Positions 1 to 64,000 of a DNA stretch of 64,000 nucleotides are shown here, in pieces. Both the position numbers and the translations under genes were made by a program. Under the pieces are notes generated by a model. It searched no databases. It saw only the letters and a list, made by a program, of their open reading frames with translations, and was not told the origin of the DNA. The stretch comes from Robiginitalea sediminis (GTDB taxonomy: Bacteria; Bacteroidota; Bacteroidia; Flavobacteriales; Flavobacteriaceae): positions 603,558 through 667,557 of the forward strand of contig NZ_NGNR01000002.1 of the NCBI RefSeq assembly GCF_002198115.1. The letters are read 5' to 3'. Numbering within the stretch: position 1 is the first letter of the stretch; each line of letters opens with the position of its first letter.

Positions 1-174
1 AGCAGCTTTCCCGGCCCTGCCCGCGTACATCCGGGTCATGAGCCACCCGGCCACCGGCGCCCAGACCAGGTCCAGGGCAGGCCCCAGCCCGGGGACCAAC
101 AGGGACAACATCCCTACCCCGTCCAGGAGTAGCCCGAGGAGGAGCTTGCGCATTTTTCCGTCAGAATCTGCCAT
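1..174 (-). CDS. Small hydrophobic membrane protein, C-terminus cut by window edge
   Basis: The minus strand opens with ATG at 174 and stays open to the window edge, giving 58 residues of a protein that continues outside. It starts MADSDGKMRKLLLGLLLDGV, and the visible part is a short polar start followed by two hydrophobic stretches (about residues 10-30 and 33-47) separated by a Pro/Gly turn, then an R/K-rich segment. It looks like a small inner-membrane protein with a helical hairpin. I recall similar short Bacteroidota proteins with a VWAPxxxxLMTRMY-like segment, but no function is known to me. It lies 19 nt downstream of folE on the same strand and is probably co-transcribed with it. Assignment as a real gene rests on its position and plausible membrane-protein composition. 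Confidence 0.6.
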   Translation of the reverse strand, partial: MADSDGKMRKLLLGLLLDGVGMLSLLVPGLGPALDLVWAPVAGWLMTRMYAGRAGKAA

Positions 175-193
175 AACTTGGGGGTTCCTCCGC

Positions 194-805
194 TTAGGAG
201 AGGTCAGAACTGATTAATTTGAGGAATTCATTGCGGGTTTCAATTTTCTCGAATTGCCCGCGAAATCCGGAAGTGGTCGTTACTGAATTCTGTTTTTGAA
301 CCCCGCGCATCATCATGCACATGTGGGCGGCTTCGATTACCACGGCAACCCCCTTGGGTTTTAAGGTGGTGTTGATGCATTCCAGGATATCATCGGTAAG
401 GCGTTCCTGCACCTGCAGGCGGCGGGCGAAAACATCCACCACCCTGGGGATTTTGCTAAGCCCCACAATATGCCCGTCAGGGATATAGGCCACATGGGCT
501 TTGCCAAAAAAGGGCAGCATATGGTGTTCGCAGAGGGAGTAAACCTCTATATCCTTGATAAGGACCATCTCGCTGTAGGATTCCCGGAACATAGCACTGC
601 GGAGGATCTCGACGGCATCCTGCCGATACCCCTGGGTGAGGAACAACATGGCCTTGGCAGCCCTTTCCGGGGTCTTTACGAGGCCTTCCCGGGCCGCATC
701 TTCCCCGAGTTCGTCAATAATGCCTTCATACCGGCTTTTTAATTCTGTGGTAACTTCAATATTGTATTCCTCCAGATAACGGTAGGGTGCCATAAGGTTG
801 TGCAT
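194..805 (-). CDS. folE: GTP cyclohydrolase I FolE
   Basis: Converts GTP to 7,8-dihydroneopterin triphosphate, the first step of tetrahydrofolate (and pterin/queuosine precursor) synthesis, in the cytoplasm. The 203-residue product has the normal type I FolE length. The zinc-site motif LCEHHMLPF lies at residues 91-99, with Cys92 the first ligand. HMCMMMRG at 161-168 supplies the second conserved Cys (163) and the active-site region, and KTPERAAKA near 44-52 is the N-terminal signature. ATG at 805 opens the frame; an in-frame ATG four codons later (793) is an equally plausible start because the first residues are not conserved. The gene is the first of a short minus-strand unit with the small membrane protein at 1-174, and is divergent from the LolD-like gene. 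Confidence 0.96.
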
Positions 806-910
806 TTGGTTTAAAGATGCTAAAAAAATCCCATACTGCCCGGACTTGACCAGCCAAAAACAGCCTGGTGCTACTCACCCGGCGAAACGGTGTCTCAAGG
901 TCGTTCCCAT

Positions 911-941
911 TTTGTCCTTTCTGTGCGAATGCGTACTTTCA
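911..941 (+). promoter_or_regulatory. Candidate Bacteroidota promoter upstream of the LolD-like gene
   Basis: TTTG at 911-914 is followed after 19 nt by TACTTTCA at 934-941. This resembles the Bacteroidota -33 TTTG / -7 TAnnTTTG pattern with one change in the -7 element. It ends 19 nt before the ATG at 961 and is one reason for choosing that start over the upstream in-frame ATG at 868. Confidence 0.4.
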
Positions 942-960
942 GGCCGCAAATACTTACCCC

Positions 961-1626
961 ATGATCCGGGCAACCGACATCCACAAATTCTACGGCGAAC
1001 TCGAAGTCCTCAAAGGGGTAAGCCTGGAGATTGCCAAAGGCGAAATCGTCTCTGTAGTAGGGGCTTCCGGAGCAGGCAAGACTACCTTGTTACAGATCCT
1101 GGGAACCCTTGACTCCCCTTCCCCCGGATACCCCACGCAAATCGAGATAGACGGGCAGGATGTGACACGATTGGGGTCCAAACAACTGGCGCGCTTCCGC
1201 AACCGGCATGTCGGGTTTATATTTCAGTTTCACCAACTCCTCCCGGAATTTACGGCCCTGGAAAATGTCTGTATCCCCGCATACATAATGGGTGCTGGCA
1301 AGGAGGAAGCCGAAAGGGATGCGGCCGAGATCATGACCTTCCTGGGGCTGGAACACCGCCTGGGGCATAAACCGTCGGAGCTTTCCGGAGGGGAACAGCA
1401 ACGGGTGGCCGTAGCCCGTGCCCTGATCAACAAACCCGGTGTTATCCTGGCCGATGAGCCCAGCGGTAACCTGGACTCTGCCAGTGCAGACCGCCTGCAC
1501 CGCCTGTTTTTCGACCTGCGCGATTCCTATGGGCAGACCTTTGTCATTGTCACCCACAACAAGGAGCTTGCCGGGATGGCAGACCGGAAACTGACTATGG
1601 TCGATGGCAGGATTGTCTCCCAGTAG
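961..1626 (+). CDS. ABC transporter ATP-binding protein, LolD-like
   Basis: A 221-residue ATPase of the MacB/LolD class, which powers lipoprotein release from the inner membrane or a related mechanotransport. Walker A GASGAGKT is at 34-41, the Q-loop region FIFQFHQL at about 87-94, the ABC signature LSGGEQQR at 141-148, Walker [13 protein letters not shown] at 161-172 and the switch His at 199. The [10 protein letters not shown] form and the whole length match LolD rather than importers. The open frame continues upstream to an ATG at 868, but similarity to the family begins at [12 protein letters not shown] (961) and a promoter-like element sits just before it. The permease partner (LolC/E type) is not in the window, so the exact system is uncertain. 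Confidence 0.88.
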
Positions 1627-1630
1627 TTCC

Positions 1631-2398
1631 ATGGATCCAAGCCAACTCTACGAATTCCTCGAAGCCAAGACGCTGGAATACCAGAAGCCGGAATTCCTGG
1701 AATCCGACCCCATCCAGATCCCACACAGGTATTCCAAAAAGGAAGATATCGAGATAAGCGGGTTCCTTACCGCTACCATTGCCTGGGGAAACCGGAAAAG
1801 CATTATCCAGAACGCGGCAGGGATGCTGGAGCGCATGGACCAATCCCCCCATGCTTTTGTACTATCGGCCAATGCTGCGGAACTCAAACGCCTCGGGACT
1901 TTCGTACACCGGACCTTCAATGGTTCCGACCTTAAGGCCTTTATCCTCGGGTTACGCCATATTTACAAATCCTACGGGGGATTCGAACCCCTTTTTGCCC
2001 GTTATGCGCAGGATGATAACCTGCAGGATGCCATCGTGCAGGTGCGCCGTCATTTTTTCGAACAGCCCCACCCGGCCCGGAGCGAGAAGCATTTCTCCAA
2101 CCCGGGGAAGGGTTCGGCCGCCAAACGCATCAATATGTTCCTGAGGTGGATGGTGCGGCCTGAAGCGTCCGGTGTCGATTTCGGGCTTTGGAACCAGCTG
2201 TCCCCGGCTCAGCTTTCCTGCCCACTGGATGTCCACAGCGGGAAGGTAGCCCGGGCGCTAGGCTTGCTGGATCGCCGTCAGAACGATGCAAGAGCTGTAC
2301 GGGAACTCGATGCCTCCCTGCGGGCCCTGGACCCTGCAGACCCGGTGAAATACGATTTTGCGCTTTTTGGCCTGGGGGTATTTGAGAAATTCAGCTAA
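1631..2398 (+). CDS. TIGR02757 (DUF2400) family protein
   Basis: A 255-residue soluble protein that I recognise as the TIGR02757/DUF2400 family, conserved in Bacteroidota and of unknown biochemical function. Recognisable stretches are the N-terminal DPSQLYEFLEAKTLEY region, FLTATIAWGNRKSI around residues 43-56, the basic KGSAAKRINMFLRWMVR segment near 160-180 and the Asp/His-containing PLDVHSGKVARALGL near 200-215, which hints at a helix-rich DNA-glycosylase-like fold. The ATG at 1631 lies 4 nt after the LolD-like stop codon. The open frame extends to 1604 inside the upstream gene, but that would give a non-conserved extension. Close spacing suggests co-transcription with the ATPase. Confidence 0.85.
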   Translation: MDPSQLYEFLEAKTLEYQKPEFLESDPIQIPHRYSKKEDIEISGFLTATIAWGNRKSIIQNAAGMLERMDQSPHAFVLSANAAELKRLGTFVHRTFNGSDLKAFILGLRHIYKSYGGFEPLFARYAQDDNLQDAIVQVRRHFFEQPHPARSEKHFSNPGKGSAAKRINMFLRWMVRPEASGVDFGLWNQLSPAQLSCPLDVHSGKVARALGLLDRRQNDARAVRELDASLRALDPADPVKYDFALFGLGVFEKFS

Positions 2399-2401
2399 CC
2401 C

Positions 2402-3532
2402 CTATTCCTGTAAGATCCCATATCCTTCCGGCAGGTCCAGGGCAATCTGCCTGCCCCCTTCCCGGATGGAACGGTAAATGGCCTCTACAATAACCATATC
2501 CCTCCGCCCCATTTCCCCTGGAGCCCGGTTTGGGGTACCTTCCAGGATATGACGGGCAAAGTCGTCCATCTGCAATTTTTGCTGGGACTCGTGCGGGAAT
2601 TCGATGGGCCCCTCAGAGGTCCGCCCGCTCAAAGGGCCGTAGTTGTTGGCCGGCTGCAATTCAAACCAGCCGCTGGTACAGGAGCCGTACAACCGGTTGG
2701 CATTGGCGTTGTGGGAGGTCATCATCTGCCCCACCACGCCCCCGGGAAAGGTAAATTGTGCGGTAATAGTCTCATCGGTGTCCTTGAAATACTCCGGCCT
2801 GGTACTGAACTCTTGTGCGCTGACGCCTATCGGGTTTTTGCCGCAGGAGTAGATACAACTCTGAATGGAATAAACCCCCATATTCAACAAGGCGCCCCCT
2901 CCGGACAATTCGCGGTTGAGCCGCCATTGGTCCGGGTTTCCCCGGGATACGTAAGCGGCATCGGCACTTATAAACAGGACGTCCCCGAAGGTTTTCTCCC
3001 GTACCAAGCGCTTTATTTCCCGGGTATAGGGTTCGGACTGAAGGCGGTAGCCCACGGATAGTTTTACACCGGCCGTTTCACAGGCTGCTATAATGGCATC
3101 GCATTCGGCCACGCTAACGGCCATGGGCTTTTCACAAATAACATGTTTCCCGGCTTTCGCAGCCCGGATCGCAAACTCGGCATGCATGCTGTTGGGCAGG
3201 ACCACATAGACAATATCGATCGAGTCGTCCTGCGCAATAGCATCAAAATTCTCATAATTGTAAATATGGGAGGGGTCTATCCCGTATTGTTCCCTCCATT
3301 TCGCGGCTTTTGAAGGGGTGCCTGTTACGATCCCGGCCAGGCGGCACCACTGCGTTTGTTCCAGGGCCGGTGCCAGCTGGTATGTACTGTAGCTTCCCAG
3401 CCCCACCAGGGCAACCCCCAGTTTACGCTGGGCGGTATTGCCATTTGGGGCGCAGGCCCAGCTCAGGTGCGGTGCCATCAGGGCCCCTGAAGCCCCCAGG
3501 GCCATCTTCCCTGTAAAATTCCTTCGGTCCAT
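2402..3532 (-). CDS. Tat-exported Gfo/Idh/MocA family oxidoreductase
   Basis: A 376-residue NAD(P)-dependent sugar oxidoreductase of the glucose-fructose oxidoreductase family. The N-terminus MDRRNFTGKMALGASGALMA has a twin-arginine motif (RRNF) followed by a hydrophobic stretch, so the enzyme is probably exported folded with its cofactor, as known for periplasmic GFOR. The Rossmann motif is GLGSYS at 44-49, the family EKP motif lies at 134-136 (CEKPMAVS), and GGGALLNMGVYSIQS near residue 215 is the conserved C-terminal domain motif around the substrate site. Its stop is 3 nt from the convergent TIGR02757 gene. The substrate cannot be told from sequence. A second, non-exported member of the same family is at 51929-52912. 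Confidence 0.9.
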   Translation of the reverse strand: MDRRNFTGKMALGASGALMAPHLSWACAPNGNTAQRKLGVALVGLGSYSTYQLAPALEQTQWCRLAGIVTGTPSKAAKWREQYGIDPSHIYNYENFDAIAQDDSIDIVYVVLPNSMHAEFAIRAAKAGKHVICEKPMAVSVAECDAIIAACETAGVKLSVGYRLQSEPYTREIKRLVREKTFGDVLFISADAAYVSRGNPDQWRLNRELSGGGALLNMGVYSIQSCIYSCGKNPIGVSAQEFSTRPEYFKDTDETITAQFTFPGGVVGQMMTSHNANANRLYGSCTSGWFELQPANNYGPLSGRTSEGPIEFPHESQQKLQMDDFARHILEGTPNRAPGEMGRRDMVIVEAIYRSIREGGRQIALDLPEGYGILQE

Positions 3533-3556
3533 CGGTTTTGCCGTTTTGGTGTCCCC

Positions 3557-3564
3557 TAAAGATA
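3557..3564 (-). promoter_or_regulatory. Candidate -7 element for the Gfo/Idh/MocA gene
   Basis: TATCTTTA on the minus strand, 24 nt upstream of the ATG at 3532. It fits TAnnTTT(G/A). No convincing -33 TTTG is present at the expected distance. Confidence 0.4.
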
Positions 3565-3681
3565 AAAAACTCCGGTTAGCTTAGTGTCTGGTATTACCAG
3601 GGAACGCATCCTGGCGCAACCGGTAGGGCATCTCTGGGAAAAACACTATTTTAGGGAGCATTAGACTAACCCAAAAAAACA

Positions 3682-5172
3682 ATGAGTATCAGAATCTATT
3701 CCCTCGTTTTAGTGGCCCTATTCATGGGCCAGATCCACGGACAACAACGCAAACTCCCGGTAGATACCACTGTGGTTACCCAGCACAGCGTCACGATTAA
3801 TGGTCAGCGGTTTTCCTATACAGCCGAGACGGGCACCCAACCCGTGTGGAATGATATGGGCGAGCCCGTAGCTGCCCTGCATTATACCTACTACACCCGG
3901 AATAACGTGGGGGACCGCGCAGGCCGGCCCCTGCTGATCTCCTTTAACGGCGGTCCGGGCTCTGGTTCCGTATGGATGCACCTGGCCTATACGGGTCCGA
4001 GAGTGCTGCGTATTGACGATGAGGGATACCCGGTACAACCTTATGGCGTGGCGGAAAACCCGTTTTCCGTCCTGGATGTTACCGATATCGTCTATGTGAA
4101 CCCGGCCAACACCGGATATTCCAGGACCATCCCGGAAACCGGGAAGGAAGTAGACCGGGATATGTTCTTCGGCATTAACGCGGATATCAAGTACCTCGCG
4201 GAATGGCTCAACACCTTCGTCTCCCGACACAACCGCTGGCAGAGCCCGAAGTACATCATCGGGGAAAGCTACGGCGGAACCCGCGTAATGGGACTTTCCC
4301 TGGCCCTGCAGAACCAGCAGTGGATGTACCTGAACGGGGTTATCATGGTATCCCCAGCCGATTACAAAGTAATCCGCGTGGGCGGGCCGGTGAGCAGCGC
4401 CCTGAACCTCCCCTACTACACCGCGGCGGCCTGGCACCACAAAGCCCTTCCCCCGGAACTGCAGCAAAAGGATCTTTTGGAAATCCTGCCTGAATCGGAA
4501 GAGTATACCATTAACACCCTTATTCCTGCCATCGCCAAAGGCGGTTTTATCAGCGATGGCGAACGGAATGCCGTAGCGGAAAAAATGGCCTATTATTCCG
4601 GGCTCAATAAGAAAGACATCCTGGGCCACAACCTGGACGTACCTACCTCCTTTTTCTGGAAAGCCCTCCGCCGGGACCGGGGCGGGTATACCGTGGGCCG
4701 CCTGGACAGCCGTTACCTGGGCCTGGACAAGACCCTGGCCGGCACCCGTCCGGATTATGCGGCGGAATTGACTTCATGGCTCCACAGCTTTACCCCGGCT
4801 ATCAACTATTATTTCCACAATGACCTGAATTTCAAAACGGACATCAAATACAATATGTTTGGCCCCGTACGGCCCTGGAACGATGAAAATGATGAGACGC
4901 GGGACAACCTCCGCCAGGCCATGGCACAGAACCCGTACCTGAACGTACTGGTCCAGTCCGGCTATTACGATGGGGCCACCACTTATTTCAACGCCAAGTA
5001 TACCATGTGGCAGGTAGACCCCAGCGGGAGGATGAAGGACCGCTTCGAATTCAAGGGATACCGCAGCGGGCATATGATGTACCTGAGGCGGGAAGACCTC
5101 AAACAGGCCAACGATGACCTGCGGGCCTTTATCCTGCGGACCATGGCCATCGGGAAAAGCGCTAAATACTAA
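3682..5172 (+). CDS. Secreted serine carboxypeptidase-like protein, peptidase family S10
   Basis: A 496-residue exported hydrolase. Residues 1-20 (MSIRIYSLVLVALFMGQIHG) are a signal peptide. FNGGPGSGSVWMHL around 89-102 is the S10 oxyanion-region signature. The nucleophile is Ser196 in GESYGG, the likely acid is Asp430 (SGYYDGAT) and the likely base is His464 (RSGHMMY), in the order expected for S10. Family members remove C-terminal residues from peptides; a periplasmic or extracellular scavenging role is inferred. It is followed after 4 nt by a secreted protein of unknown function and then by an SGNH hydrolase, forming a probable exported-hydrolase operon. ATG at 3682 is the only start that gives a proper signal peptide. 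Confidence 0.92.
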   Translation: MSIRIYSLVLVALFMGQIHGQQRKLPVDTTVVTQHSVTINGQRFSYTAETGTQPVWNDMGEPVAALHYTYYTRNNVGDRAGRPLLISFNGGPGSGSVWMHLAYTGPRVLRIDDEGYPVQPYGVAENPFSVLDVTDIVYVNPANTGYSRTIPETGKEVDRDMFFGINADIKYLAEWLNTFVSRHNRWQSPKYIIGESYGGTRVMGLSLALQNQQWMYLNGVIMVSPADYKVIRVGGPVSSALNLPYYTAAAWHHKALPPELQQKDLLEILPESEEYTINTLIPAIAKGGFISDGERNAVAEKMAYYSGLNKKDILGHNLDVPTSFFWKALRRDRGGYTVGRLDSRYLGLDKTLAGTRPDYAAELTSWLHSFTPAINYYFHNDLNFKTDIKYNMFGPVRPWNDENDETRDNLRQAMAQNPYLNVLVQSGYYDGATTYFNAKYTMWQVDPSGRMKDRFEFKGYRSGHMMYLRREDLKQANDDLRAFILRTMAIGKSAKY

Positions 5173-5176
5173 TGCC

Positions 5177-5767
5177 ATGAAACTAAAAAGCATTTTTTTA
5201 GGACTCCTGGCAGGGTTGGCCTGCCAAGGACTGACGGCCCAGGAAATTCCCCCCGCCCAGTGGCAGATTGAAACCGCCCTTATGGCGGTACCCCAGGATT
5301 ACCGGGAACAGGCCCGGGTACTGGGCTATGACCAGGACGGGAACCTGGTAACTTTAAGGGAAGGCGACGGGGACTATATCGCCCTGGCCGACGACCCGGC
5401 AAGGGATAACTTTTCCACAGCCGCCTACCATAAAGACCTGGAGCCGTTTATGGCCCGTGGCCGCGAACTGCGTGCCGGAGGCATGTCCTTCGACCAGATT
5501 TTCCAGACCCGTGAAGAGGAAGTGCGTTCCGGTTTGCTGAAGATGCCGGACAAAGCCATGCTCTGCGTTTTTACAGGAAAGGTAGACCCGGATTCAGGTG
5601 AGATACTGGAGCCCTTTACCCGCTATGTCTTCTACATTCCGTTTGCCACAGGGGCCAGTACCGGATTGCCCACCACCCCGGCACCTCCGGGGCATGCATG
5701 GCTCATGGACCCTGGAACCCACCGGGCGCATATCATGATTACCCCTCCTAAGGGAAACCCTCAATAA
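5177..5767 (+). CDS. Secreted protein of unknown function
   Basis: A 196-residue product with a clear signal peptide (MKLKSIFLGLLAGLACQGLTA, cleavage expected before QEIPPAQW). The mature part is acidic, has no membrane segment and includes a FTRYVFYIPFATGASTGLPT stretch near 150-170 and a His-rich GTHRAHIMI end. I do not recognise a family. ATG at 5177 is 4 nt after the S10 peptidase stop; the frame is open further upstream (to 5114) only inside that gene. The 15-nt gap to the following SGNH hydrolase suggests one transcript with its neighbours and thus a role in degradation of an extracellular substrate, which is inference. Confidence 0.7.
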   Translation: MKLKSIFLGLLAGLACQGLTAQEIPPAQWQIETALMAVPQDYREQARVLGYDQDGNLVTLREGDGDYIALADDPARDNFSTAAYHKDLEPFMARGRELRAGGMSFDQIFQTREEEVRSGLLKMPDKAMLCVFTGKVDPDSGEILEPFTRYVFYIPFATGASTGLPTTPAPPGHAWLMDPGTHRAHIMITPPKGNPQ

Positions 5768-5782
5768 ACCAAAGCCTATCCA

Positions 5783-6484
5783 ATGCCTGTACGAAAAGTA
5801 CCCTGTATCCTATTACTGACTCTGATCGCTTTTGCCCTCCCCATCCATGGGCAGGACTGGCCGGACCTGAAACGTTTTGCGGATGATAATGCGGCCCTTG
5901 CGCCCCCGGCTGAAGGGGAAGCCCGGGTCGTTTTCATGGGAAACTCCATTACCATAGGATGGCTGCACAAAATGCCCGGGTTTTTCGAAGGTAAACCCTA
6001 TGTGAACCGGGGGATCAGCGGGCAGACTACCCCTCAGATGCTCCTGCGCTTCCGGCAGGATGTCATCGCCCTGCAGCCCAGGGTTGTGGTTATCCTGGCC
6101 GGTACCAACGACATTGCCGGCAACACCGGCCCGATGACCCTGGAGCAAATCCGCGACAACCTGGTCTCTATGGCGCAATTGGCAAGGGCCAATGGGATCG
6201 AGCCCGTACTGAGTTCTGTCCTGCCCGCCTACGATTACCCCTGGAGGCCCGGATTAAATCCGAATCTCAAAATCCCTGCTCTCAATGCGATGATTGAGGC
6301 ATACGCCCGGGAGCAAAACATGGTCTACCTGGATTACTTCAGCGCCATGGCCGATGCCCGGAACGGCCTCGGGCCCGACCTGGCTTCGGATGAAGTGCAC
6401 CCTACGCTTAAGGGGTATCAGATGATGGCCCCCCTCGCGGAAAAAGCCATAGCACAGGCGCTGGAGAAACAACAGGCGGACTAA
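5783..6484 (+). CDS. Exported SGNH/GDSL hydrolase
   Basis: A 233-residue esterase/lipase-type hydrolase with a signal peptide (about residues 1-23, ending ALPIHG). All four SGNH blocks are visible: Ser55 in FMGNSIT, Gly80 in RGISG, Asn109 in AGTNDI, and the Asp203/His206 pair in SDEVHPT. The family deacylates esters on lipids, acetylated sugars or peptidoglycan-type glycans. The form with NRGISGQTT is typical of bacterial platelet-activating-factor acetylhydrolase-like or carbohydrate-esterase members, so an acetyl-esterase on a glycan is plausible. It is the third gene of the secreted hydrolase run beginning at 3682. Confidence 0.92.
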   Translation: MPVRKVPCILLLTLIAFALPIHGQDWPDLKRFADDNAALAPPAEGEARVVFMGNSITIGWLHKMPGFFEGKPYVNRGISGQTTPQMLLRFRQDVIALQPRVVVILAGTNDIAGNTGPMTLEQIRDNLVSMAQLARANGIEPVLSSVLPAYDYPWRPGLNPNLKIPALNAMIEAYAREQNMVYLDYFSAMADARNGLGPDLASDEVHPTLKGYQMMAPLAEKAIAQALEKQQAD

Positions 6485-6508
6485 TCCTCAAGGGGAAGCC
6501 CCCGAGTT

Positions 6509-7519
6509 ATGGCCGAACCGCGAATCAGTATCCTGATGCCGTTCCGAAATACGGCCGCCTTCCTGGAAGAATGCCTGGCCTCTATCCGTGGCCAATCCCA
6601 TGAAAACTGGGAATTAATTACCGTAAATGACCATTCGGAAGATGCCAGCAAAACCCTTTTGGAAAAGGCCGCCGTGGCGGATTCCCGCATCCGGGTACTG
6701 GAAAACACAGGGACGGGGATTATCCCTGCCCTGAGACAGGCTTATGCCGCTTCCTCGGGTGAACTGATTACCCGGATGGATTCGGATGACCGGATGAGCC
6801 CGGACCGCCTGGAAACAATGGCAGGAGAGCTGATCCGAAGTGGCCGGGGTCACCTCGCGCTTGGGCTGGTTAGGTACTTTTCTGATGCCGGGGTATCTGA
6901 CGGGTATGACCGGTATGAAAAATGGCTCAATGGCCTGAGCGCCTCGGGGGAAAATTTTTCTGAAATCTACAAGGAATGCGTCATCCCTTCCCCATGCTGG
7001 ATGGTATGGCGGCAGGACCTGGACAAGTCTGGCGCATTCCTGCCCGACCTGTACCCGGAAGATTACGACCTGTGTTTCCGGTTCTACCGCATAGGCCTCC
7101 AATGCCTGCCGGCGACAAAAGTCCTTCACTACTGGAGGGATTACGCCTGGCGAACCTCCCGCACCTCCGAGCACTATGCCCAGAATTATTTCCTGGAAAT
7201 CAAAACCCGGTATTTCCTTGAACTGGACCGACAACCCTCAAGACCCCTGGTGATCTGGGGGGCAGGATACAAGGGAAAGAAAGTGGCACGCCTGCTGCTT
7301 GAGGCCGGGGAACCCTTCCGATGGGTTTGCGACAACCCCAGAAAAATCGGGAAGAAAATCTATGGGGTCCGCTTGGAACACTACCGCGCGATTTTCGGCT
7401 TACCGCAGCCACAGAGCATTATAACAGTTGCCAACGAGGCCGCCCAGTTGGAAATCAAGGGGGTATTGGGGCAGCTGCAACTGGAACAGCCAAAGGCAGA
7501 CTACTTCTTTTTTTGTTGA
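6509..7519 (+). CDS. Family 2 glycosyltransferase
   Basis: A 336-residue GT-A enzyme transferring a sugar from a nucleotide donor. The N-terminal nucleotide-binding strand is ISILMPFRNTAAFLEE (6-21), VNDHSED follows at 39-45, and the metal-binding acidic motif is DSDD at 91-94. LYPEDYDLCFRF near residue 180 is the acceptor-side acidic motif. The C-terminal third (from about 245, RPLVIWGAGYKGKKVARLL) resembles a Rossmann-like nucleotide-sugar-binding segment, so this may be a two-domain form. It has no transmembrane segment. It lies 24 nt after the SGNH hydrolase and may be in the same transcript. Confidence 0.9.
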   Translation: MAEPRISILMPFRNTAAFLEECLASIRGQSHENWELITVNDHSEDASKTLLEKAAVADSRIRVLENTGTGIIPALRQAYAASSGELITRMDSDDRMSPDRLETMAGELIRSGRGHLALGLVRYFSDAGVSDGYDRYEKWLNGLSASGENFSEIYKECVIPSPCWMVWRQDLDKSGAFLPDLYPEDYDLCFRFYRIGLQCLPATKVLHYWRDYAWRTSRTSEHYAQNYFLEIKTRYFLELDRQPSRPLVIWGAGYKGKKVARLLLEAGEPFRWVCDNPRKIGKKIYGVRLEHYRAIFGLPQPQSIITVANEAAQLEIKGVLGQLQLEQPKADYFFFC

Positions 7520-7585
7520 TTCCCGGGCGGAAGGCAAAAGGACCTACTGCACATCCCCAAGGTCCTTTCCGGCCATTGAATTGAC

Positions 7586-7593
7586 TATCTTTG
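7586..7593 (+). promoter_or_regulatory. Candidate -7 element for the BatA/VWA operon
   Basis: TATCTTTG, an exact TAnnTTTG match, ends 17 nt before the ATG at 7611. A TTTC (7565-7568) lies 17 nt upstream as a weak -33. It supports 7611 as the start of the operon running to 11768. Confidence 0.55.
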
Positions 7594-7610
7594 GGAATAG
7601 AATCGGATTT

Positions 7611-9527
7611 ATGCTATTGAAGTATCCGGAAATGCTCTGGGGCCTGCTGGCCCTGCTACTCCCCATCCTGGTACACCTGTTGCGCCTGCGGAAGTTTCGC
7701 AAAACGGCCTTTACCAATGTGCGTGTCTTGCAACGGCTACGGCTGGAATCCGACCGAAGCAGCCGTCTTAAAAAGTGGCTACTACTGGCAGCCCGGCTGG
7801 GGTTGCTCGCCGCCCTTGTGATCGCCTTTGCCCAACCGTACCGGGCTGCCTCCGGGGCGCAAAGACAACGCGATATTGTGGTCTACCTGGACAATTCCAT
7901 GAGTATGGAATATCCGTCGGGAGCCACTACCCTCCTCCAGGGGGAAATCCAGAAACTGCTAAGGGACCTGCCCGGGGATTTCCGGGTCTCGGTACTGACA
8001 AACACCCAGCAATATCCACGTCAGGAACTATCAGGGCTACAGGATATCCTGCTCACCATGGGCCATACCCATATAGAATCCGACCTCGGGTCGCTTTTGC
8101 TTCGGGCTGCCCCTCTATTTAACAATGACCCCTCTGTAGATCCCGAACTCTGGCTTATTTCCGATTTTCAGGGCTTCCGCGAAGGAGAAGTAGACACCAC
8201 CCGATTGCCCCGCCTCAGGGCGGCGGTTGTAAACCCTCCCGGTAATAATAATATCTCCCTGGATTCTGCCTATCTCGAAAACCAGGGGGAAGATGTGCTT
8301 GAGCTGCATGTTGATGTCCGCCTCAGCAGTCCGGAAATCAACCAGGCGTTATCCCTGTACCAGGGGGACACCCTCATCGCTAAAACAGCTCCGGAAGTGG
8401 ATGATTCCGGGAATGGGTCGGCCGTTTTTACACTGCCTGCCAGAAAAGGGATTACCGGCACCGTAAGGGTTTTGGACGAAGGCCTGCCTTACGACAATAC
8501 CCTGTACTTCCACCTGGATAGCCCCCGGAAGATCCGGGTACTAAGCCTGGGGCCAGGCACTACAGATTACCTGAAACGCATCTTTACCGAAGACGAGTTC
8601 ACCTTCCGGGAAACACGGCTTCGCACCCTCGATTTCGGTTTATTGGAAGCGCAGGACCTGATAATTCTCAATGGTTTGGAATCCATTCCGGAAACCCTAG
8701 AGCGCTTGCTTACCGCCAGCCTTGAAGCCGGGGCCAATATCCTGATCATCCCACCGGAGGGCCTGAACCCGGATGGCTACAACCGCTTTCTGGAAAGCAC
8801 GGCGGGGTTAAGCCTGGAACCAGCCCTGGCCTCAGAGAACCGCATTACCAACATCCGATCGGATCACCCGCTCTTTCGCGATGTATTCGAATCTGAGATT
8901 TCCAATTTTGAATACCCGCAGGTACAGTCCTACCACAGGGTAAAAGGCAACCGGCCGGGAATCCTCGAATTTCAGGATGGCTCGCCTTTTTTACTGGGCT
9001 CCGGGAACCTCTATCTCTTTACGGCCTCCATAGCCCCTTCGAACAGCAACCTTACCAGCTCCCCTCTTATTGTCCCTACCCTTTATGCCCTCGGGCTAAA
9101 AGACCAGCTCCGGGATGCGTTGTACTACACCATCGGAGCACCTTCCAGCGTGAGCCTCGAGCGCAACCAGGGGCCGGATGGTGTTTACCAGCTGGAGACC
9201 GACGGATACAGCTTTATTCCGGAGCAGCAACAGCTCGGGAGGAAGACCGTATTGCGGTTTGGGGAGGAACCCCAAAGGAGTGGTACCTACCGAATTTCAG
9301 GGCTGGCATCCGAAGACCGGTTCAGTTTCAATTACCCCAGGGACGAAAGCCGCTATCCGGCCTTTTCAGGGGAGCTGCCGAAGTACATCCAGGTGGACCG
9401 GGGGATTGATAGCCTGCTTACCGGGTATCAAAATGAAACACGGGTAACCGACCTTTGGAAATGGTTTGTTATTTTTGCTTTGCTGTTTGCGGTGGCTGAG
9501 TTACTGCTCCAAAAATTCCTTCGATGA
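7611..9527 (+). CDS. Membrane-anchored BatA/VWA-domain protein
   Basis: A 638-residue inner-membrane protein. The BatA-type N-terminus (about residues 1-80) has two membrane helices (near 8-24 and 57-75) with the RKFRKTAFTNVRVLQRL linker typical of aerotolerance-type proteins. A VWA-like domain follows, with a DxSxS MIDAS motif DNSMS at 94-98. The periplasmic middle is beta-rich, and a final helix (about 615-635) ends at KFLR. An upstream open frame reaches 7428 but overlaps the glycosyltransferase; the TATCTTTG promoter element and the family start both support 7611. Its TGA overlaps the next ATG (ATGA), so translation with the dihydroorotase-like gene is probably coupled. The function of this group is unknown. 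Confidence 0.85.
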   Translation: MLLKYPEMLWGLLALLLPILVHLLRLRKFRKTAFTNVRVLQRLRLESDRSSRLKKWLLLAARLGLLAALVIAFAQPYRAASGAQRQRDIVVYLDNSMSMEYPSGATTLLQGEIQKLLRDLPGDFRVSVLTNTQQYPRQELSGLQDILLTMGHTHIESDLGSLLLRAAPLFNNDPSVDPELWLISDFQGFREGEVDTTRLPRLRAAVVNPPGNNNISLDSAYLENQGEDVLELHVDVRLSSPEINQALSLYQGDTLIAKTAPEVDDSGNGSAVFTLPARKGITGTVRVLDEGLPYDNTLYFHLDSPRKIRVLSLGPGTTDYLKRIFTEDEFTFRETRLRTLDFGLLEAQDLIILNGLESIPETLERLLTASLEAGANILIIPPEGLNPDGYNRFLESTAGLSLEPALASENRITNIRSDHPLFRDVFESEISNFEYPQVQSYHRVKGNRPGILEFQDGSPFLLGSGNLYLFTASIAPSNSNLTSSPLIVPTLYALGLKDQLRDALYYTIGAPSSVSLERNQGPDGVYQLETDGYSFIPEQQQLGRKTVLRFGEEPQRSGTYRISGLASEDRFSFNYPRDESRYPAFSGELPKYIQVDRGIDSLLTGYQNETRVTDLWKWFVIFALLFAVAELLLQKFLR

Positions 9528-10780
9528 AGCTTCTACTGAAATCCGCTACCCTGATCGACCCCGGTCAGGTTGGCCTGCACGGGAAAAAACGGGACATCCT
9601 CATCGAAAACGGGCTTATTTCCAAAATCGCTTCCCGGATAGAAGCGCCCAGGGGCGCTAAAACAATCACTTATCCAAACCTCCACGTGAGCTGCGGGTGG
9701 TTCGACAGCAGTGTGAGTTTCGGGGAACCGGGATACGAGGAGCGGGAAACCATCGCCAATGGGTTGCGGGTTGCCGGGGCTTCCGGTTTTACAGGTATCG
9801 TCCTCAATACCAATACCCGTCCGGTACCCGATACCAGCGGGGATGTGGTTTTCCTCAGGGAAAGCGCCCGGGGGAGTGCCACAGGGCTATACCCTATGGG
9901 GGCGCTCAGCCTCGGCGCCAACGGCGAGGACCTCGCCGAACTTTTCGACATGAAAGGAGCAGGTGCAGTTGCCTTCAGCGATTATAAACACCCCGTTCAG
10001 AACCCGAACCTGCTTAAGCTGGCCCTGCTCTATACCCAGAACTTCGATGGGCTTATCCTCTCTTTTCCCCAGGATGGAGACCTTGCCCCCAATGGCCAGG
10101 TCCATGAAGGGGAAACTTCCGTTAGGCTCGGAATGCGGGGAATCCCGCCACTTGCCGAAGAATTGCGGGTGGCCCGGGACCTCAGGATCCTGGAGTATAC
10201 CGGTGGGCGTTTGCATATCCCGACCATCTCCACTGCCCAAAGCATCGCCCTGATCGCTGCAGCCAAGAAGTCGGGACTCGACGTATCCTGCAGCGTTGCC
10301 GTGCACAATTTGCTGTACACGGACCAGAAAGTAGCAGGTTTTGACAGTGTTTTTAAGGTTTTGCCCCCCTTGCGCGGGCAACAAGAAGTAAAGGCCCTCC
10401 GCAAAGCCCTGGCCGATGGGGTTATCGATATGGTAACCACAGACCACAGCCCAAAGGATATAGAGGAAAAGAGACTGGAATTCGACCGGGCAGCCTTTGG
10501 CACCCTGGGGCTGGAATCCGCCTTCGGGATTCTCAATAAAATCTACGATACAGCGCAATGCGTGGAAATCCTGTGCCGGGGTCGTAAGCGTTTCGGTATC
10601 CCGCAGCCGCAACTGGCCGAGGGACAGCGGGCCGAACTAAGCCTGTTTAACCCGGATGTGGCAGTGACCCATGGGACTTCCCCCCTTATGTCTACGGCCA
10701 AGAACGATATGTTCCTCGGGGAGGAGCTAAAAGGTAAAGCCTACGGTGTAGTGGTAGGCGACAAAGCCCAACTGGCATGA
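9524..10780 (+). CDS. Dihydroorotase-like pseudoenzyme (PyrC' type)
   Basis: A 418-residue amidohydrolase of dihydroorotase length and layout. The metal-binding HxH of active enzymes (DxHxH before REPG) reads FDSSVSFGEPG here, so both histidines are serines. The later RxHxxHxST motif reads RLHIPTIST, losing another ligand, and the expected AHCED-like segment is absent. Only the late Asp in TTDHSPKD is kept. By comparison with known catalytically inactive PyrC' proteins it is probably not a hydrolase; a structural or regulatory role, such as with aspartate transcarbamoylase, is possible. I recall that flavobacteria commonly keep this variant, which argues against decay. It overlaps its neighbours by 4 nt on both sides (ATGA), in the middle of a four-gene operon. 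Confidence 0.85.
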   Translation: MKLLLKSATLIDPGQVGLHGKKRDILIENGLISKIASRIEAPRGAKTITYPNLHVSCGWFDSSVSFGEPGYEERETIANGLRVAGASGFTGIVLNTNTRPVPDTSGDVVFLRESARGSATGLYPMGALSLGANGEDLAELFDMKGAGAVAFSDYKHPVQNPNLLKLALLYTQNFDGLILSFPQDGDLAPNGQVHEGETSVRLGMRGIPPLAEELRVARDLRILEYTGGRLHIPTISTAQSIALIAAAKKSGLDVSCSVAVHNLLYTDQKVAGFDSVFKVLPPLRGQQEVKALRKALADGVIDMVTTDHSPKDIEEKRLEFDRAAFGTLGLESAFGILNKIYDTAQCVEILCRGRKRFGIPQPQLAEGQRAELSLFNPDVAVTHGTSPLMSTAKNDMFLGEELKGKAYGVVVGDKAQLA

Positions 10781-11106
10781 AAGCGCCCGCTTCCGAGGCA
10801 CGGACCATTGCCATTGTTGCCTACCTGACCCTGGTGGGTTCCCTGATCGCCATGACCATGAACGCAGAACCGAAGCACGCTTTCGGCCGCTTCCATACAC
10901 GGCAGGCTTTTGGCCTCCACCTGGCTTTTATTTCAGTGATGCTTTTTTCCAGTCTGGTCTGGTTCCACCCCTATACCTGGATCGGTTTCTATGTCTGTTA
11001 TTTCGCCCTCTGGATCTACGGGTTTATCGGAGCCCTGCAAGGAAAGGCCCTTTTGCTGCCGCTTCTGGGGAAACCTTTCCAGAAATGGTTCACGTTTATT
11101 TCCTGA
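10777..11106 (+). CDS. Small membrane protein, DUF4870-like
   Basis: A 109-residue protein with three hydrophobic helices (about 10-28, 45-62 and 66-86). The EPKHAFGRFHTRQAFGLHL stretch between helices 1 and 2 is the conserved motif of DUF4870-type membrane proteins. The function is unknown. Start ATG overlaps the upstream TGA and its own stop is 2 nt before the next gene, so it belongs to the BatA to phospholipase operon. Confidence 0.8.
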   Translation: MKAPASEARTIAIVAYLTLVGSLIAMTMNAEPKHAFGRFHTRQAFGLHLAFISVMLFSSLVWFHPYTWIGFYVCYFALWIYGFIGALQGKALLLPLLGKPFQKWFTFIS

Positions 11107-11108
11107 TT

Positions 11109-11768
11109 ATGGCCCCTAAGGACCTATCCCTGCACCACCTGATCCGCCCCTCCGCCAACACGGAAGGGACTTCTGCCGCGCTTATTATGATGCATGGCTA
11201 CGGGAGCAACGAAGAGGACCTTTTTTCCTTTGCCCCGGAGATGCCGGAAGACCTGTTTGTAATATCCCTGCGGGCCCCACATCCCTTACAGCCCTTCGGA
11301 TACGCCTGGTACGCCATCAATTTTGAAGCGGAAAAAGGTAAATGGAACGATACGGCCCAGGCGGTGGAATCCAGGGAAGCCATCCTGCACTTTATCGGGG
11401 AGGCCACTACGGCCTATAACCTGGACCCTTCCAGAATTAACCTCCTGGGTTTCAGCCAGGGCAGTATCCTGGGCTATGCCCTGGCCCTTTCTTACCCGGA
11501 ACGCATTCGGACCCTTGTAGCCCTCAGCGGGTATCTGGACCCGTCCATGCTGGTTGCGGGATTTGAATCCAAAAAGCACGAAGATTTGGAGATTTATGCC
11601 TCTCACGGGCAGGCCGATATGGTCATTCCCCCTGCCTGGGCCCAGAAAACAGCCGCATCCCTAAAGCAGCTGGGCCTTTCCCATGTCTATGAAGAATATC
11701 CCGTGGGGCATGGGGTTTCCATGGAAAACTTCAGGTCTTTCCTGCAGTGGCTTACCCCCCGCTACTGA
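11109..11768 (+). CDS. Alpha/beta hydrolase, phospholipase/carboxylesterase family
   Basis: A 219-residue soluble serine hydrolase of the Abhydrolase_2 (YpfH/carboxylesterase) family. MMHGYGSNEEDL at 27-38 carries the oxyanion-hole region. The triad is Ser116 (GFSQG), Asp170 (HGQADMVIP) and His201 (VGHGVS). The frame is open from 11085 but that would overlap the previous gene; ATG at 11109 begins at the conserved region. Family members cleave short acyl esters or lysophospholipids. It is the last gene of the operon. Its 3' end overlaps the convergent minus-strand gene by 7 nt. Confidence 0.92.
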   Translation: MAPKDLSLHHLIRPSANTEGTSAALIMMHGYGSNEEDLFSFAPEMPEDLFVISLRAPHPLQPFGYAWYAINFEAEKGKWNDTAQAVESREAILHFIGEATTAYNLDPSRINLLGFSQGSILGYALALSYPERIRTLVALSGYLDPSMLVAGFESKKHEDLEIYASHGQADMVIPPAWAQKTAASLKQLGLSHVYEEYPVGHGVSMENFRSFLQWLTPRY

Positions 11769-12259
11769 CCAGAGCGCGTATAAAGCAGGTGTGCCATGGG
11801 CGTAAAGCGCGCCCCCAGGTCTTCCCCCAATTCGTATTCGATAAGCAATTCCCCCCAATAACTGCCGTCTGAGAAATCGGCCAGAATCCATTTGTGGTTC
11901 AGGACTTTAATTTTATTGATCTTAAAGTCGCTTTCCATGCCCTCGTATGGGACAAGCGGGTTATCCCCGGACTGCTCGTTGGTCTCAAGCAACCGATCCA
12001 TAACATAGGCCGAAGGATCCTCCAGGGGCAGGTCTTCAAAATACGCCAGGGCCTCGTCGTTATTCGCCAGGCTGAAATACTGCATATCCAGGGTCTCGAG
12101 GCGGGATTGTGTCAGGGAATCCTTCCATTGGGCCTCCCGCTCCCTAAGGCGGGATACCTCATTCTCGAGGCCTTGCATGTTGCGGGAACTGCTTACAGCC
12201 AGATAAAGGGCAATTAGTGCCGCAAAAACGAAAGCGTAAAGGAAAATATTCTTCTGCAT
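11762..12259 (-). CDS. Membrane-anchored coiled-coil protein of unknown function
   Basis: A 165-residue protein with one N-terminal membrane helix (about 5-22), a short coiled coil rich in E/R/L (about 28-55) and an acidic alpha+beta C-terminal domain ending WGELLIEYELGEDLGARF...LLYTRSGQ. No catalytic motif is seen. I recall flavobacterial homologs being labelled hydrolase without visible basis. It begins 2 nt after the MBL-fold gene stop, so the two form an operon. Convergent 7-nt overlap with the phospholipase gene. Confidence 0.8.
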   Translation of the reverse strand: MQKNIFLYAFVFAALIALYLAVSSSRNMQGLENEVSRLREREAQWKDSLTQSRLETLDMQYFSLANNDEALAYFEDLPLEDPSAYVMDRLLETNEQSGDNPLVPYEGMESDFKINKIKVLNHKWILADFSDGSYWGELLIEYELGEDLGARFTPMAHLLYTRSGQ

Positions 12260-12261
12260 GG

Positions 12262-13047
12262 TTATAGCGTTATAGTAAGGTTGTCGTATGCCAGGTGAAC
12301 CCCTGTGGGCAAACCTGCTTCCACTTCCGCATGGAAGCCCATCCGGTGGCTGATATGGGTGAGGTAGGCCGATTCGGGGGCTACCTCGGAAATAAATGCA
12401 AGGGCTTCCTCCAGGTTAAAGTGGGAGTGGTGTGGTTCCTGCCGTAGGGCGTTCACGACCAATACTTTCAACCCTTCCAGCCGCATCATTTCCTCTTTCT
12501 CGATGGATTTCATGTCCGTCAGGTAGGCAAAATCGCCAATCCGGTATCCGAAGACCTGCAGGCGGTTATGCCAGACCTCCACAGGAGTCACCTGGTGATT
12601 CCCCACCGCGAAGGCCCTGCCCCTCTCCACCTCGTGCACCTGTACTGCCGGGGCACCCGGGTAACGGTCTTCATCGGCAAATATGTAGTCGAAACGCTTC
12701 ATCAGGGAGGCGATCACACGTTTGTGGGCGTAAACCGGAATATCCCCTTGCCTGAAGAAAAAGGGACGGATATCGTCAATGCCGGCAGTGTGGTCGGCGT
12801 GCTCGTGCGTAAAAAGGATGGCATCGAGGCGGGGTATGGGGTGGCGAAGCATTTGCTGGCGGAAATCCGGCCCGCAATCGATAACCATATTGGCATCTGC
12901 AAGCTGCACCAGGACCGATACGCGAAGCCTTTTGTCTCTCGGGTCATCGCTGAGGCACACCGGATGGTCACTTCCGATAACCGGGATGCCCTGGGAGGTT
13001 CCTGTGCCGAGGAAAGTAATCTTCAACCGCTCGTCTGTTTTATCCAA
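12262..13047 (-). CDS. MBL-fold metallo-hydrolase, PhnP-like
   Basis: A metallo-beta-lactamase-fold phosphodiesterase-type hydrolase of about 261 residues. FLGTGTSQGIPVIGS near the N-terminus and the dinuclear metal motif HEHADH at 81-86 identify the PhnP/RNase Z-like group; GPDFRQQM, AYLTDMKS and LTHISHRMG supply further metal-site residues. No ATG exists at the 5' end. The frame given starts at TTG 13047, but TTG at 13026 would give MKITFLGTGTSQG, which fits the family better and leaves room for a TAAATTTG promoter element at 13045-13052. The substrate is unknown, probably a cyclic nucleotide or phosphodiester. Operon with the coiled-coil protein. Confidence 0.88.
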   Translation of the reverse strand: MDKTDERLKITFLGTGTSQGIPVIGSDHPVCLSDDPRDKRLRVSVLVQLADANMVIDCGPDFRQQMLRHPIPRLDAILFTHEHADHTAGIDDIRPFFFRQGDIPVYAHKRVIASLMKRFDYIFADEDRYPGAPAVQVHEVERGRAFAVGNHQVTPVEVWHNRLQVFGYRIGDFAYLTDMKSIEKEEMMRLEGLKVLVVNALRQEPHHSHFNLEEALAFISEVAPESAYLTHISHRMGFHAEVEAGLPTGVHLAYDNLTITL

Positions 13048-13086
13048 ATTTATAACTTATTTATTACTTGGATTGCCCCATCTTTA

Positions 13087-13094
13087 TATCTTTG
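13087..13094 (+). promoter_or_regulatory. Candidate -7 element for the conserved unknown protein
   Basis: TATCTTTG ends 20 nt before ATG 13115, with CTTG 16 nt upstream as a weak -33. It favours 13115 over the upstream in-frame start at 12779, which lies inside the opposite-strand MBL gene. Confidence 0.5.
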
Positions 13095-13114
13095 TTCCTT
13101 GTAAAAACGCCGTT

Positions 13115-14575
13115 ATGCCCAGTGTTGAGAAGAATGAGTTCGCTTTCGAAAACGTTCCTTCCATCAAAGCCAAAACCCTCCGGATTAACCTGAACCCGGA
13201 TATCTACGGAACCTTCGCCGAGATTGGGGCCGGGCAGGAAACCGCACGGCATTTTTTCCGGGCCGGTGGGGCCTCCGGCACCATTGCCAAGGCCATGAGT
13301 GCGTACGACAAGGATTTCAGCGATGCCATTTACGGGATTGAGGAAGACGGACGTTACGTGACCCAGAGTCGGCTGAAAAAGATGCTGGCCCACGAGATGA
13401 ACCTCATGGAACAGCGCATCAGCCGGGAACACCACCCAGACCGCCTGTTTTTCTCCTATGCCAATACGGTGGCCACCATCGATTTTTCCAAACGGTACAA
13501 AGGCCACGGTTGGGTGGGGATCCGCTTCCAGCTGGACCCGCGCCAAAAAGAATTCGACGAGATCGTCCTCCATGTGCGCTTTAAGCAAAATGAAGCGCGA
13601 CTGCAGCAGGAAACACTGGGGATTGTGGGGGTCAACCTGATTTACGGGGCATTTTACAAGCACCACAAACCACGCAAATTACTCAAATACCTCTACGACC
13701 ATATCGATACGGATACCCTGGAGATTGACATGGTCAATTTCTCAGGACCCAATTTCACTCATGTAGACAACCGCCTGATGAGCCTTCAGCTCATCAAAAA
13801 CGACATGACCGATGCGGTGATGTTCGGGCCGGATGGGAACAACCTGCTCCCGGCAGCTGTGCTCTACAAACGGAATATCCTCGCCTTACGGGGGAGTTTC
13901 CGTCCGGTGACCAAGGTCAATATGGACATGTTCCAGAAGTCCTACGATATTTTTGTTCGCGAACAAACGGTGGTCGAGGAGAAAACCATCGTAATCTTTG
14001 AAATCACCCTTTCCAACCTGAAGTCCTCGGGGGAAATCGATGAACACGATTTTATGGACCGGGCTGAGCTGCTCTGCTCCCTGGGGCATACAGTTATGAT
14101 TTCCAAATTCTCCGAGTACTACAAACTGGTGGAGTATTTCAACAACTACACCAAAAACCGGATTGGTCTGACCATGGGGGTAAACAACCTGGTGGATATT
14201 TTTGACGAGAAATACTACCGCCACCTCAGCGGGGGTATTCTGGAAGCCTTTGGGAAGTTGTTCTTCAAGGACCTCAAGGTGTATCTCTACCCCATGAAAG
14301 ACCCGGAAAGCGGTCAGATCATGACCAGCAACAACATCCAGGTCCACCCCAGGATGAAGGAGCTTTACAAATTCTTCAAGTACAACGGCAAGGTTATGGA
14401 TATCATCGACTACGACCCGGATATCCTCCATATTTTCTCCCGGGACGTCCTGAAGAAAATCACCCAGAACGAAGAAGGGTGGGAAGAAATGCTCCCCGAG
14501 GGTATTGCCGAAGTCATTAAGGAAAAGAAACTCTTTCTGCCCAAAGAAAGCAAAGAAGCCCAACTCTTAGAATAA
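13115..14575 (+). CDS. Conserved Bacteroidota protein of unknown function
   Basis: A 486-residue cytoplasmic protein without signal peptide or membrane helix. I recognise it as strongly conserved in Flavobacteria, with invariant-looking blocks GTFAEIGAGQETARHFFRAG (about 28-47), GGASGTIAKAMSAYDKDFSD, FFSYANTVATIDF, QQETLGIVGVNLIYGAFY and MGVNNLVDIFDEKYY. Database labels such as nicotinate-nucleotide adenylyltransferase or TonB receptor that I remember for homologs have no support in the sequence: no HxGH nucleotidyltransferase motif or barrel is visible. The frame is open upstream to 12779 only as antisense to the MBL gene. A bidirectional terminator follows directly. Confidence 0.88.
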   Translation: MPSVEKNEFAFENVPSIKAKTLRINLNPDIYGTFAEIGAGQETARHFFRAGGASGTIAKAMSAYDKDFSDAIYGIEEDGRYVTQSRLKKMLAHEMNLMEQRISREHHPDRLFFSYANTVATIDFSKRYKGHGWVGIRFQLDPRQKEFDEIVLHVRFKQNEARLQQETLGIVGVNLIYGAFYKHHKPRKLLKYLYDHIDTDTLEIDMVNFSGPNFTHVDNRLMSLQLIKNDMTDAVMFGPDGNNLLPAAVLYKRNILALRGSFRPVTKVNMDMFQKSYDIFVREQTVVEEKTIVIFEITLSNLKSSGEIDEHDFMDRAELLCSLGHTVMISKFSEYYKLVEYFNNYTKNRIGLTMGVNNLVDIFDEKYYRHLSGGILEAFGKLFFKDLKVYLYPMKDPESGQIMTSNNIQVHPRMKELYKFFKYNGKVMDIIDYDPDILHIFSRDVLKKITQNEEGWEEMLPEGIAEVIKEKKLFLPKESKEAQLLE

Positions 14576-14604
14576 AAAAAGCCGGGATGTTCCCGGCTTT
14601 TTTT
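14574..14604. terminator. Bidirectional intrinsic terminator
   Basis: GCCGGGA, loop TGT, TCCCGGC at 14581-14597, flanked by A7 on the left and T7 on the right. It serves the plus-strand unknown protein and the convergent prxQ/bcp gene. Confidence 0.9.
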
Positions 14605-14615
14605 ATTCCTGTATC

Positions 14616-15068
14616 CTATTCCAGGATCTGGGCGGCGTGATCTTTGGTATTGACCTTATCGATGACACGCTCCACTACCCCATCCTGATCGATGATAAAG
14701 GTCTTGCGGTGGATGCCGTCAAACTCCCGTCCCATGAACTTTTTAGGACCCCAGACGCCGAAGGCGTTAATTACGGTTCTGTCCTCGTCTGCCAGCAGCG
14801 GGAAGGGAAACTCGAATTTATCCCTGAAATTCGCTTGTTTTTTCTGGGAGTCGGCACTGACCCCAACAAGGGCATACCCGGCTTCCTGTAATTCCGCATA
14901 GTGATCCCTTAGGTTGCAGGCTTCGGCCGTGCACCCTGGGGTATTGGCCTTGGGGTAGAAAAACACCACCCACTTGCGCCCCTTGAAATCCGTGGAGGAT
15001 ACGGCGTTTCCGTCTTGGTCAACCGCACTAAAATCCGGTACTTTGTCTCCAGCTTTAAGCGTATTCAT
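14616..15068 (-). CDS. bcp: Thioredoxin-dependent thiol peroxidase, PrxQ/Bcp
   Basis: A 150-residue atypical 2-Cys peroxiredoxin that reduces hydroperoxides using thioredoxin. Peroxidatic Cys46 lies in NTPGCTAEAC, with the resolving Cys51 five residues on, as in the E. coli Bcp type. FYPKANTPGC and the later DGIHRKTFIIDQDG are standard. Cytoplasmic. The gene is monocistronic, between a shared terminator at its 3' end and a divergent promoter region with nth. Confidence 0.95.
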   Translation of the reverse strand: MNTLKAGDKVPDFSAVDQDGNAVSSTDFKGRKWVVFFYPKANTPGCTAEACNLRDHYAELQEAGYALVGVSADSQKKQANFRDKFEFPFPLLADEDRTVINAFGVWGPKKFMGREFDGIHRKTFIIDQDGVVERVIDKVNTKDHAAQILE

Positions 15069-15086
15069 AGGTTCTATTTGTTTATT

Positions 15087-15104
15087 TATATTTAAACAAA
15101 GTTA
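15087..15104. promoter_or_regulatory. Divergent candidate -7 elements between bcp and nth
   Basis: Plus-strand TATATTTA at 15087-15094 faces nth (start 15114). Minus-strand TAACTTTG at 15097-15104 faces bcp (start 15068). Neither has a good TTTG at the -33 distance. The 45-nt intergenic region is AT-rich. Confidence 0.4.
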
Positions 15105-15113
15105 AACATTTTT

Positions 15114-15779
15114 ATGACGAAAGCAGAAAAAGCGGCCTTTGTAATGGAAACCCTGGAAGAATGCTATCCGGAGGTTCCCATCCCGCTGGAACATACAGAT
15201 CCGTACACCTTGCTGATAGCCGTATTGCTTAGTGCACAGAGCACCGATGTCCGGGTGAACCAGACCACGCCCCTGCTGTTCGACCGCGCGGACAACCCCG
15301 CGGCTATGGTGCGCCTCAGTGTAGACCAGATCCGGGAGATTATCCGGCCGGTAGGCCTCTCCCCTACCAAGGCGCGGGCCATCCACCGCTTGTCCGAGAT
15401 TCTGCTCGAAGACTATAAGGGGGAAGTCCCCCGGGAACTGGAGGCCCTGGAAACCCTCCCAGGGGTGGGCCATAAAACGGCCAGCGTGGTGGTGTCTCAG
15501 GCATTTGGGGTTCCGGCCTTTCCCGTAGATACGCATATCCATCGGCTCATGTACCGTTGGGGGTTATCTAATGGCAAGAACGTCGTTCAAACTGAAAAGG
15601 ACGCCAAACGGTTGTTCCCCAGGGAGGCCTGGAATAAATTGCATTTGCAGATCATCTGGTACGGCAGGGAGTATTCCCCGGCCCGCGGGTGGGACCTTGA
15701 AAAGGATATCATTACACGAAAAATTGGCCGGAAATCGGTGCTTCGGGAGTACGAAGCCAAAAAAAAGGCCCGCAAATAA
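15114..15779 (+). CDS. nth: Endonuclease III lacking the iron-sulfur cluster cysteines
   Basis: A 221-residue base-excision-repair DNA glycosylase/AP lyase for oxidised pyrimidines. The helix-hairpin-helix LPGVGHKTASVV (115-126) contains the catalytic Lys121, and the catalytic Asp139 lies in PVDTHIHR. The C-terminal region, which in E. coli Nth binds a 4Fe-4S cluster through four cysteines, reads YGREYSPARGWDLEKDIITR here and contains no Cys; the only Cys in the whole protein is Cys17. I believe cluster-less Nth is usual in flavobacteria. The last codons and stop lie within a hairpin acting as terminator for the opposite strand. Confidence 0.93.
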   Translation: MTKAEKAAFVMETLEECYPEVPIPLEHTDPYTLLIAVLLSAQSTDVRVNQTTPLLFDRADNPAAMVRLSVDQIREIIRPVGLSPTKARAIHRLSEILLEDYKGEVPRELEALETLPGVGHKTASVVVSQAFGVPAFPVDTHIHRLMYRWGLSNGKNVVQTEKDAKRLFPREAWNKLHLQIIWYGREYSPARGWDLEKDIITRKIGRKSVLREYEAKKKARK

Positions 15780-15786
15780 GCGGGCC
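15759..15786 (-). terminator. Intrinsic terminator of the 47-residue protein gene, inside the 3' end of nth
   Basis: GGCCCGC (15767-15773), loop AAATAA, GCGGGCC (15780-15786). Read on the minus strand it is followed by T8 (15759-15766), the form of a strong intrinsic terminator. It begins 8 nt after the stop of the small gene at 15795 and supports that this gene ends a minus-strand transcript. The loop contains the nth stop codon. Confidence 0.85.
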
Positions 15787-15794
15787 TCGATATC

Positions 15795-15938
15795 TTAATT
15801 CAAGATGGTTTCGAAGGGTATACCTTTATACTCCAGGTAGTGTAAAGCCCTGGAATACTGCATTAAAAGGGAGATGGTCTCCTTTTTGGCCTGAATTACC
15901 TCACAGGCGTTGGCGTGTTCTGAGTAAATTTTTTCCAT
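15795..15938 (-). CDS. 47-residue small protein downstream of an ECF sigma factor (copy 1)
   Basis: ATG 15938 to TAA 15795 encodes 47 residues beginning MEKIYSEHANACEVIQAKKE and ending PFETILN. It has no signal peptide or membrane segment; residues about 20-36 could form an amphipathic helix, and there is a single Cys at 12. It aligns without gaps to the 47-residue protein at 16869-17012 (16 identities by eye, including Met1, Tyr5, Cys12-Glu13, Tyr28-Ser29, Gly39, Phe42-Glu43, Leu46-Asn47). Each copy lies 65-73 nt downstream of an ECF sigma gene on the same strand, and this one is closed by an intrinsic terminator. No function is known to me; a partner or regulator of the sigma factor is a guess from context. 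Confidence 0.8.
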   Translation of the reverse strand: MEKIYSEHANACEVIQAKKETISLLMQYSRALHYLEYKGIPFETILN

Positions 15939-16003
15939 ATGCTTTAGAGTTCGTTACACTTGTATAACGCAACCCATATGGAAATATTGCTCAGCTCGTA
16001 ATC

Positions 16004-16588
16004 CTAGTAGTTGGTCAATACGATATTGTTCTTCTGGATGATTTTCCTCAGGTTGATCAGGGCGTAGCGCATCCGGCCCAGGGCAGTGTTGATACTGACC
16101 CCTGTACATTCGGAAATCTCCTTGAAGCTCATGTCTTTATAGATCCGCATGATCAGCACATCCCGCTGGTCGTCGGGAAGCTCGTCGATGAGCATGCTCA
16201 GGTCGCTGTCTATCTGGTCCTTGATGAGCTGTTTTTCCACATTGGGTTTTTCATCCCCGATAACCGAGAAGATATTGAAGTCGTCGCCCCCCTCGAATTT
16301 GGGCATCCGTTTGTTCTTCCGGAAATAATCGATAATCAGGTTGTGTGCAATCCGCATCACCCATGGCAGGAACTTACCTTCCTCACTGTAGTTTCCTTTC
16401 TTAAGGGTTTTAATGACCTTAATAAAGGTGTCCTGGAAAATATCCTCGGCGGCATCCCTGTCCAGCACTTTGGAGTAGATAAAACTGGTAATGCGCTGGT
16501 TGTGGCGGTTGATCAGGATTTCGAGGGCGCGTTCGTCTCCGCTGATATAATCCTGTACCAGGGTTGAGTCGTCGGTCTGGTGTTCCAT
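16004..16588 (-). CDS. ECF-type RNA polymerase sigma factor (copy 1)
   Basis: A 194-residue sigma-70 family factor with sigma region 2 (about residues 20-95, containing DIFQDTFIKVIKTL and LPWVMRIAHNLIIDYFR) and region 4 (about 125-185, LPDDQRDVLIMRIYKDMSFKEISECTGVSINTALGRMRYAL). It is the extracytoplasmic-function type, without regions 1.1 or 3. It is close to the sigma factor at 17086-17670 over its full equal length. No classical membrane anti-sigma gene is adjacent; instead a 47-residue protein follows 65 nt downstream. Targets cannot be inferred. Confidence 0.94.
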   Translation of the reverse strand: MEHQTDDSTLVQDYISGDERALEILINRHNQRITSFIYSKVLDRDAAEDIFQDTFIKVIKTLKKGNYSEEGKFLPWVMRIAHNLIIDYFRKNKRMPKFEGGDDFNIFSVIGDEKPNVEKQLIKDQIDSDLSMLIDELPDDQRDVLIMRIYKDMSFKEISECTGVSINTALGRMRYALINLRKIIQKNNIVLTNY

Positions 16589-16666
16589 AGAGCGTACGTA
16601 TTGATTCAGTTAATGGCCTGTTGGCTTTGGTGATTACGATTATGTGTCCGGGTCTCAAACACAATT

Positions 16667-16674
16667 TAAAAGTA
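16667..16674 (-). promoter_or_regulatory. Candidate -7 element for sigma factor copy 1
   Basis: TACTTTTA on the minus strand, 78 nt upstream of ATG 16588, in the 280-nt gap 16589-16868. No TTTG at the expected -33. The rest of the gap contains no ORF or hairpin I can support. Confidence 0.35.
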
Positions 16675-16868
16675 GCCAAAGGGCCTACGCTCGGAAAAAC
16701 ATTGTTGTAAAAGGGCGGATTCTTGATGTAAAAGCCGGATTTTAGCTTTTATTCCTATTTACGGGGTATGCGGCGTAGTTACCTGTACGGGATTGTACGA
16801 TTCGCCTTACCTGCGGAATCCGTATCAGAGAAGGGTGATTCAGGGCACTGGAAACCCCTTGGAGGAAA

Positions 16869-17012
16869 TCAATTGAGGTTGTTCTCGAAAACCATTCCCT
16901 CGGCCTTTACAATAGAGAGGGATTTGGAATAGTCCAGTAGGAACTTAACGGTACCTTTGGAGGCAGATACCAATTCGCACTTTTCAGTAGACGGGGTGTA
17001 GAGTTGATCCAT
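16869..17012 (-). CDS. 47-residue small protein downstream of an ECF sigma factor (copy 2)
   Basis: ATG 17012 encodes 47 residues starting MDQLYTPSTEKCELVSASKG and ending VFENNLN. The frame is open 15 codons further upstream, but only the 17012 start gives exactly the length and N-terminus of the paralog at 15795-15938. It has one Cys (12), is soluble, and residues about 19-36 (KGTVKFLLDYSKSLSIVK) may form an amphipathic helix. It starts 73 nt after the sigma factor gene at 17086-17670 on the same strand. No terminator is evident after it, so read-through into copy 1 is possible. Confidence 0.8.
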   Translation of the reverse strand: MDQLYTPSTEKCELVSASKGTVKFLLDYSKSLSIVKAEGMVFENNLN

Positions 17013-17085
17013 AAGCCTTGCGCTGTTGTTTCCAAAATAACGCAAGGCTGCGGACACCTGATACCCCGCTTCGACCTATTGCCGA

Positions 17086-17670
17086 TTAATTCGTCAAAAC
17101 TATACTGTTCTCCTCGATGAGCTTTCTGAGGTTAATCAGGGCATAGCGCATACGCCCGAGGGCCGTATTGATACTGACCCCGGTACTTTCGGCAATTTCC
17201 TTAAAACTCATTTCCCGGTACATGCGCATTTGAATAACCTTCTGCTGGTCTTCCGGGAGCTGCGCTATGAGCCCTTCCAGGTCGGATTCGATCTGGTCCT
17301 TGATAAGCTGGTGCTCGGCATTGAGGGAACCATCCTGCATAATGGCGAAGATGTTGTACTCCTCGCTGGTCTCGTACCGGGGCATCCGGTTGCTTTTCCG
17401 ATAGTGGTCTATAACCAGGTTATGGGCAATGCGGATTACCCATGGGAGGAATTTGCCTTCCTCGTTATATTTCCCAAGCTTAAGGGTCCGGATCACCTTC
17501 ATAAAGGTATCCTGGAAGATATCCTCGGTAATCTCTTTGTCGAAGACCTTGGAATAGATGAATGAGGAAATGCGCTGGTTATAGCGGTTAATCAATACTT
17601 CGAGGGCCCTTTCGTCTCCTCCTCTGTACCGTTTGATCAGGATAGCATCGTCTGCCTGCAGAAGTTCCAT
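17086..17670 (-). CDS. ECF-type RNA polymerase sigma factor (copy 2)
   Basis: A 194-residue sigma factor with region 2 (EDIFQDTFMKVIRTL, LPWVIRIAHNLVIDHYR) and region 4 (LPEDQQKVIQMRMYREMSFKEIAESTGVSINTALGRMRYAL). It is clearly a paralog of the 16004-16588 factor: equal length and nearly identical region 4.2. Conserved Bacteroidota factors of this type often sit beside uvrA, as here (divergent, 244 nt away). A full -33/-7 promoter with a long leader of about 115 nt precedes it. Whether the two factors act on each other's promoters is not visible. Confidence 0.94.
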   Translation of the reverse strand: MELLQADDAILIKRYRGGDERALEVLINRYNQRISSFIYSKVFDKEITEDIFQDTFMKVIRTLKLGKYNEEGKFLPWVIRIAHNLVIDHYRKSNRMPRYETSEEYNIFAIMQDGSLNAEHQLIKDQIESDLEGLIAQLPEDQQKVIQMRMYREMSFKEIAESTGVSINTALGRMRYALINLRKLIEENSIVLTN

Positions 17671-17791
17671 AACTTACTTTTTTGAAGTAGCCCGGGCACC
17701 CGTCACAAAGAGGGGCTTCCAGACCGATTTGGGGTTTATAAATCAAAAAAGTAATGTTATGCGATAGGCATATAGATTTTGTGATGCGCCT

Positions 17792-17821
17792 CAAATATAA
17801 GTAAAATAAAATAGCGTCAAA
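17792..17821 (-). promoter_or_regulatory. Promoter of sigma factor copy 2
   Basis: Minus-strand TTTG (17818-17821), 18-nt spacer, TATATTTG (17792-17799): both halves match the Bacteroidota consensus TTTG / TAnnTTTG. It lies about 120 nt from the ATG at 17670, so the leader is long. Confidence 0.6.
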
Positions 17822-17890
17822 AAATTCTTAACGGTTCCTCCCGGGCAATTCCCCTGGCCGAACCCTCTGGCAGGAGCGTGATTCTTGTCG

Positions 17891-17898
17891 TATCTTTA
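17891..17898 (+). promoter_or_regulatory. Candidate -7 element for uvrA
   Basis: TATCTTTA ends 16 nt before ATG 17915. No TTTG at the -33 position. LexA-like or other operator repeats were not seen in the divergent region. Confidence 0.45.
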
Positions 17899-17914
17899 AC
17901 CACATTTTAGCCGT

Positions 17915-20701
17915 ATGCCCGCTCCCTCCAAAGCAAGTACCAAAGACGTTATCAGTATACAGGGTGCCCGACTGCACAACCTGAAAAACATAAACGTAGA
18001 CATCCCACGCAACCGGCTGGTAGTTATCACCGGTATGTCCGGGTCGGGTAAGTCCAGCCTGGCATTCGATACGCTCTACGCCGAAGGACAGCGCCGGTAT
18101 GTGGAGAGCCTGTCTTCCTATGCCAGGCAATTCCTGGGGAAACTGGACAAGCCCAAAGTAGACCACATCCGCGGTATTGCACCGGCCATAGCTATAGAAC
18201 AGAAGGTAAATTCCACCAACCCCCGCTCTACCGTAGGGACCACCACGGAAATCTACGATTACCTGAAGCTGCTCTATGCCCGCATAGGGAAGACCATCTC
18301 CCCTATTTCCGGGAATGAGGTAAAGAAACACTCCGTTTCCGATGTAGTAGACCATATCTGTGCTCAGGAAGAAGGGGCCCGCATGCTGCTACTAGCCCCC
18401 GTATCTGTACCCGAAGGCCGTAAAACGGAAGATTTTCTTCAAATGCTCCATAAGCAGGGGTATGCCCGGATCCGGGCAGGGGGGGAAATGCTCCGGATAA
18501 GCCCCGAACTCGAGGTTACAGACCGGCAGTTAGAGCTGGTGGTAGACCGGATAGTGGCGCGGCCCGAAGACGAGGATTTCCGGAACCGACTGGCCGATGC
18601 CGTAGATACTGCGTTTTTTGAAGGGAAGGGCGAGTGCCTGGTTTTCCATATGGAATCGGGGCAGACTGAGGTCTTCAACAACCGCTTTGAGCTGGATGGC
18701 ATCAGCTTTCTGGAACCCAATGTGCACTTGTTTTCGTTCAACAACCCCTATGGGGCATGTCCTAAATGTGAAGGCTACGGGGACGTGATCGGGATTGACG
18801 AGGATCTCGTGATACCGAATACAGCCCTTTCGATCTACGACAATGCCATTTTCCCATGGCGGGGTGAAAGCATGGGTAAATACCGGGATAAACTGGTGAA
18901 CAACGCCTATAAATTCGATTTTCCCATCCACAAACCCTGGTACGAGCTTAGCGAGGAGCAACAGACTCTGGTTTGGGAAGGCAATACCTACTTCACAGGG
19001 CTTAATGCCTTTTTCGCCAAGCTGGAGGAAAAGAGTTACAAAATCCAGAACCGGGTCATGCTATCCCGTTACCGGGGTAAAACCCGGTGCCCGAAGTGTA
19101 TGGGGAAACGGCTGCGGGAAGAAGCGCACAACGTGCGTATATACGGAAAATCCATCTCGGACCTGGTGGAAGTCCCTATTTACGCCCTGGCTGCCTTTTT
19201 TGATGACCTCCAGTTGAGCGATCACGACCGGCAAGTGGCGGCGCGCCTGCTTACCGAAATCCGAAACCGTCTGGGCTACCTCATGCAGGTGGGGCTCGGT
19301 TACCTCACCCTGAACCGGAAATCGAATTCCCTTTCCGGGGGGGAAAGCCAGCGCATTAACCTGGCTACCTCCCTTGGCAGCAGCCTGGTGGGGTCCATGT
19401 ACATTCTGGACGAACCCAGCATAGGGTTACACCCCCGCGATACGGAGAACCTGATCCGCGTGCTGGAATCGCTGCGCGACCTGGGCAATACCGTAATTGT
19501 TGTAGAACACGACGAGGACATGATGCGGGCCGCGGATTACATTATCGACATCGGGCCGGAGGCCGGCACCCTTGGGGGCGAGGTAGTAGCCCAGGGGGAT
19601 TTACAGAAAATCCTGACCTCAGACAGTTTTACCGCCCGCTACCTCAGTGGTGATCTTCGCATTGAGGTTCCCGCCAATAGGCGCAAGGGCAAAGGCTTTA
19701 TCGAAATCCTGGGAGCCAGGCAAAACAACCTGCAGCATATAGATGTGAGGTTTCCTCTGCAATGCCTGACCGTGGTTACAGGGGTATCGGGAAGCGGGAA
19801 AAGCACCCTGGTTAAAGGAATCCTGTACCCCGTAATGCAGAAAGCCCTGGGAGGATACGGGGAAAAAGCGGGGCAGCATACGGCTGTGGAAGGGGAATAT
19901 AAATTCCTCTCCTACGTGGAATTCGTAGACCAGAACCCCATTGGCCGATCCTCAAGGTCCAACCCTGTGACCTACCTGAAGGCCTACGACGAGATCCGCA
20001 ACTTGTTTGCCTCCATGAAGCTGAGTAAAATAAGGGGGTATAAGGCCAAACACTTTTCCTTTAATATCGATGGGGGGCGCTGCGAGAAATGCAAGGGAGA
20101 CGGGGAAATTACCGTGGAAATGCAATTCATGGCAGATGTGCACCTGGAATGCGACCAGTGCAAGGGGAAGCGATTTAAAAAGGAGGTGCTGGAAGTCACC
20201 TTCGAAGGGGCCAACATCAGCGATGTCCTGAGTATGACCGTAGACGATTCTATCGCCTTTTTCCGAAACCATAAACAGGAAAAGATCGCCCAGAAACTGC
20301 AACCGCTGCAGGATGTGGGACTGGGCTACGTTACCCTGGGCCAACCCTCCTCCACCCTTTCGGGCGGGGAGGCCCAGCGCATTAAACTGGCTTCCTTCCT
20401 CGGGAAGGGTCAGAGCCGGGAAAAAGGGCTGTTCATTTTCGATGAGCCCACCACCGGCCTCCATTTCCACGACATCCACAAGCTCCTGAAGTCCTTTGAA
20501 GCCCTCATAGACAAGGGGCACTCTATCATAGTAATTGAGCACAACCCGGAACTTATCAAATGTGCGGACCATATGATAGACCTGGGCCCGGAAGGTGGAG
20601 ACAAGGGCGGGAGACTCCTGGGGACCGGGACCCCCGAGGCCTTGGCGGAGAACCCGGAATCCGTTACCGGCAAGTTTCTTAAAGACAAACTTTTTTCCTG
20701 A
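17915..20701 (+). CDS. uvrA: Excinuclease ABC subunit A
   Basis: A 928-residue DNA-damage recognition ATPase of nucleotide excision repair. Two ABC modules are present: Walker [10 protein letters not shown] near the N-terminus and GVSGSGKST near residue 630; signature LSGGESQR near 475 and LSGGEAQR near 810; Walker [11 protein letters not shown] and [10 protein letters not shown]. The C-terminal zinc finger is intact (CEKCKGDGE...CDQCKGKRF). The insertion-domain zinc site is atypical: only CPKC is seen after FSFNNPYGA, with no CxxC before it, where E. coli has CPIC. A later CPKC at MGKRL is the separate conserved motif. The gene is divergent from the ECF sigma pair and is not visibly in an operon. 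Confidence 0.97.
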
Positions 20702-20797
20702 TTCCGGGTTGCTATCCGGTAGCGGCTATCCCTTTATTTCTTAAGTAATCATTTATATATAGCTGTATATCAGATATATACATCACTTTTAAATTTT

Positions 20798-20814
20798 TTG
20801 GCACGCTAATTGTT
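20798..20814 (+). promoter_or_regulatory. Sigma-54-like promoter before the RS-tail secreted protein
   Basis: TTGGCACGCTAATTGTT resembles the -24/-12 sigma-54 consensus YTGGCACGNNNNTTGCW, with the GG block intact and GT in place of GC at -12. It lies 51 nt before the ATG at 20866, giving a predicted leader of about 40 nt. No TAnnTTTG element is seen in the 164-nt intergenic region, which is otherwise very AT-rich (20740-20800). Confidence 0.45.
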
Positions 20815-20865
20815 TCTTTAGGGTGGAATGTGGATCGTCCCATTCGGAACGTAAAACCTTATGTC

Positions 20866-22044
20866 ATGAAACAGTTGATTCTTTTAGTTACAGCCCTCTT
20901 GCTCGGAACAGGAAGTTCCCTGCGGGCCGCCTCGGTAGATAAGGTTGCAATGCCCGATGCCTTTCGCTACGGCAATTCATTCATCTTTGTCGAAAACGGG
21001 ATTACCTTCTCGGTATATCCGGATGGGGAATTCGATTTCCACATAGACCGCTATGCGGGGATAAGTGCCCATATTGGTGCAGGCCCGGTAGGGGTAACCT
21101 TCAACACAGGGTTCGATTACAACCCCTATGTACAGTACGACGATTACGGTGCCGTAATCCAGGTGGAACACACCCCTGTATTCTACGATTTTTATGGGCG
21201 GGTGAACCGGATTGGCGATATCCGTATCTGGTATCGGAACGGCCTGGCCTACCGTATAGGCGGTATGCGAATTTTCTATAACCCCGGAGGGTATTACGAT
21301 TACCACACTGGTTTTATCAACGTGTACAACCGGGTTTATGTCTACCGTCCTTTCCACAGGCTTTTTATCCGGCCGGCCCTTGGGTTCTGCATGGTCTACA
21401 ACCGGCCCTACCGCAGGTTTTACCAGCCGCTGCGCTATACCTACTACAGGCCGTATCGGTTTAATGCCAGACGCCATTACGTAGCCGTGGGTAAGACGCA
21501 CCGTTACCGGGAACGCGCAGACCGCAGCCGGGTCTACCGTAACGACAACCGGGTAAGCGCCAGGAGGTTCGACGATGTCCGCAGTGAGCGCACCGTATAC
21601 CGGAACGATGCAGTCCGCTCCAATGCCCGCAGCAACCAGGGGCAGCACAGTGTTGCCCGCAGTGAGCAGGTACGCCAGCCGGAGCGTCGGGTTACACGCA
21701 CCACCCCTGCCCGTCAGGAGGTCCGCAGTACGCGCAAGGTCGATTCCCGCGAGCCGCGGGCACGCCAGAGCAACCGGAGTGACTCCCGCGTGACCCGGAG
21801 CACGACGGTTACCCGTAAGCCGCAGGTGCGTAAGGAAAACAGGGGTGATACCCGAGTGACCCGTACGACCACGACCACCCGGAGGACCAGTACGGTAACG
21901 CGCAGCCCGCAGCGCAAGGACACCCCGAGCCAGGTGCGCAAACCGGGACGCTCAGCAGACAGCAGGGCCCGCTCCAAGGCCACGGGAAGCCGCACCAGCG
22001 AAGCCTCCCGCAGCCGCAGCAGGAGCAACCGCTCCGGCCATTGA
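20866..22044 (+). CDS. Secreted protein with Arg/Ser/Thr-rich repetitive tail
   Basis: A 392-residue exported protein: signal peptide at about 1-20 (MKQLILLVTALLLGTGSSLR), then an aromatic beta-rich domain (about 30-190) with YGNSFIFVENGITFSVYPDG and many Tyr/Arg pairs, then a long low-complexity basic tail (about 210-392) built from short repeats such as TRTTT, TRSTTVTRK, RSDSRV and ending RSRSRSNRSGH. The first domain resembles proteins I recall as widespread but uncharacterised in flavobacteria. The tail is extremely cationic and could bind nucleic acid, LPS or acidic glycans outside the cell; this is inference. ATG 20866 (not 20830) gives the signal peptide. Possibly controlled by a sigma-54-like promoter. 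Confidence 0.8.
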   Translation: MKQLILLVTALLLGTGSSLRAASVDKVAMPDAFRYGNSFIFVENGITFSVYPDGEFDFHIDRYAGISAHIGAGPVGVTFNTGFDYNPYVQYDDYGAVIQVEHTPVFYDFYGRVNRIGDIRIWYRNGLAYRIGGMRIFYNPGGYYDYHTGFINVYNRVYVYRPFHRLFIRPALGFCMVYNRPYRRFYQPLRYTYYRPYRFNARRHYVAVGKTHRYRERADRSRVYRNDNRVSARRFDDVRSERTVYRNDAVRSNARSNQGQHSVARSEQVRQPERRVTRTTPARQEVRSTRKVDSREPRARQSNRSDSRVTRSTTVTRKPQVRKENRGDTRVTRTTTTTRRTSTVTRSPQRKDTPSQVRKPGRSADSRARSKATGSRTSEASRSRSRSNRSGH

Positions 22045-22073
22045 AAGATTTGTTTTTAGGTTGGTTAGTTGTT

Positions 22074-22113
22074 AAGAACCCCGTGGAGGTATTTACTTCC
22101 CGGGGTTCTTTCT
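22074..22113 (+). terminator. Intrinsic terminator after the RS-tail gene
   Basis: AAGAACCCCG (22074-22083) pairs with CGGGGTTCTT (22101-22110), followed by TTCT. The loop contains the stop codon of the convergent flippase gene. Confidence 0.65.
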
Positions 22114-23562
22114 GTGCAGCCACTGCCTTACCAGACTATTGAGGTCCTCCGAAACTCCCAGGCGCAGGGCAATCCCTAGGTAAAAGACGCTAACAAGGAC
22201 ACTTTTGAGGACAATGTTGAGTACCGGGTGGAACCCGAACTCCAGCCTGAAGAACAACGCCCCCGTAACCAGGCTCAGAAGCAGAACGCGCCAGGTCCCC
22301 CGGCTGAAGGGTAGCATCCTGTATTTTACACCTACAAACACCAGTTTGGCCGCATTATATCCGGCTACAGCCAGGAAGGTAGCCACCGCGGCCCCGGTGA
22401 TCCCCAAGGCAGGAATAAATACCGTATTCAGGGCGATGGTAGTGCCGGCAAGCAGGACCCCCATCAATAACAGCGTCCGGTAATAAGGTGAATTGTACAA
22501 GATGGCACTGTTGATCCCCAGGAAAGATTCAATGCACTTGGCGGCACCGATAAGCAGTACAATATAGAAACCGCCCCTGTAGTTTTCCGGGAGGAGGGCA
22601 TCGAGTTGCTCCAGGTTAAGCAGGATGAGCAGGAAAATGAGCAGGGTAACCAGCATAAGCCCGAGCGAACTCCGTTTATAGAGGTCCGACAACTCCTTCA
22701 TTTTTCCTTCGTGCAGGAGTGTTGCCGTAATGGGGTACGTAATCTGGTGCATGGCCCGCATGGGAACGATAATGACCGTGGCGATAAAAACGGAAACCGT
22801 ATAATAGGCCACATTTTCGATCCGGATATACTGGTTGATCATAAAACGGTCTACCTCGATTAGGATGACCGAAACAGACCCGCCCAACAGGATAAGGCTA
22901 CTGTATACCAGCATCTCGCGCGTGGTCCCGGGCAGCTGCAGCGTAAGTCGCAGCGGCCTGAGATAAAGGGCATATCCGGCCATAAGTACCGTGCGTATCA
23001 GGTAGAGCCCTACCAGTGCCCACAGGAAGGTTTCCACCCCAAACCACCCCAGATAAAGGGCAAGTAACAACAAGGTAGCCCCAAGCCGCACAAAGACTTC
23101 TTTCAGGAATGTTCCCCAGGCCGATTTAAGGCATATTTTACTCCAGGCAAAAAACACCTCAAAATAAGCCATGGACATACCCACCGTAAAGATGTGCCAT
23201 ACATAGCCCGCTACAATACTGTTTTCCCTGGAGAGAAAAGCCGCAATAGCCGTTTCTGCGAGGTACGTACACAAGACCACGGGCAGGATGGCTGTCAGGG
23301 GAAGCAGCAGCATCAGGCTTAAAAAGCCGTCCCGCTCACCGGATGCCGCAAATCCAGGAAAAAATTTGATAAGGGTGTTGGGTACCCCAACCGATAAAAG
23401 CGGCGTTAGCAGGGCGGCAGTGGAGAGTACCACGCCCACCAGCCCGAAGTACGTCTCGCTCATCATGCGGGTATACAGGAACAGGATGTTTACGGCACCC
23501 ATTACAAACCCGGCATAGGTAAGCACGGTATTCTGTACAGATTGCCTTAAGACGATTCCCAT
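22093..23562 (-). CDS. Polysaccharide flippase, Wzx/MATE-like
   Basis: A 489-residue polytopic membrane protein with about 12-14 hydrophobic helices along its full length, of the polysaccharide-exporter (MVF/Wzx) type. It begins MGIVLRQSVQNTVLTYAG, the usual start of Bacteroidota lipopolysaccharide flippases. It would move lipid-linked oligosaccharides across the inner membrane. It overlaps the upstream glycosyltransferase by 16 nt and is the last gene of the operon DUF4834, YfhO, GT4, flippase. Confidence 0.9.
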   Translation of the reverse strand: MGIVLRQSVQNTVLTYAGFVMGAVNILFLYTRMMSETYFGLVGVVLSTAALLTPLLSVGVPNTLIKFFPGFAASGERDGFLSLMLLLPLTAILPVVLCTYLAETAIAAFLSRENSIVAGYVWHIFTVGMSMAYFEVFFAWSKICLKSAWGTFLKEVFVRLGATLLLLALYLGWFGVETFLWALVGLYLIRTVLMAGYALYLRPLRLTLQLPGTTREMLVYSSLILLGGSVSVILIEVDRFMINQYIRIENVAYYTVSVFIATVIIVPMRAMHQITYPITATLLHEGKMKELSDLYKRSSLGLMLVTLLIFLLILLNLEQLDALLPENYRGGFYIVLLIGAAKCIESFLGINSAILYNSPYYRTLLLMGVLLAGTTIALNTVFIPALGITGAAVATFLAVAGYNAAKLVFVGVKYRMLPFSRGTWRVLLLSLVTGALFFRLEFGFHPVLNIVLKSVLVSVFYLGIALRLGVSEDLNSLVRQWLHRKNPGK

Positions 23563-24833
23563 AATACGTCATTTGCGAGTTTCCGGGTGAGGGACTGCCT
23601 GTGGTAGTCTCCTATTCCGCGGGTATTTCCGGTCAGGGTGCCCGCCTTGTAAGCCGTATACCACTCCCTGATTTGTTTTTCGATAGCCTGCTCCTGAGCG
23701 TACTCGAAGGCCGCACCACAGCCGGTTCCGGCAACGATTTCGGCGGCTTCCCACCCGCTGGGCCCTATGGCCAGCACAGGCCGTGCCGCTGCCATATATT
23801 CATAGAGCTTCCCGGGTAGGATCCCACGGGTCTCCGGCAGGTCAATTTCCAGCAGCAGGAGGATCTGGGCTTGCCGGAGGGCCTGCATCGCCTCTTGGTG
23901 CGGGACATAGGGAAAGGTGCGGACCCAGGGCATCAGGCCCGAGGCCTCCAGGGAGCGGGTGACCTCCTCGCTTACCAGCCCGGTCAGTTCCAGGCTCAGG
24001 TCCTTCCCGAAATCCGGGTGGGTTTGTGTCATCTGCTTCAGTATCCGCCAAAGCGCCTCGGGATTCCGCCCGGCGAGGAGGGAACCAATGTGGACCAGGC
24101 GAAAAGGCCCCTCCGGTTGGCTGCCGTCCGATGGTGGCTGGTCAAAACCGTTGGTAATCACATGGACCGGTTTGGTCGTTTGCTTTCGGAATGCACCGGC
24201 CGTAGTGCCTGAAGTGGCCACAACGGCATCGGCAGCCTGCAGGACTTCTTTTTCCAGGCGCTCGTGCTTGCGCCGGGCAGGTCCAGACAGATATAAATGT
24301 TCGTGATAGCCAATTAGCGTCCACGGGTCGCGAAAATCGGCTACCCAGCGGATGGGCACCTTTGCCTTTAGTGCCATCCCTATAAGATGGACACTGTGAG
24401 GGGGGCCGGTAGTTACTACGGTATCTATGCCTTCCTTAGCCAGGATTTCCGGTAATTCCCGCAACGCCGGTTTTAACCAAAACTTCCGCGCATCCGGGAT
24501 AAAGAAATTCCCCCTGACCCAACGCATCAGTCGTTCGGTTACTCCCGGGCGCTCCTTCTCAATCATCCCGGCGCTCACTCGTTTTGTGGTGCGGGAACCC
24601 AGCAGACCGGCCAGCCCATAAGGTTCCCAGAACCGGCTCCGGTACACCGAAACACCTTCTGGTACCAGGGCAACCAGATCCTTGTCTATAATCGGGTAAT
24701 GGGGGGTTTCCGGTATGAAAACAACGGGGTGGGCCCCCATCTTATGGAGGTAGCGAACAAAATAAAGCCACCGTTGTACCCCGGGTCCGCCGGCTGGCGG
24801 CCAGTAATACGTTATGATCAGGACTTTGCCCAT
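23547..24833 (-). CDS. GT4-like glycosyltransferase
   Basis: A 428-residue GT-B-fold glycosyltransferase. The N-terminal Gly-rich motif follows MGKVLIITYYWPPAGGPGVQ, with WVADFRDPW near 165. The donor-domain parts are VHIGSLLAGRNPE near 250 and PGKLYEYMAAARPVLAIG near 355-375, the E-x7-E-type donor-binding region of family 4. Soluble or peripheral at the inner membrane. Its ATG overlaps the upstream YfhO stop (TAATG) and its end overlaps the flippase start, indicating coupled translation and a shared envelope-glycan pathway. Confidence 0.9.
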   Translation of the reverse strand: MGKVLIITYYWPPAGGPGVQRWLYFVRYLHKMGAHPVVFIPETPHYPIIDKDLVALVPEGVSVYRSRFWEPYGLAGLLGSRTTKRVSAGMIEKERPGVTERLMRWVRGNFFIPDARKFWLKPALRELPEILAKEGIDTVVTTGPPHSVHLIGMALKAKVPIRWVADFRDPWTLIGYHEHLYLSGPARRKHERLEKEVLQAADAVVATSGTTAGAFRKQTTKPVHVITNGFDQPPSDGSQPEGPFRLVHIGSLLAGRNPEALWRILKQMTQTHPDFGKDLSLELTGLVSEEVTRSLEASGLMPWVRTFPYVPHQEAMQALRQAQILLLLEIDLPETRGILPGKLYEYMAAARPVLAIGPSGWEAAEIVAGTGCGAAFEYAQEQAIEKQIREWYTAYKAGTLTGNTRGIGDYHRQSLTRKLANDVLWESS

Positions 24834-27271
24834 TACTCTTCTTCCTTAACCCTGGGGCTGCGAACAATCGAAAACACAAGCGCAGCCAGGAAAGCAACGG
24901 CCAGGCCTATAGAACCTGCCAGCGCCAGGCCGGAGCCCCGCAGGACCACTTCCGGTTCGAATCGGAATTCCACCTTGTGGTTCCCGGCAGGGATCCTTGA
25001 GGCTCTCAAGGCGTAATTGACCCTGAAATGACTAACAGGGTTACCGTCCACATAGGCCTTCCAACCATGTGGATAATACATTTCGGAAAAGACCAACACC
25101 CCTTCCTGCGGATTCTCCGCCTGGTAAACCAATCGGTTGGGGGCATAGGATTCCAGGCGCACCGAGGCGGTGGAATCAACCGGAAAGGTCATACCTCGCA
25201 TTTCCGGGAAATCGGCAGTATTGACCACCGCATGGCGGACCACATCCAGTGTATCGAGGGCTGCCATAGCGGCATCGGCATCCGGTACGGGGATCAACTG
25301 CTCCACAAACCAGGCGTTGCCCAGGGCATTGGGGTTTAAGGCCACCGAAGGTGCCCCTTCCTCATCAGGCTGGATCAGGTATTTGGTATTGAGCATATTC
25401 AGCACCTGACGGTTGTCCCGGTAAATGTGGTATTCGAACAGGTCCTGCATCCGGGCGGGTTTGGCCGCATGGTACCCCCCAAGGCTCTGGTGGAAATACG
25501 AGGTACGGGCCCCGTTAAGGCCTTCACTGACGTTCAGCACCCTATATATTGAACTGTCCTGCAGGATAAGCTGGTCTGCCTGGCTTTTGGCGATGGGCGC
25601 ATTCATCCTGCGCTCGGCCACAAAGTCTTCCTGGTTTACATACCGCAGGTTTACCCCCACCAGGTCGAAAACCACAAGGGCCCCGAGGGCGCCGGCCAAC
25701 AGGTTGCGGCCCAACCTGCCCTTGAGGTAAAGCCAGCACAATAGTGCAGCAACTCCCACCAAAAGGAAGGACCTGAAGGTATCCTCCAGGTAAACCGCCT
25801 TACGGTCTGCCCGGATAATATCCACCAACTCCCCTGAAAAATAGCGTCGGAGGATTTCGTCGTTCCCGGCAGCAAAATCGAAACTGCCACGAAGGGCAAT
25901 AAGCGCAAGGGAAAGGCCGGAAAGGATGGCAAAGGCAATTAGCAGGCTTCTTTGTTTTGCGGGTGCCTCCACGCGGTTGCGCAACAATTCCCGCAACCCC
26001 AGGATACCCAGGATGGGGGCGCACAATTCCAGAATGACCTGGGCAGAGGACACCGCCCTGAACTTATCATAGAGGGGGAAATAGTCGATCATCAGGTTGG
26101 TGAAAGCCGGGAAGTTTTTTCCCCAGGATAGCATAAGGGAAAGGACAAAGCCCCCTGCAAGCCACCACTTGGCCCTGCCCCGTACCAGTAACAGCCCCAA
26201 CAAGAAAAAGAAGAGGATAATGGCCCCGATATAGGCCGGTGCAGCCACGCCCGGCTGCTCCCCCCAGTACAACGGGAGCTCATTGCTGAAGTCCAAGGCC
26301 TGGGACCGGCTGATACCCTGTTCAACCAGGAACTTATACGTCTTGGAATCCGACCCCAGGGCTTCCACGGAACCGCCCCCGAAGAGGCGGGGAACAAAAA
26401 GGTTCAGGGATTCGGATAGCCCGTAGCTGTATTGGGTAATGTACTCTTTATCCAACCCGTTGGTGTCCGTTTTGGGATTGCCTTCCGGATCCAGGGTCAG
26501 GGCAGAAGGGCCACGCGTACTCCAGGCCGCGTATTCCCGGGTCGCCAGCAGGGAGGTGGCATTGGCCAGGATACCCAGGCCTACCGCCAGTACCAGAATG
26601 CCCACAGACAGGAAGTAATGGCCCAGAACCCGTTTTCGGATGGCGTCTACCAGATAGGCCAGCCCAAGTAACACGACCAGGAGCATGAAATAATACGTCA
26701 TCTGGTAATGGTTGGCCTGGACTTCCAGGGCCATCGCCAGGGCCGTCAGCACAAAACCCCAGAGGTATTTTTTCCGAAACACCAAAAGGATTCCCCCCAG
26801 TAACATGGGCAGGTAGCCCAGGGCATGGGCTTTGGCATTGTGCCCCACCCCCAGGATAATGATCAGGTAGGTGGAAAAACCGTAGGCCAGGGCCCCGATC
26901 ACCGCCAGGCGGGTGTCCACCTTCATGCAGCACATCAGGATATAAAACCCCAGGAAATACAGGAACAGGTAATCTGCCGGCCGGGGTAGAAACCGTATAA
27001 CCCGGTCCAGTTTTTTGACGTAATCGTTGGGATAACGGGCGCCCAGCTGATAGGTGGGCATGCCCCCGAACGCACTGTTGGTCCAGTAGGGTTCCTCCCC
27101 CGTTTTATCCCGGAAATCCTCCTGCTCCCGGGCCATACCGCGGAACTGGACGATATCGGACTGATAGATGACCTTCCCCTGCAACACCGGGTGGAAATAC
27201 GCCAGGGCGGCCAGGGCAAAGAAAACAAGGACAAAAAAATGGGTGAGAAACTGCTTGAAACGAAGGTTCAT
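24833..27271 (-). CDS. YfhO-family membrane protein
   Basis: An 812-residue polytopic membrane protein, with an N-terminal helix (about 9-28), many helices over residues 80-520, a periplasmic beta-rich domain (about 560-780) and a last helix near 785-807. The family (bacterial membrane protein YfhO) is linked to lipid-linked glycan modification, for example glycosylation of teichoic acids in Firmicutes. Here the neighbours (GT4 enzyme, flippase) support a role in envelope polysaccharide or lipid-A-type modification. Start: ATG 27271 (MNLRFKQFLTHF) is used, since the codon at 27274 is TTG. Confidence 0.88.
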   Translation of the reverse strand: MNLRFKQFLTHFFVLVFFALAALAYFHPVLQGKVIYQSDIVQFRGMAREQEDFRDKTGEEPYWTNSAFGGMPTYQLGARYPNDYVKKLDRVIRFLPRPADYLFLYFLGFYILMCCMKVDTRLAVIGALAYGFSTYLIIILGVGHNAKAHALGYLPMLLGGILLVFRKKYLWGFVLTALAMALEVQANHYQMTYYFMLLVVLLGLAYLVDAIRKRVLGHYFLSVGILVLAVGLGILANATSLLATREYAAWSTRGPSALTLDPEGNPKTDTNGLDKEYITQYSYGLSESLNLFVPRLFGGGSVEALGSDSKTYKFLVEQGISRSQALDFSNELPLYWGEQPGVAAPAYIGAIILFFFLLGLLLVRGRAKWWLAGGFVLSLMLSWGKNFPAFTNLMIDYFPLYDKFRAVSSAQVILELCAPILGILGLRELLRNRVEAPAKQRSLLIAFAILSGLSLALIALRGSFDFAAGNDEILRRYFSGELVDIIRADRKAVYLEDTFRSFLLVGVAALLCWLYLKGRLGRNLLAGALGALVVFDLVGVNLRYVNQEDFVAERRMNAPIAKSQADQLILQDSSIYRVLNVSEGLNGARTSYFHQSLGGYHAAKPARMQDLFEYHIYRDNRQVLNMLNTKYLIQPDEEGAPSVALNPNALGNAWFVEQLIPVPDADAAMAALDTLDVVRHAVVNTADFPEMRGMTFPVDSTASVRLESYAPNRLVYQAENPQEGVLVFSEMYYPHGWKAYVDGNPVSHFRVNYALRASRIPAGNHKVEFRFEPEVVLRGSGLALAGSIGLAVAFLAALVFSIVRSPRVKEEE

Positions 27272-27288
27272 CAATGCGGTTGTGGTGG

Positions 27289-27546
27289 TTATTCTATTTC
27301 TTCGAATTCGATATACTCCCCGACTTTGGCGGAAGGTTTCCGGGATTTGGACGGACCCTTTTCCACGGTTACCTCCCCTACCGGCCCCGAATCTTCCTGC
27401 CCCGCGGCATTTTCGTATGCCTTGCGGAAGAAAGACTCCGCTTTCCGGGCGGCGTAGGCCCTGATCCAGGGTCTCAGCAGCCGGGCCAGCAGGAGCAGGG
27501 CGTAATACGCCAGGATGACGATCAGAATCGTTTGCAAAATACCCAT
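27289..27546 (-). CDS. DUF4834 family small membrane protein
   Basis: An 85-residue protein with one N-terminal membrane helix (about 3-25), a basic region (RPWIRAYAARKAESFFRKAY), and an acidic/basic tail ending VGEYIEFEEIE, the DUF4834 signature. The function is unknown. It is the first gene of the minus-strand operon leading to YfhO 17 nt downstream and has a promoter element 21 nt upstream. Confidence 0.8.
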   Translation of the reverse strand: MGILQTILIVILAYYALLLLARLLRPWIRAYAARKAESFFRKAYENAAGQEDSGPVGEVTVEKGPSKSRKPSAKVGEYIEFEEIE

Positions 27547-27566
27547 TTTCTGGCAGCTCTTTATAT

Positions 27567-27574
27567 CAAAAGTA
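27567..27574 (-). promoter_or_regulatory. Candidate -7 element for the envelope-glycan operon
   Basis: Minus-strand TACTTTTG, an exact TAnnTTTG, 21 nt upstream of ATG 27546. No good -33. It marks the likely start of the four-gene operon ending at 22093. Confidence 0.5.
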
Positions 27575-27624
27575 CAATTCCGACGTTGTTATAGGGGAAT
27601 TTAAGTCCTAAATAAATTCTAAAT

Positions 27625-28659
27625 ATGGATCGCCCTGCCCGATTTGCCTCCGGAGTTTTTCGCATCTGCCTGGCCGCTGCAGCCCTGGTGCTTAGTGCCC
27701 CGGTTGCAACTGCCCAGTATACGGATGTCATCAATTCCAACCGCCCCGGGAAGGCCAACAGCGCCTATGCCGTGGGGACCGGCGTAATCCAGGCCGAGGC
27801 GGGCCTGTTTTTTGAACAGCAGGACCACTCCGGCCTCAATACCGATTCCGGCATTACCGGATTGGACGTAGCCCTGAGGTACGGCCTTTTCTTTGAAGCC
27901 CTGGAATTGCAGTGGGAAGGCATATTCCAGCATCAGCAAATCACCTTTACCGGCCAGGGGCGGGAAGAAGGCTTTACCGATTTCTACCGCAACCGCATTG
28001 GCTTTAAATACCTTGTTTACGACCGGTACAAAGACCCGGAACGCAATAAACCCAACCTGAGGAGTTGGCGCGCCAACAATGTCTTCCAGCTGAAGAACCT
28101 GATCCCCTCGGTGGCCCTCTACGCCGGCGCTAATTTTGTGTTGGGTGACAACCCCTTTTACCCGGGGGAACCCACGGTATCCCCAAGGGTAATGGCGGCA
28201 ACGCAAAGCCGGTTAACCCCTCGTTTTGTCCTTATTACCAATGTGGCATACGACCGCATAGGGACCGATTTTCCGGAGTGGAGTTACCTCGTGTCCCTTT
28301 CCCATGCCTTCAGGAATCCCAAATGGAGTGCCTTCGTAGAGAACCAGGGCATTCAGTCGGACCGGTATTCCGATGTGCTGTTGCGGGGCGGTATCGCCTA
28401 CCTTATTAGCCCGGACTTCCAGGCCGACCTCCTGCTGGGCGCCAGTTTTAAAAATACCCCCAGCCGTATTTTCATCGGAAGCGGGGTGTCCTACCGGCTG
28501 GATTCCCACCAGGATATAATCAAACCCATTGAGGACCAGGAGCGTATAGGCCGCAATTCGGGCAAACTATCCAAGGAGGAAAGACGCAGTCGAAAACGCG
28601 CCAACCGCAGGAACAAGAAACGCAAGAAGGGTAGCGAATCCGGGGAAATCGACTTTTAG
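27625..28659 (+). CDS. Outer-membrane beta-barrel protein, transporter-like (PF13557 type)
   Basis: A 344-residue exported protein: signal peptide at about 1-30 (ending APVATAQ), then alternating beta-strands (about 35-290) typical of an outer-membrane barrel, starting YTDVINSNRPGKANSAYAVG, the pattern of the MetA/phenol-degradation-type transporter family. A C-terminal periplasmic tail (about 300-344) is very basic (KEERRSRKRANRRNKKRKKG). The substrate is unknown. ATG 27625 gives the signal peptide. It is divergent from the DUF4834 operon, with the 78-nt intergenic region shared. Confidence 0.8.
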   Translation: MDRPARFASGVFRICLAAAALVLSAPVATAQYTDVINSNRPGKANSAYAVGTGVIQAEAGLFFEQQDHSGLNTDSGITGLDVALRYGLFFEALELQWEGIFQHQQITFTGQGREEGFTDFYRNRIGFKYLVYDRYKDPERNKPNLRSWRANNVFQLKNLIPSVALYAGANFVLGDNPFYPGEPTVSPRVMAATQSRLTPRFVLITNVAYDRIGTDFPEWSYLVSLSHAFRNPKWSAFVENQGIQSDRYSDVLLRGGIAYLISPDFQADLLLGASFKNTPSRIFIGSGVSYRLDSHQDIIKPIEDQERIGRNSGKLSKEERRSRKRANRRNKKRKKGSESGEIDF

Positions 28660-28720
28660 ACCGGCACTGGCCCTATTTGCCGGAATCCCTTTATACTGTG
28701 GCCAAAGTTTCCTAATATTG

Positions 28721-28738
28721 AAGCGGTAAAAACCGCTT
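28721..28738 (+). promoter_or_regulatory. Hairpin abutting the start codon of the GNAT-like gene
   Basis: AAGCGG (28721-28726), loop TAAAAA, CCGCTT (28733-28738), immediately followed by the ATG at 28739. It would place the ribosome-binding region in a stem with an A-rich loop. No TAnnTTTG element is close. Confidence 0.4.
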
Positions 28739-29860
28739 ATGATCCGAATTGTTGAGGCCCGGACCAAACGGGAAATGGAAGCTTTTGTGCGGTTCCCTTT
28801 TGAACTTTACAGGAATTCGCCCTATTGGGTCCCCCCTATTATCAAAGAAGAAATCCAGACGCTGGACCGGGAGGCAAACCCCGTGTTCGAGCAGGCAGAG
28901 GCCCGGTTCTTCCTGGCCTACCGCGGCCAAAAGGTTGTGGGGCGGGTTGCAGCCATAGTAAACTGGCAGGAAGTCCGGCAGATGGGCCTTCCGAAAATGC
29001 GTTTTGGCTGGTTCGATTTCGAAGACGACCTGGCCATCAGCAAGGCTCTTTTAGAGGAGGTAGCAGCCATCGGGAGAAGCCACAACCTGGAATACATGGA
29101 AGGCCCCATGGGGTTTTCCAACCTGGACAAAGTAGGGGTCTTAACCGAGGGGTTCGACCATATCGGAACGATGGTTACTTGGTACAACCATCCGTATTAC
29201 AAGGAGCATCTGGAGCAGCTAGGGTTTGTAACCGAAAAGGAATACATTGAAAGCAAGTTCCCGGTTTCCAATGCGGACCCGCGCCTGTTTAACCGGGTGG
29301 AAGGCATCATCCGGCAGCGGTACGGGCTTACCCCGGTTAATTTTACCCTCACCGCCGAGATCATGCCCTGGGTAGATCAGATGTTCGAGCTGTTTAACAG
29401 CACCTATTCCCGCCTGTCCTCATTTGTCGCCATTTCGGAGGCCCAGAAGGAATACTTCAAGAAGAAGTACCTGCCCTTTATAAATCCGGAGTATATCAAG
29501 TTTATCGTAGACCGGGATGAGAAGCTGGTAGCCTTTGCCATTGTGATGCCATCCTTTTCCAGGGCCCTGCAAAAAGCGAGGGGACGCCTGTACCCTTTTG
29601 GTATTTTCCATTTGCTGCGTGCGCGCAAGCACAATAAGGATGCGATTTTCTACCTGATTGGCATTGTTCCCGAATACCAGAACAAGGGCCTTACCTCCAT
29701 TATTTTCAACGAATATTACAAGGTGTTCCAGAAAAGGAAGGTCACCATGTGCTACCGGACCCCGGAGCTCTCCGACAATATCGCCATCCAGCAGCTCTGG
29801 AAGCACTTCTCCCCCGAGGTCTACAAAAGGCGCAGGACCTACCGCAAACCCCTGAAATAA
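28739..29860 (+). CDS. GNAT-like acyltransferase, conserved in Bacteroidota
   Basis: A 373-residue soluble protein. The C-terminal part (about 290-373) has a GNAT-type acetyl-CoA motif: IGIVPEYQNKGLTSIIFNEYY, followed by a conserved MCYRTPELSDNIAIQQLWKHF. The N-terminal half (about 1-200) looks like a second, degenerate acyltransferase-like domain (FRFPFELYRN...ARFFLAYRGQKVVGRVAAI). Tandem-GNAT-fold proteins of this type are common in Bacteroidota; the substrate is unknown. It starts after an unusual hairpin and ends at a bidirectional terminator. Confidence 0.78.
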   Translation: MIRIVEARTKREMEAFVRFPFELYRNSPYWVPPIIKEEIQTLDREANPVFEQAEARFFLAYRGQKVVGRVAAIVNWQEVRQMGLPKMRFGWFDFEDDLAISKALLEEVAAIGRSHNLEYMEGPMGFSNLDKVGVLTEGFDHIGTMVTWYNHPYYKEHLEQLGFVTEKEYIESKFPVSNADPRLFNRVEGIIRQRYGLTPVNFTLTAEIMPWVDQMFELFNSTYSRLSSFVAISEAQKEYFKKKYLPFINPEYIKFIVDRDEKLVAFAIVMPSFSRALQKARGRLYPFGIFHLLRARKHNKDAIFYLIGIVPEYQNKGLTSIIFNEYYKVFQKRKVTMCYRTPELSDNIAIQQLWKHFSPEVYKRRRTYRKPLK

Positions 29861-29888
29861 AAAAACCCGGGGAAAAACCGGGTTTGTC
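29861..29888. terminator. Bidirectional intrinsic terminator
   Basis: AAACCCGG (29863-29870), loop GGAAAAA, CCGGGTTT (29878-29885). It lies between the convergent GNAT-like gene and the alpha-oxoamine synthase gene. Confidence 0.8.
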
Positions 29889-29905
29889 TTCTTGTAAAAG
29901 GCGTT

Positions 29906-31165
29906 TTATTCACCCATGGCAGCAGCCACGGCAGCGGAAAGCCTTTTGTACGTCCCGTTTTGAAGGCGCTCCCGGATGGCGGAAAAGGCCTCCAGGGTGT
30001 CTTCAATATCCTGGGCCGTATGGGTAGCGGTCGGGATCATCCGCAGCAGGATAAGGCCTTTGGGGATCACCGGGTACACCACGATAGAACAGAAAATCCC
30101 GTGGTTTTCCCTCAGGTCTTTCACCAGGGCCATGGCCTCGGGAATACTACCGTTGAGGTATACCGGGGTCACACAGCTGGAAGTGTTCCCAATATCGAAA
30201 CCACGCTCCTTCAGGCCATTTTGCAGCGCATTTACATTCTCCCACAGCTTGTTTTTAAGCTCGGGCATGGTCCTCAGCATATCCAGGCGTTTCAGCGCCC
30301 CTTTCACATAAATCATGGGAAGGGATTTGGCGAACATCTGGGAGCGAAGGTTGTACTTCAGGTAATCGATGATTTCCTGGTCTGCCGCCAGGAAGGCGCC
30401 TATCCCGGCCATCGACTTGGCAAAGGTGGCAAAGTAGACGTCGATATCGTCCTGCACCCCCTGTTCTTCCCCGGCGCCGGCCCCTGTTTTGCCAAGGGTT
30501 CCAAAGCCATGGGCATCGTCCACCAGGAGGCGGAATTTGAATTTCTTCTTCAGGGCGGCAATTTCCTTTAGCTTGCCCTGTTCCCCACGCATACCGAAAA
30601 CACCCTCTGAAATCACCAGGATACCACCCCCGGTTTGCTCGGCCATTTTAGTGGCCCGCTCCAGGTTCTTCTCCAGGGACTCAATATCGTTGTGCTTAAA
30701 GGTAAAGCGCTTGCCCATATGCAGGCGTACGCCATCTATGATACAGGCATGGGAGTCCACATCGTAGACAATAATATCGTCTTTGGCCACCAGGGCGTCA
30801 ATGGCAGACATAATCCCCTGATATCCGAAATTCAGCAGGTAGGCCGCTTCCTTGTTGACAAAGGCTGCCAATTCCTGTTCCAGTTGTTCGTGGTACGGGG
30901 TATGCCCGCTCATCATCCGGGCCCCCATAGGGTAGGCTGCCCCGAACTCCAGGGCTGCATCTGCATCTACTTTTTTGATTTCCGGGCGGTTGGCCAGCCC
31001 GAGGTAATCATTGATACTCCAGGTAATCACTTCCTTGCCCTGGAATTTCATCCGGTTGGAGATAGGTCCTTCCAGTTTGGGGAATACAAAATAGCCCTCG
31101 GCCTGGGAAGCCCATTTCCCGAGGGGTCCTTTATTCTCCGTAATCCGATCGAATAAGTCTCTCAT
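29906..31165 (-). CDS. Alpha-oxoamine synthase (serine palmitoyltransferase / cysteate acyltransferase type)
   Basis: A 419-residue PLP-dependent enzyme of the KBL/SPT family that condenses an amino acid with an acyl thioester. INDYLGLANRPEI near 47-59, DDAHGFGTLGKTGAG near 220-234 and the PLP lysine in TFAKSMAGIGAF near 253-264 are the family landmarks. In Bacteroidota such enzymes make either 3-ketosphinganine (serine) or 3-ketocapnine (cysteate, for sulfonolipids). A cysteine-synthase-like gene just upstream makes the cysteate route attractive here, but the substrate cannot be fixed by sequence alone. Start: MRDLF at ATG 31165, with a 5' leader of about 75 nt; upstream only a TTG (31210) is in frame. 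Confidence 0.85.
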   Translation of the reverse strand: MRDLFDRITENKGPLGKWASQAEGYFVFPKLEGPISNRMKFQGKEVITWSINDYLGLANRPEIKKVDADAALEFGAAYPMGARMMSGHTPYHEQLEQELAAFVNKEAAYLLNFGYQGIMSAIDALVAKDDIIVYDVDSHACIIDGVRLHMGKRFTFKHNDIESLEKNLERATKMAEQTGGGILVISEGVFGMRGEQGKLKEIAALKKKFKFRLLVDDAHGFGTLGKTGAGAGEEQGVQDDIDVYFATFAKSMAGIGAFLAADQEIIDYLKYNLRSQMFAKSLPMIYVKGALKRLDMLRTMPELKNKLWENVNALQNGLKERGFDIGNTSSCVTPVYLNGSIPEAMALVKDLRENHGIFCSIVVYPVIPKGLILLRMIPTATHTAQDIEDTLEAFSAIRERLQNGTYKRLSAAVAAAMGE

Positions 31166-31244
31166 GTAGGGTAGCTTGGTTAAGGATCCGTCGGTGCCGG
31201 GCACCTCCAAAAACAGCCATTGCTATTAGAACCGGATCCAGCCG

Positions 31245-31277
31245 CAAAAGTACAGAAAAATGGAACGGAATCACAAA
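31245..31277 (-). promoter_or_regulatory. Promoter of the alpha-oxoamine synthase gene
   Basis: Minus-strand TTTG (31274-31277), 21-nt spacer, TACTTTTG (31245-31252): both elements are exact matches to the Bacteroidota consensus. About 80 nt upstream of ATG 31165. Confidence 0.65.
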
Positions 31278-31322
31278 AAATCTGGTACGGGTAGTCCCTT
31301 CCCACACCCTTAGACGGCAGTC

Positions 31323-32363
31323 TTACTTGACGTACTCGATCTTGCGGGCCTGCCCGATATTTTTGCTGTCGAAAAAGCCCTGGGCCTCCATCCACTGGTC
31401 GCTGTAGACCTTGCTCATGTAGCGCGAGCCGTGGTCCGGGAAAATGACCACCACCTTGCTATTGGCATCGAATTCGCCAGCTTCCTCGAGCTGCTTCACT
31501 GCCTGCAGGGCCGCACCGCTGGTGTACCCGGCAAAAATACCTTCGGTTTTGCAGAGGTGGCGTGCCATATGGGCACTGTCTTCGTCAGTCACCTTGATAA
31601 ACTCGTCAATGATGTCGAAGTCCGTGGCGTCCGGGATGAGGTTCTTGCCGAGGCCTTCAATCCGGTAGGGATAAATCTCGTCGGAATCGAATTCCCGGGT
31701 TTCATGGTATTTCTTAAGTACGGATCCATAGGCATCCACCCCGATAATGCGGATGTCCGGGTTTTGTTCCTTCAGGTAGCGGGCGGTTCCGGAGATGGTC
31801 CCACCGGTTCCGCTGCAGGCCACCAGGTGCGTAATCTGCCCGGCCGTCTGTTCCCAGATTTCCGGCCCGGTGGTCCGGTAGTGGGCCTCAATATTGAAGG
31901 CGTTGAAATACTGGTTGATGTAAATGGACCCCTTGGTCTCCTCATGGAGCCTGCGGGCCACCTGGTAATAGGACCTCGGGTCGTCTGCACTGACGTGGGC
32001 CGGGCAAACATATACCGTGGCGCCCATAGCACGAAGCATGTCGATTTTATCCGGGGAAGATTTCGAGCTAACGGCGAGGATACACTCGTAGCCCTTTATG
32101 ATACTCACCATGGCAAGGCTGAAGCCCGTATTGCCGGAGGTAGTTTCGATTATAGTGCTCCCGGTCTTAAGGATACCGCTGCGCTCCGCTTGTTCGATAA
32201 TGAAGTGCGCAATACGGTCCTTGGCCGAGTGCCCCGGGTTAAAGGATTCCAATTTGGCGAAGAATTCGCCGGGATATCCTTCCGTCAGCCTGCCTAGTCT
32301 GACCAGGGGGGAATTGCCGATAAGTTCCAGGAGATTGTTGTAGGCCTTGATCTTTTGTTCCAT
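31323..32363 (-). CDS. Cysteine-synthase-family PLP enzyme, candidate cysteate synthase
   Basis: A 346-residue fold-type II PLP enzyme. The PLP Lys lies in [15 protein letters not shown] (about 40-54; usual form NPGxSVKDR). [12 protein letters not shown] near 75-86 binds substrate carboxylate, and [13 protein letters not shown] near 185-197 binds the PLP phosphate. The family makes cysteine or analogues from O-acetylserine or O-phosphoserine and sulfide. Adjacency to the alpha-oxoamine synthase (same strand, next downstream) suggests cysteate synthesis from sulfite for capnine-type sulfonolipids; ordinary cysteine synthesis is the alternative. Its own promoter was not clear. Confidence 0.85.
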
Positions 32364-32418
32364 AGGTTGTGGTTAGGCTCAAGAGATATGAACAATGAGC
32401 GGCTACCCGGCAAAATTA

Positions 32419-34491
32419 CTATTTTTTTTCAAAATTCGATCCTTTTCCGGCCAGTTCCAGCAGGAACGCGTACTCCATGGCGGTCTCCCTGAGGGCCTCG
32501 AAGCGCCCGGAAGCCCCTCCGTGGCCCGCTTCCAGGTTGGTATAGAGGTAAAGCGGGTTCTGATCTGTTTTCAGGCTACGCAGGCGGGCAACCCACTTGG
32601 CGGGTTCCCAGTACTGTACCTGGGAATCGTGCAACCCCGCAGTGACCAGCATAGGCGGGTATTCCCGCGCCTGTACATTGTCGTAGGGGGAATAATCCTT
32701 CATATACCGGTAGTACCCGACTTCGTTGGGATTTCCCCACTCATCGTATTCCCCGGTGGTAAGGGGGATGGACTCGTCCAGCATAGTGGTGACCACATCT
32801 ACAAAGGGTACAGCGGCCACGATCCCACTGTATAGCCCGGGTGCCATATTGACGATAGCCCCCATCAACAGCCCCCCGGCCGACCCCCCGTAGGCGAACA
32901 GCAAGTCCGGGTGTGCAAATCCCTGGGCAACGAGGTAACGGGAACAGGCGATGAAGTCCGTGAAGGTGTTTTTCTTGTGCAGTAATCTGCCCTGGTCATA
33001 CCAGGACCTCCCCAGGTACTCCCCTCCCCTGACATGGGCTATGGCATACACGAAGCCCCTGTCCAGAAGGCTGAGTCTCACGGTAGAAAAGTAGGGTTCG
33101 GAGGTGCTCCCATACGCCCCGTAGCCGTATTGGAGCAAAGGACTGGTCCCATTGAGCGGGGTATCCCTGTGATGTACCAGCGAAATGGGGACGCGGGCTC
33201 CGTCCGGAGCAGTAGCCCATACGCGGCGGGAGACATAATTATCTTCTTTAAAGCTGCCCCCCAGGACTTCCTGCTGTTTTTTTACCTCCCATGTACGGGC
33301 ATTCATATCGAAATCCACGATGCTGTAGGGGGTAGTCATGGCATTGTATACGAACCTCAGGGTTTGGGTGTCATAATCCAAATTGATATAGGGATAGGCC
33401 ACATAGGTTTCGCTCTCGAAGGGTATGGGGTAAGATTCGGTCCCGTCCCAGCGGTTGACCTGCAACAGGCTAAGTCCGTTATCCCGCTCACAGACCACGT
33501 AGTAGTCGCGGAAAATTTCAAGGTCCTCCAGCAGGACATCCTCCCTGTGGGGGATAAATTCCTCCCAGGAGGTACTGATAGTCTGGCCCTCCTGGGTTTT
33601 CATGACCTTGAAATTGGTTGCCCCGTCCTTGTTGGTCAGGATAAAAAAGGAATCCCCGTAATGGTAAATGGAATATTCCACCCCCCGCTCCCTGGGCGAG
33701 AATACCCTGAATTCCCCTTCCGGATCATCTGCGCGGAGGATGCGGTGTTCCGAGGTCAGGGTGCTGTAGGAGCCAATGACGATATATTTCCGGGATTTCG
33801 ATTTGTAGACGTAGGTATTAAAGGTGCTGTCCTGCTCGTGGTACACCAGTTCATCTTCGGAAACCGGGGTGCCCAGCACATGTTTGTATATTTTGTCCGA
33901 GCGCAGGGTTTCCGCATCTTTTCGCGTATAATACAGGGTCTTATTATCGTCGGCCCAAACCGAACCCCCAGTGGTATTCTCCAGTTTTTCCGGATAGACT
34001 TCCCCGGTTTCGAGGTTTTTGATCTGGATGGTGTACTGGCGGCGCGAAACCGTATCCACCCCATAGGCGGCAAGTCGGTTATCCGGGCTGATTGAAACCC
34101 CCCGGAGATTAAAAAAATCGAAACCCTCAGCCATTTGGTTGGCATCGAAGAGGATCTCTTCCCCCGCCTCCAGGGTCTTTTTCTTACGGGTATAGATGGG
34201 GTATTCCTTTCCCTGTTCGTAACGCGTGATATACCAGTACCCATTATAGATATACGGCACGGACTGGTCATCTTCCTTAATACGCCCCTTCATCTCTTCG
34301 AAAAGGGCCTCACGGAAGGCCTGGCTTCCCGCCGTCTGCTGTTGGTAATAAGCGTTTTCGGCCTTCAGGTATTCCAGAACTTCGGGGTCTTCCCGGTCAT
34401 TGAGCCAGTAATAGGGGTCTATCCGGATGTCATTGTGCGCTTCCAACCGGTGGGGCCTCTCGGCTGCCTTCGGCGGCTTGGATTCTTCCAT
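32419..34491 (-). CDS. Oligopeptidase B-like serine peptidase, family S9A
   Basis: A 690-residue prolyl-oligopeptidase-family peptidase. The N-terminal beta-propeller covers about residues 60-390 (RIDPYYWLNDREDPEVLEYL is the classic N-terminal motif). The catalytic alpha/beta-hydrolase domain has the nucleophile in YGGSAGGLLMG (about 535), the Asp in the LVTAGLHDSQV stretch (about 620) and the His in NLEAGHGGASGR (about 665). Oligopeptidase B cleaves short peptides after Lys/Arg. No signal peptide, so cytoplasmic. ATG 34491 (MEESKPPK) is used because the upstream frame begins at a TTG (34524) that overlaps a promoter element. Confidence 0.93.
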   Translation of the reverse strand: MEESKPPKAAERPHRLEAHNDIRIDPYYWLNDREDPEVLEYLKAENAYYQQQTAGSQAFREALFEEMKGRIKEDDQSVPYIYNGYWYITRYEQGKEYPIYTRKKKTLEAGEEILFDANQMAEGFDFFNLRGVSISPDNRLAAYGVDTVSRRQYTIQIKNLETGEVYPEKLENTTGGSVWADDNKTLYYTRKDAETLRSDKIYKHVLGTPVSEDELVYHEQDSTFNTYVYKSKSRKYIVIGSYSTLTSEHRILRADDPEGEFRVFSPRERGVEYSIYHYGDSFFILTNKDGATNFKVMKTQEGQTISTSWEEFIPHREDVLLEDLEIFRDYYVVCERDNGLSLLQVNRWDGTESYPIPFESETYVAYPYINLDYDTQTLRFVYNAMTTPYSIVDFDMNARTWEVKKQQEVLGGSFKEDNYVSRRVWATAPDGARVPISLVHHRDTPLNGTSPLLQYGYGAYGSTSEPYFSTVRLSLLDRGFVYAIAHVRGGEYLGRSWYDQGRLLHKKNTFTDFIACSRYLVAQGFAHPDLLFAYGGSAGGLLMGAIVNMAPGLYSGIVAAVPFVDVVTTMLDESIPLTTGEYDEWGNPNEVGYYRYMKDYSPYDNVQAREYPPMLVTAGLHDSQVQYWEPAKWVARLRSLKTDQNPLYLYTNLEAGHGGASGRFEALRETAMEYAFLLELAGKGSNFEKK

Positions 34492-34521
34492 AGGGGGCAG
34501 ATTGCTTGCGTTTTGGGAGGT

Positions 34522-34529
34522 CAAAAATA
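34522..34529 (-). promoter_or_regulatory. Candidate -7 element of the oligopeptidase gene
   Basis: Minus-strand TATTTTTG, 30 nt upstream of ATG 34491. It overlaps the alternative TTG start, which it therefore argues against. Confidence 0.5.
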
Positions 34530-34603
34530 GGATATTCCTTCAGGATTTGGGAGGATGGCCGGTTACAGGCCACCAGACAAAGGGATAGCGAATCCATTTT
34601 TCG

Positions 34604-34611
34604 TACTTTTA
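34604..34611 (+). promoter_or_regulatory. Candidate -7 element for the YbaB gene
   Basis: TACTTTTA ends 23 nt before ATG 34635. No TTTG at -33. Confidence 0.4.
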
Positions 34612-34634
34612 CAGGGATACTAAAAGGCAAAACC

Positions 34635-34961
34635 ATGTTTGGAGATCTGATGGGCATGATGGGTAAATTAAAGGAGACCCGCCAGAAGATAGCGGATACC
34701 AAAAAACGCCTGGATACGGTGACCCTGAAGGAATCCACGGCCGATGGGGCTGTGGAAATCCTGATAACAGCCAACAGGGAAATCCGGGAAATCCACCTGG
34801 ACGACCGCCTGCTCCAGGATAAGGATGAACTGACCGATACCCTGGTCATGGCCCTGAACCGGGCCATTACCCGGGCAGGGGAAGTGCAGGAAGCCGAATT
34901 GGGCGCGGTAGCCCGGGAGGGAATGCCGAATATTCCCGGGATGGATCAGTTCCTCAAATAA
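34635..34961 (+). CDS. YbaB/EbfC-family nucleoid-associated protein
   Basis: A 108-residue dimeric DNA-binding protein family member. It starts MFGDLMGMMGKLKETRQKI, followed by an amphipathic helical region and a beta-hairpin (EILITANREIREIHLD, about 37-52), the tweezers-like YbaB layout, and ends MPNIPGMDQFLK. It binds DNA and helps compact or coat it. Upstream in-frame starts from 34506 lie in the promoter region. A DUF1508 gene follows 7 nt later, probably in the same transcript. In many bacteria ybaB is next to dnaX/recR, but not here. Confidence 0.85.
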   Translation: MFGDLMGMMGKLKETRQKIADTKKRLDTVTLKESTADGAVEILITANREIREIHLDDRLLQDKDELTDTLVMALNRAITRAGEVQEAELGAVAREGMPNIPGMDQFLK

Positions 34962-34968
34962 GAACGAA

Positions 34969-35286
34969 ATGCTCGAAATCTGCAAAAACCGAGAAGGGTC
35001 TTACAACGTTGTTGTCAAAAGTGACCAGGGCCACACCCTGCTCGAGAGTATTTCCATTAACGAGCCGAGGGAAGCAGAAAAACTGGCAGCCGATATAAGA
35101 CACCTCGCCGGAAACCCCTCCAATTTTGAACGTACCACCGAACACAGCGGCCACTTCCGGTTTACACTAAAAGGTCCTGATGGCAGCATTCTTGGCAGAA
35201 GCCTGCCCTACCAGTCCGAAGCCGGCATGGAAAACGGTATTAAAAACACCCTGGCGCGGATTGCCCGCGGGCTATCAGAAGGATAA
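34969..35286 (+). CDS. DUF1508 (YegP-like) two-repeat protein
   Basis: A 105-residue protein made of two DUF1508 repeats of about 50 residues (YNVVVKSDQGHTLLESISI..., then FRFTLKGPDGSILGRSLPYQS). Each has the FxLKxxxGxxLxxSxxY pattern that forms a small beta-rich unit. The function is unknown. Its last 12 nt overlap the convergent threonine aldolase gene. It is likely co-transcribed with the YbaB gene. Confidence 0.85.
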   Translation: MLEICKNREGSYNVVVKSDQGHTLLESISINEPREAEKLAADIRHLAGNPSNFERTTEHSGHFRFTLKGPDGSILGRSLPYQSEAGMENGIKNTLARIARGLSEG

Positions 35287-36303
35287 CCCTGCCAGGACTT
35301 CCTGTACGTATTGGTGCATGCTTTCGGTGTAGTCCCGGTGGGTCACCATCCGCAACTTCCCCTGCCCCATTCCGATCAGACGGATCCCCTTGGAGGTAAA
35401 AAAATCGGTGAGTTCCGTATCTGTAACGGCTTTGGGGTCTACCTCAAAAATGACAATATTGGTCTCCACAGGGGCCACGTAGGTCACAAAATCTTTAGCC
35501 TCTAATAATGCTCCGATTTCACGGGCTTTGCGGTGGTCCTCCCGGAGGTCTTTCATTTGGTGGTCCAGGGCGTATATACCGGCGGCAGCCAGGTACCCGG
35601 CCTGGCGCATCCCGCCGCCCAGGACCTTTCGGATTCGCAGGGCCTGGTCCATAGACGCTTTGCTGCCCACCAGGAGCGAGCCCACCGGGCACCCAAGCCC
35701 TTTGCTAAGGCAAACGCTTATCGTGTCGAATAACTTTCCATAATCCGTGGCAGCTGCACCGGTGGCTACCAGGGCATTCCAGAGCCGTGCCCCATCCAGG
35801 TGGTACGCAAGGCCATGGGTATCGCATACCGCCCGGATACGCTGTAACTCGGCAAAATCCCAACAGGCGCCCCCGCCTTTGTTGGTGGTATTTTCGATAC
35901 AGACCAACCGGGTACGGGGGCTGTGGTAGAAATCGGGCGGGTTAATGCCCGCTTCCACCTGCCAGGCCTTCATCATGCCCCTGTCTCCGTCCACTAGTTT
36001 GCAGGAGACCCCGCTGTTAAAACTCACCCCTCCTCCTTCGTAATTATAGACATGGGCGTATTTATCGCAGATGAGCTGGTCTCCCGGCTGGGTATGCAGT
36101 TTGATCCCGGTTTGGTTGGCCATGGTCCCGCTCGGGAAAAAGAGGGCTGCCTCCATCCCAAACATATCGGCTACTTTCGCCTCTAAAGCATTAACCGTTG
36201 GGTCTTCCTTAAAGACATCATCGCCAACCGCGGCCCCCATCATGGCCTCCAGCATTCCTTCGGAAGGTCGGGTAACCGTGTCGCTTATTAAGTTTACTTC
36301 CAT
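35275..36303 (-). CDS. ltaE: Low-specificity L-threonine aldolase, GntG-type PLP lyase
   Basis: A 342-residue PLP enzyme cleaving L-threonine to glycine and acetaldehyde (and other beta-hydroxy amino acids). The start MEVNLISDTVTRPSEGMLEAM is the family N-terminus, ALFFPSGTMANQTGIKLH is the cofactor-phosphate region (about 60-77), HLDGARLWNALVATG (about 163-177) holds the Asp/Arg, and the PLP lysine is in SVCLSKGLGCPVGSLLVG (near 200). ATG 36303 is preferred to the upstream TTG at 36327. It overlaps the end of the metalloprotease gene by 10 nt and is the second gene of that operon. Confidence 0.92.
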   Translation of the reverse strand: MEVNLISDTVTRPSEGMLEAMMGAAVGDDVFKEDPTVNALEAKVADMFGMEAALFFPSGTMANQTGIKLHTQPGDQLICDKYAHVYNYEGGGVSFNSGVSCKLVDGDRGMMKAWQVEAGINPPDFYHSPRTRLVCIENTTNKGGGACWDFAELQRIRAVCDTHGLAYHLDGARLWNALVATGAAATDYGKLFDTISVCLSKGLGCPVGSLLVGSKASMDQALRIRKVLGGGMRQAGYLAAAGIYALDHQMKDLREDHRKAREIGALLEAKDFVTYVAPVETNIVIFEVDPKAVTDTELTDFFTSKGIRLIGMGQGKLRMVTHRDYTESMHQYVQEVLAGLSF

Positions 36304-38714
36304 AAAGCCGGTATTTCGTCCAGGCAACCCATCCCAATGGGGGAACCATCCGGGATTTTGGGCACCTCCGGAACCTTAAGCTTGTCCGGGTGCTCGAAAA
36401 ACTGGTCTATACGCCGGACCATTTCCCGGGAGGCTGCCCCGTCGCCTTCCTTCAGGAGCCTGGTTTTCAGGGCACGCAACTGGGCGTATGCCAGGGCATT
36501 AACCTGCGGGTGCACCCCTTCGCGTGCCGCCAGAGCCATCAGGTGCCACAACACCCGAAATTGGACCACTTCCCGGATGCTCTGGTGATAGGTTTCCTTT
36601 TCAGGCTTGGCAAAAACGCGGGAGGTGAGTCCCTGGAGGACCTCCCCCAATCCGAGCTGGCCGGGATCAATCCCCTTTTGCTGTACCAGGCGGGAAGCCC
36701 GCTGGGGGTGCAAAAGGAGCTCCAAAGTCATATCTGAGGCGGTCTCGGCAGCCGCCAGGGCATCGAAGCCGGTACCAATCCGGTTTTTAAAGGATTCCCG
36801 CGTAGCCGGGTACCCCATGGCCCTGGGCGGAAACCAGGCCAGGGTTTTTTCCGGGATGGCCAGCACCACGGGTTCCAGGGTCCGGAGCACCGCATCCAGG
36901 GCTTTCTCCTGTTCTTTTGTCTCCAAAAAGGACCAGGGCGGTGTGGGTTCCCCCTTAACGGCATAGGAATACACCATTCCTCCAATGCTTTTCACAGCAG
37001 CCTCGGTCTGGTAGCGATGGAAAAAATACAGGGGGACAAAAACGTCCTCCAGTACGCTGTAAGGCTCTCCGCTCCGGATATTGTCCGGGGAAAAATGGGT
37101 TATGGCCGCTTTCCGGATGCCCAAAACCCGGTCGAGTTCGTCGGAGGCGTTTGCCCCATTATCCCAAAGGTGGGCATGGGCATGGGCCCCACCCTGCGGG
37201 CGGGCATCCTGATCGGAGATATAGCGCAGGCCGCTCTCGAAGGCGCTATCCAGGATGGCGCTGAGGGCTTCTCCCTGGTCGGTACCCTCCTGAAAATCGG
37301 AATATGCGTAGGCTACGGTAACCTTGTCCCATTCGCCAATACCCGTATCGTATGCCATACTAAAATCGATATCCTCCCCGGTCACCTCCACATAGGGATG
37401 CGGGTAATCCATTACCGAGGCCCGGTTATTGGTACTGGCTGCAAAATTATGGGCAAACCCCAGGGTATGGCCTATCTCATGGGCAGAAAGCTGGCGGATA
37501 CGCGCCAGGGCGAGCTCCATCATTTTGGAAGTATTGCCGTCCGAATCCCGGAACGGGGCCCGCGCCAGGGCCTGTGCAATCATAAAATCCTGGCGGATGC
37601 GCAGGCTGCCAAGGCTTACATGCCCTTTGATGATTTCCCCGGTCCGCGGGTCCTGTACGCTGCTGCCGTAGCTCCAGCCCCGTGTAGAACGGTGCACCCA
37701 TTGGATGACATTATACCGCACGTCCATGGGGTCGGCATCGTCCGGGAGGATTTTTACCTGGAAGGCATCTTTATACCCGATGGCTTCAAACGCCTGGTTC
37801 CACCAACGGCCTCCTTCCAGTAAGGCCGAACGCACAGGTTCGGGCGTCCCGTTGTCCAGATAATAGATAATAGGTTCCACCGCTTCGCTTACGGCGGCGG
37901 ACGGGTCCTTCTTTTCAAGGCGGTGGCGGGGGATAAACCGTTTCATGATGGGTTCTTCCACCGGCGTTGCGTAATCGTAGAAACTAAAGGGGTAGGATCC
38001 GCTGCGCGGGTCGAATGGCCGCATTTCAAACCCGGGTTCCGGGAGCTCGATAAAGGAATGATGCTGGGCTACGGTCACCGACTTGGCATCCGGGGTCACA
38101 GAACGTATATAGCCGCCCTGTGGGCTCCCCTTAAAGGTCAGCCAAATATCCAATTCAATGTTCTTGGGAAAGGCTTTGGTCCGCTCCAGGTTTACGGCGC
38201 TGCGGGAGGTGTCCAGGCTGTAACTTCCCTGCCCGGTCTGCTTCAGGCGGTCCGAGACCCCGTGGGCGTCCTGCATCAGGAATGGGGTGAGCTCCACGAT
38301 ATGGCGCTCCCCGATGGTTTCCACAATGGGGAAACCAAAGCGCACCGATTGGGCAAATGCCTGCTCCACAGACTTTCGCTCCAGGGCGTTCTCCGTATTG
38401 GCCCGAAACCGGAGGTTGGGTTGCACCATCAGGATCTTATTGCCGACCTTTTTGAAACGGACCACCTGCTCGTTACCCAACTGCCCGCGGTCCAGGCCTA
38501 TATCATTACTGCCGATACCGCTGCTCAGGGAATAGACATACAGAAAATCCGTGTCGAGTTTGTCGATCTCCAGGTAGACTTTACCCTCAGAATCGTCGTA
38601 ATAAAAGTTGAAATAGCCTTCAAATTTCTGGTAAGAGGCGCTTTTGTCTGAAAACTGCCCGAAGACGCTGGCCTGGAAAACCACTGCCAAAAGGAGGAGG
38701 AAACGATATCTCAT
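36294..38714 (-). CDS. Secreted zinc-dependent metalloprotease (DUF5117-type)
   Basis: An 806-residue exported protein with signal peptide MRYRFLLLLAVVFQASVFGQ. The first half (about 25-330) corresponds to the DUF5117/5118 Bacteroidota domains (beta-rich, with YLEIDKLDTDFLYVYSLSSG). The catalytic extended zinc motif HEIGHTLGFAHN lies near residue 410, with Glu in the second position, as in metzincins. The C-terminal part is helical. Function in protein degradation in the periplasm or outside the cell is inferred from the family. Full -33/-7 promoter 16 nt upstream; ltaE follows with overlap. Confidence 0.9.
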   Translation of the reverse strand: MRYRFLLLLAVVFQASVFGQFSDKSASYQKFEGYFNFYYDDSEGKVYLEIDKLDTDFLYVYSLSSGIGSNDIGLDRGQLGNEQVVRFKKVGNKILMVQPNLRFRANTENALERKSVEQAFAQSVRFGFPIVETIGERHIVELTPFLMQDAHGVSDRLKQTGQGSYSLDTSRSAVNLERTKAFPKNIELDIWLTFKGSPQGGYIRSVTPDAKSVTVAQHHSFIELPEPGFEMRPFDPRSGSYPFSFYDYATPVEEPIMKRFIPRHRLEKKDPSAAVSEAVEPIIYYLDNGTPEPVRSALLEGGRWWNQAFEAIGYKDAFQVKILPDDADPMDVRYNVIQWVHRSTRGWSYGSSVQDPRTGEIIKGHVSLGSLRIRQDFMIAQALARAPFRDSDGNTSKMMELALARIRQLSAHEIGHTLGFAHNFAASTNNRASVMDYPHPYVEVTGEDIDFSMAYDTGIGEWDKVTVAYAYSDFQEGTDQGEALSAILDSAFESGLRYISDQDARPQGGAHAHAHLWDNGANASDELDRVLGIRKAAITHFSPDNIRSGEPYSVLEDVFVPLYFFHRYQTEAAVKSIGGMVYSYAVKGEPTPPWSFLETKEQEKALDAVLRTLEPVVLAIPEKTLAWFPPRAMGYPATRESFKNRIGTGFDALAAAETASDMTLELLLHPQRASRLVQQKGIDPGQLGLGEVLQGLTSRVFAKPEKETYHQSIREVVQFRVLWHLMALAAREGVHPQVNALAYAQLRALKTRLLKEGDGAASREMVRRIDQFFEHPDKLKVPEVPKIPDGSPIGMGCLDEIPALWK

Positions 38715-38729
38715 ACGATGCTTTTGTGC

Positions 38730-38759
38730 TAAAAGTAATGAAAAAGGGAGCGAAACAAA
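38730..38759 (-). promoter_or_regulatory. Promoter of the metalloprotease-ltaE operon
   Basis: Minus-strand TTTG (38756-38759), 18-nt spacer, TACTTTTA (38730-38737), 15 nt before ATG 38714. Confidence 0.6.
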
Positions 38760-38785
38760 ACACCCTTCAATCGGTAAAAAACCTC

Positions 38786-38793
38786 TACTTTTA
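38786..38793 (+). promoter_or_regulatory. Candidate -7 element for prfB
   Basis: TACTTTTA ends 24 nt before the ATG at 38818, supporting that start for the frameshifted gene. Confidence 0.45.
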
Positions 38794-38817
38794 CAGTTCG
38801 AAATCTAACTGCGAACG

Positions 38818-39913
38818 ATGATAGATCGATATAAGTCGCTTATGGATCGCCTTGGTGCGTTAAGGAGGTATCTTTGACATAGATGCCAAGCGAATAGAAA
38901 TCCAGAACGAAGAAGAAAAAACACTCGTCCCCGGCTTCTGGGACGATCCCGTAACCGCCCAGGCTTTTATGAAAAGCCTGAAATCCACAAAAAACTGGGT
39001 GTCGGACTTTGACGAAGCCCGGGAAATGATGGGGGAAGCAGAGGTGCTCCTGGAATTTTACGAAATGGATGAGGTCTCCGAGGCGGAGGTGGAATCCACC
39101 CTGGACAAGGCCGAAGTGGCCATGGAAAACCTCGAATTCCGCAACATGCTTTCCGATGAAGGGGATGACATGACCGCCGTGCTGCAGATTACCGCCGGAG
39201 CCGGGGGTACTGAAAGCTGCGATTGGGCGTCCATGCTCATGCGGATGTACCTGATGTGGGCGGAAAAGAACGGCTATAAGGTCCGGGAACTCAACTACCA
39301 GGAAGGCGATGTGGCGGGAATTAAAACCGTCACCCTCGAAATTGAGGGAGACTATGCCTTTGGTTGGCTCAAAGGAGAGAACGGGGTGCACCGGTTGGTG
39401 CGCATCTCCCCTTTCGACAGCAATGCCAAACGCCATACCTCCTTTGCTTCGGTATATGTCTACCCCCTGGTGGACGACACTATCGAAATCGAGATCAACC
39501 CGGCCGATATAGAAATTACCACTGCCCGTTCCAGCGGAGCCGGGGGCCAGAACGTCAACAAGGTGGAGACTAAGGTGCAATTGGTGCATAAACCCACGGG
39601 GATTCAGATCAGCTGCTCGGATTCCCGCAGCCAGCACGACAACCGGGCCACAGCCCTGAAAATGCTGAAATCCCAGCTCTACGAGATTGAACTCCGCAAA
39701 AAACAGGAGGCAAGGGATGCTATCGAATCTTCAAAAAAGAAAATCGAGTGGGGCTCCCAGATCCGCAACTACGTATTGCACCCTTATAAGCTGATAAAAG
39801 ACGTCCGCACAGGGGAAGAAACCGGTAACGTGGATGCCGTGCTGGATGGGGACCTGAACGCGTTTTTGAAAGCCTTCCTCATGATGACAGGGCAGCAAAC
39901 CACCGATACCTAA
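38818..39913 (+). CDS. prfB: Peptide chain release factor 2 with programmed +1 frameshift
   Basis: Recognises UGA/UAA stop codons and releases the peptide. Translation starts at ATG 38818 ([19 protein letters not shown]), meets an in-frame TGA at 38875-38877, and shifts +1 after CTT (38872-38874) to continue [20 protein letters not shown] from 38876 to 39913, 364 residues in all. The SPF tripeptide that reads UGA/UAA lies in [12 protein letters not shown], and the GGQ peptidyl-transfer motif in [15 protein letters not shown]. An SD-like AGGAGG precedes the slip site. Reading from the downstream ATG (38969) would remove the conserved N-terminal domain. ArsC follows 11 nt later. Confidence 0.95.
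38863..38878 (+). promoter_or_regulatory. prfB +1 programmed frameshift site
   Basis: AGGAGGTATCTTTGAC: an internal SD-like AGGAGG three nt before the CTT slippery codon, then TGA followed by C, the weak-termination context found in bacterial prfB. Low RF2 levels slow termination and favour the shift, giving autoregulation. Confidence 0.93.
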
Positions 39914-39924
39914 ATCGTACCGCC

Positions 39925-40272
39925 ATGATTACCATTTACCACAACCCCCGATGCCGCAAGTCGCGGGAAGCCCTGCAATGGCTCTCCGACCATGGGTATA
40001 CCCCGGAAATTGTAGAATACCTGAAGGCTCCCCTTTCCCGGGAGGCCTTGGCCGACCTCCTGGAAAAACTGAAGATGGAGCCCGGTGACCTGATTCGGCG
40101 CAACGAGTCCATCTGGAAGGAAACCTACAGGGGGCGGGACCTGAGCCGGGATGAGCTGCTCGGAGCCCTTGCGGAACATCCTAAGCTAATGGAACGACCG
40201 GTCGTGGTGACAGGTTCGAAGGCCGTGGTCGCCAGGCCTGCAGACAGAATATCTGAACTATTTGATAATTAG
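39925..40272 (+). CDS. ArsC/Spx-family arsenate reductase-like protein
   Basis: A 115-residue thioredoxin-fold protein. The active-site Cys10 lies in YHNPRCRKSREAL, and a conserved basic pocket includes RPVVVTGSKAVVARP near the end (about 92-106). It uses glutathione or thioredoxin-type reductants to reduce arsenate in the family; no arsenical pump or regulator gene is adjacent, so a redox role different from arsenic resistance is possible. It follows prfB by 11 nt and may share its transcript. Confidence 0.88.
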   Translation: MITIYHNPRCRKSREALQWLSDHGYTPEIVEYLKAPLSREALADLLEKLKMEPGDLIRRNESIWKETYRGRDLSRDELLGALAEHPKLMERPVVVTGSKAVVARPADRISELFDN

Positions 40273-40371
40273 CATTTTAAAACAAAGAACCGGAGCACAC
40301 TTGAAATTAACAAAGTTTTAACCAAGCCCGGTTAAACCCACCCCTTTTAAATCCATCTAAAAAAACACGAG

Positions 40372-40830
40372 ATGAAGACAAAGCTTTTGATTTTGTTCGT
40401 CCTGGTGGCCGGATTGCATGTGGCCCATTCCCAATATGGGTATGGTATGAACCGCTATTACGGCCGGAACGCCATTCCGCAGGCCGATGCCCCGGATAAA
40501 AAACCGGAGCCCCTCACAGCCGAGGAAATCGTGGAAAACGAAATGCCCAACATCATTGAAGCCGTAGGGCTGAATGATTTCGAAGCAGCCGTTGTCTCGT
40601 CCATCCTGACCAAATACGTTAAACAGCGCATTGAACTCCGAATCCTTGAATTAGAACCGGAACAAAGCCGGGCGGCCTACGAGAAGATCGATAGGGCCGA
40701 GAGAGAAGAACTAATGCAAGGGCTTCCTCCTGAAAAATTTGAAGCCATGGAGGCCCTGAAGGAAAGCGGATATGATGCTAAAAAGCTTAAGAAAAAAGAA
40801 AAGCGAAAACGTAAAAAGTCGAAAACCTAA
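40372..40830 (+). CDS. Secreted helical protein of unknown function with basic tail
   Basis: A 152-residue exported protein: signal peptide at about 1-20 (ending HVAHSQ), a Tyr/Gly-rich start (YGYGMNRYYGR), a helical acidic region (about 45-125) and a strongly basic end (KKLKKKEKRKRKKSKT). No motif recognised. It is 4 nt upstream of the TonB receptor start, so the two are probably co-transcribed and may work together at the outer membrane. Confidence 0.72.
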   Translation: MKTKLLILFVLVAGLHVAHSQYGYGMNRYYGRNAIPQADAPDKKPEPLTAEEIVENEMPNIIEAVGLNDFEAAVVSSILTKYVKQRIELRILELEPEQSRAAYEKIDRAEREELMQGLPPEKFEAMEALKESGYDAKKLKKKEKRKRKKSKT

Positions 40831-40834
40831 ACAC

Positions 40835-43321
40835 ATGAAGCACCTCCTATTGCTGCTCCTGGTAGTATGCACCCTGGGCCTGCAGGCGCAACGCCCCCAA
40901 GGACAGGCCGAAAACATCAAAATAACGGGTACAGTACTGGACCAGGACACAGGGAGGCCCCTGGAATACGCCACAGTAGTAATGGAGAGCGTTCGGGAAC
41001 CTTCCCGTATCACCGGAGGGATTACCGACCTGGACGGGAAGTTTGAAGTTGAGTTGCCCAGGGGGATGTACAACATCCGCGTCGAATATATCTCCTATAC
41101 TACCTATAGTTTAGAGAATCAGCGCCTGTTCCAGTCCAAGGACCTGGGGGAAATCCGGTTAGGCGTGAATGCTACCCAGCTGGAGGCTGTGGAGGTGGTG
41201 GGCGAACGGACTACCGTGGAGGTCCGCCTCGACAAGAAAATCTACAATATTGGCAAGGATCTGACCAACAGCGGGGCTACCATCTCGGACGCGCTGAACA
41301 ACGTCCCCTCCGTAGATGTGGACGTGGAGGGCAATATTAGCCTGAGGGGTAATGAAAACGTCAGGATCCTGATCAATGGCCGACCTTCCGCCCTGGCGGG
41401 CTTCGGCTCCACCGATGCCCTGCAGCAACTGCCGGCCGACGCTATTGAGCGGGTGGAGGTCATTACCAGCCCTTCGGCCCGTTACGACGCCGAAGGCACT
41501 GCGGGTATCCTGAATATTGTCCTTAAGAAAGAAAAGACCCTGGGCTTCAATGGCTCGGTAAATACCTTTGTGGGAGACCCGACCAATGCCGGGATTACGG
41601 TAAACGGAAATCTCAGGACCGATGCATTCAATATTTTCAGTACCGTGGGCTACCGTTACCGGGAAGGGCCTGGAAACGGTTTTTTCGACAACACTTACAC
41701 CGGCGGTTCCTTCGACCGTATTACGGAAGACCGGGACATCAACCGGCTTAACCGTGGGGTTAATGCCAACCTCGGTATGGAAGTCTTCCTCAACGACCAC
41801 TCCAGCATTACCGGGAGTTTTTTTATGAGGGGCGGCAACGACAAGGATGTTACCCAGAACAACACGGAGCGCTTTGTAGGGGGCACCACAGATAGTCGGA
41901 CCCTCCGTGTGGAATCCGAAAAAGAAGAGGATAACAGTTACCAGTGGTCTTTTAATTACACCAACGACCTGGACGACGATGGCCAAAAGCTCACGGCAGA
42001 TGTACAAATAGGCCGCGACAAGGAAGATGTTACGGCCCTCATTGAAGAGCGCACCACCTTCCCTACAGATAACCTGGTAGCCCTGGAGAACGTGCTGCAG
42101 AAGGAAGAATCCAAGGAATACCTGATCCAGGCCGATTACGTCCTGCCCATGGAAAATGCCCAGTTCGAGGCCGGTTTTCGCATAGACCTGGAGGAGGAGA
42201 TGACGGATTACCGCCTGGACTCATTGGACCAGGCCAGCGGGCAGTTTGTCATCAACGAAACCCTGACCAACCTGTTTACCTTTAACGAGGATATCGCTGC
42301 GGTATACACCCAGTACGGGAATAAATTCGGGAAGTTTTCCTTTCTGATGGGCCTGCGGCTGGAGAATACACGGCTCAGGGGGGAGCTGGAATCCGAATTT
42401 GACCCCAGCCAGCTGGAGGAAGAACTCGGGGTGGATGTCGATGTGAATTTCGACAAGAATTACCTGGGCCTCTTCCCTACCATTAACCTTATTTATGAAT
42501 TGGCCGAACGGGAAAATATCACCATCGGTTACAACCGGCGGATAAACCGGCCCCGGGGTTGGTTCATCAACCCCTTCCCTTCCCGGAGTTCCCGGACCAA
42601 TATCTTCCAGGGGAACCCGGACCTGAACCCGGCTTTTTCACATACCTTCGACCTCGGGTACCTGAAGCGTTGGGAAAAAATTACCCTGAGTTCGTCCGTG
42701 TACTATTCCAGGGAAACCGATGCCTTTGAGCGCGTACAGGAGGAGACCGGGCAGACCACTACAGACGGGATCGAGATTATCCGCTCCATCCCCATCAACC
42801 TGTCTACCAACCAACGGATAGGGGGCGAAGCCAGTATCCTGTACAACCCTTCCCGCAAGTTCCGCCTGAACGCCAGTTTCAACATTTTCCAGTTCGATAC
42901 CGAAGGGGAGTTTAACGGGGTGGACTACGGGGCCAAGAACACCAGTTGGTTTGCGCGTTTCGGCTCTAAGGTAACCCTGCCCCTGGCCATCGAATGGCAG
43001 TCCAATGCCTTTTACCGGGGCCCGTTCCAGAATGCACAGACCGAAACCCAAGGGATTTTCTCCCTGAACATGGCCTTAAGTAAGGACGTACTGAAAGATA
43101 ATGGGACCATTACCCTTAACGTGAGCGACCTGTTTAATTCGCGCAAGCGGCAGTCCTTTACCCAGACCCCTTTCTTTACCTCAGACAGCGAATTCCAGTG
43201 GCGGGTACGCCAAATAAACCTGGCGTTTGTCTACCGCTTTAACGAGGCGAAGAAGCGCAATGGACGCGGGGAGCGCAATTTTGATGATGACGGTGGAGAG
43301 GATTTCGGAAGTTCCCGATAA
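40835..43321 (+). CDS. TonB-dependent receptor with N-terminal CarboxypepD domain
   Basis: An 828-residue outer-membrane receptor. Signal peptide at about 1-19 (LGLQAQ), CarboxypepD_reg-like domain at about 30-110 (ITGTVLDQDTGRPLEYATVV), plug domain at about 125-245 (SGATISDALNNVPSVDVDVEGNISLRG; INGRPSALAGF), and a C-terminal barrel of the OMP_b-brl_3 type (about 300-828). It would take up a substrate or siderophore-like molecule with TonB energy; no SusD partner is next to it, so a polysaccharide role is not indicated. ATG 40835 chosen because the upstream frame at 40772 lies inside the previous gene. A terminator follows. Confidence 0.92.
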   Translation: MKHLLLLLLVVCTLGLQAQRPQGQAENIKITGTVLDQDTGRPLEYATVVMESVREPSRITGGITDLDGKFEVELPRGMYNIRVEYISYTTYSLENQRLFQSKDLGEIRLGVNATQLEAVEVVGERTTVEVRLDKKIYNIGKDLTNSGATISDALNNVPSVDVDVEGNISLRGNENVRILINGRPSALAGFGSTDALQQLPADAIERVEVITSPSARYDAEGTAGILNIVLKKEKTLGFNGSVNTFVGDPTNAGITVNGNLRTDAFNIFSTVGYRYREGPGNGFFDNTYTGGSFDRITEDRDINRLNRGVNANLGMEVFLNDHSSITGSFFMRGGNDKDVTQNNTERFVGGTTDSRTLRVESEKEEDNSYQWSFNYTNDLDDDGQKLTADVQIGRDKEDVTALIEERTTFPTDNLVALENVLQKEESKEYLIQADYVLPMENAQFEAGFRIDLEEEMTDYRLDSLDQASGQFVINETLTNLFTFNEDIAAVYTQYGNKFGKFSFLMGLRLENTRLRGELESEFDPSQLEEELGVDVDVNFDKNYLGLFPTINLIYELAERENITIGYNRRINRPRGWFINPFPSRSSRTNIFQGNPDLNPAFSHTFDLGYLKRWEKITLSSSVYYSRETDAFERVQEETGQTTTDGIEIIRSIPINLSTNQRIGGEASILYNPSRKFRLNASFNIFQFDTEGEFNGVDYGAKNTSWFARFGSKVTLPLAIEWQSNAFYRGPFQNAQTETQGIFSLNMALSKDVLKDNGTITLNVSDLFNSRKRQSFTQTPFFTSDSEFQWRVRQINLAFVYRFNEAKKRNGRGERNFDDDGGEDFGSSR

Positions 43322-43333
43322 TGACCAAAAAAG

Positions 43334-43357
43334 AAACGGGGCCAAAAGGCCCCGTTT
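43334..43357. terminator. Bidirectional intrinsic terminator
   Basis: AAACGGGGCC (43334-43343), loop AAAA, GGCCCCGTTT (43348-43357) with flanking A and T runs. Serves the TonB receptor and the convergent 55-residue membrane protein gene. Confidence 0.9.
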
Positions 43358-43362
43358 TTCTT

Positions 43363-43530
43363 TTATTCCCTGGCGCGCTTGGCTGCGCGGCGTTCTTTCC
43401 AAAGTTCGATCAGGTTACCACCCAACCAGTAAGGAACCACGAACAGCAGCAGGAACATCATGAGCCAAAAGCCGATGGTCACAATGGTCAGGAAGGCTAG
43501 GAATCCGAGATACTGGTCAAACTCAAACAT
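43363..43530 (-). CDS. 55-residue membrane protein
   Basis: ATG 43530 to TAA 43363 encodes 55 residues (MFEFDQYLGFLAFLTIVTIG...ending ERRAAKRARE): one or two hydrophobic helices over residues 8-38, then a charged C-terminus. It is below the usual ORF cut-off but is bounded by a full promoter upstream and a terminator directly after the stop, which supports it as a real gene. It faces fumC. Function unknown; an inner-membrane small protein. Confidence 0.78.
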   Translation of the reverse strand: MFEFDQYLGFLAFLTIVTIGFWLMMFLLLFVVPYWLGGNLIELWKERRAAKRARE

Positions 43531-43549
43531 GTTTTTCTGCTTTGGTCCA

Positions 43550-43582
43550 CAAAGATAGCAGGATTCCTTCTAATCCTGCAAA
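43550..43582 (-). promoter_or_regulatory. Full-consensus promoter of the 55-residue membrane protein
   Basis: Minus-strand TTTG (43579-43582), 21-nt spacer, TATCTTTG (43550-43557), 20 nt before ATG 43530. Both elements match perfectly. Confidence 0.7.
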
Positions 43583-43644
43583 CCAAAGGAAAATTTTTAC
43601 ACCCCATCCCTACCCGAGGTCCTGTTGAAATCCCATTGAATCCG

Positions 43645-43652
43645 TACCTTTA
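43645..43652 (+). promoter_or_regulatory. Candidate -7 element for fumC
   Basis: TACCTTTA ends 17 nt before ATG 43670, with GTTG 17 nt upstream as a weak -33. Confidence 0.45.
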
Positions 43653-43669
43653 ACACAAAATCGGACACC

Positions 43670-45070
43670 ATGAAATACCGCGTCGAAAAAGACACTATGG
43701 GGGAGGTTCAGGTCCCCGCAGACAAGTATTGGGGGGCGCAAACCGAACGCTCCAGGAACAATTTCAAAATAGGCCCTTCAGGCTCCATGCCGTTGGATAT
43801 TATCTACGGGTTCGCCTACCTGAAAAAGGCTGCCGCCTATGCCAATTGCGAACTCGGGGTGCTGGCCAAACCCAAGCGGGACCTCATTGCATCCGTTTGC
43901 GACGAGATCCTGGAAGGGCAGCACGACAACCAGTTCCCCCTGGTAATCTGGCAGACCGGCTCCGGGACCCAGAGCAATATGAATGTTAACGAGGTAATCG
44001 CCAACCGCGCCCATGAAATGGCCGGCAAGGCCATTGGGGAAGGGGAAAAAACCCTTCAGCCGAATGACGATGTGAACAAATCACAGTCTTCCAACGATAC
44101 CTTCCCAACCGGCATGCATATAGCTGCTTACCTGAAAATAACGGGCACTACCCTGCCGGGTGTCCGGAAACTGCGCGATACCCTGAAGGCCAAATCCGAG
44201 GCCTTCCGGGACGTGGTTAAAATCGGAAGGACCCACCTGATGGATGCCACTCCTCTTACCCTGGGTCAGGAGTTTTCCGGATATGTGAGCCAGCTGGACC
44301 ACGGGATCAAAGCCCTGGAGAACACCCTGGACCACCTGGCCGAACTGGCCCTGGGAGGGACGGCAGTGGGAACCGGACTCAATACTCCGGCCAGGTACGA
44401 TGTGCTGGTGGCTAAATACATCGCGGAGTTTACCGGGATGCCGTTCCGGACCGCGGAGAATAAATTCGAGGCCCTGGCCGCCCACGACGCCCTGGTGGAA
44501 ACTCACGGGGCCTTAAAGCAACTGGCCGTTTCCCTCAATAAAATTGCCAACGATATCCGCATGCTGGCCTCCGGGCCCCGTTCCGGCATTGGGGAAATCA
44601 CCATCCCGGCAAATGAGCCCGGCAGTTCCATCATGCCCGGAAAGGTTAACCCCACCCAATGTGAAGCCCTGACCATGGTATGCGCCCAGGTAATGGGCAA
44701 CGACGTGGCTGTGACCATCGGGGGGACGCAGGGCCATTACGAACTCAATGTCTTTAAACCGGTCATGGCCGCCAATGTCCTGCAATCTGCCCAGCTCCTG
44801 GGGGATGCCTGCATGAGTTTTGAAGAGCACTGCGCCTCCGGCATTGAGCCCAACCGGGAAAACATCGAACGCCTGTTGAACAATTCCCTTATGCTGGTAA
44901 CTGCCCTGAATACACGCATCGGGTATTACAAGGCGGCCGAGATCGCCAATGCGGCACATGCCAATGGCACTACCCTGAAAGAGGAAGCCGTGCGCCTGGG
45001 CTATGTTACTGCCGAGGAGTACGACCAGTGGGTCCGTCCCGAAGAAATGGTGGGGAGCCTCTCCAGCTGA
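43670..45070 (+). CDS. fumC: Class II fumarate hydratase
   Basis: A 466-residue tetrameric, iron-free fumarase interconverting fumarate and L-malate in the citric acid cycle. The superfamily signature [15 protein letters not shown] lies near residues 317-331. [14 protein letters not shown] (about 98-111) and [18 protein letters not shown] (about 187-204) complete the active site. Length and start are standard. Monocistronic between its own promoter and a strong terminator. Confidence 0.97.
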
Positions 45071-45094
45071 CTTCGGCCAACCTCTCCTTAAAAT

Positions 45095-45127
45095 AAAAAA
45101 GCCGCCCGGTTTCCCGGGCGGCCTTTT
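45095..45127. terminator. Bidirectional intrinsic terminator after fumC
   Basis: GCCGCCCGG (45101-45109), loop TTTC, CCGGGCGGC (45114-45122), with A6 on the left and T5 on the right. Serves fumC and the convergent gene at 45164. Confidence 0.9.
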
Positions 45128-45163
45128 TGTGTATGGATAGTGTTTACTTAGCTCAAACAGCCA

Positions 45164-46051
45164 TTACTTAAGCTCGAACTTATTAGTCCCCAGAAGGGTC
45201 AGGCGGTCGTCATAGACGTTAACCATGTAATTTCCTTCGGCGAACTCCCCGGAGTAGTTGCTGATGTAGTCGCAAACGTCCAGGTTACTGTTTTCATAGT
45301 AGAAATTGGTCGCCTTGGTAAAGGTTATGGTGGGGCCGTCTTCCAGAGATTTGCTGTTTCCGGCGCCCATAACGTTGCCCTGCGGATCCAGTACTTCGAT
45401 GTAGAACTCCCGGTCTCCGGCTTCTGCGATTACGTTGTCGGCAACGGTAAAGCAGATTTTAAGCCTGTCGGTGCGGCGGGCACGGGTGGTGGAAACCAGT
45501 TTCCCGCTGCTGCGCTCACGCACGGCGTCTACTGTAAAACGGTTCAGGCTGAGGGCAGAACCGCGCTCTACGGCATCGGCCAGCTGCGTATTCTGAACTA
45601 CCAGGGAATCGTTGAAGATGGTCTGCTTCTCCAGCTCGGCAAAGGTGCTATCGCGCTGCATGGCGATAAGGGTGTTGGATTCCTTGAGGGAATCGACCTG
45701 GCGCAGCAGTTCCTCACGCTCCTGCTTCAGGATGGAAACCTGGCGGCGGTAGCGGGAAAGGGTGGCGAGGTCTGTTTTCATCGCCTTCAGGGAATCGATA
45801 TATTTCGCGATGTTGTCGCGGGCGGCAACCAGCTCTTCGTTGGTCGCATTGCTCTCCAGGATGGCCTTGTCGTACTCCGACTTCAGGCTGTTGAGATCTT
45901 CAACCACGAGCTCTTTCTCCTGAGTAAGGACGGCTTCGTTTTTTTTCTTTTCCTGGTAGAGGCTAACGGTATAGATGATGGTACCGAGGAGGATGACTCC
46001 CAGGATACCTGCCAATACCTTCAGTCCGTTATTGTTTTTCTGTTCTGCCAT
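45164..46051 (-). CDS. Membrane-anchored coiled-coil protein of unknown function
   Basis: A 295-residue protein: one N-terminal membrane helix (about 10-28), a long coiled coil (about 32-160, with regular L/E/K heptads, e.g. DLNSLKSEYDKAILESNATN and LKQEREELLRQVDSLKES), then a beta-rich periplasmic domain (about 170-295) ending YMVNVYDDRLTLLGTNKFELK. It resembles conserved but unnamed flavobacterial proteins. It could act as an envelope tether or septum-type scaffold; that is inference. Monocistronic. Confidence 0.8.
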   Translation of the reverse strand: MAEQKNNNGLKVLAGILGVILLGTIIYTVSLYQEKKKNEAVLTQEKELVVEDLNSLKSEYDKAILESNATNEELVAARDNIAKYIDSLKAMKTDLATLSRYRRQVSILKQEREELLRQVDSLKESNTLIAMQRDSTFAELEKQTIFNDSLVVQNTQLADAVERGSALSLNRFTVDAVRERSSGKLVSTTRARRTDRLKICFTVADNVIAEAGDREFYIEVLDPQGNVMGAGNSKSLEDGPTITFTKATNFYYENSNLDVCDYISNYSGEFAEGNYMVNVYDDRLTLLGTNKFELK

Positions 46052-46179
46052 AAGTGTTTTAATTATTTACTCTTTACAAGTATTAGATTGTTGCCCTCTA
46101 TATACGCGAAGGGGTGCGGGTTTAGATTTCCAAGTGTTAAAAAAAATTAGGTGGCCTTCGCCCAGACCCCTAAGTATCG

Positions 46180-46187
46180 TATCTTTA
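46180..46187 (+). promoter_or_regulatory. Candidate -7 element that fixes the MBL lipoprotein start
   Basis: TATCTTTA lies inside the upstream part of the open frame starting at 46151, so translation must start downstream of it. The next ATG, at 46223, gives a proper lipoprotein signal. Confidence 0.5.
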
Positions 46188-46222
46188 GGAGGTTTGAACC
46201 CAATAAAAAATTTGCGATCTGT

Positions 46223-47038
46223 ATGTACGCCTCTCCCCTATTATCCAGGAAAAGAACTGCCGTCTTTCCGGCACTTATCACCTTAATGCTGCTTTTTGGG
46301 GCATGCGGGAACCCTGTAAAAAAGGAAAGTGCCCAAAACACCCCAGAACCCGCACCTGAGGTGGAAACCGGGCCGGAAATAAAACCCATCTCCCATGCCA
46401 CTGCCGTTCTTAGCTTGGGCGGTACCATCCTGTACCTTGACCCCGTAGGCGGAGGGGATGCCTTTTCGGGCCATCCTGCGCCGGATGTTATCCTTATCAC
46501 GGATGTTCACGGCGACCATTACAACCGGGAAACCCTGGAGGCTGTTGCAGGCTCCGCTACCCTGATCATCGCCCCCGAAGCGGTTATTGCTATGATGCCA
46601 GAGCGGTTGGCGCAGCAGGCCACTGCCCTGGGGAACGGGGCCGTCCTGCCTCTTGGCGAACTTTCCATAACCGCCATCCCCATGTACAACCTTCGGGAGG
46701 AAGCCCTGAAATTCCACGAAAAAGGCCGTGGTAACGGTTATGTGCTGGAACAGGACGGATTCCGGGTCTATGTGTCGGGCGATACGGAAGACATCCCTGA
46801 AATGCGCGCCCTGGAAAACATCGACGTCGCCCTGGTTTGTATGAACCTGCCCTACACCATGACCGTGGAGCGCGCGGCAGATGCCGTTCTGGAATTCAAG
46901 CCAAGTCGGGTATTTCCCTACCACTATCGCGGCAACCCGGAGGTGAGTGATGTTTCCCGTTTCAGGGCCCTGGTGGAAGCTGGCAACCCCGGGATTGAAG
47001 TGGTACAACTGGACTGGTACCCGGGACAGCCGTATTAG
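46223..47038 (+). CDS. MBL-fold hydrolase lipoprotein (UPF0173-like)
   Basis: A 271-residue metallo-beta-lactamase-fold protein exported as a lipoprotein: the signal ends LLFGACGN, with Cys in a lipobox. The metal motif is DVHGDHYNRETLEAV (HxHxDH variant: one His of the usual HxH pair is Val-preceded, as in UPF0173/YtkL-type enzymes), with further ligands in YVSGDTEDIPEM and PYHYRGNPEV. The likely location is the periplasmic face of a membrane. The substrate is unknown. ATG 46223 chosen over 46151 because a -7 element occupies 46180-46187. Confidence 0.85.
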   Translation: MYASPLLSRKRTAVFPALITLMLLFGACGNPVKKESAQNTPEPAPEVETGPEIKPISHATAVLSLGGTILYLDPVGGGDAFSGHPAPDVILITDVHGDHYNRETLEAVAGSATLIIAPEAVIAMMPERLAQQATALGNGAVLPLGELSITAIPMYNLREEALKFHEKGRGNGYVLEQDGFRVYVSGDTEDIPEMRALENIDVALVCMNLPYTMTVERAADAVLEFKPSRVFPYHYRGNPEVSDVSRFRALVEAGNPGIEVVQLDWYPGQPY

Positions 47039-47121
47039 CGAAGCATTTTTGTAACACATCGCCCGTATGGGCGTCTGTTTAAAGGGGTTCCCCCTATGAC
47101 TAATTATTAAATACCCATTTT

Positions 47122-48519
47122 ATGAGACATTTGTTTTGGCGCGTGGCCGCCATCGGGTTCTTTGGCTTGCTGCTGGCCTCTTGTGCCGGCGAAAGCCAGG
47201 AGGAATCCGCCGGATCGGAATTCAAGGTTCCGGTCACCTATTACAAACTGGACAACGGCCTTAAGGTGATCCTGTCCGAAGACCACACCTCGCCCACGGC
47301 GATCGTGGCGGTGTACTACAACATCGGCTTCCGGATCGAACCCCGGGACCGTACCGGGTTTGCCCACCTCTTTGAGCACATGATGTTCCAGGGCTCCCAG
47401 AACCTCGGGAAAATGGAATTCATCAAGCTGGTACAACAGAACGGCGGGGTCCTGAACGGCTCTACCCGCTTCGATTTCACCAACTATTTCGAGATTGTGC
47501 CCTCGCATAAACTGGAAACCATGCTCTGGGCCGAAGCAGACCGCATGCGCGGGTTGGATATTACCCAGGAAAACCTCACCAACCAGCAAGGCGTGGTTAA
47601 AAACGAGGTAAAGGTCAATGTGCTGAACCAGCCTTACGGGGGTTTCCCCTGGCTGGATATGCCCCAGTACGCCAACGAAAACTGGTTTAACGCCCACAAC
47701 TTCTACGGGGACCTGGAGGACCTGGACGCGGCTACCGTGGAAGATGTCAGTAGTTTTTTCAAAACCTATTACGCTCCTAACAACGCCGCTATTTCCGTAG
47801 TAGGCGATTTTGACCCGGAGGAGGTAAAGGGTTGGATCCAGAAATACTTCGGGGATATCCCGGCCGTAGAGCAACCGCCAAAGCCGGACATCTCGGAAGC
47901 CCGGCAGGAGGCCGAGAAGGAGTTCGTAAAAGACGACTCCCTGGCCAACAAGCCCGCCCTGGCCGTGGCCTACCACATGCCTCAACGCAACACCCCGGAA
48001 TACTATGCCATGGGGTTGCTGGACCAAATCCTGATACAGGGAGACAACAGCTTGCTGGTCCAGAAACTCGAAAATGAAAAAGGCTACTCCTCGGATGTGA
48101 ACGGGGGGATCAACTACCTGGGCAATATGTTCAATTACCAGGGGCCAATGCTCTGGATGTATGACCTTACCTACGACAACGACACCACCAGGGACGATAT
48201 CATGGCTGCCGTGGAGGAAGTAATGTCCGGTCTTAAGGAGGAACTCACCCAGGAAATGCTGGACCGGGCTATTATTAAAATCCGCTCCCAGTTATACGAC
48301 AACATCGGGGGTACTTTCGGGTTGGGCCGCGCAGACCTCTTGTGCAGTTTTGCCCTATTTGACGACAACCCGGAGCGGATCAACACCCTGGAGGAGGAAT
48401 TCAGGAAGGTAGACCTGGAAACCGTGAACAAAACCATAGACGAGTACCTGAGGCCAACCAACCGCACCATCCTGGTGACCAACCCCTTGTTGGCCAGTAA
48501 TGCTAAAACCGAATTGTAA
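47122..48519 (+). CDS. M16 zinc metallopeptidase, catalytic subunit, lipoprotein
   Basis: A 465-residue pitrilysin-family peptidase. A lipobox signal LLASC (Cys21) anchors it to a membrane. The inverted zinc motif HLFEH lies at 82-86 with the further Glu in GVVKNEVKVNV near 155, so it is the active half. M16 peptidases usually work as pairs of one active and one inactive half. The inactive half follows with a TAATG overlap. They probably degrade peptides or transit-type sequences in the periplasm. Confidence 0.93.
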   Translation: MRHLFWRVAAIGFFGLLLASCAGESQEESAGSEFKVPVTYYKLDNGLKVILSEDHTSPTAIVAVYYNIGFRIEPRDRTGFAHLFEHMMFQGSQNLGKMEFIKLVQQNGGVLNGSTRFDFTNYFEIVPSHKLETMLWAEADRMRGLDITQENLTNQQGVVKNEVKVNVLNQPYGGFPWLDMPQYANENWFNAHNFYGDLEDLDAATVEDVSSFFKTYYAPNNAAISVVGDFDPEEVKGWIQKYFGDIPAVEQPPKPDISEARQEAEKEFVKDDSLANKPALAVAYHMPQRNTPEYYAMGLLDQILIQGDNSLLVQKLENEKGYSSDVNGGINYLGNMFNYQGPMLWMYDLTYDNDTTRDDIMAAVEEVMSGLKEELTQEMLDRAIIKIRSQLYDNIGGTFGLGRADLLCSFALFDDNPERINTLEEEFRKVDLETVNKTIDEYLRPTNRTILVTNPLLASNAKTEL

Positions 48520-49907
48520 TGAAAAATATCTTTAGCTCCCTGTTGGCCCTGGTCCTGGTAACCGGAATACTGCCAGCCCAGGAAAAACAAGTCCCACCCC
48601 AGGGCGGGACCCCCAAGAACTTCACCCTCCCGGAAAAGGAAGTGGTACAATTAGACAATGGCCTGCAACTGGTCATGGTGCCCTATGGCTCCATCCCGAA
48701 GGCCAGTATCCAGATCAGTATCAAGACCGGAAACATCAATGAGGGCGAAGACCAGGTCTGGCTCAGCGACCTGATGGCAGATCTTATGGAAGAAGGCAGC
48801 ACCACCCGTAGTGCCCGGCAGATCGCCGACGAGATGGCGGGGATGGGCGGAAACCTAAATATCGGGGTAGGCCTCCACAACTCTTCTCTTTCGACTTCCG
48901 TTCTCTATGAATTTGCACCGGATGCCATCCGGCTGATGGCAGATGTGCTGCGAAACCCGGCCTGGCCTGAAGCCGAGCTGGACCGCCTGAAAAGCGATAT
49001 GAAACGCTCCCTGGCCGTACAACTCTCCCGCCCAAGGGCACAGGCCCAGCGGGATTTTTACGCTGCTGTGTATCCGGACCATCCCTATGGCCGCATCTAC
49101 CCTACAGACACTCAGGTAGATGCCTATACAGTGGACGATATCAAAGCCTTCTACGAGGCCCAGGTCGGCGCGCGCCGGACCACGGTATACGTGGCAGGAA
49201 ACTTCGATGCCAAAGCCGTGACCCAAGCCGTCAGGGAAGCCCTCGGGGACTGGCGGGAAGGGGAAGAAGCAAATTATCCCGTAGCCGAACCCAGTGTATC
49301 CCCGACGGTTAAGATCATTGACCGGCCCGGGGCACCCCAGTCTACCATTTTCTACGGATTGCCGGTCCCGGACCCCTCACACCCGGATTACCTGGCCCTG
49401 GATGTGACCAATTCCATCCTGGGCGGAAGCTTTGCTTCCCGAATTACCAGCAATATCCGGGAGGATAAGGGCTATACCTATTCCCCTACCAGCATCATGG
49501 CTGCCAATTACAAGAGCGGGCTGTGGTACGAGAGGGCCGATGTGACCACGGAGCATACCGGGGCCTCCCTGTCGGAGATCAAAAAGGAAATTGCCCGGTT
49601 GCAAGAGGAACCGCCTACCCAGGAGGAACTGGATGGCATCATCAACTACGAATCCGGGATTTTTGTGTTGCAGAACTCCTCTCCCAACGGAATTATCGGG
49701 CAGATGATTTTCCTGGACACTCACGACCTGGATGAATCCTTCCTTACGAACAAGGTGGCCAATATGCATGCGGTCACCCCGGGGCAAGTCTCCGAGCTTA
49801 CCCGGAAATACATCCGGCCGGAGGACATGATCCTCATAGTGGTGGGGGATAAAAAGAAAATCGAAAGCCAGCTGGAACAAACCCTGGAAATCCCGCTCAA
49901 ACAATAG
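48519..49907 (+). CDS. M16 peptidase family, non-catalytic partner
   Basis: A 462-residue exported protein (signal about 1-21, ending ILPAQ) of the M16 fold. The position of HxxEH reads LMADLMEEGS, so the zinc ligands are absent. The C-terminal R/Y-type motif (RITSNIREDKGYTYSP) that helps form the substrate chamber in M16B partners is present. Together with 47122-48519 it forms the usual heterodimeric M16B pair. Its ATG overlaps the upstream stop. A bidirectional terminator follows. Confidence 0.9.
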   Translation: MKNIFSSLLALVLVTGILPAQEKQVPPQGGTPKNFTLPEKEVVQLDNGLQLVMVPYGSIPKASIQISIKTGNINEGEDQVWLSDLMADLMEEGSTTRSARQIADEMAGMGGNLNIGVGLHNSSLSTSVLYEFAPDAIRLMADVLRNPAWPEAELDRLKSDMKRSLAVQLSRPRAQAQRDFYAAVYPDHPYGRIYPTDTQVDAYTVDDIKAFYEAQVGARRTTVYVAGNFDAKAVTQAVREALGDWREGEEANYPVAEPSVSPTVKIIDRPGAPQSTIFYGLPVPDPSHPDYLALDVTNSILGGSFASRITSNIREDKGYTYSPTSIMAANYKSGLWYERADVTTEHTGASLSEIKKEIARLQEEPPTQEELDGIINYESGIFVLQNSSPNGIIGQMIFLDTHDLDESFLTNKVANMHAVTPGQVSELTRKYIRPEDMILIVVGDKKKIESQLEQTLEIPLKQ

Positions 49908-49920
49908 CAACCAAAAAAAA

Positions 49921-49944
49921 CTCCCGCCATGAGCGGGAGTTTTT
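49921..49944. terminator. Bidirectional intrinsic terminator
   Basis: CTCCCGC (49921-49927), loop CATGA, GCGGGAG (49933-49939), with A8 before and T5 after. Between the M16 pair and the convergent ettA. Confidence 0.9.
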
Positions 49945-49948
49945 CGTT

Positions 49949-51643
49949 TTAGTCTCGAACGAGTTTCTTGTACTTGATGCGCTTGGGGATGGCATCTGCC
50001 CCCAGGCGTTTTTTCTTGTTCTCTTCATAGTCGGAGAAGGAACCTTCAAAGAAATAGACCTGGGAGTCCCCCTCGAAGGCGAGGATGTGGGTACAAATCC
50101 GGTCCAGGAACCAGCGGTCGTGGGAGATGATTACCGCACAGCCCGCAAAATTCTCCAATCCTTCCTCCAGGGCCCGGAGCGTATTGACATCCAGGTCGTT
50201 GGTAGGCTCATCCAGCAATAGTACGTTGCCCTCCTCCCGAAGGGTCATGGCCAGGTGGAGACGGTTGCGTTCCCCTCCCGAGAGCATGTTTACCTTCTTG
50301 TTCTGCTCGCTTCCGGAGAAATTAAACCGGCTCAGATAGGCACGGGAATTTACCTGCCTCCCGCCCATGTTGATGAGCTCCTGTCCTCCGCTGAAGTTTT
50401 GCCAGATGGTCTTCTCCGGGTCGATGTTGGAATGGCGCTGGTCCACATAGGCGATCTTTACGGTATCCCCTACCTCGAAGGTGCCTTTATCCGGGGCTTC
50501 CTCCCCCATTATCATTTTGAAGATGGTGGTCTTCCCCGCCCCATTGGGCCCGATAACCCCTACTATGCCAGCCTGGGGCAGGCGGAAGTTCAGGTCCTCG
50601 TAGAGGAGTTTATCCCCGAAGGCCTTGCTTACCCCTTTGGCCTCGATGACGTTCGTGCCCAGGCGCGGGCCGTTCGGGATATAGATTTCAAGTTTTTCGT
50701 CCAGTTGTTTCTGGTCCTGGCTCAGCAGCTTATCGTAGTTGTTCAGACGGGCCTTTTGCTTGGCCTGCCTTCCCTTGGGGCTCTGGCGCACCCATTCCAG
50801 CTCCCGCTCCAGGGTTTTCTGCCGCTTGCTGGCCTGCTTTTGCTCCTGGGCCAGGCGTTTGGCTTTTTGCTCCAGCCAGCTGGAGTAATTCCCTTTCCAC
50901 GGGATGCCTTCTCCCCTGTCCAGTTCCAGGATCCAGCCCGCTACATTGTCCAGGAAATACCTGTCGTGGGTTACGGCAATCACCGTCCCCTTATACTGGG
51001 CCAGGTGGTGCTCCAGCCAGTGTACCGACTCTGCATCGAGGTGGTTGGTAGGCTCATCCAGCAGCAGGACGTCCGGTTCCTGGAGCAGCAGGCGGCACAA
51101 GGCGACCCTTCGGCGTTCCCCCCCGGAGAGCACCCCGATTTTCTGCTGAGGGTCCGGGGTACGCAGGGCATCCATGGCCAGTTCCAGCTTGGAATCCAGC
51201 TCCCACGCCCCACTGGCATCGATCTGGTCCTGCAGCTTGGCCTGCTTGTCCATGAGCTGCTGCATCTTGTCGGCATCTTCATAGACTTCGGGAAGGCCGA
51301 ACATGTCGTTGATCTTATTGTACTCATCCAGGATGGCTACTGTTTCGGCCACGCCTTCCTTCACCGTGTCTAAAACGGTCTTATCGTCGTCCAGCTCGGG
51401 TTCCTGTTCCAGGATACCCACTTTGTAGCCGGGGGAGAAGACCACATTGCCCTGGTAGTTGCTGTCCTTCCCGGCTATAATGCGCAGCAGAGTGGATTTC
51501 CCGGACCCGTTGAGGCCCAGGATCCCGATCTTGGCACCGTAAAAGAAACTCAGGTAGATGTCCTTCAATACCGGGGTATTGGCATTCTTATAGGTCTTGG
51601 TGACCCCGGACATGGAAAAAATGACCTTCTTATCGTCTGACAT
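49949..51643 (-). CDS. ettA: Energy-dependent translational throttle protein EttA (ABC-F)
   Basis: A 564-residue cytoplasmic ABC-F ATPase that binds the ribosomal E site and gates translation by ATP/ADP ratio. Two ABC domains: Walker A GLNGSGKST (about 39-47) and GPNGAGKTT (about 360), signatures LSGGERRRVALCRLLL and LSGGERNRLHLAMTL, Walker B LLLDEPTNHLD and LLLDEPTNDLD, with the Arm/linker region (KRLAQEQKQASKRQKTLERE) between. Length and motif set match EttA rather than antibiotic-resistance ABC-F proteins. Confidence 0.95.
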   Translation of the reverse strand: MSDDKKVIFSMSGVTKTYKNANTPVLKDIYLSFFYGAKIGILGLNGSGKSTLLRIIAGKDSNYQGNVVFSPGYKVGILEQEPELDDDKTVLDTVKEGVAETVAILDEYNKINDMFGLPEVYEDADKMQQLMDKQAKLQDQIDASGAWELDSKLELAMDALRTPDPQQKIGVLSGGERRRVALCRLLLQEPDVLLLDEPTNHLDAESVHWLEHHLAQYKGTVIAVTHDRYFLDNVAGWILELDRGEGIPWKGNYSSWLEQKAKRLAQEQKQASKRQKTLERELEWVRQSPKGRQAKQKARLNNYDKLLSQDQKQLDEKLEIYIPNGPRLGTNVIEAKGVSKAFGDKLLYEDLNFRLPQAGIVGVIGPNGAGKTTIFKMIMGEEAPDKGTFEVGDTVKIAYVDQRHSNIDPEKTIWQNFSGGQELINMGGRQVNSRAYLSRFNFSGSEQNKKVNMLSGGERNRLHLAMTLREEGNVLLLDEPTNDLDVNTLRALEEGLENFAGCAVIISHDRWFLDRICTHILAFEGDSQVYFFEGSFSDYEENKKKRLGADAIPKRIKYKKLVRD

Positions 51644-51680
51644 GTGTCTAAGTTATATGCGTGAAGTAAAATTGCCGGGC

Positions 51681-51866
51681 TTATACCCTTCCTTTGAGGG
51701 CATTGAACACCCAGGCAATGGCAAAAAAACCAATCCCGACCGAGGCGAAGCCCCAGCCGGCTATTTCATCGTAGCGAAAGGCGCCCAGGGCAATAAGCCC
51801 CATCCCCACGAAAATCATGATGAACGTGGCCCAGGCCAGCACCGTATTCTTGTCCTTTAATCCCAT
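51681..51866 (-). CDS. CAL67264-type small membrane protein
   Basis: A 61-residue protein with two membrane helices (about 10-27 and 38-56) around a short loop RYDEIAGWG. I recognise it as the small flavobacterial membrane family named after CAL67264. Function unknown. Same strand as, and 37 nt upstream of, ettA; may share its transcript. Confidence 0.75.
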   Translation of the reverse strand: MGLKDKNTVLAWATFIMIFVGMGLIALGAFRYDEIAGWGFASVGIGFFAIAWVFNALKGRV

Positions 51867-51928
51867 TCTAGTCTCGTTTGTTTGGTTGGCTCAAATATCG
51901 GATTTTTTGCCGAAAACCGGCCACAAGA

Positions 51929-52912
51929 TTACCCTTCGGAAGGGAAATGAATCCCGGCCATACGGCGGATTTCGTAGAGGAGCCCGTGCAGGACCCGGCT
52001 GTCCTCGTGGGACCAAAGGGCGCTTTCCAGCCTGCCCTTGCGCAGACAGCGCTGCACCTCCTCAATCTCATAGGTGTACCCTTTACCCCTTTTGGGGAAC
52101 GGGTGGTGGACGGGCGGCCCTTCGGCCGTAAAACTGTACCCCTGGGTTTCGTGCCACCTGGGGTCGATGGTAAACGTCCCGGATTCGCAGGAAATTTCGG
52201 CCCGCATTTCCGAATGCGAACTCAGCCCGCTGTAAAGGAGGGCCATGGCCTGCGGGTATTCCATCACGATGGCAATTTGTTTCTCCACCCCGGTTTCGTG
52301 AAATTTGGCGGAAACCCGGATGGCATCCGGCATACCCAATACCCAGTAGGCCAGGAAGACCGGGTAAATCCCGATGTCGAGCAGGGAGCCACCGGCGAGG
52401 TTCGGGTTTAGTAAGCGGCCCGAAGGATCGCGGTCCAGGGCCGGAAAGGCAAAATCGGCCTTCAGGTAGGCCACCGGGCCACCCTCCCCTGAGTGCACCC
52501 GTTCCACGGCATCCCGCAGGGCCGGGTTAAAGCGGCTCCAGAGCGCTTCCATAAAAAACACCTTTTCCTCCCGGGCGCAGGTAAGCAGGGCATCCACTTC
52601 CTCCGGGTTAATGCCCATGGGCTTTTCGCAAAGGACATGCTTGCCTGCCCGCATGGCCTCAAGGCTATGCGGGAGGTGGTGGGTATGGGGGGTGGCGATG
52701 TACACGACATCTACGGCCGGGTCTTCCAGCATTTGCCCGTAACTCCCATATGCGGCCCCAGTCCCGTATTCCGCTGCAAAGGCCTCGGCCTTGGAATGGT
52801 CCCGGGAGGCTACGGCGACCAGGGTGGCATCTGGCACCAAGGCCAGGTCTTTGGCAAAGGAATGGGCAATCTTGCCAAGGCCCAGGATGCCCCAACGAAT
52901 CGGTCCTGCCAT
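51929..52912 (-). CDS. Cytoplasmic Gfo/Idh/MocA family oxidoreductase
   Basis: A 327-residue NAD(P)-dependent dehydrogenase. The Rossmann motif is WGILGLGKIAHSFAKDL (about 8-24), the family EKPMG motif lies near residue 95 (CEKPMGINPEEVD), and GGSLLDIGIYPVFLAYW near 174-190 is the active-site helix. No signal peptide, unlike the exported member at 2402-3532. The substrate, probably a sugar or cyclitol derivative, is not visible. Divergent from the acyl-CoA carboxylase gene. Confidence 0.9.
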   Translation of the reverse strand: MAGPIRWGILGLGKIAHSFAKDLALVPDATLVAVASRDHSKAEAFAAEYGTGAAYGSYGQMLEDPAVDVVYIATPHTHHLPHSLEAMRAGKHVLCEKPMGINPEEVDALLTCAREEKVFFMEALWSRFNPALRDAVERVHSGEGGPVAYLKADFAFPALDRDPSGRLLNPNLAGGSLLDIGIYPVFLAYWVLGMPDAIRVSAKFHETGVEKQIAIVMEYPQAMALLYSGLSSHSEMRAEISCESGTFTIDPRWHETQGYSFTAEGPPVHHPFPKRGKGYTYEIEEVQRCLRKGRLESALWSHEDSRVLHGLLYEIRRMAGIHFPSEG

Positions 52913-52934
52913 GTTTCAGGTTTTTGGTGTTACC

Positions 52935-52965
52935 CAAATGTAATGATAAATCCTCCGTATCTTTA
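52935..52965. promoter_or_regulatory. Divergent candidate -7 elements for the Gfo and carboxylase genes
   Basis: Minus-strand TACATTTG (52935-52942) lies 23 nt from the Gfo start 52912. Plus-strand TATCTTTA (52958-52965) ends 26 nt before the carboxylase ATG 52992. No TTTG at either -33 distance. Confidence 0.45.
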
Positions 52966-52991
52966 GCCTGCACCCGGAAGCACCAATAATT

Positions 52992-54620
52992 ATGGACATA
53001 ACCTTCAATAAAAACGAAGACCACAACAAACTCCTCAGGGCAGAATTGCGCAGGCAACTCGGCAAGGTTCACCAGGGGGGTGGGAAAGCGCGTATTGAAA
53101 AACTGCACGCCGAGGGGAAAATGACCGCCCGCGAACGGGTGGAATACCTGCTGGACCAACCCAACCAGGCCCTGGAAATCGGTGCCTTTGCCGGGCACGG
53201 GATGTACCAGGACCACGGGGGGTGCCCCTCCGGCGGGGTGGTGGTGAAAATAGGGAAGGTCGCCGGCCGCATGTGCGTAGTGGTGGCCAACGACGCTACG
53301 GTAAAGGCCGGGGCCTGGTTCCCCATTACCGGCAAAAAGAACCTTCGGGCCCAGGAGATTGCCATGGAAAACCGCTTGCCCATCATATACCTGGTAGACA
53401 GTGCCGGGGTCTACTTGCCGATGCAGGACGAGATTTTCCCGGACAAGGAGCACTTCGGGCGCATTTTCCGGAATAATGCGGTGATGAGCAGCATGGGCAT
53501 TGTGCAGATCGCTGCCGTTATGGGCAGTTGTGTGGCCGGGGGGGCTTATCTGCCCATTATGAGCGACGAGGCCCTGATAGTAGATAAAACGGGGAGTATT
53601 TTCCTGGCAGGCAGCTATTTGGTCAAAGCCGCCATAGGCGAAACCATAGACAACGAAACCCTGGGTGGTGCCACGACGCACTGCGAGATCAGTGGGGTTA
53701 CGGACTACAAGGCCGCAGACGACAAGGATGCCCTAAACCGCATCCGCAGTATTATGGAAAAGATGGGGGCGCAGCCTGTTGCCGGCTTCGACCGGGCCGA
53801 GCCCCGGAAACCCGCAAAAGACCCGGAAGAAATATTTGGGATCCTCCCGGCATCCCGGAGCGAACCCTACGATATGCTCGAGGTTATTGAGCGTCTGGTA
53901 GACGATTCTTCCTTTGAACAGTACAAGGAGGGGTATGGCAAAACCCTGCTTACCGGCTATGCCCGAATAGACGGGTGGGCCGTGGGGATTGTGGCCAACC
54001 AGCGCAAGGTGGTCAAAACCAAACAGGGGGAAATGCAATTCGGAGGGGTCATCTACTCGGATTCTGCAGACAAGGCCACCCGGTTTATCGCCAATTGCAA
54101 CCAAAAACGCATCCCCCTGATCTTCCTGCAAGACGTAACGGGCTTTATGGTGGGCAGCAAAAGCGAACACGGCGGTATCATCAAGGACGGCGCCAAGATG
54201 GTGAATGCCGTGAGCAACTCCGTGGTGCCTAAGTTCACCATTGTCATTGGGAACAGCTATGGGGCCGGGAACTACGCCATGTGCGGCAAGGCCTACGACC
54301 CCCGCCTGATCGCCGCCTGGCCCAGCGCGGAACTGGCCGTAATGGGCGGAAACTCCGCCGCCAAGGTGCTGTTGCAGATCGAAACCGCCAGGCTTAAGAA
54401 ACAGGGGGAATCCCTCTCGAAAGAAAAGGAAAAGGCCCTTTTTGAAGAGATCAAGCAGCGGTACGATGCACAGGTATCCCCCTACTACGCGGCGGCCCGC
54501 CTCTGGACCGACGCCATCATAGACCCTATGGAAACGCGCAGGTGGATTGCCACGGGGATTGAGGCCGCCAACCAGGCGCCCATCGAAAAGCCCTTCAATA
54601 TGGGGGTGCTGCAGGTATAA
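52992..54620 (+). CDS. Acyl-CoA carboxylase beta subunit (carboxyltransferase)
   Basis: A 542-residue carboxyltransferase transferring CO2 from biotin to an acyl-CoA, of the propionyl-/methylcrotonyl-CoA carboxylase class. Crotonase-type cores are visible: YLVDSAGVYLPMQDEIFPDK (about 132-151), GSCVAGGAYLPIMSDEAL near 178-195 and the C-terminal half GNSYGAGNYAMCGKAYDPR (about 420-438). The FPDKEHFGRIFRNNAVMSS segment and length favour methylcrotonyl-CoA (leucine breakdown). The biotin/alpha subunit is not adjacent. Its stop abuts the convergent cluster gene stop at 54621 with no spacer. Confidence 0.92.
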   Translation: MDITFNKNEDHNKLLRAELRRQLGKVHQGGGKARIEKLHAEGKMTARERVEYLLDQPNQALEIGAFAGHGMYQDHGGCPSGGVVVKIGKVAGRMCVVVANDATVKAGAWFPITGKKNLRAQEIAMENRLPIIYLVDSAGVYLPMQDEIFPDKEHFGRIFRNNAVMSSMGIVQIAAVMGSCVAGGAYLPIMSDEALIVDKTGSIFLAGSYLVKAAIGETIDNETLGGATTHCEISGVTDYKAADDKDALNRIRSIMEKMGAQPVAGFDRAEPRKPAKDPEEIFGILPASRSEPYDMLEVIERLVDDSSFEQYKEGYGKTLLTGYARIDGWAVGIVANQRKVVKTKQGEMQFGGVIYSDSADKATRFIANCNQKRIPLIFLQDVTGFMVGSKSEHGGIIKDGAKMVNAVSNSVVPKFTIVIGNSYGAGNYAMCGKAYDPRLIAAWPSAELAVMGGNSAAKVLLQIETARLKKQGESLSKEKEKALFEEIKQRYDAQVSPYYAAARLWTDAIIDPMETRRWIATGIEAANQAPIEKPFNMGVLQV

Positions 54621-55748
54621 CTACATCCCTTTCAGGTTTACGGTAAGGGTACCGGTTTCCCGGATTTTCAGGATCAGGAAATCCCCGCCTGGGCGGGTAA
54701 ACCGAAGCACGTCCCCTGGGGAAGCCAGCAGCCGGTACCGTCCCCGGGTATCGGAGGTTGTTTCTTCCCGTGTATTGAGGTTCTCCACCCGGATTCCCTC
54801 CAGGGCACGCCGGCCAAAAAAGACAAACCCGCCTACCGGGGCCTGGCTGCGTTTCAAACTGCGTTCCACCACCCGGTTGCGCGCCTTACGCGGATCGTTA
54901 GTGTAGTAGGTGGTCTGCAACGCATACCCTACCCCATAGGCACCGATCTTCTCCCATTCCCCCTGGCTGGCATACCGCCGGTAGGTTGCTCCCCGGCTTT
55001 CGGCAGCTGCGGGCATGGTCAGGGAAATTTCATCAGACCCGTATACGGCCAGAAGTTCCAAACTCAGGTAAAAGTCATCCTCAACCCAAAGGTCGAAAGG
55101 CATCAGATCCACGACAGCTTCGGAAGCTCCCCCGGGTAGCGTATAGAGGATACTCTGTCCGCTCTTATTTAGTGGTTCCGCAGGTTTTCCCCCGGAACCT
55201 GGAAACGCATAACAGTTGATGCGGACCAGCACACTGTCCGCCGGGTTGCTGGTCGTATTGAAAAACAAGGTATTCAGACGTCGTGTGCCCGGGCTTACAC
55301 GAATCCGGCTGGCCAGCTCAGCCCCCAGGGCCAGGCTGTCCTTCCAATACGCAAAATCCCGCGTGGACGCCAGCGGGTAACCCACTATTTCTTCCAGGGT
55401 ATACGTAGGCAGCACAGACACCACCACCTCATCGAGGGCAATGGCACCCTTGCGCATAGTAAAAGAAATGTCGGGACCTTCCGGCAGGTCTTCCCAGCTT
55501 TGTGTAAGGGGCTCATAACCCAGGCAGGAAATCCGAAGCAGATCGTCAGGGGATGCCTCGCGCACCCACAATTCGTAATACCCGTCCGCATCGCTTACTG
55601 TGCCGATCCCACGCCCCACCAGGCCGATATTCACATAGGGAATGGGCTGCCGAGTGGCAGCGTCAGTGATACGTCCCCTCAATAAAAGCTGGGCGGAGGC
55701 CGTTACGGCTCCGCCCAGTATGAATATTACAATCAGAAAAACGCGCAT
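54621..55748 (-). CDS. Secreted protein with two CarboxypepD-like domains
   Basis: A 375-residue exported protein: signal about 1-19 (VTASAQ), a CarboxypepD_reg-like domain at about 22-110 (RGRITDAATRQPIPYVNIGL; SDADGYYELWV), a beta-rich middle domain of unknown type (about 130-300) and a second short CarboxypepD-like unit at about 305-375 (RALEGIRVENLNTREETTSD; TRGRYRLLASPG). No plug or barrel. It is the last gene of the minus-strand cluster and starts 1 nt after the preceding gene's stop, so it belongs to the same transcript as the plug/TPR proteins upstream. Confidence 0.82.
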   Translation of the reverse strand: MRVFLIVIFILGGAVTASAQLLLRGRITDAATRQPIPYVNIGLVGRGIGTVSDADGYYELWVREASPDDLLRISCLGYEPLTQSWEDLPEGPDISFTMRKGAIALDEVVVSVLPTYTLEEIVGYPLASTRDFAYWKDSLALGAELASRIRVSPGTRRLNTLFFNTTSNPADSVLVRINCYAFPGSGGKPAEPLNKSGQSILYTLPGGASEAVVDLMPFDLWVEDDFYLSLELLAVYGSDEISLTMPAAAESRGATYRRYASQGEWEKIGAYGVGYALQTTYYTNDPRKARNRVVERSLKRSQAPVGGFVFFGRRALEGIRVENLNTREETTSDTRGRYRLLASPGDVLRFTRPGGDFLILKIRETGTLTVNLKGM

Positions 55749-55749
55749 C

Positions 55750-57498
55750 CTACCGCACCGTGCTGTTGCCGGGGTTGGTCAGGGTAAGCAGCTTTTGGTT
55801 TACCCCTTTGAGCTGCAGGCGGAAGGTCCGGACATCCTCGCGCTGGCTGCGCTCCCCGTAGGCCGTGTAGGTGGTGACCTTCAGGTAAGTCGGCGTAAGG
55901 CTTTTGTTGCCGTGGTAGATGGCATTGATGTCCCAGTTTCCAGGCAGGTTCTCATCGATAACAAACTCGGCCACCGAGTACCCGTTGTCCTTCTCGTCCA
56001 GGATCAGGTCCTCATTGTCTGCATAGGTATGTTTCCAGGTGGTGTACTGCCCTTCCGGGTTGACGAATTGCAGGTCGAATTCGGCCTCGCTGTCGTTCCA
56101 CTCCACTACCACCCGGGTGCTCCCTTCCACATAGGGGTCGGTCTTGATCCGGCGGGTATCGGCGCCTATGCTGCGCCCCTCCAGGGCCAACAGGTTGTCG
56201 CTCTCGTGCTGAATGATCTTCCCGAATTCCTCGGACGGGGTTAAAAAGCCCTCATCCAGCAGGTACTTGTACCGCGCATACATGGCAGCCGCCTTCCCGG
56301 TTTCCCCTGCGGCCCGATAGGCACGGGCCAGGTCCAGGTAAGACTGGCTGTAGTGCGGACGCAAGACAAAGATTTCCTTGTAGAGATTCAGGGCATCCGC
56401 GTGGCGACCCTGAGCCTCATACTCGTAGGCGAGGCCCTTGAGCATAGGGGCGCTGTTCTCGAATTTCCCCATGTGTGACTCCAGGATTTCCCCAGCCAGG
56501 TCCTCCCCACCCGGGCGATTGGAGAAATGGGCATACGCATCCAGGAAGAAGTGGGGGGAGGCGCTAAAAGGCGTTTCAAAGGAATAGTAGACCTTTTGAG
56601 CATCCGACAGGGAAGCCGCCTCCTTGAGTTCCTTCAGGTAGGCAGGCCCGTTCTGGGCGACCTCCTCCTGGTCCAGGACCTTGCCCTGTACGTAATTGTT
56701 GCGCAGGCGGGCCAGGTCCTGGGCCCTCGCAGTTGCTGCCGCCTGTCCGCTGATCGTATTGATGATAACCACCCCACCTACGTTGCCGGCCGAGGCGCCA
56801 TAGCGCACACTGTAGGCCATGGACGAAATGATGGCGATCCGTTTAATGGAGTTGACGTCGAGCCATAAGGGGACATCGGTGAAAATCTGCCCGTCGATAT
56901 CGAAAATCGCCACCCGGGCATTGCCTATAGAACCGGGCCCCCGAACGATGATGCTTCCCCCTTGCAGACAGTCACCGGTGGTACGAATCCCTGGAAATCG
57001 GTTGCGGACTACATCGAGGATACAAAGGCCTATGGGGGTAATGTCCTTCTCAGAGAGCATCCGGACAGTTCCTGGGGCGGTCTGAGCATCAATAATCCCG
57101 TATGCGGTCTGAATGAGATACGGGTTGGAGCGGTATTCGGCAGCGAGCTCTTTCTGCGATTTCCGGTTGCTGCGGGTCACGGTTACCTCGTCCAGCTCCT
57201 GCACGTCGGGTACCATAATCAGGTTGAGGAATTTGGTGACATCTTCCACGCGTACCTTATAGGTTTTCATCCCGGTATACGCGTAGGCGATAAGGTCTCC
57301 GGGGGCAGCCTGTATCTCATACTTCCCCTCGGCATCGGTGAACGCCGCAGTGCCACCCTCATTGACGGTGATGGCGACGTCTGCCAGGGGTTGGTTGCCG
57401 TCGGAAATGGTCCCCGAAATGGTCCGGGTGTCCTGGGCGGAGACCACGGTGGTGGCAAGGGCGGCCAACAGGATCATAAATGCGTGTATCTTTTTCAT
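55750..57498 (-). CDS. Barrel-less plug/TPR protein (cluster member B)
   Basis: A 582-residue exported protein: signal about 1-21 (VVSAQ), CarboxypepD_reg-like domain at about 25-105 (ISGTISDGNQPLADVAITV), plug-like domain at about 120-250 with RNRFPGIRTTGDC, VAIFDIDGQIF and GGVVIINT, a TPR-like helical region at about 335-430 (ALNLYKEIFVLRPHYSQSYL), and a C-terminal beta-rich domain at about 460-580 (VVVEWNDSEAEFDLQFVNPEG, DUF2135-like). There is no room for a 22-strand TonB barrel. Paralogs lie at 57505 and 61865. A conserved Cys pair is in CILDVVRNRFPGIRTTGDC. Function unknown. Confidence 0.85.
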   Translation of the reverse strand: MKKIHAFMILLAALATTVVSAQDTRTISGTISDGNQPLADVAITVNEGGTAAFTDAEGKYEIQAAPGDLIAYAYTGMKTYKVRVEDVTKFLNLIMVPDVQELDEVTVTRSNRKSQKELAAEYRSNPYLIQTAYGIIDAQTAPGTVRMLSEKDITPIGLCILDVVRNRFPGIRTTGDCLQGGSIIVRGPGSIGNARVAIFDIDGQIFTDVPLWLDVNSIKRIAIISSMAYSVRYGASAGNVGGVVIINTISGQAAATARAQDLARLRNNYVQGKVLDQEEVAQNGPAYLKELKEAASLSDAQKVYYSFETPFSASPHFFLDAYAHFSNRPGGEDLAGEILESHMGKFENSAPMLKGLAYEYEAQGRHADALNLYKEIFVLRPHYSQSYLDLARAYRAAGETGKAAAMYARYKYLLDEGFLTPSEEFGKIIQHESDNLLALEGRSIGADTRRIKTDPYVEGSTRVVVEWNDSEAEFDLQFVNPEGQYTTWKHTYADNEDLILDEKDNGYSVAEFVIDENLPGNWDINAIYHGNKSLTPTYLKVTTYTAYGERSQREDVRTFRLQLKGVNQKLLTLTNPGNSTVR

Positions 57499-57504
57499 AG
57501 GAGC

Positions 57505-59244
57505 TTAATTTGAGGCGAATATCGCCGGGTTAGACAAGGTCAGGAGTTCGTAATTGAGGTTTTTGAGCTGTAGTTTATGAACGCTTATAAAAGCTTCTTG
57601 GGCGGAGGTGCCGTAGTTCTCATATCGCGTGATTTTCAGGTACGTGGGCGTCAGCGCCCTGTTACCCAGGTATTTGGCATTGACCCTCCAGGTGCCCGGG
57701 AGGGATTTATCCAACAGGAATTCCCGGGAACCGAAGCCTACAATCTTTTCTTGCATTATGGCTTCCGCATCTTCAAAAACGGAGTGTTTCCACGTGTAAT
57801 ACTGGTCTGCCGGGTTCACAAACTGCAATTCGAAATCGGCATCGGCATGGTTCCATTCCACCACGATACGCGTAAGGCCCCGTACCTCTTCATCGGGGTC
57901 AATATAAACTTCTGAAAAGGCCTTAGCACTGACGAGATCGTTTTTATGACGGGTCAGGAGGTTATTGAATTCCCGCTCCACAAAAGGAGCTACCAGGGCA
58001 GTATCGAGGGGTAATCTCCCATCAGATACCAACTGATTGTACTGTTTAAGCAGGTTCAGGGACCTGAGGGGCTGCCCCTGCATTTCTTTTATACGCGCCA
58101 TGTCCAGGTAGGACTGCACATAGCGCGGGCGAAGCCTGAAAACAGATTCGTAGGCCTCCTCCGCCTTCCCGAGTCTCCCCTGAGCCTCATAGAGAAAGGC
58201 CAGGGCTTTCAGATGGACAGCATTTTTGTTGAATAAATTGATGTTCCCTTCGATAATGGCATCGGCAAACTTCTGATCCGGGTACTGGGTCGTAAAGACC
58301 TGATAGGCGTCCAACAGGAAGTAGGGATTGCTCCCGGAATACGGTGCAAGGCTATCATAGCGCCTGCGCGCTTCCTCCAGGGAGCCAGCCGTCTGCAACT
58401 TTCTGAGGTAGGCAGGCAGGTCCGCCTGCAGGTCTTCCGACCCCGGAACGGGTTCTCTCAGGTAATTGTTCCGCAAACGGGCCAAATCGAATTCCTTTGT
58501 CTTTTTGGGGGAGTAAGTATTCGTATTGATCACGATTACCCCTCCGGCCTGCCCATAGCGGGCCGTAAACCCAAGGCCGGCTACAATGGCGATGCGTTTT
58601 ATATTTTCCAGGGGAATCCAAACAGGGGCCGTACGGAAGATCATGCCATCCACATCCCAAACAGGCGTTACCGCCTGCGTTAAGGAACTAACCCCGCCCC
58701 GGAGCGTTACATTCCCTCCATTATAGCAGTCCCCAAAAACACGGATCCCGGGGAGTCGATTTCTCAGAAAATCCAGGATACAAATCCCGATGGGAAGAAT
58801 CTCCTCCTCGGGTATTACCCGGACCGAGCTTGCCATTGTACTGGCATCGATAAACCCAAAGGCGGTTTGAAACAAATTGTCGTTGTACGGATATTCAAGG
58901 CGTAAATCCTCCTGGGTCTTCCGAACCCGCTTTTGGACTACGACTTCATCCAACTCAATGATTTCGGGTACGAGGACCGGATTGTGAAATCGGGAAACGT
59001 CTTCTACCAGGTACCTGTAGGTTTTAAAACCAACGGCTGAAAAAACAACCGTATCCCGCACATGAACCGAAATCCGGTATTTTCCCTGGTCATCGGTAAA
59101 GGTGCCGGCATCGGTACCCGCTACGCGGATGGTGACATCCGCAATGGGTGCCCGGCCATCGGTAACCGTACCCGAAAGTTCCCGTTGCTGTCCCAGGGCC
59201 AAAAAGGGCAGGGTAAGGAGTAGCAGTACAAACCAACGCTGCAT
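57505..59244 (-). CDS. Barrel-less plug/TPR protein (cluster member C)
   Basis: A 579-residue paralog of 55750-57498 with the same order: signal about 1-18 (FLALGQ), CarboxypepD-like domain (LSGTVTDGRAPIADVTIRVA), plug-like domain containing CILDFLRNRLPGIRVFGDC, VTPVWDVDGMIF and GGVIVINT, TPR-like helices (about 340-430) and the C-terminal domain (VVEWNHADADFELQFVNPADQ). It ends 6 nt before the next gene, so the two are one unit. A 17-nt palindrome lies about 50 nt upstream of its ATG. Exported, probably periplasmic or outer-membrane associated; role unknown. Confidence 0.85.
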   Translation of the reverse strand: MQRWFVLLLLTLPFLALGQQRELSGTVTDGRAPIADVTIRVAGTDAGTFTDDQGKYRISVHVRDTVVFSAVGFKTYRYLVEDVSRFHNPVLVPEIIELDEVVVQKRVRKTQEDLRLEYPYNDNLFQTAFGFIDASTMASSVRVIPEEEILPIGICILDFLRNRLPGIRVFGDCYNGGNVTLRGGVSSLTQAVTPVWDVDGMIFRTAPVWIPLENIKRIAIVAGLGFTARYGQAGGVIVINTNTYSPKKTKEFDLARLRNNYLREPVPGSEDLQADLPAYLRKLQTAGSLEEARRRYDSLAPYSGSNPYFLLDAYQVFTTQYPDQKFADAIIEGNINLFNKNAVHLKALAFLYEAQGRLGKAEEAYESVFRLRPRYVQSYLDMARIKEMQGQPLRSLNLLKQYNQLVSDGRLPLDTALVAPFVEREFNNLLTRHKNDLVSAKAFSEVYIDPDEEVRGLTRIVVEWNHADADFELQFVNPADQYYTWKHSVFEDAEAIMQEKIVGFGSREFLLDKSLPGTWRVNAKYLGNRALTPTYLKITRYENYGTSAQEAFISVHKLQLKNLNYELLTLSNPAIFASN

Positions 59245-59294
59245 AATGTGTAGTTAATGGTCTTTCCTAAAATAATAAACAACTTTAAATCTTT

Positions 59295-59311
59295 GGTGTG
59301 ATAATCACACC
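59295..59311. repeat. 17-nt perfect palindrome upstream of cluster member C
   Basis: GGTGTGATAATCACACC: 8-nt arms around one central base, 51 nt upstream of ATG 59244. It resembles an operator for a dimeric regulator; the CRP-like TGTGA/TCACA halves are 3 nt apart rather than 6. The rest of 59245-59443 holds an imperfect hairpin (59368-59388) that may terminate the 59444 gene. Confidence 0.55.
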
Positions 59312-59443
59312 TAAAACCCTGTTTTTCTGATAGCTATACTATTATGTTGAGCTATATGAATCTGTTGAAACCCCGAAAAACCGGGTTTGTGATTCCCATC
59401 AAACCGTAGGGTTAAAATATCGTTAAAGTGACTGATAGTGCCT

Positions 59444-61651
59444 TTACAACCTGAAACGAAGGACATCCGTGTACCGTTCGGCGTCTGGTAGCACCACCAG
59501 TTTCTCCAGTACTTTTTGGGAGGGCGTTCCGAAGTTCAACACCAGAGAAGCGCGCATAACCAATGGCACATGCCCGTTCTTCATTCCTGACGGACCATCG
59601 TGACTTGCCTGTATGAGCCATGCCCCCTGGGAATCCTTCCCATAGATCTCAAACTCCCCCCAGGCCGAAGATTCCGGAGGCAATTCCCGGCTTTTCCAAT
59701 CGAAATAATGATTTTTGGGATGAACAAAACGGATGGAAACCGGGTAGTCCTTCGTATTCCACTCGAAGGACAGGCGCGCATCCAAAGTAAGGGTTTGCCC
59801 ATACCGGGCAGGGATTTGGAGCGTGGGCTCCTGCCCGTGAAACCTACGGACCCAGTCTGTCCATTCCCGGGTCAGGTATTTTTCAAGATGTTCCGTAAAA
59901 GGTTGCCCTGCCAATCGGTTGGTCTCCAGTTTGGATAAAATGGCATGGGCTTCACGGGCTTTGCCCTGCCCGGCCATGGCACGGGACAGGTCCAATTGTA
60001 TGCGGGGGTCTTCAGGGTCCAGAAGGGATAACTTTCTGTTCAGCCGCTCGGCCCACCAGTATTGCCCTGAGACAGAAGCTCCCATTGCTGCAATACGCAA
60101 ATACGCCGAATCCTCCGGATGGGTTTCCGCCAGGTTGCTAAGCACCCGGAAAGCCAGGCGTTTGTCTACAGGGGCAAAAAAATCGTAGGCTTCCAGATAG
60201 AATGCCGGATCGTCTCCACGAACCTCCCGCCACCCTAGATATTTCGTATAGGCTTCCTGAGGGGAACCCGCAGACTCCAGGGCAAGTACAAAAGAAGATT
60301 TTGCACGTGTTCCCTTGGGTACTTCCCTTTCCTCCAATACCTGGGTAGTAGGCCCATATTGCTTCGATGCAGCCTCAGCACCTTTCCGGTAGGAAGCGGT
60401 CTTGGTTGTAATCAGGATAACCCCGTTACCGCCTTCGCTCCCATAAACGTTGGTTGCGGCCAAACCTTTTAAAACGGTAATGGAGGCGATATTGCCGGGA
60501 TCTACGATATCGAAATTTTCAATGGTCTGGTTAAAGTTTCCCCTTTCGATTCCTGTATTGGAGCGGGACAAAGGCACCCCGTCTACCACGATCAGAGCAT
60601 AGGGGTTGAGGCTGAAGGTATTGCGGCCCCTTATTTCGGCCCGTGAAAAACCCGCGCGGGTTTCCGGGTCCCCCCATCCGTTGCGACCCGGCATCCGCAC
60701 CCCGGGCACCTTGGTACCAAGGGCCTCATCGGCATATACTTCAATTTGTGAAATATCGGACTCATCGATTTCCGCCACAGCATATCCCAGGGATCTCTTA
60801 TCTCTTACGCCGAGGGGCGTACGTACTTGTTCGACAGCCTCCTCGAGCCTGTTTTCGGTAAGGACCACCTCATTCAACGCGATAGCCTTGTCGTCCAGGA
60901 AGGTAGGGGGAAGTTCCGGTCCTTCAATAGTCCCGGGACGGATCTCTTCCCCATTGGCAAGTCTTACCACTACCGTATCCCCGTGTTTACCTTGCAAGGC
61001 ATAGGTGCCACCGGCATCCGTTGTGGTCCAGTTGCCGGAATTCTGTACGTAAACCAATACCCCTTCGGCAGGCCTATTGCCAAACCAGACCTTTCCGCTA
61101 ACGGCCATGTCCTCCTGGTCCTCGGCACGCGGCCCTGCCTCTGTTTTATGCTCTCTATTAAAATCGACAACCCGTGCCCGGTGCAGGAGGGCTGTGCGTT
61201 CCAGAAAGGCCTTGTTGCGCATAGGGCTGCTGACCACAATAAAACTCCCTCGCGGCAAGTCGGGAATGTCGGTATCGGTTATCGGGTTGCCATCGGTAAA
61301 GAGATATACGGTTTCGGAACCTATGCGTTCGGACAACCCTTCGTAAGTGGTGGCGCCATCGTAAATGGTGGCCCGAAGCATCTCTTCCAATGTACTCCAA
61401 TCCCCCTGCCTTACCGCCAAAAGATCCTCTTTGATCTCTGTTCCGAAGCGAAGCAGTTGTACCTGGGCTTCGGGTTGGCGCTGGAAGACCTGTGCGAGCC
61501 ATTCCAAATCCAGATCGATATTCCTTTGCCCGGCAGAAAGGGAAGTATCCCAACAAAGGGTTAGCGTGGGTTTTTCCGATTGGGAAATAGCGGGAGAACC
61601 CGCTAACAGGAGAACCCAGATGATTACCCAAAAAGTGTTACAATTTCGCAT
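59444..61651 (-). CDS. VWA-CarboxypepD-plug-TPR protein (cluster member D)
   Basis: A 735-residue exported protein and the most complex of the cluster. Signal about 1-23 (SPAISQ). VWA-like domain at about 28-165 with MIDAS residues DTSLS and TDGNPITD and a Thr in GATTYEG. A CarboxypepD-like unit at about 185-270 (VSGKVWFGNRPAEGVLVYV). SusC-like plug at about 285-425 (YALIVVDGVPLSRS; GGNGVILITTK). TPR-like region at about 455-580. A C-terminal domain (LSFEWNTKDYPVSIRFVHPKN). It lacks the Cys pair of B, C and E and has no barrel. A 9-nt direct repeat with a palindrome lies about 50 nt upstream. Related VWA/TPR architectures occur in other Bacteroidota; the role is unknown. Confidence 0.85.
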   Translation of the reverse strand: MRNCNTFWVIIWVLLLAGSPAISQSEKPTLTLCWDTSLSAGQRNIDLDLEWLAQVFQRQPEAQVQLLRFGTEIKEDLLAVRQGDWSTLEEMLRATIYDGATTYEGLSERIGSETVYLFTDGNPITDTDIPDLPRGSFIVVSSPMRNKAFLERTALLHRARVVDFNREHKTEAGPRAEDQEDMAVSGKVWFGNRPAEGVLVYVQNSGNWTTTDAGGTYALQGKHGDTVVVRLANGEEIRPGTIEGPELPPTFLDDKAIALNEVVLTENRLEEAVEQVRTPLGVRDKRSLGYAVAEIDESDISQIEVYADEALGTKVPGVRMPGRNGWGDPETRAGFSRAEIRGRNTFSLNPYALIVVDGVPLSRSNTGIERGNFNQTIENFDIVDPGNIASITVLKGLAATNVYGSEGGNGVILITTKTASYRKGAEAASKQYGPTTQVLEEREVPKGTRAKSSFVLALESAGSPQEAYTKYLGWREVRGDDPAFYLEAYDFFAPVDKRLAFRVLSNLAETHPEDSAYLRIAAMGASVSGQYWWAERLNRKLSLLDPEDPRIQLDLSRAMAGQGKAREAHAILSKLETNRLAGQPFTEHLEKYLTREWTDWVRRFHGQEPTLQIPARYGQTLTLDARLSFEWNTKDYPVSIRFVHPKNHYFDWKSRELPPESSAWGEFEIYGKDSQGAWLIQASHDGPSGMKNGHVPLVMRASLVLNFGTPSQKVLEKLVVLPDAERYTDVLRFRL

Positions 61652-61700
61652 CGTATCTGATTACTGTTTTACACACCGAAACAAAACGGAACTAATACAT

Positions 61701-61727
61701 ATGTCCCGGGACAAGAAATGTCCCGGC
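61701..61727. repeat. Palindrome and direct repeat upstream of cluster member D
   Basis: TGTCCCGGGACA (61702-61713) is a perfect 12-nt palindrome. ATGTCCCGG occurs at 61701-61709 and again at 61718-61726, 17 nt apart. It lies 50-75 nt upstream of ATG 61651, in a promoter region without a recognisable TAnnTTTG. Confidence 0.5.
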
Positions 61728-61814
61728 CGCTGGGGGAAGAAAAACACCGCTCCTGCGGTAAGGGCAGCGAATAGAGGGCCGGTTAAGCAGCCACTTCTAA
61801 GATATGCTTTTTAT

Positions 61815-61844
61815 TAAAATGCCGGGTTAGTACCCGGCATTTTA
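61815..61844 (-). terminator. Terminator of cluster member E
   Basis: TAAAATGCCGGGT (61815-61827), loop TAGT, ACCCGGCATTTTA (61832-61844): a perfect 13-bp stem, with an AT-rich run (ATTAAAAAG region) after it on the minus strand. It separates the gene at 61865 from the one at 59444. Confidence 0.75.
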
Positions 61845-61864
61845 ATGTTGCAATGTTCTTGCGC

Positions 61865-63703
61865 TTAATTCATGGCAACAGAAACCGCCTTGGTAAGGGT
61901 AAAGAGTTGCTGGGGCACATTTTTGACCTTGAGCTTAAAGACCTTTACCTGTTTCCGCTGGGCACGGGTTCCGTAATTGTCGTAGATCGTGACTTTCAGG
62001 TAGGTGGGCGTCAGGCTCTTGTTGCCCATATAGGTGGCATTGACCTGCCAGGTGCCCGGGAGGGACTCGTCTATGAGGAATTCCCGCGTATTATACCCGA
62101 GTTCCTTTTCCCGCAGGATCTCATCCCCGTAGCGGGCCTGGCTGTGCTCCCAGTTGAAATACTGACGTTCCGGGTTCACAAACTGGATGTCGAACTCAGC
62201 TTCCCCATCGTTCCATTCAAATACCAGGCGGGTCCCTTTAAAATCCACCTCGTCCTCCACAAAGAGGTCTGCCCGGTTCTCTGCGCTGACCAGGGAAGCC
62301 CGGTTCAGATACAGCAGGTTATTGTATTCCCGCTCCAGGATGGGCTGAAAATCCGTGCTGTCCTGCGGTAGGAAACCCTCCTCCACCAGGTAGGTATATC
62401 GCTGGTAGATTCCGGCAGCCTTGTCGAATTCATTCAGGTCGCGGTAACTGCCGGCAAGGTCCAGGTAGGACTGTCCGTACTTGGGCCTCAGGGTCAGCAC
62501 TTCCCGGTATGCCTCATTGGCTTTGGCATACCTTCCCTGCGACTGGTACGTATAGGCCAGGGCCTTGAGCAGGACAGCATTGCCCTGGAACCGCCGTTGG
62601 TTTTCTTCCAGAATAGCATCGGCAAAAGCCGCGTCGTTCCGGTTTTCATAGAAATAACGGTAGGCATCCAGGAAGAAATGGGGAGAACTCGCATAACGGG
62701 AGGCATACGACTGATAGACTTCCCGGGCCTCGGCATCGCTGCCGCTGGCATAGAGTTCCCGCAGGTAGGTGGGCTGGTTGGCTGCTACCTGCTGGGGGGT
62801 CAGCACTTTTTCTGAAAGATAGTTGTTCCGCAGGCGGGCGAGGTCTGCCAGTTGTTGCCGCTTTGGGCTCCCTGCCATGGTGTTGACAACGATGACGCCC
62901 CCGGCCCCTACGTTCCCGTACATGGTGGTGGTGGCAAAGTTGTTCAGGATAGCCATACGCTTAATCTGTTTGACGTCCAGCCATACAGGGGCGGTATAGA
63001 AAATCTGCCCGTCCACGTCGAAAATCGCGGAGCGCTGGTTGTAAATGGAAGAGGCACCGCGGATAAAGACGCGCCCGCCTTCCGGGTTGTCGAAGCCCTG
63101 GAAGCTGCCAGCATCAGATTCGGTGTTAGACAGGATATTGGTCACCTGCCCCTGGACATCGGCCCGGAGGCCTCCGGCTCCGATGCAATCGCCCTGAACC
63201 CGGACACCTGGGAATTGGTTCCGCAACAGGTCCAGGATGCAAAGGGTTACGGCATTGATCTCATCCTCCCCCATAAACTGGATTTTTCCCGGGGCGGTAT
63301 CGGCATTTAAAATCCCGTAGGCCGTGCGGATAAGGCGCTGGTTGGCCGGGTATTCATAGGAGAGTTCCTTCTGAGTCTTCCGGTTGCTTCCCACCACGAC
63401 CACCTCCTCGAGCTCGGCCACATCGAAGGTCATGGATGGGTTGAGAATACGGGTGACATCCTCCACCATGATGCGCTGGGTCTTCATGCCCTGATAGGAG
63501 AAACGCAGGATATCCCCAGGTGCGGCCTCTATGGCGTACCGGCCTTTTTCATCGGTAAATCCATTTGTATCCGACCCTTCTACCGAGACAGCCACATTTT
63601 CCAGTGCCGCTCTCCCGTCCGTCACCCGGCCGGAAATGGTGCGTTGCTGCGCCATCAGTACCGGGCCGGCCAGCAAAACGATCAAAACCAATATCTTTTT
63701 CAT
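61865..63703 (-). CDS. Barrel-less plug/TPR protein (cluster member E)
   Basis: A 612-residue paralog: signal about 1-18 (GPVLMAQ), CarboxypepD-like domain (ISGRVTDGRAALENVAVSV), plug-like domain with CILDLLRNQFPGVRVQGDC, a longer insertion (VQGQVTNILSNTESDAGSF), VFIRGASSIYNQRSAIFDVDG and GGVIVVNT, TPR-like helices (about 365-455: ALAYTYQSQGRYAKANEAY) and the shared C-terminal domain (VFEWNDGEAEFDIQFVNPERQ). It has its own promoter element upstream and terminator downstream, so it is separately transcribed although next to D. Role unknown. Confidence 0.85.
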   Translation of the reverse strand: MKKILVLIVLLAGPVLMAQQRTISGRVTDGRAALENVAVSVEGSDTNGFTDEKGRYAIEAAPGDILRFSYQGMKTQRIMVEDVTRILNPSMTFDVAELEEVVVVGSNRKTQKELSYEYPANQRLIRTAYGILNADTAPGKIQFMGEDEINAVTLCILDLLRNQFPGVRVQGDCIGAGGLRADVQGQVTNILSNTESDAGSFQGFDNPEGGRVFIRGASSIYNQRSAIFDVDGQIFYTAPVWLDVKQIKRMAILNNFATTTMYGNVGAGGVIVVNTMAGSPKRQQLADLARLRNNYLSEKVLTPQQVAANQPTYLRELYASGSDAEAREVYQSYASRYASSPHFFLDAYRYFYENRNDAAFADAILEENQRRFQGNAVLLKALAYTYQSQGRYAKANEAYREVLTLRPKYGQSYLDLAGSYRDLNEFDKAAGIYQRYTYLVEEGFLPQDSTDFQPILEREYNNLLYLNRASLVSAENRADLFVEDEVDFKGTRLVFEWNDGEAEFDIQFVNPERQYFNWEHSQARYGDEILREKELGYNTREFLIDESLPGTWQVNATYMGNKSLTPTYLKVTIYDNYGTRAQRKQVKVFKLKVKNVPQQLFTLTKAVSVAMN

Positions 63704-63725
63704 AACACAGTGTTTTTTAGTCTCT

Positions 63726-63733
63726 TAAAGATA
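63726..63733 (-). promoter_or_regulatory. Candidate -7 element for cluster member E
   Basis: Minus-strand TATCTTTA, 22 nt upstream of ATG 63703. No -33 TTTG. Confidence 0.45.
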
Positions 63734-63843
63734 CACAGAAAAATAATATGCACGCCATGGCATGTCTTCCGTCGTAGGGAAATAACACGCATCCTTCAGA
63801 TGCAGGAACGGTTTCCAGGGTTGCGTGCCGCTACAAATAAAGC

Positions 63844-64000
63844 CTACTCGGTGTTGGACGGGCTGACCCTTGGAATGAGGTAGAGTTCGGTTTGCCTGCC
63901 ATCAGGATACCAGAACCCTTCAGGACCGAAATACCCCGGCTCCTCCAGCATCACCCGGATATCCCTCCCCCACTGGGGCAAGGACACCGTCGTATTCAGC
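63844..64000 (-). CDS. Partial CDS: C-terminus of an upstream gene
   Basis: The minus strand is open from the window edge to TAG at 63844, giving 51 residues that end TELYLIPRVSPSNTE. The segment has protein-like composition (GPEGFWYPDGRQTELYLIPR) and no stop, and lies in the same direction as the cluster. The gene starts outside the window, so the family is not recognised. Confidence 0.5.
   Translation of the reverse strand, partial: LNTTVSLPQWGRDIRVMLEEPGYFGPEGFWYPDGRQTELYLIPRVSPSNTE

Follow-up and report, generated by a model that had tools for sequence, protein, structure and literature searches.

ECF sigma factors are held in check by several described kinds of anti-sigma factor. Proteins with a class I anti-sigma domain (ASDI), including RseA, RsiW and ChrR, have a four-helix domain and are encoded directly behind the sigma gene; CnrY, the class II anti-sigma of CnrH, is membrane-bound. 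Helix 4 of the ASDI binds sigma2 at regions 2.1/2.2, and the last helix of CnrY, which has a very short sigma-binding part, does likewise (passages of PMC7406223). Soluble partners include NepR, paired with the ECF sigma EcfG (ECF15), and CfrX, a small protein proposed to be the anti-sigma of SigX (ECF102) and to belong to a Pseudomonas porin/channel complex (both in passages of PMC8999054). In a published survey, class I anti-sigma domains were found beside 6% of the ECF sigma genes of Bacteroidetes versus 32% over all phyla, and the RpoE-like group ECF03 is cited as having no conserved adjacent class I domain, with its control left open (PMC7406223, in part).

The locus analyzed here contains two ECF sigma genes and two very small genes. 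The window (the whole stretch of DNA that was analyzed, 64,000 nucleotides) has two sigma genes of 194 codons on the minus strand, each followed by a gene for a 47-residue paralogous protein after 65 nt (copy A) or 73 nt (copy B). This arrangement had been described in an earlier note and we confirmed it from the sequence, in which both small genes start at ATG. The strong terminator claimed for one copy was also found, as an intrinsic-terminator-like hairpin after copy A. The features of the locus are as follows.

15114..15779, plus strand: nth-like endonuclease III gene, convergent neighbor (Pfam HhH-GPD; in 76 of 80 loci, the best 80 of at least 577)
15765..15788, minus strand: intrinsic terminator 3' of small A that runs into the 3' end of nth (9-pair stem with 7 G-C pairs, then a T run)
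15795..15938, minus strand: small A, candidate mini anti-sigma-like protein of 47 residues (family profile E 2.0e-21)
16004..16588, minus strand: sigma A, ECF sigma factor of 194 residues (Pfam sigma-70 regions 2 and 4)
16869..17012, minus strand: small B, candidate mini anti-sigma-like protein of 47 residues, homologous to small A (family profile E 1.7e-19)
17086..17670, minus strand: sigma B, ECF sigma factor of 194 residues (Pfam sigma-70 regions 2 and 4)
17659..17773, minus strand: structured leader RNA, GCCUAU and then a long-range A/U-rich helix of UUACUUUUUUGA with UCAAAAAAGUAA, ending beside the sigma B start codon
17792..17820, minus strand: primary-sigma-type promoter of the operon, TTG-N18-TAnnTTTG (TTG at 17820-17818, an 18-nt spacer, and TATATTTG at 17799-17792)
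17915..20701, plus strand: uvrA-like gene, divergent neighbor, named from its protein sequence (in 79 of 80 loci, the best 80 of at least 577)

The sigma factor is common to many Bacteroidota. In addition to the Pfam domains, the best Foldseek matches were AlgU and sigmaE, and when 60 genomes from across the class were sampled, 54 had this sigma. The named loci used below are the best 80 of at least 577 confirmed sigma matches and are therefore biased to close relatives.

The small proteins are a real family and are tied to this sigma factor. Small A and small B aligned without gaps, with 16 of 47 positions identical (E 1e-12 as a single comparison). Cys12, which had been listed among the shared residues, varies in the family alignment; M1, Y5, T21, F24, L26, S29 and N47 were invariant or nearly so in the 30 aligned members. 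Likewise, a length of exactly 47 applies to both copies in the window and not to the family, which spans 44-50 residues within the window's order. The small gene was downstream of the sigma gene in all 80 named loci (again the best 80 of at least 577), well outside the strain, and each of the 41 strong profile matches in the 296 genomes searched lay 53-119 nt behind a sigma gene of the window's type. It was absent near 10 other ECF genes of its own genome. The pooled dN/dS was 0.12 for 8 independent pairs, indicating purifying selection, and neither Pfam nor NCBIfam had a family that matched the 47-residue proteins. The conservation, selection and adjacency support the functional link that the earlier note had drawn from the duplicated pairing.

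The duplication of the sigma-small unit is old and was perhaps a single event. Both small genes were kept in 25 of 25 double loci among the named loci (the best 80 of at least 577), and the B copies required two label changes on the sigma tree and likewise two on the small-protein tree. Sigma sites that discriminate the A and B paralogues were not enriched in any sigma region.

The predicted structure of the small protein is simpler than that of class I and class II anti-sigma factors. AlphaFold, given the single short chain, predicted one helix and a hairpin, with the N-terminal 18 residues unstructured; the chain was modeled unbound, and a helix formed upon binding could therefore escape the prediction. 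There is no membrane helix. The four-helix fold of the ASDI was not seen, only the C-terminal segment aligning with that domain. With one predicted helix, neither the class II arrangement of two helices around sigma4 and sigma2 nor, more generally, the two-helix dual binding of known ECF anti-sigmas was evident. We also modeled a fusion of sigma and small protein, made by reading through the natural in-frame gap with stops read as Gly. The confidence of the helix was the same as in the small protein alone (approximately 89) and there was no sign of docking, so docking was neither supported nor opposed. Direct coupling analysis of 187 sigma-small pairs (effective number 72) spoke neither for nor against binding, and the same holds for the A/B-discriminating sigma sites described above.

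Longer proteins behind the same sigma connect the small protein indirectly to membrane anti-sigma factors. We found four partner forms: membrane anti-sigmas (a domain plus a hydrophobic helix), soluble domains of 75-83 residues, proteins of 55-79 residues, and the forms of 44-50 residues. Thus, the earlier statement that there is no membrane anti-sigma gene holds for the locus in the window and does not extend to other lineages, in which the orthologous sigma gene is followed by related membrane forms. Profile-profile comparisons joined neighboring forms in the series: the 44-50-residue set with the 55-79-residue set (score 57.3, E 2.9e-13, over approximately 27-35 columns), the latter with the soluble domains (47.8, E 6.4e-10), and the soluble domains with the membrane anti-sigmas (61.5, E 1.2e-11). 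In each case none of 100 column shuffles reached the score, and over all runs each step outscored 100 to 200 shuffles. Comparisons that skipped steps were not significant. The 44-50-residue set against the membrane set directly scored 13.8 (E 0.039), the 55-79-residue set against the membrane set scored 14.3 (matched by 4 of 100 shuffles), and the 44-50-residue set against two membrane forms from the class scored 17.3 (matched by 1 of 100).

Some of the longer forms were recognized by an existing family model. The N-terminal parts of the membrane proteins matched the NCBIfam "anti-sigma factor" model NF052375 in the three cases given (E 1.2e-8, 4.1e-7 and 1.1e-5), as did L319, a 194-residue membrane form inside the class that contains ILNNILTFSKS (E 1.9e-4). 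No NCBIfam anti-sigma model matched two soluble domains or the membrane form L307, no Pfam anti-sigma family matched seven proteins of the series, and a PDB search with the soluble/membrane profile found no anti-sigma chain.

The partner forms clustered on the sigma tree, requiring 18 changes versus 73 in shuffles. We left this large tree unrooted because the outgroup was not one clade and had long branches. The labels (membrane, soluble, tiny or none) were assigned by eye from open reading frames and hydropathy; two are doubtful (L231, with an open reading frame truncated by the locus boundary, and L227, with weak hydropathy, 1.02), L294 and L320 were excluded and may be additional short forms, and 37 loci were labeled "none or unclear". 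Among the class loci that we fetched, the sigma gene had no recognized partner in 18 of 36 and in 18 of 47. Nth-like open reading frames, identified by eye, were also downstream in several lineages.

The operon is preceded by a promoter of the primary-sigma type and by a structured leader. The promoter pattern, with the -7 consensus as given in parts of PMC9723704 and PMC7366714, was upstream of 59 of 149 sigma genes versus 1.2 in block-shuffled upstream regions. One crude ECF-type pattern before the sigma gene, which would point to autoregulation, showed no enrichment (7 of 149 versus 11 in shuffled sequences). The leader RNA is new, besides the observation of the small protein. Its covariance model matched the window at E 6.2e-9 and its fold had a z of -3.8. 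We counted the helix directly, having chosen it by eye and from the way the window sequence folds: 90.2% was paired, and 42 cells had changes on both sides versus 13.9 in shuffles. The leader preceded the first and not the second sigma gene in 25 of 25 double loci. No Rfam family overlapped 17659-17773 up to E 1, and RNAalifold predicted no pair in the leader alignment, probably because the A-runs are unevenly placed and the loop length varies. Of 89 upstream regions of first copies, 79 fit the search pattern (CCTAT and an A-rich arm before the ATG) and 10 did not; the alignment has 72 rows, omitting L016, L017, L035 and L062 (mis-cut), L038, L045 and L088. Because rows were pre-filtered by this pattern, the motif appears more constant in the alignment than it really is. 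The rpoH thermometer is a leader RNA that occludes a start codon. The leader described here is similar in that a helix lies over the point at which translation of a sigma gene begins and different in having no Rfam match.

We favor an anti-sigma role for the small protein, based on the stepwise chain to membrane anti-sigma factors. Judged from the alignments, the segment that is kept appears to correspond to the sigma2-binding helix 4 of class I domains, and the 47-residue protein is probably a miniaturized, soluble anti-sigma of the adjacent ECF sigma, with a membrane-anchored class I anti-sigma as its ancestor. Compared to the ASDI proteins, it shares the gene position, and its helix aligns stepwise to helix 4; unlike its relatives with a longer domain and hydrophobic helix, it is without helices 1-3, sigma4 contact, membrane helix, and periplasmic or zinc sensor. 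CnrY differs in having two helices and in being membrane-bound. NepR and CfrX, which we compared by description, are like it in being soluble.

In deeper lineages, the gene behind the same sigma encodes an anti-sigma-like domain and a hydrophobic helix, which would be the ancestral arrangement. Members of the class would first have lost the membrane and periplasmic parts (75-83 residues) and then most of helices 1-3 (55-79 residues), the direction from long to short being the one we infer. What would remain in the window's order is one amphipathic helix (P-K-x-E-T-I-x-F-L-L-N-Y-S-K-A-L) between two short tails, of which the C-terminal one ends in N, mostly L-N. The helix may cover the sigma2 surface (regions 2.1/2.2) that is the site of class I helix 4, which would keep sigma off core polymerase. 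Because it is on the same transcript as sigma and has no membrane sensor, the small protein may be a cytoplasmic buffer, presumably freed by a cytoplasmic cue or by turnover. The leader helix, reaching the start codon, may add control of sigma synthesis by translational repression. Together, the small protein and the folded RNA could hold sigma off without an ordinary anti-sigma gene. We put at about even chances the full account, in which sigma is governed by a free sigma2-binding helix of approximately 47 residues, pared stepwise from a membrane sensor and perhaps the smallest natural anti-sigma, with the leader RNA as a second brake.

Crl and RbpA are positive co-factors of other sigma factors, and the small protein might similarly bind sigma and stabilize it or its contact with core polymerase. 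The one-to-one pairing and the keeping of both copies after duplication suit a co-factor equally well, and the class loci in which sigma has no recognized small gene are easier to understand if the protein is not the sole brake. In addition, the helix has been reshaped (FLLNYSKAL, and F-E-x-x-L-N at the C-terminus), so its effect on sigma may no longer have the ancestral sign. However, the traceable relatives behind the same sigma resemble anti-sigma factors, and we consider a co-factor role unlikely. Somewhat less probable still is that the likeness to anti-sigma domains is superficial, the small protein being an unrelated short amphipathic helix with another role in the operon. The few columns of the first step and the failure of comparisons that skip the soluble domains would fit this. 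Against it, every step beats its column shuffles, all forms hold the same position behind the orthologous sigma, with nth-like open reading frames next in several lineages, and one membrane form shares the ILxxILxxSKS motif.

The small protein might also be a relic, the leftover peptide of a decayed anti-sigma that no longer regulates sigma. The shortening is graded and several families have no recognized form, as decay would predict, but the low dN/dS, the near-invariant residues in 30 diverse members and the retention of both copies in every named double locus make this very improbable. If the small protein does still inhibit, as we favor, it would indicate how little anti-sigma suffices and provide a ready system for studying a minimal sigma2-blocking helix, as well as a testable solution to one case of a missing anti-sigma. 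The partners of this sigma range from a membrane anti-sigma down to 47 residues, and the smallest escaped the family searches used. If the reading is true, many of the "anti-sigma-less" ECF factors of the phylum may have unannotated mini-partners. The covarying leader RNA is a second, independent handle on regulation.

We compared the two sigma factors with each other and with described proteins. Sigma A and sigma B were 67% identical over 190 residues, and sigma A was at most 89% identical to named orthologues among the matches listed. Porphyromonas SigP (193 residues), which PorX binds (parts of PMC4800418 and PMC11320123), was considered a candidate orthologue of the sigma in the window, and RA0C_1534 of Riemerella (part of PMC6557517) was taken as a possible one.

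The locus contains two copies of a unit in which an ECF sigma factor gene (sigma A or sigma B) is followed by a small gene (small A or small B). The B copy is the first unit and the A copy the second, with a structured leader RNA in front of the first sigma gene.

15788-15765, minus strand: terminator-like hairpin, 9 pairs plus a T run, closing copy A
15795-15938, minus strand: small A, 47 codons
16004-16588, minus strand: sigma A, ECF sigma factor, 194 residues
16869-17012, minus strand: small B, 47 codons
17086-17670, minus strand: sigma B, ECF sigma factor, 194 residues
17659-17773, minus strand: conserved leader RNA, covarying helix and GC(C/T)UAU motif (covariance model, E 6.2e-9)

These coordinates agree with the earlier note, which had described two 194-residue ECF sigma factors, each followed after 65-73 nt by a 47-residue gene, and a terminator bounding one copy; the gaps are 65 nt (A) and 73 nt (B). 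The ungapped alignment of the two small proteins that it reported was recovered, with identical residues at 16 of 47 positions. Sigma A and sigma B are 67% identical across 190 residues, and the residues that discriminate A from B are scattered over the protein, with no single region concentrated. With sigma A as the query, the window's own genome yielded 15 matches; this type of sigma is restricted to sigma A and sigma B, and the next match has 24% identity. Neither small A nor small B had a match above noise in Pfam or NCBIfam.

The small gene is real and is tied to sigma factors of this type. We searched for the sigma factor in 84,980 species genomes, obtained at least 591 pattern stretches, of which at least 577 were confirmed, and used the best 80 (the named loci). 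A small ORF was present behind the sigma gene in all 80 of these, with two sigma-small units in 25 and one unit in 55, and was absent from all 10 other ECF neighbourhoods of the window's own genome. We ran a small-protein profile built from 30 sequences on 296 genomes of the phylum; 42 of them had matches, 48 in total. The 41 strong matches (E up to 3.3e-9; 36 genomes) were all on the same strand as the sigma gene and 53-119 nt behind it; of the seven weak matches, three were 185-408 nt behind this sigma gene and four were not. Single-sequence searches were less complete than the profile, finding the protein in 48/99 and 61/99 relatives. All 36 strong-match genomes belong to the window's own order (taken as Flavobacteriales from the named relatives, which place the window in Flavobacteriaceae), and they are every genome of that order among the sigma matches listed. 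The earlier note had asked whether the small protein always follows an ECF sigma gene of this subgroup; it did so at every named locus and in every strong match, and the small ORFs are thus neither peculiar to this strain nor found mostly away from sigma genes. The pooled dN/dS of the small gene was 0.12 over eight independent close pairs (one pair, with few changes, gave 0.47).

The gene order around the unit is old. Among the named loci, nth was conserved in 76/80, uvrA in 79/80 and a peroxiredoxin gene in 76/80. Four loci (L058, L065, L089 and L091) had no nth match in the fetched stretch and had both uvrA and the sigma-small unit.

The sigma and small genes seem to have been duplicated as a single unit, as had been proposed from the pairing in the window, because the B copies needed two label changes on the sigma tree and two on the small-protein tree (FastTree, 123 sequences each; the small protein offers few columns). 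Each of the 25 named double loci has retained both small genes. The B copies are perhaps of one origin, and the duplication seems to have happened, perhaps once, before many genera of the family diverged.

The proteins encoded behind the orthologous sigma gene form a graded series. We set the form labels by eye and scored hydrophobic stretches as the best 19-residue hydropathy. Outside the window's class, in the same phylum, 33 of 34 fetched loci encoded a membrane protein that combines an anti-sigma-like domain at its N terminus with a hydrophobic stretch (hydropathy 1.02-2.79), with the labels of L227 and L231 doubtful and L236 left without a label. Within the class, a first set of 36 loci from other families had a soluble protein of 75-83 residues at 11, a 64-70-residue form at seven and neither at 18; all 11 soluble proteins start before the sigma stop codon. 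A second set was drawn evenly across the class (60 genomes; sigma found in 54; 47 loci newly fetched) and had a 55-79-residue form at 22 loci, a soluble domain of 75-79 residues at five, a membrane form at two (L307 and L319), and none or an unclear one at 18. Ten loci from other families of the window's order had forms of 44-50 residues. On the sigma tree the forms fall into clusters, needing 18 changes versus 73 when shuffled. Because the form seen outside the class is the membrane one, we infer, without recourse to a rooted tree, that the series ran from long to short.

Several class loci also had an nth-like ORF behind the sigma gene, as judged by eye. At class loci such as L204-L208, L243-L250, L304, L305, L317 and L318, the sigma gene was kept without a recognised small partner. 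In one genome (L296), ORFs that by eye are ribbon-helix-helix-like and PIN-like occupy the place behind the sigma gene and look like a toxin-antitoxin pair.

Neighbouring forms in the series matched each other in profile-profile comparisons. The 158 forms of 44-50 residues against the 23 of 55-79 residues scored 57.3 (E 2.9e-13), the latter against 16 soluble domains 47.8 (E 6.4e-10), and the soluble domains against 20 membrane N-termini 61.5 (E 1.2e-11). The best column shuffles scored 17.2, 16.9 and 17.9, respectively, and 0/100 attained the real score in each comparison. Earlier, smaller sets gave the same picture (0/200 shuffles for each of four comparisons). Comparisons that skipped a step scored only 13.8 for the 44-50-residue forms against the membrane forms and 14.3 for the 55-79-residue forms (4/100 shuffles as high). 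Against the two class membrane forms, L307 and L319, the 44-50-residue forms scored 17.3 (1/100 shuffles as high) and the 55-79-residue forms 25.1 (0/100). All three membrane N-termini searched matched NF052375, the NCBIfam 'anti-sigma factor' model (E 1.2e-8, 4.1e-7 and 1.1e-5), at scores far below its whole-protein cut-off. L319, of 194 residues with the motif ILNNILTFSKS, also matched it (E 1.9e-4); L307 had no NCBIfam match, neither of two soluble domains matched any anti-sigma model there, and Pfam gave no anti-sigma family for seven proteins of the series.

We propose that the 47-residue protein caps sigma2, because the segment it retains aligns with the end of the class I-like domain where helix 4 sits. 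In class I anti-sigma domains, as described in a survey (PMC7406223), helices 1-3 are bundled and helix 4 is flexibly linked; of the 14 strongest coevolving contacts, 12 are between helix 4 and regions 2.1/2.2 of sigma2 (the face that meets the polymerase clamp helices) and two are between helix 1 and sigma4. CnrY makes equivalent contacts with two helices. The small protein would be a soluble partner, co-transcribed with the sigma factor, and capping would keep the sigma factor off core polymerase. If this reading is right, its action resembles that of the helix-4 half of class I anti-sigma factors; it is not a full class I member because the four-helix domain is absent. Structure prediction gave its helix a confidence of ~89, whether the protein was modelled by itself or as a read-through fusion to sigma, which speaks for a predicted helix and not for docking. 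A coupling analysis on 187 pairs (effective number 72) had little statistical power. According to the same survey, 6% of Bacteroidetes ECF genes have a class I domain next to them and, as cited there, none is conserved beside ECF03. By title and abstract start, no paper in the full-text literature searched (mostly non-subscription) describes such a partner of a Bacteroidetes or Flavobacterium ECF sigma factor, or a smallest, minimal or truncated anti-sigma factor of this sort.

In the small protein, the final N was invariant in 30/30 aligned sequences. Most small proteins end in LN, and most aligned family sigma factors end in LTN. These ends may serve as a recognition tail, such as one for proteolysis.

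The leader precedes the first sigma gene of each locus, in single copies and B copies. Among the 80 named first copies, 76 had GC(C/T)TAT, 76 carried TACTT and AAGTA, the cores of the two arms, spaced as in the leader, and 74 had both features. In an alignment of 72 pattern-selected leaders, from which some rows were dropped, the 11-pair helix was 90.2% paired. Changes on each of the two sides were seen in 42 cells (13.9 when shuffled), and the covariation score was 0.139 (0.049 shuffled; reached by 0/500); further pair types were not above shuffles (149/500), and sliding the arms lowered pairing. The window's leader folds at -39.7 kcal/mol (z -3.8; mean z over 24 leaders -3.2). Rfam had no family overlapping 17659-17773 at E 1 or better. 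Each of the 25 named double loci, all of them used for training, had a single sense-strand match at E 0.1 or better; it lay before the first sigma gene in 25/25 and before the second in 0/25. Among 80 relative genomes, some of which gave training rows, the covariance model had one match in each of 40, comprising 40/49 inside the family and 0/31 outside. The small gene was located in 39 of these 40 and began 626-727 nt past the leader in all 39, leaving room for the sigma gene between. At 87 loci outside training there were 15 matches up to E 1 (best 2.7e-5), 14 on the sigma gene start and 13 ending exactly 12 nt inside the gene. Because of this placement, some version of the leader may extend outside the order; the model contains the start codon, which aids such placement.

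The second arm of the leader stops a few bases 5' of the ATG, and the helix covers the A-rich start region of the sigma gene. We infer that the helix represses and responds to a trigger; the leader could act as a thermometer, bind a protein or switch translation in some other way. A flavobacterial transcriptome study (PMC9723704) includes in its text, as examples, structured 5' elements before pheA, hisG, ftsY, acsA, alaS and rimP, and its supplements may list a sigma leader.

Of 149 sigma genes of either kind, 59 had a primary-sigma promoter pattern upstream (1.2 when shuffled). Upstream of sigma A (16589-16868, minus strand) we observed TTTGG-TACTTT followed by GTGTTTGA or similar, also seen at the second copies of L095, L098 and L014; among the few A copies compared, this recurrent stretch may be their own promoter.
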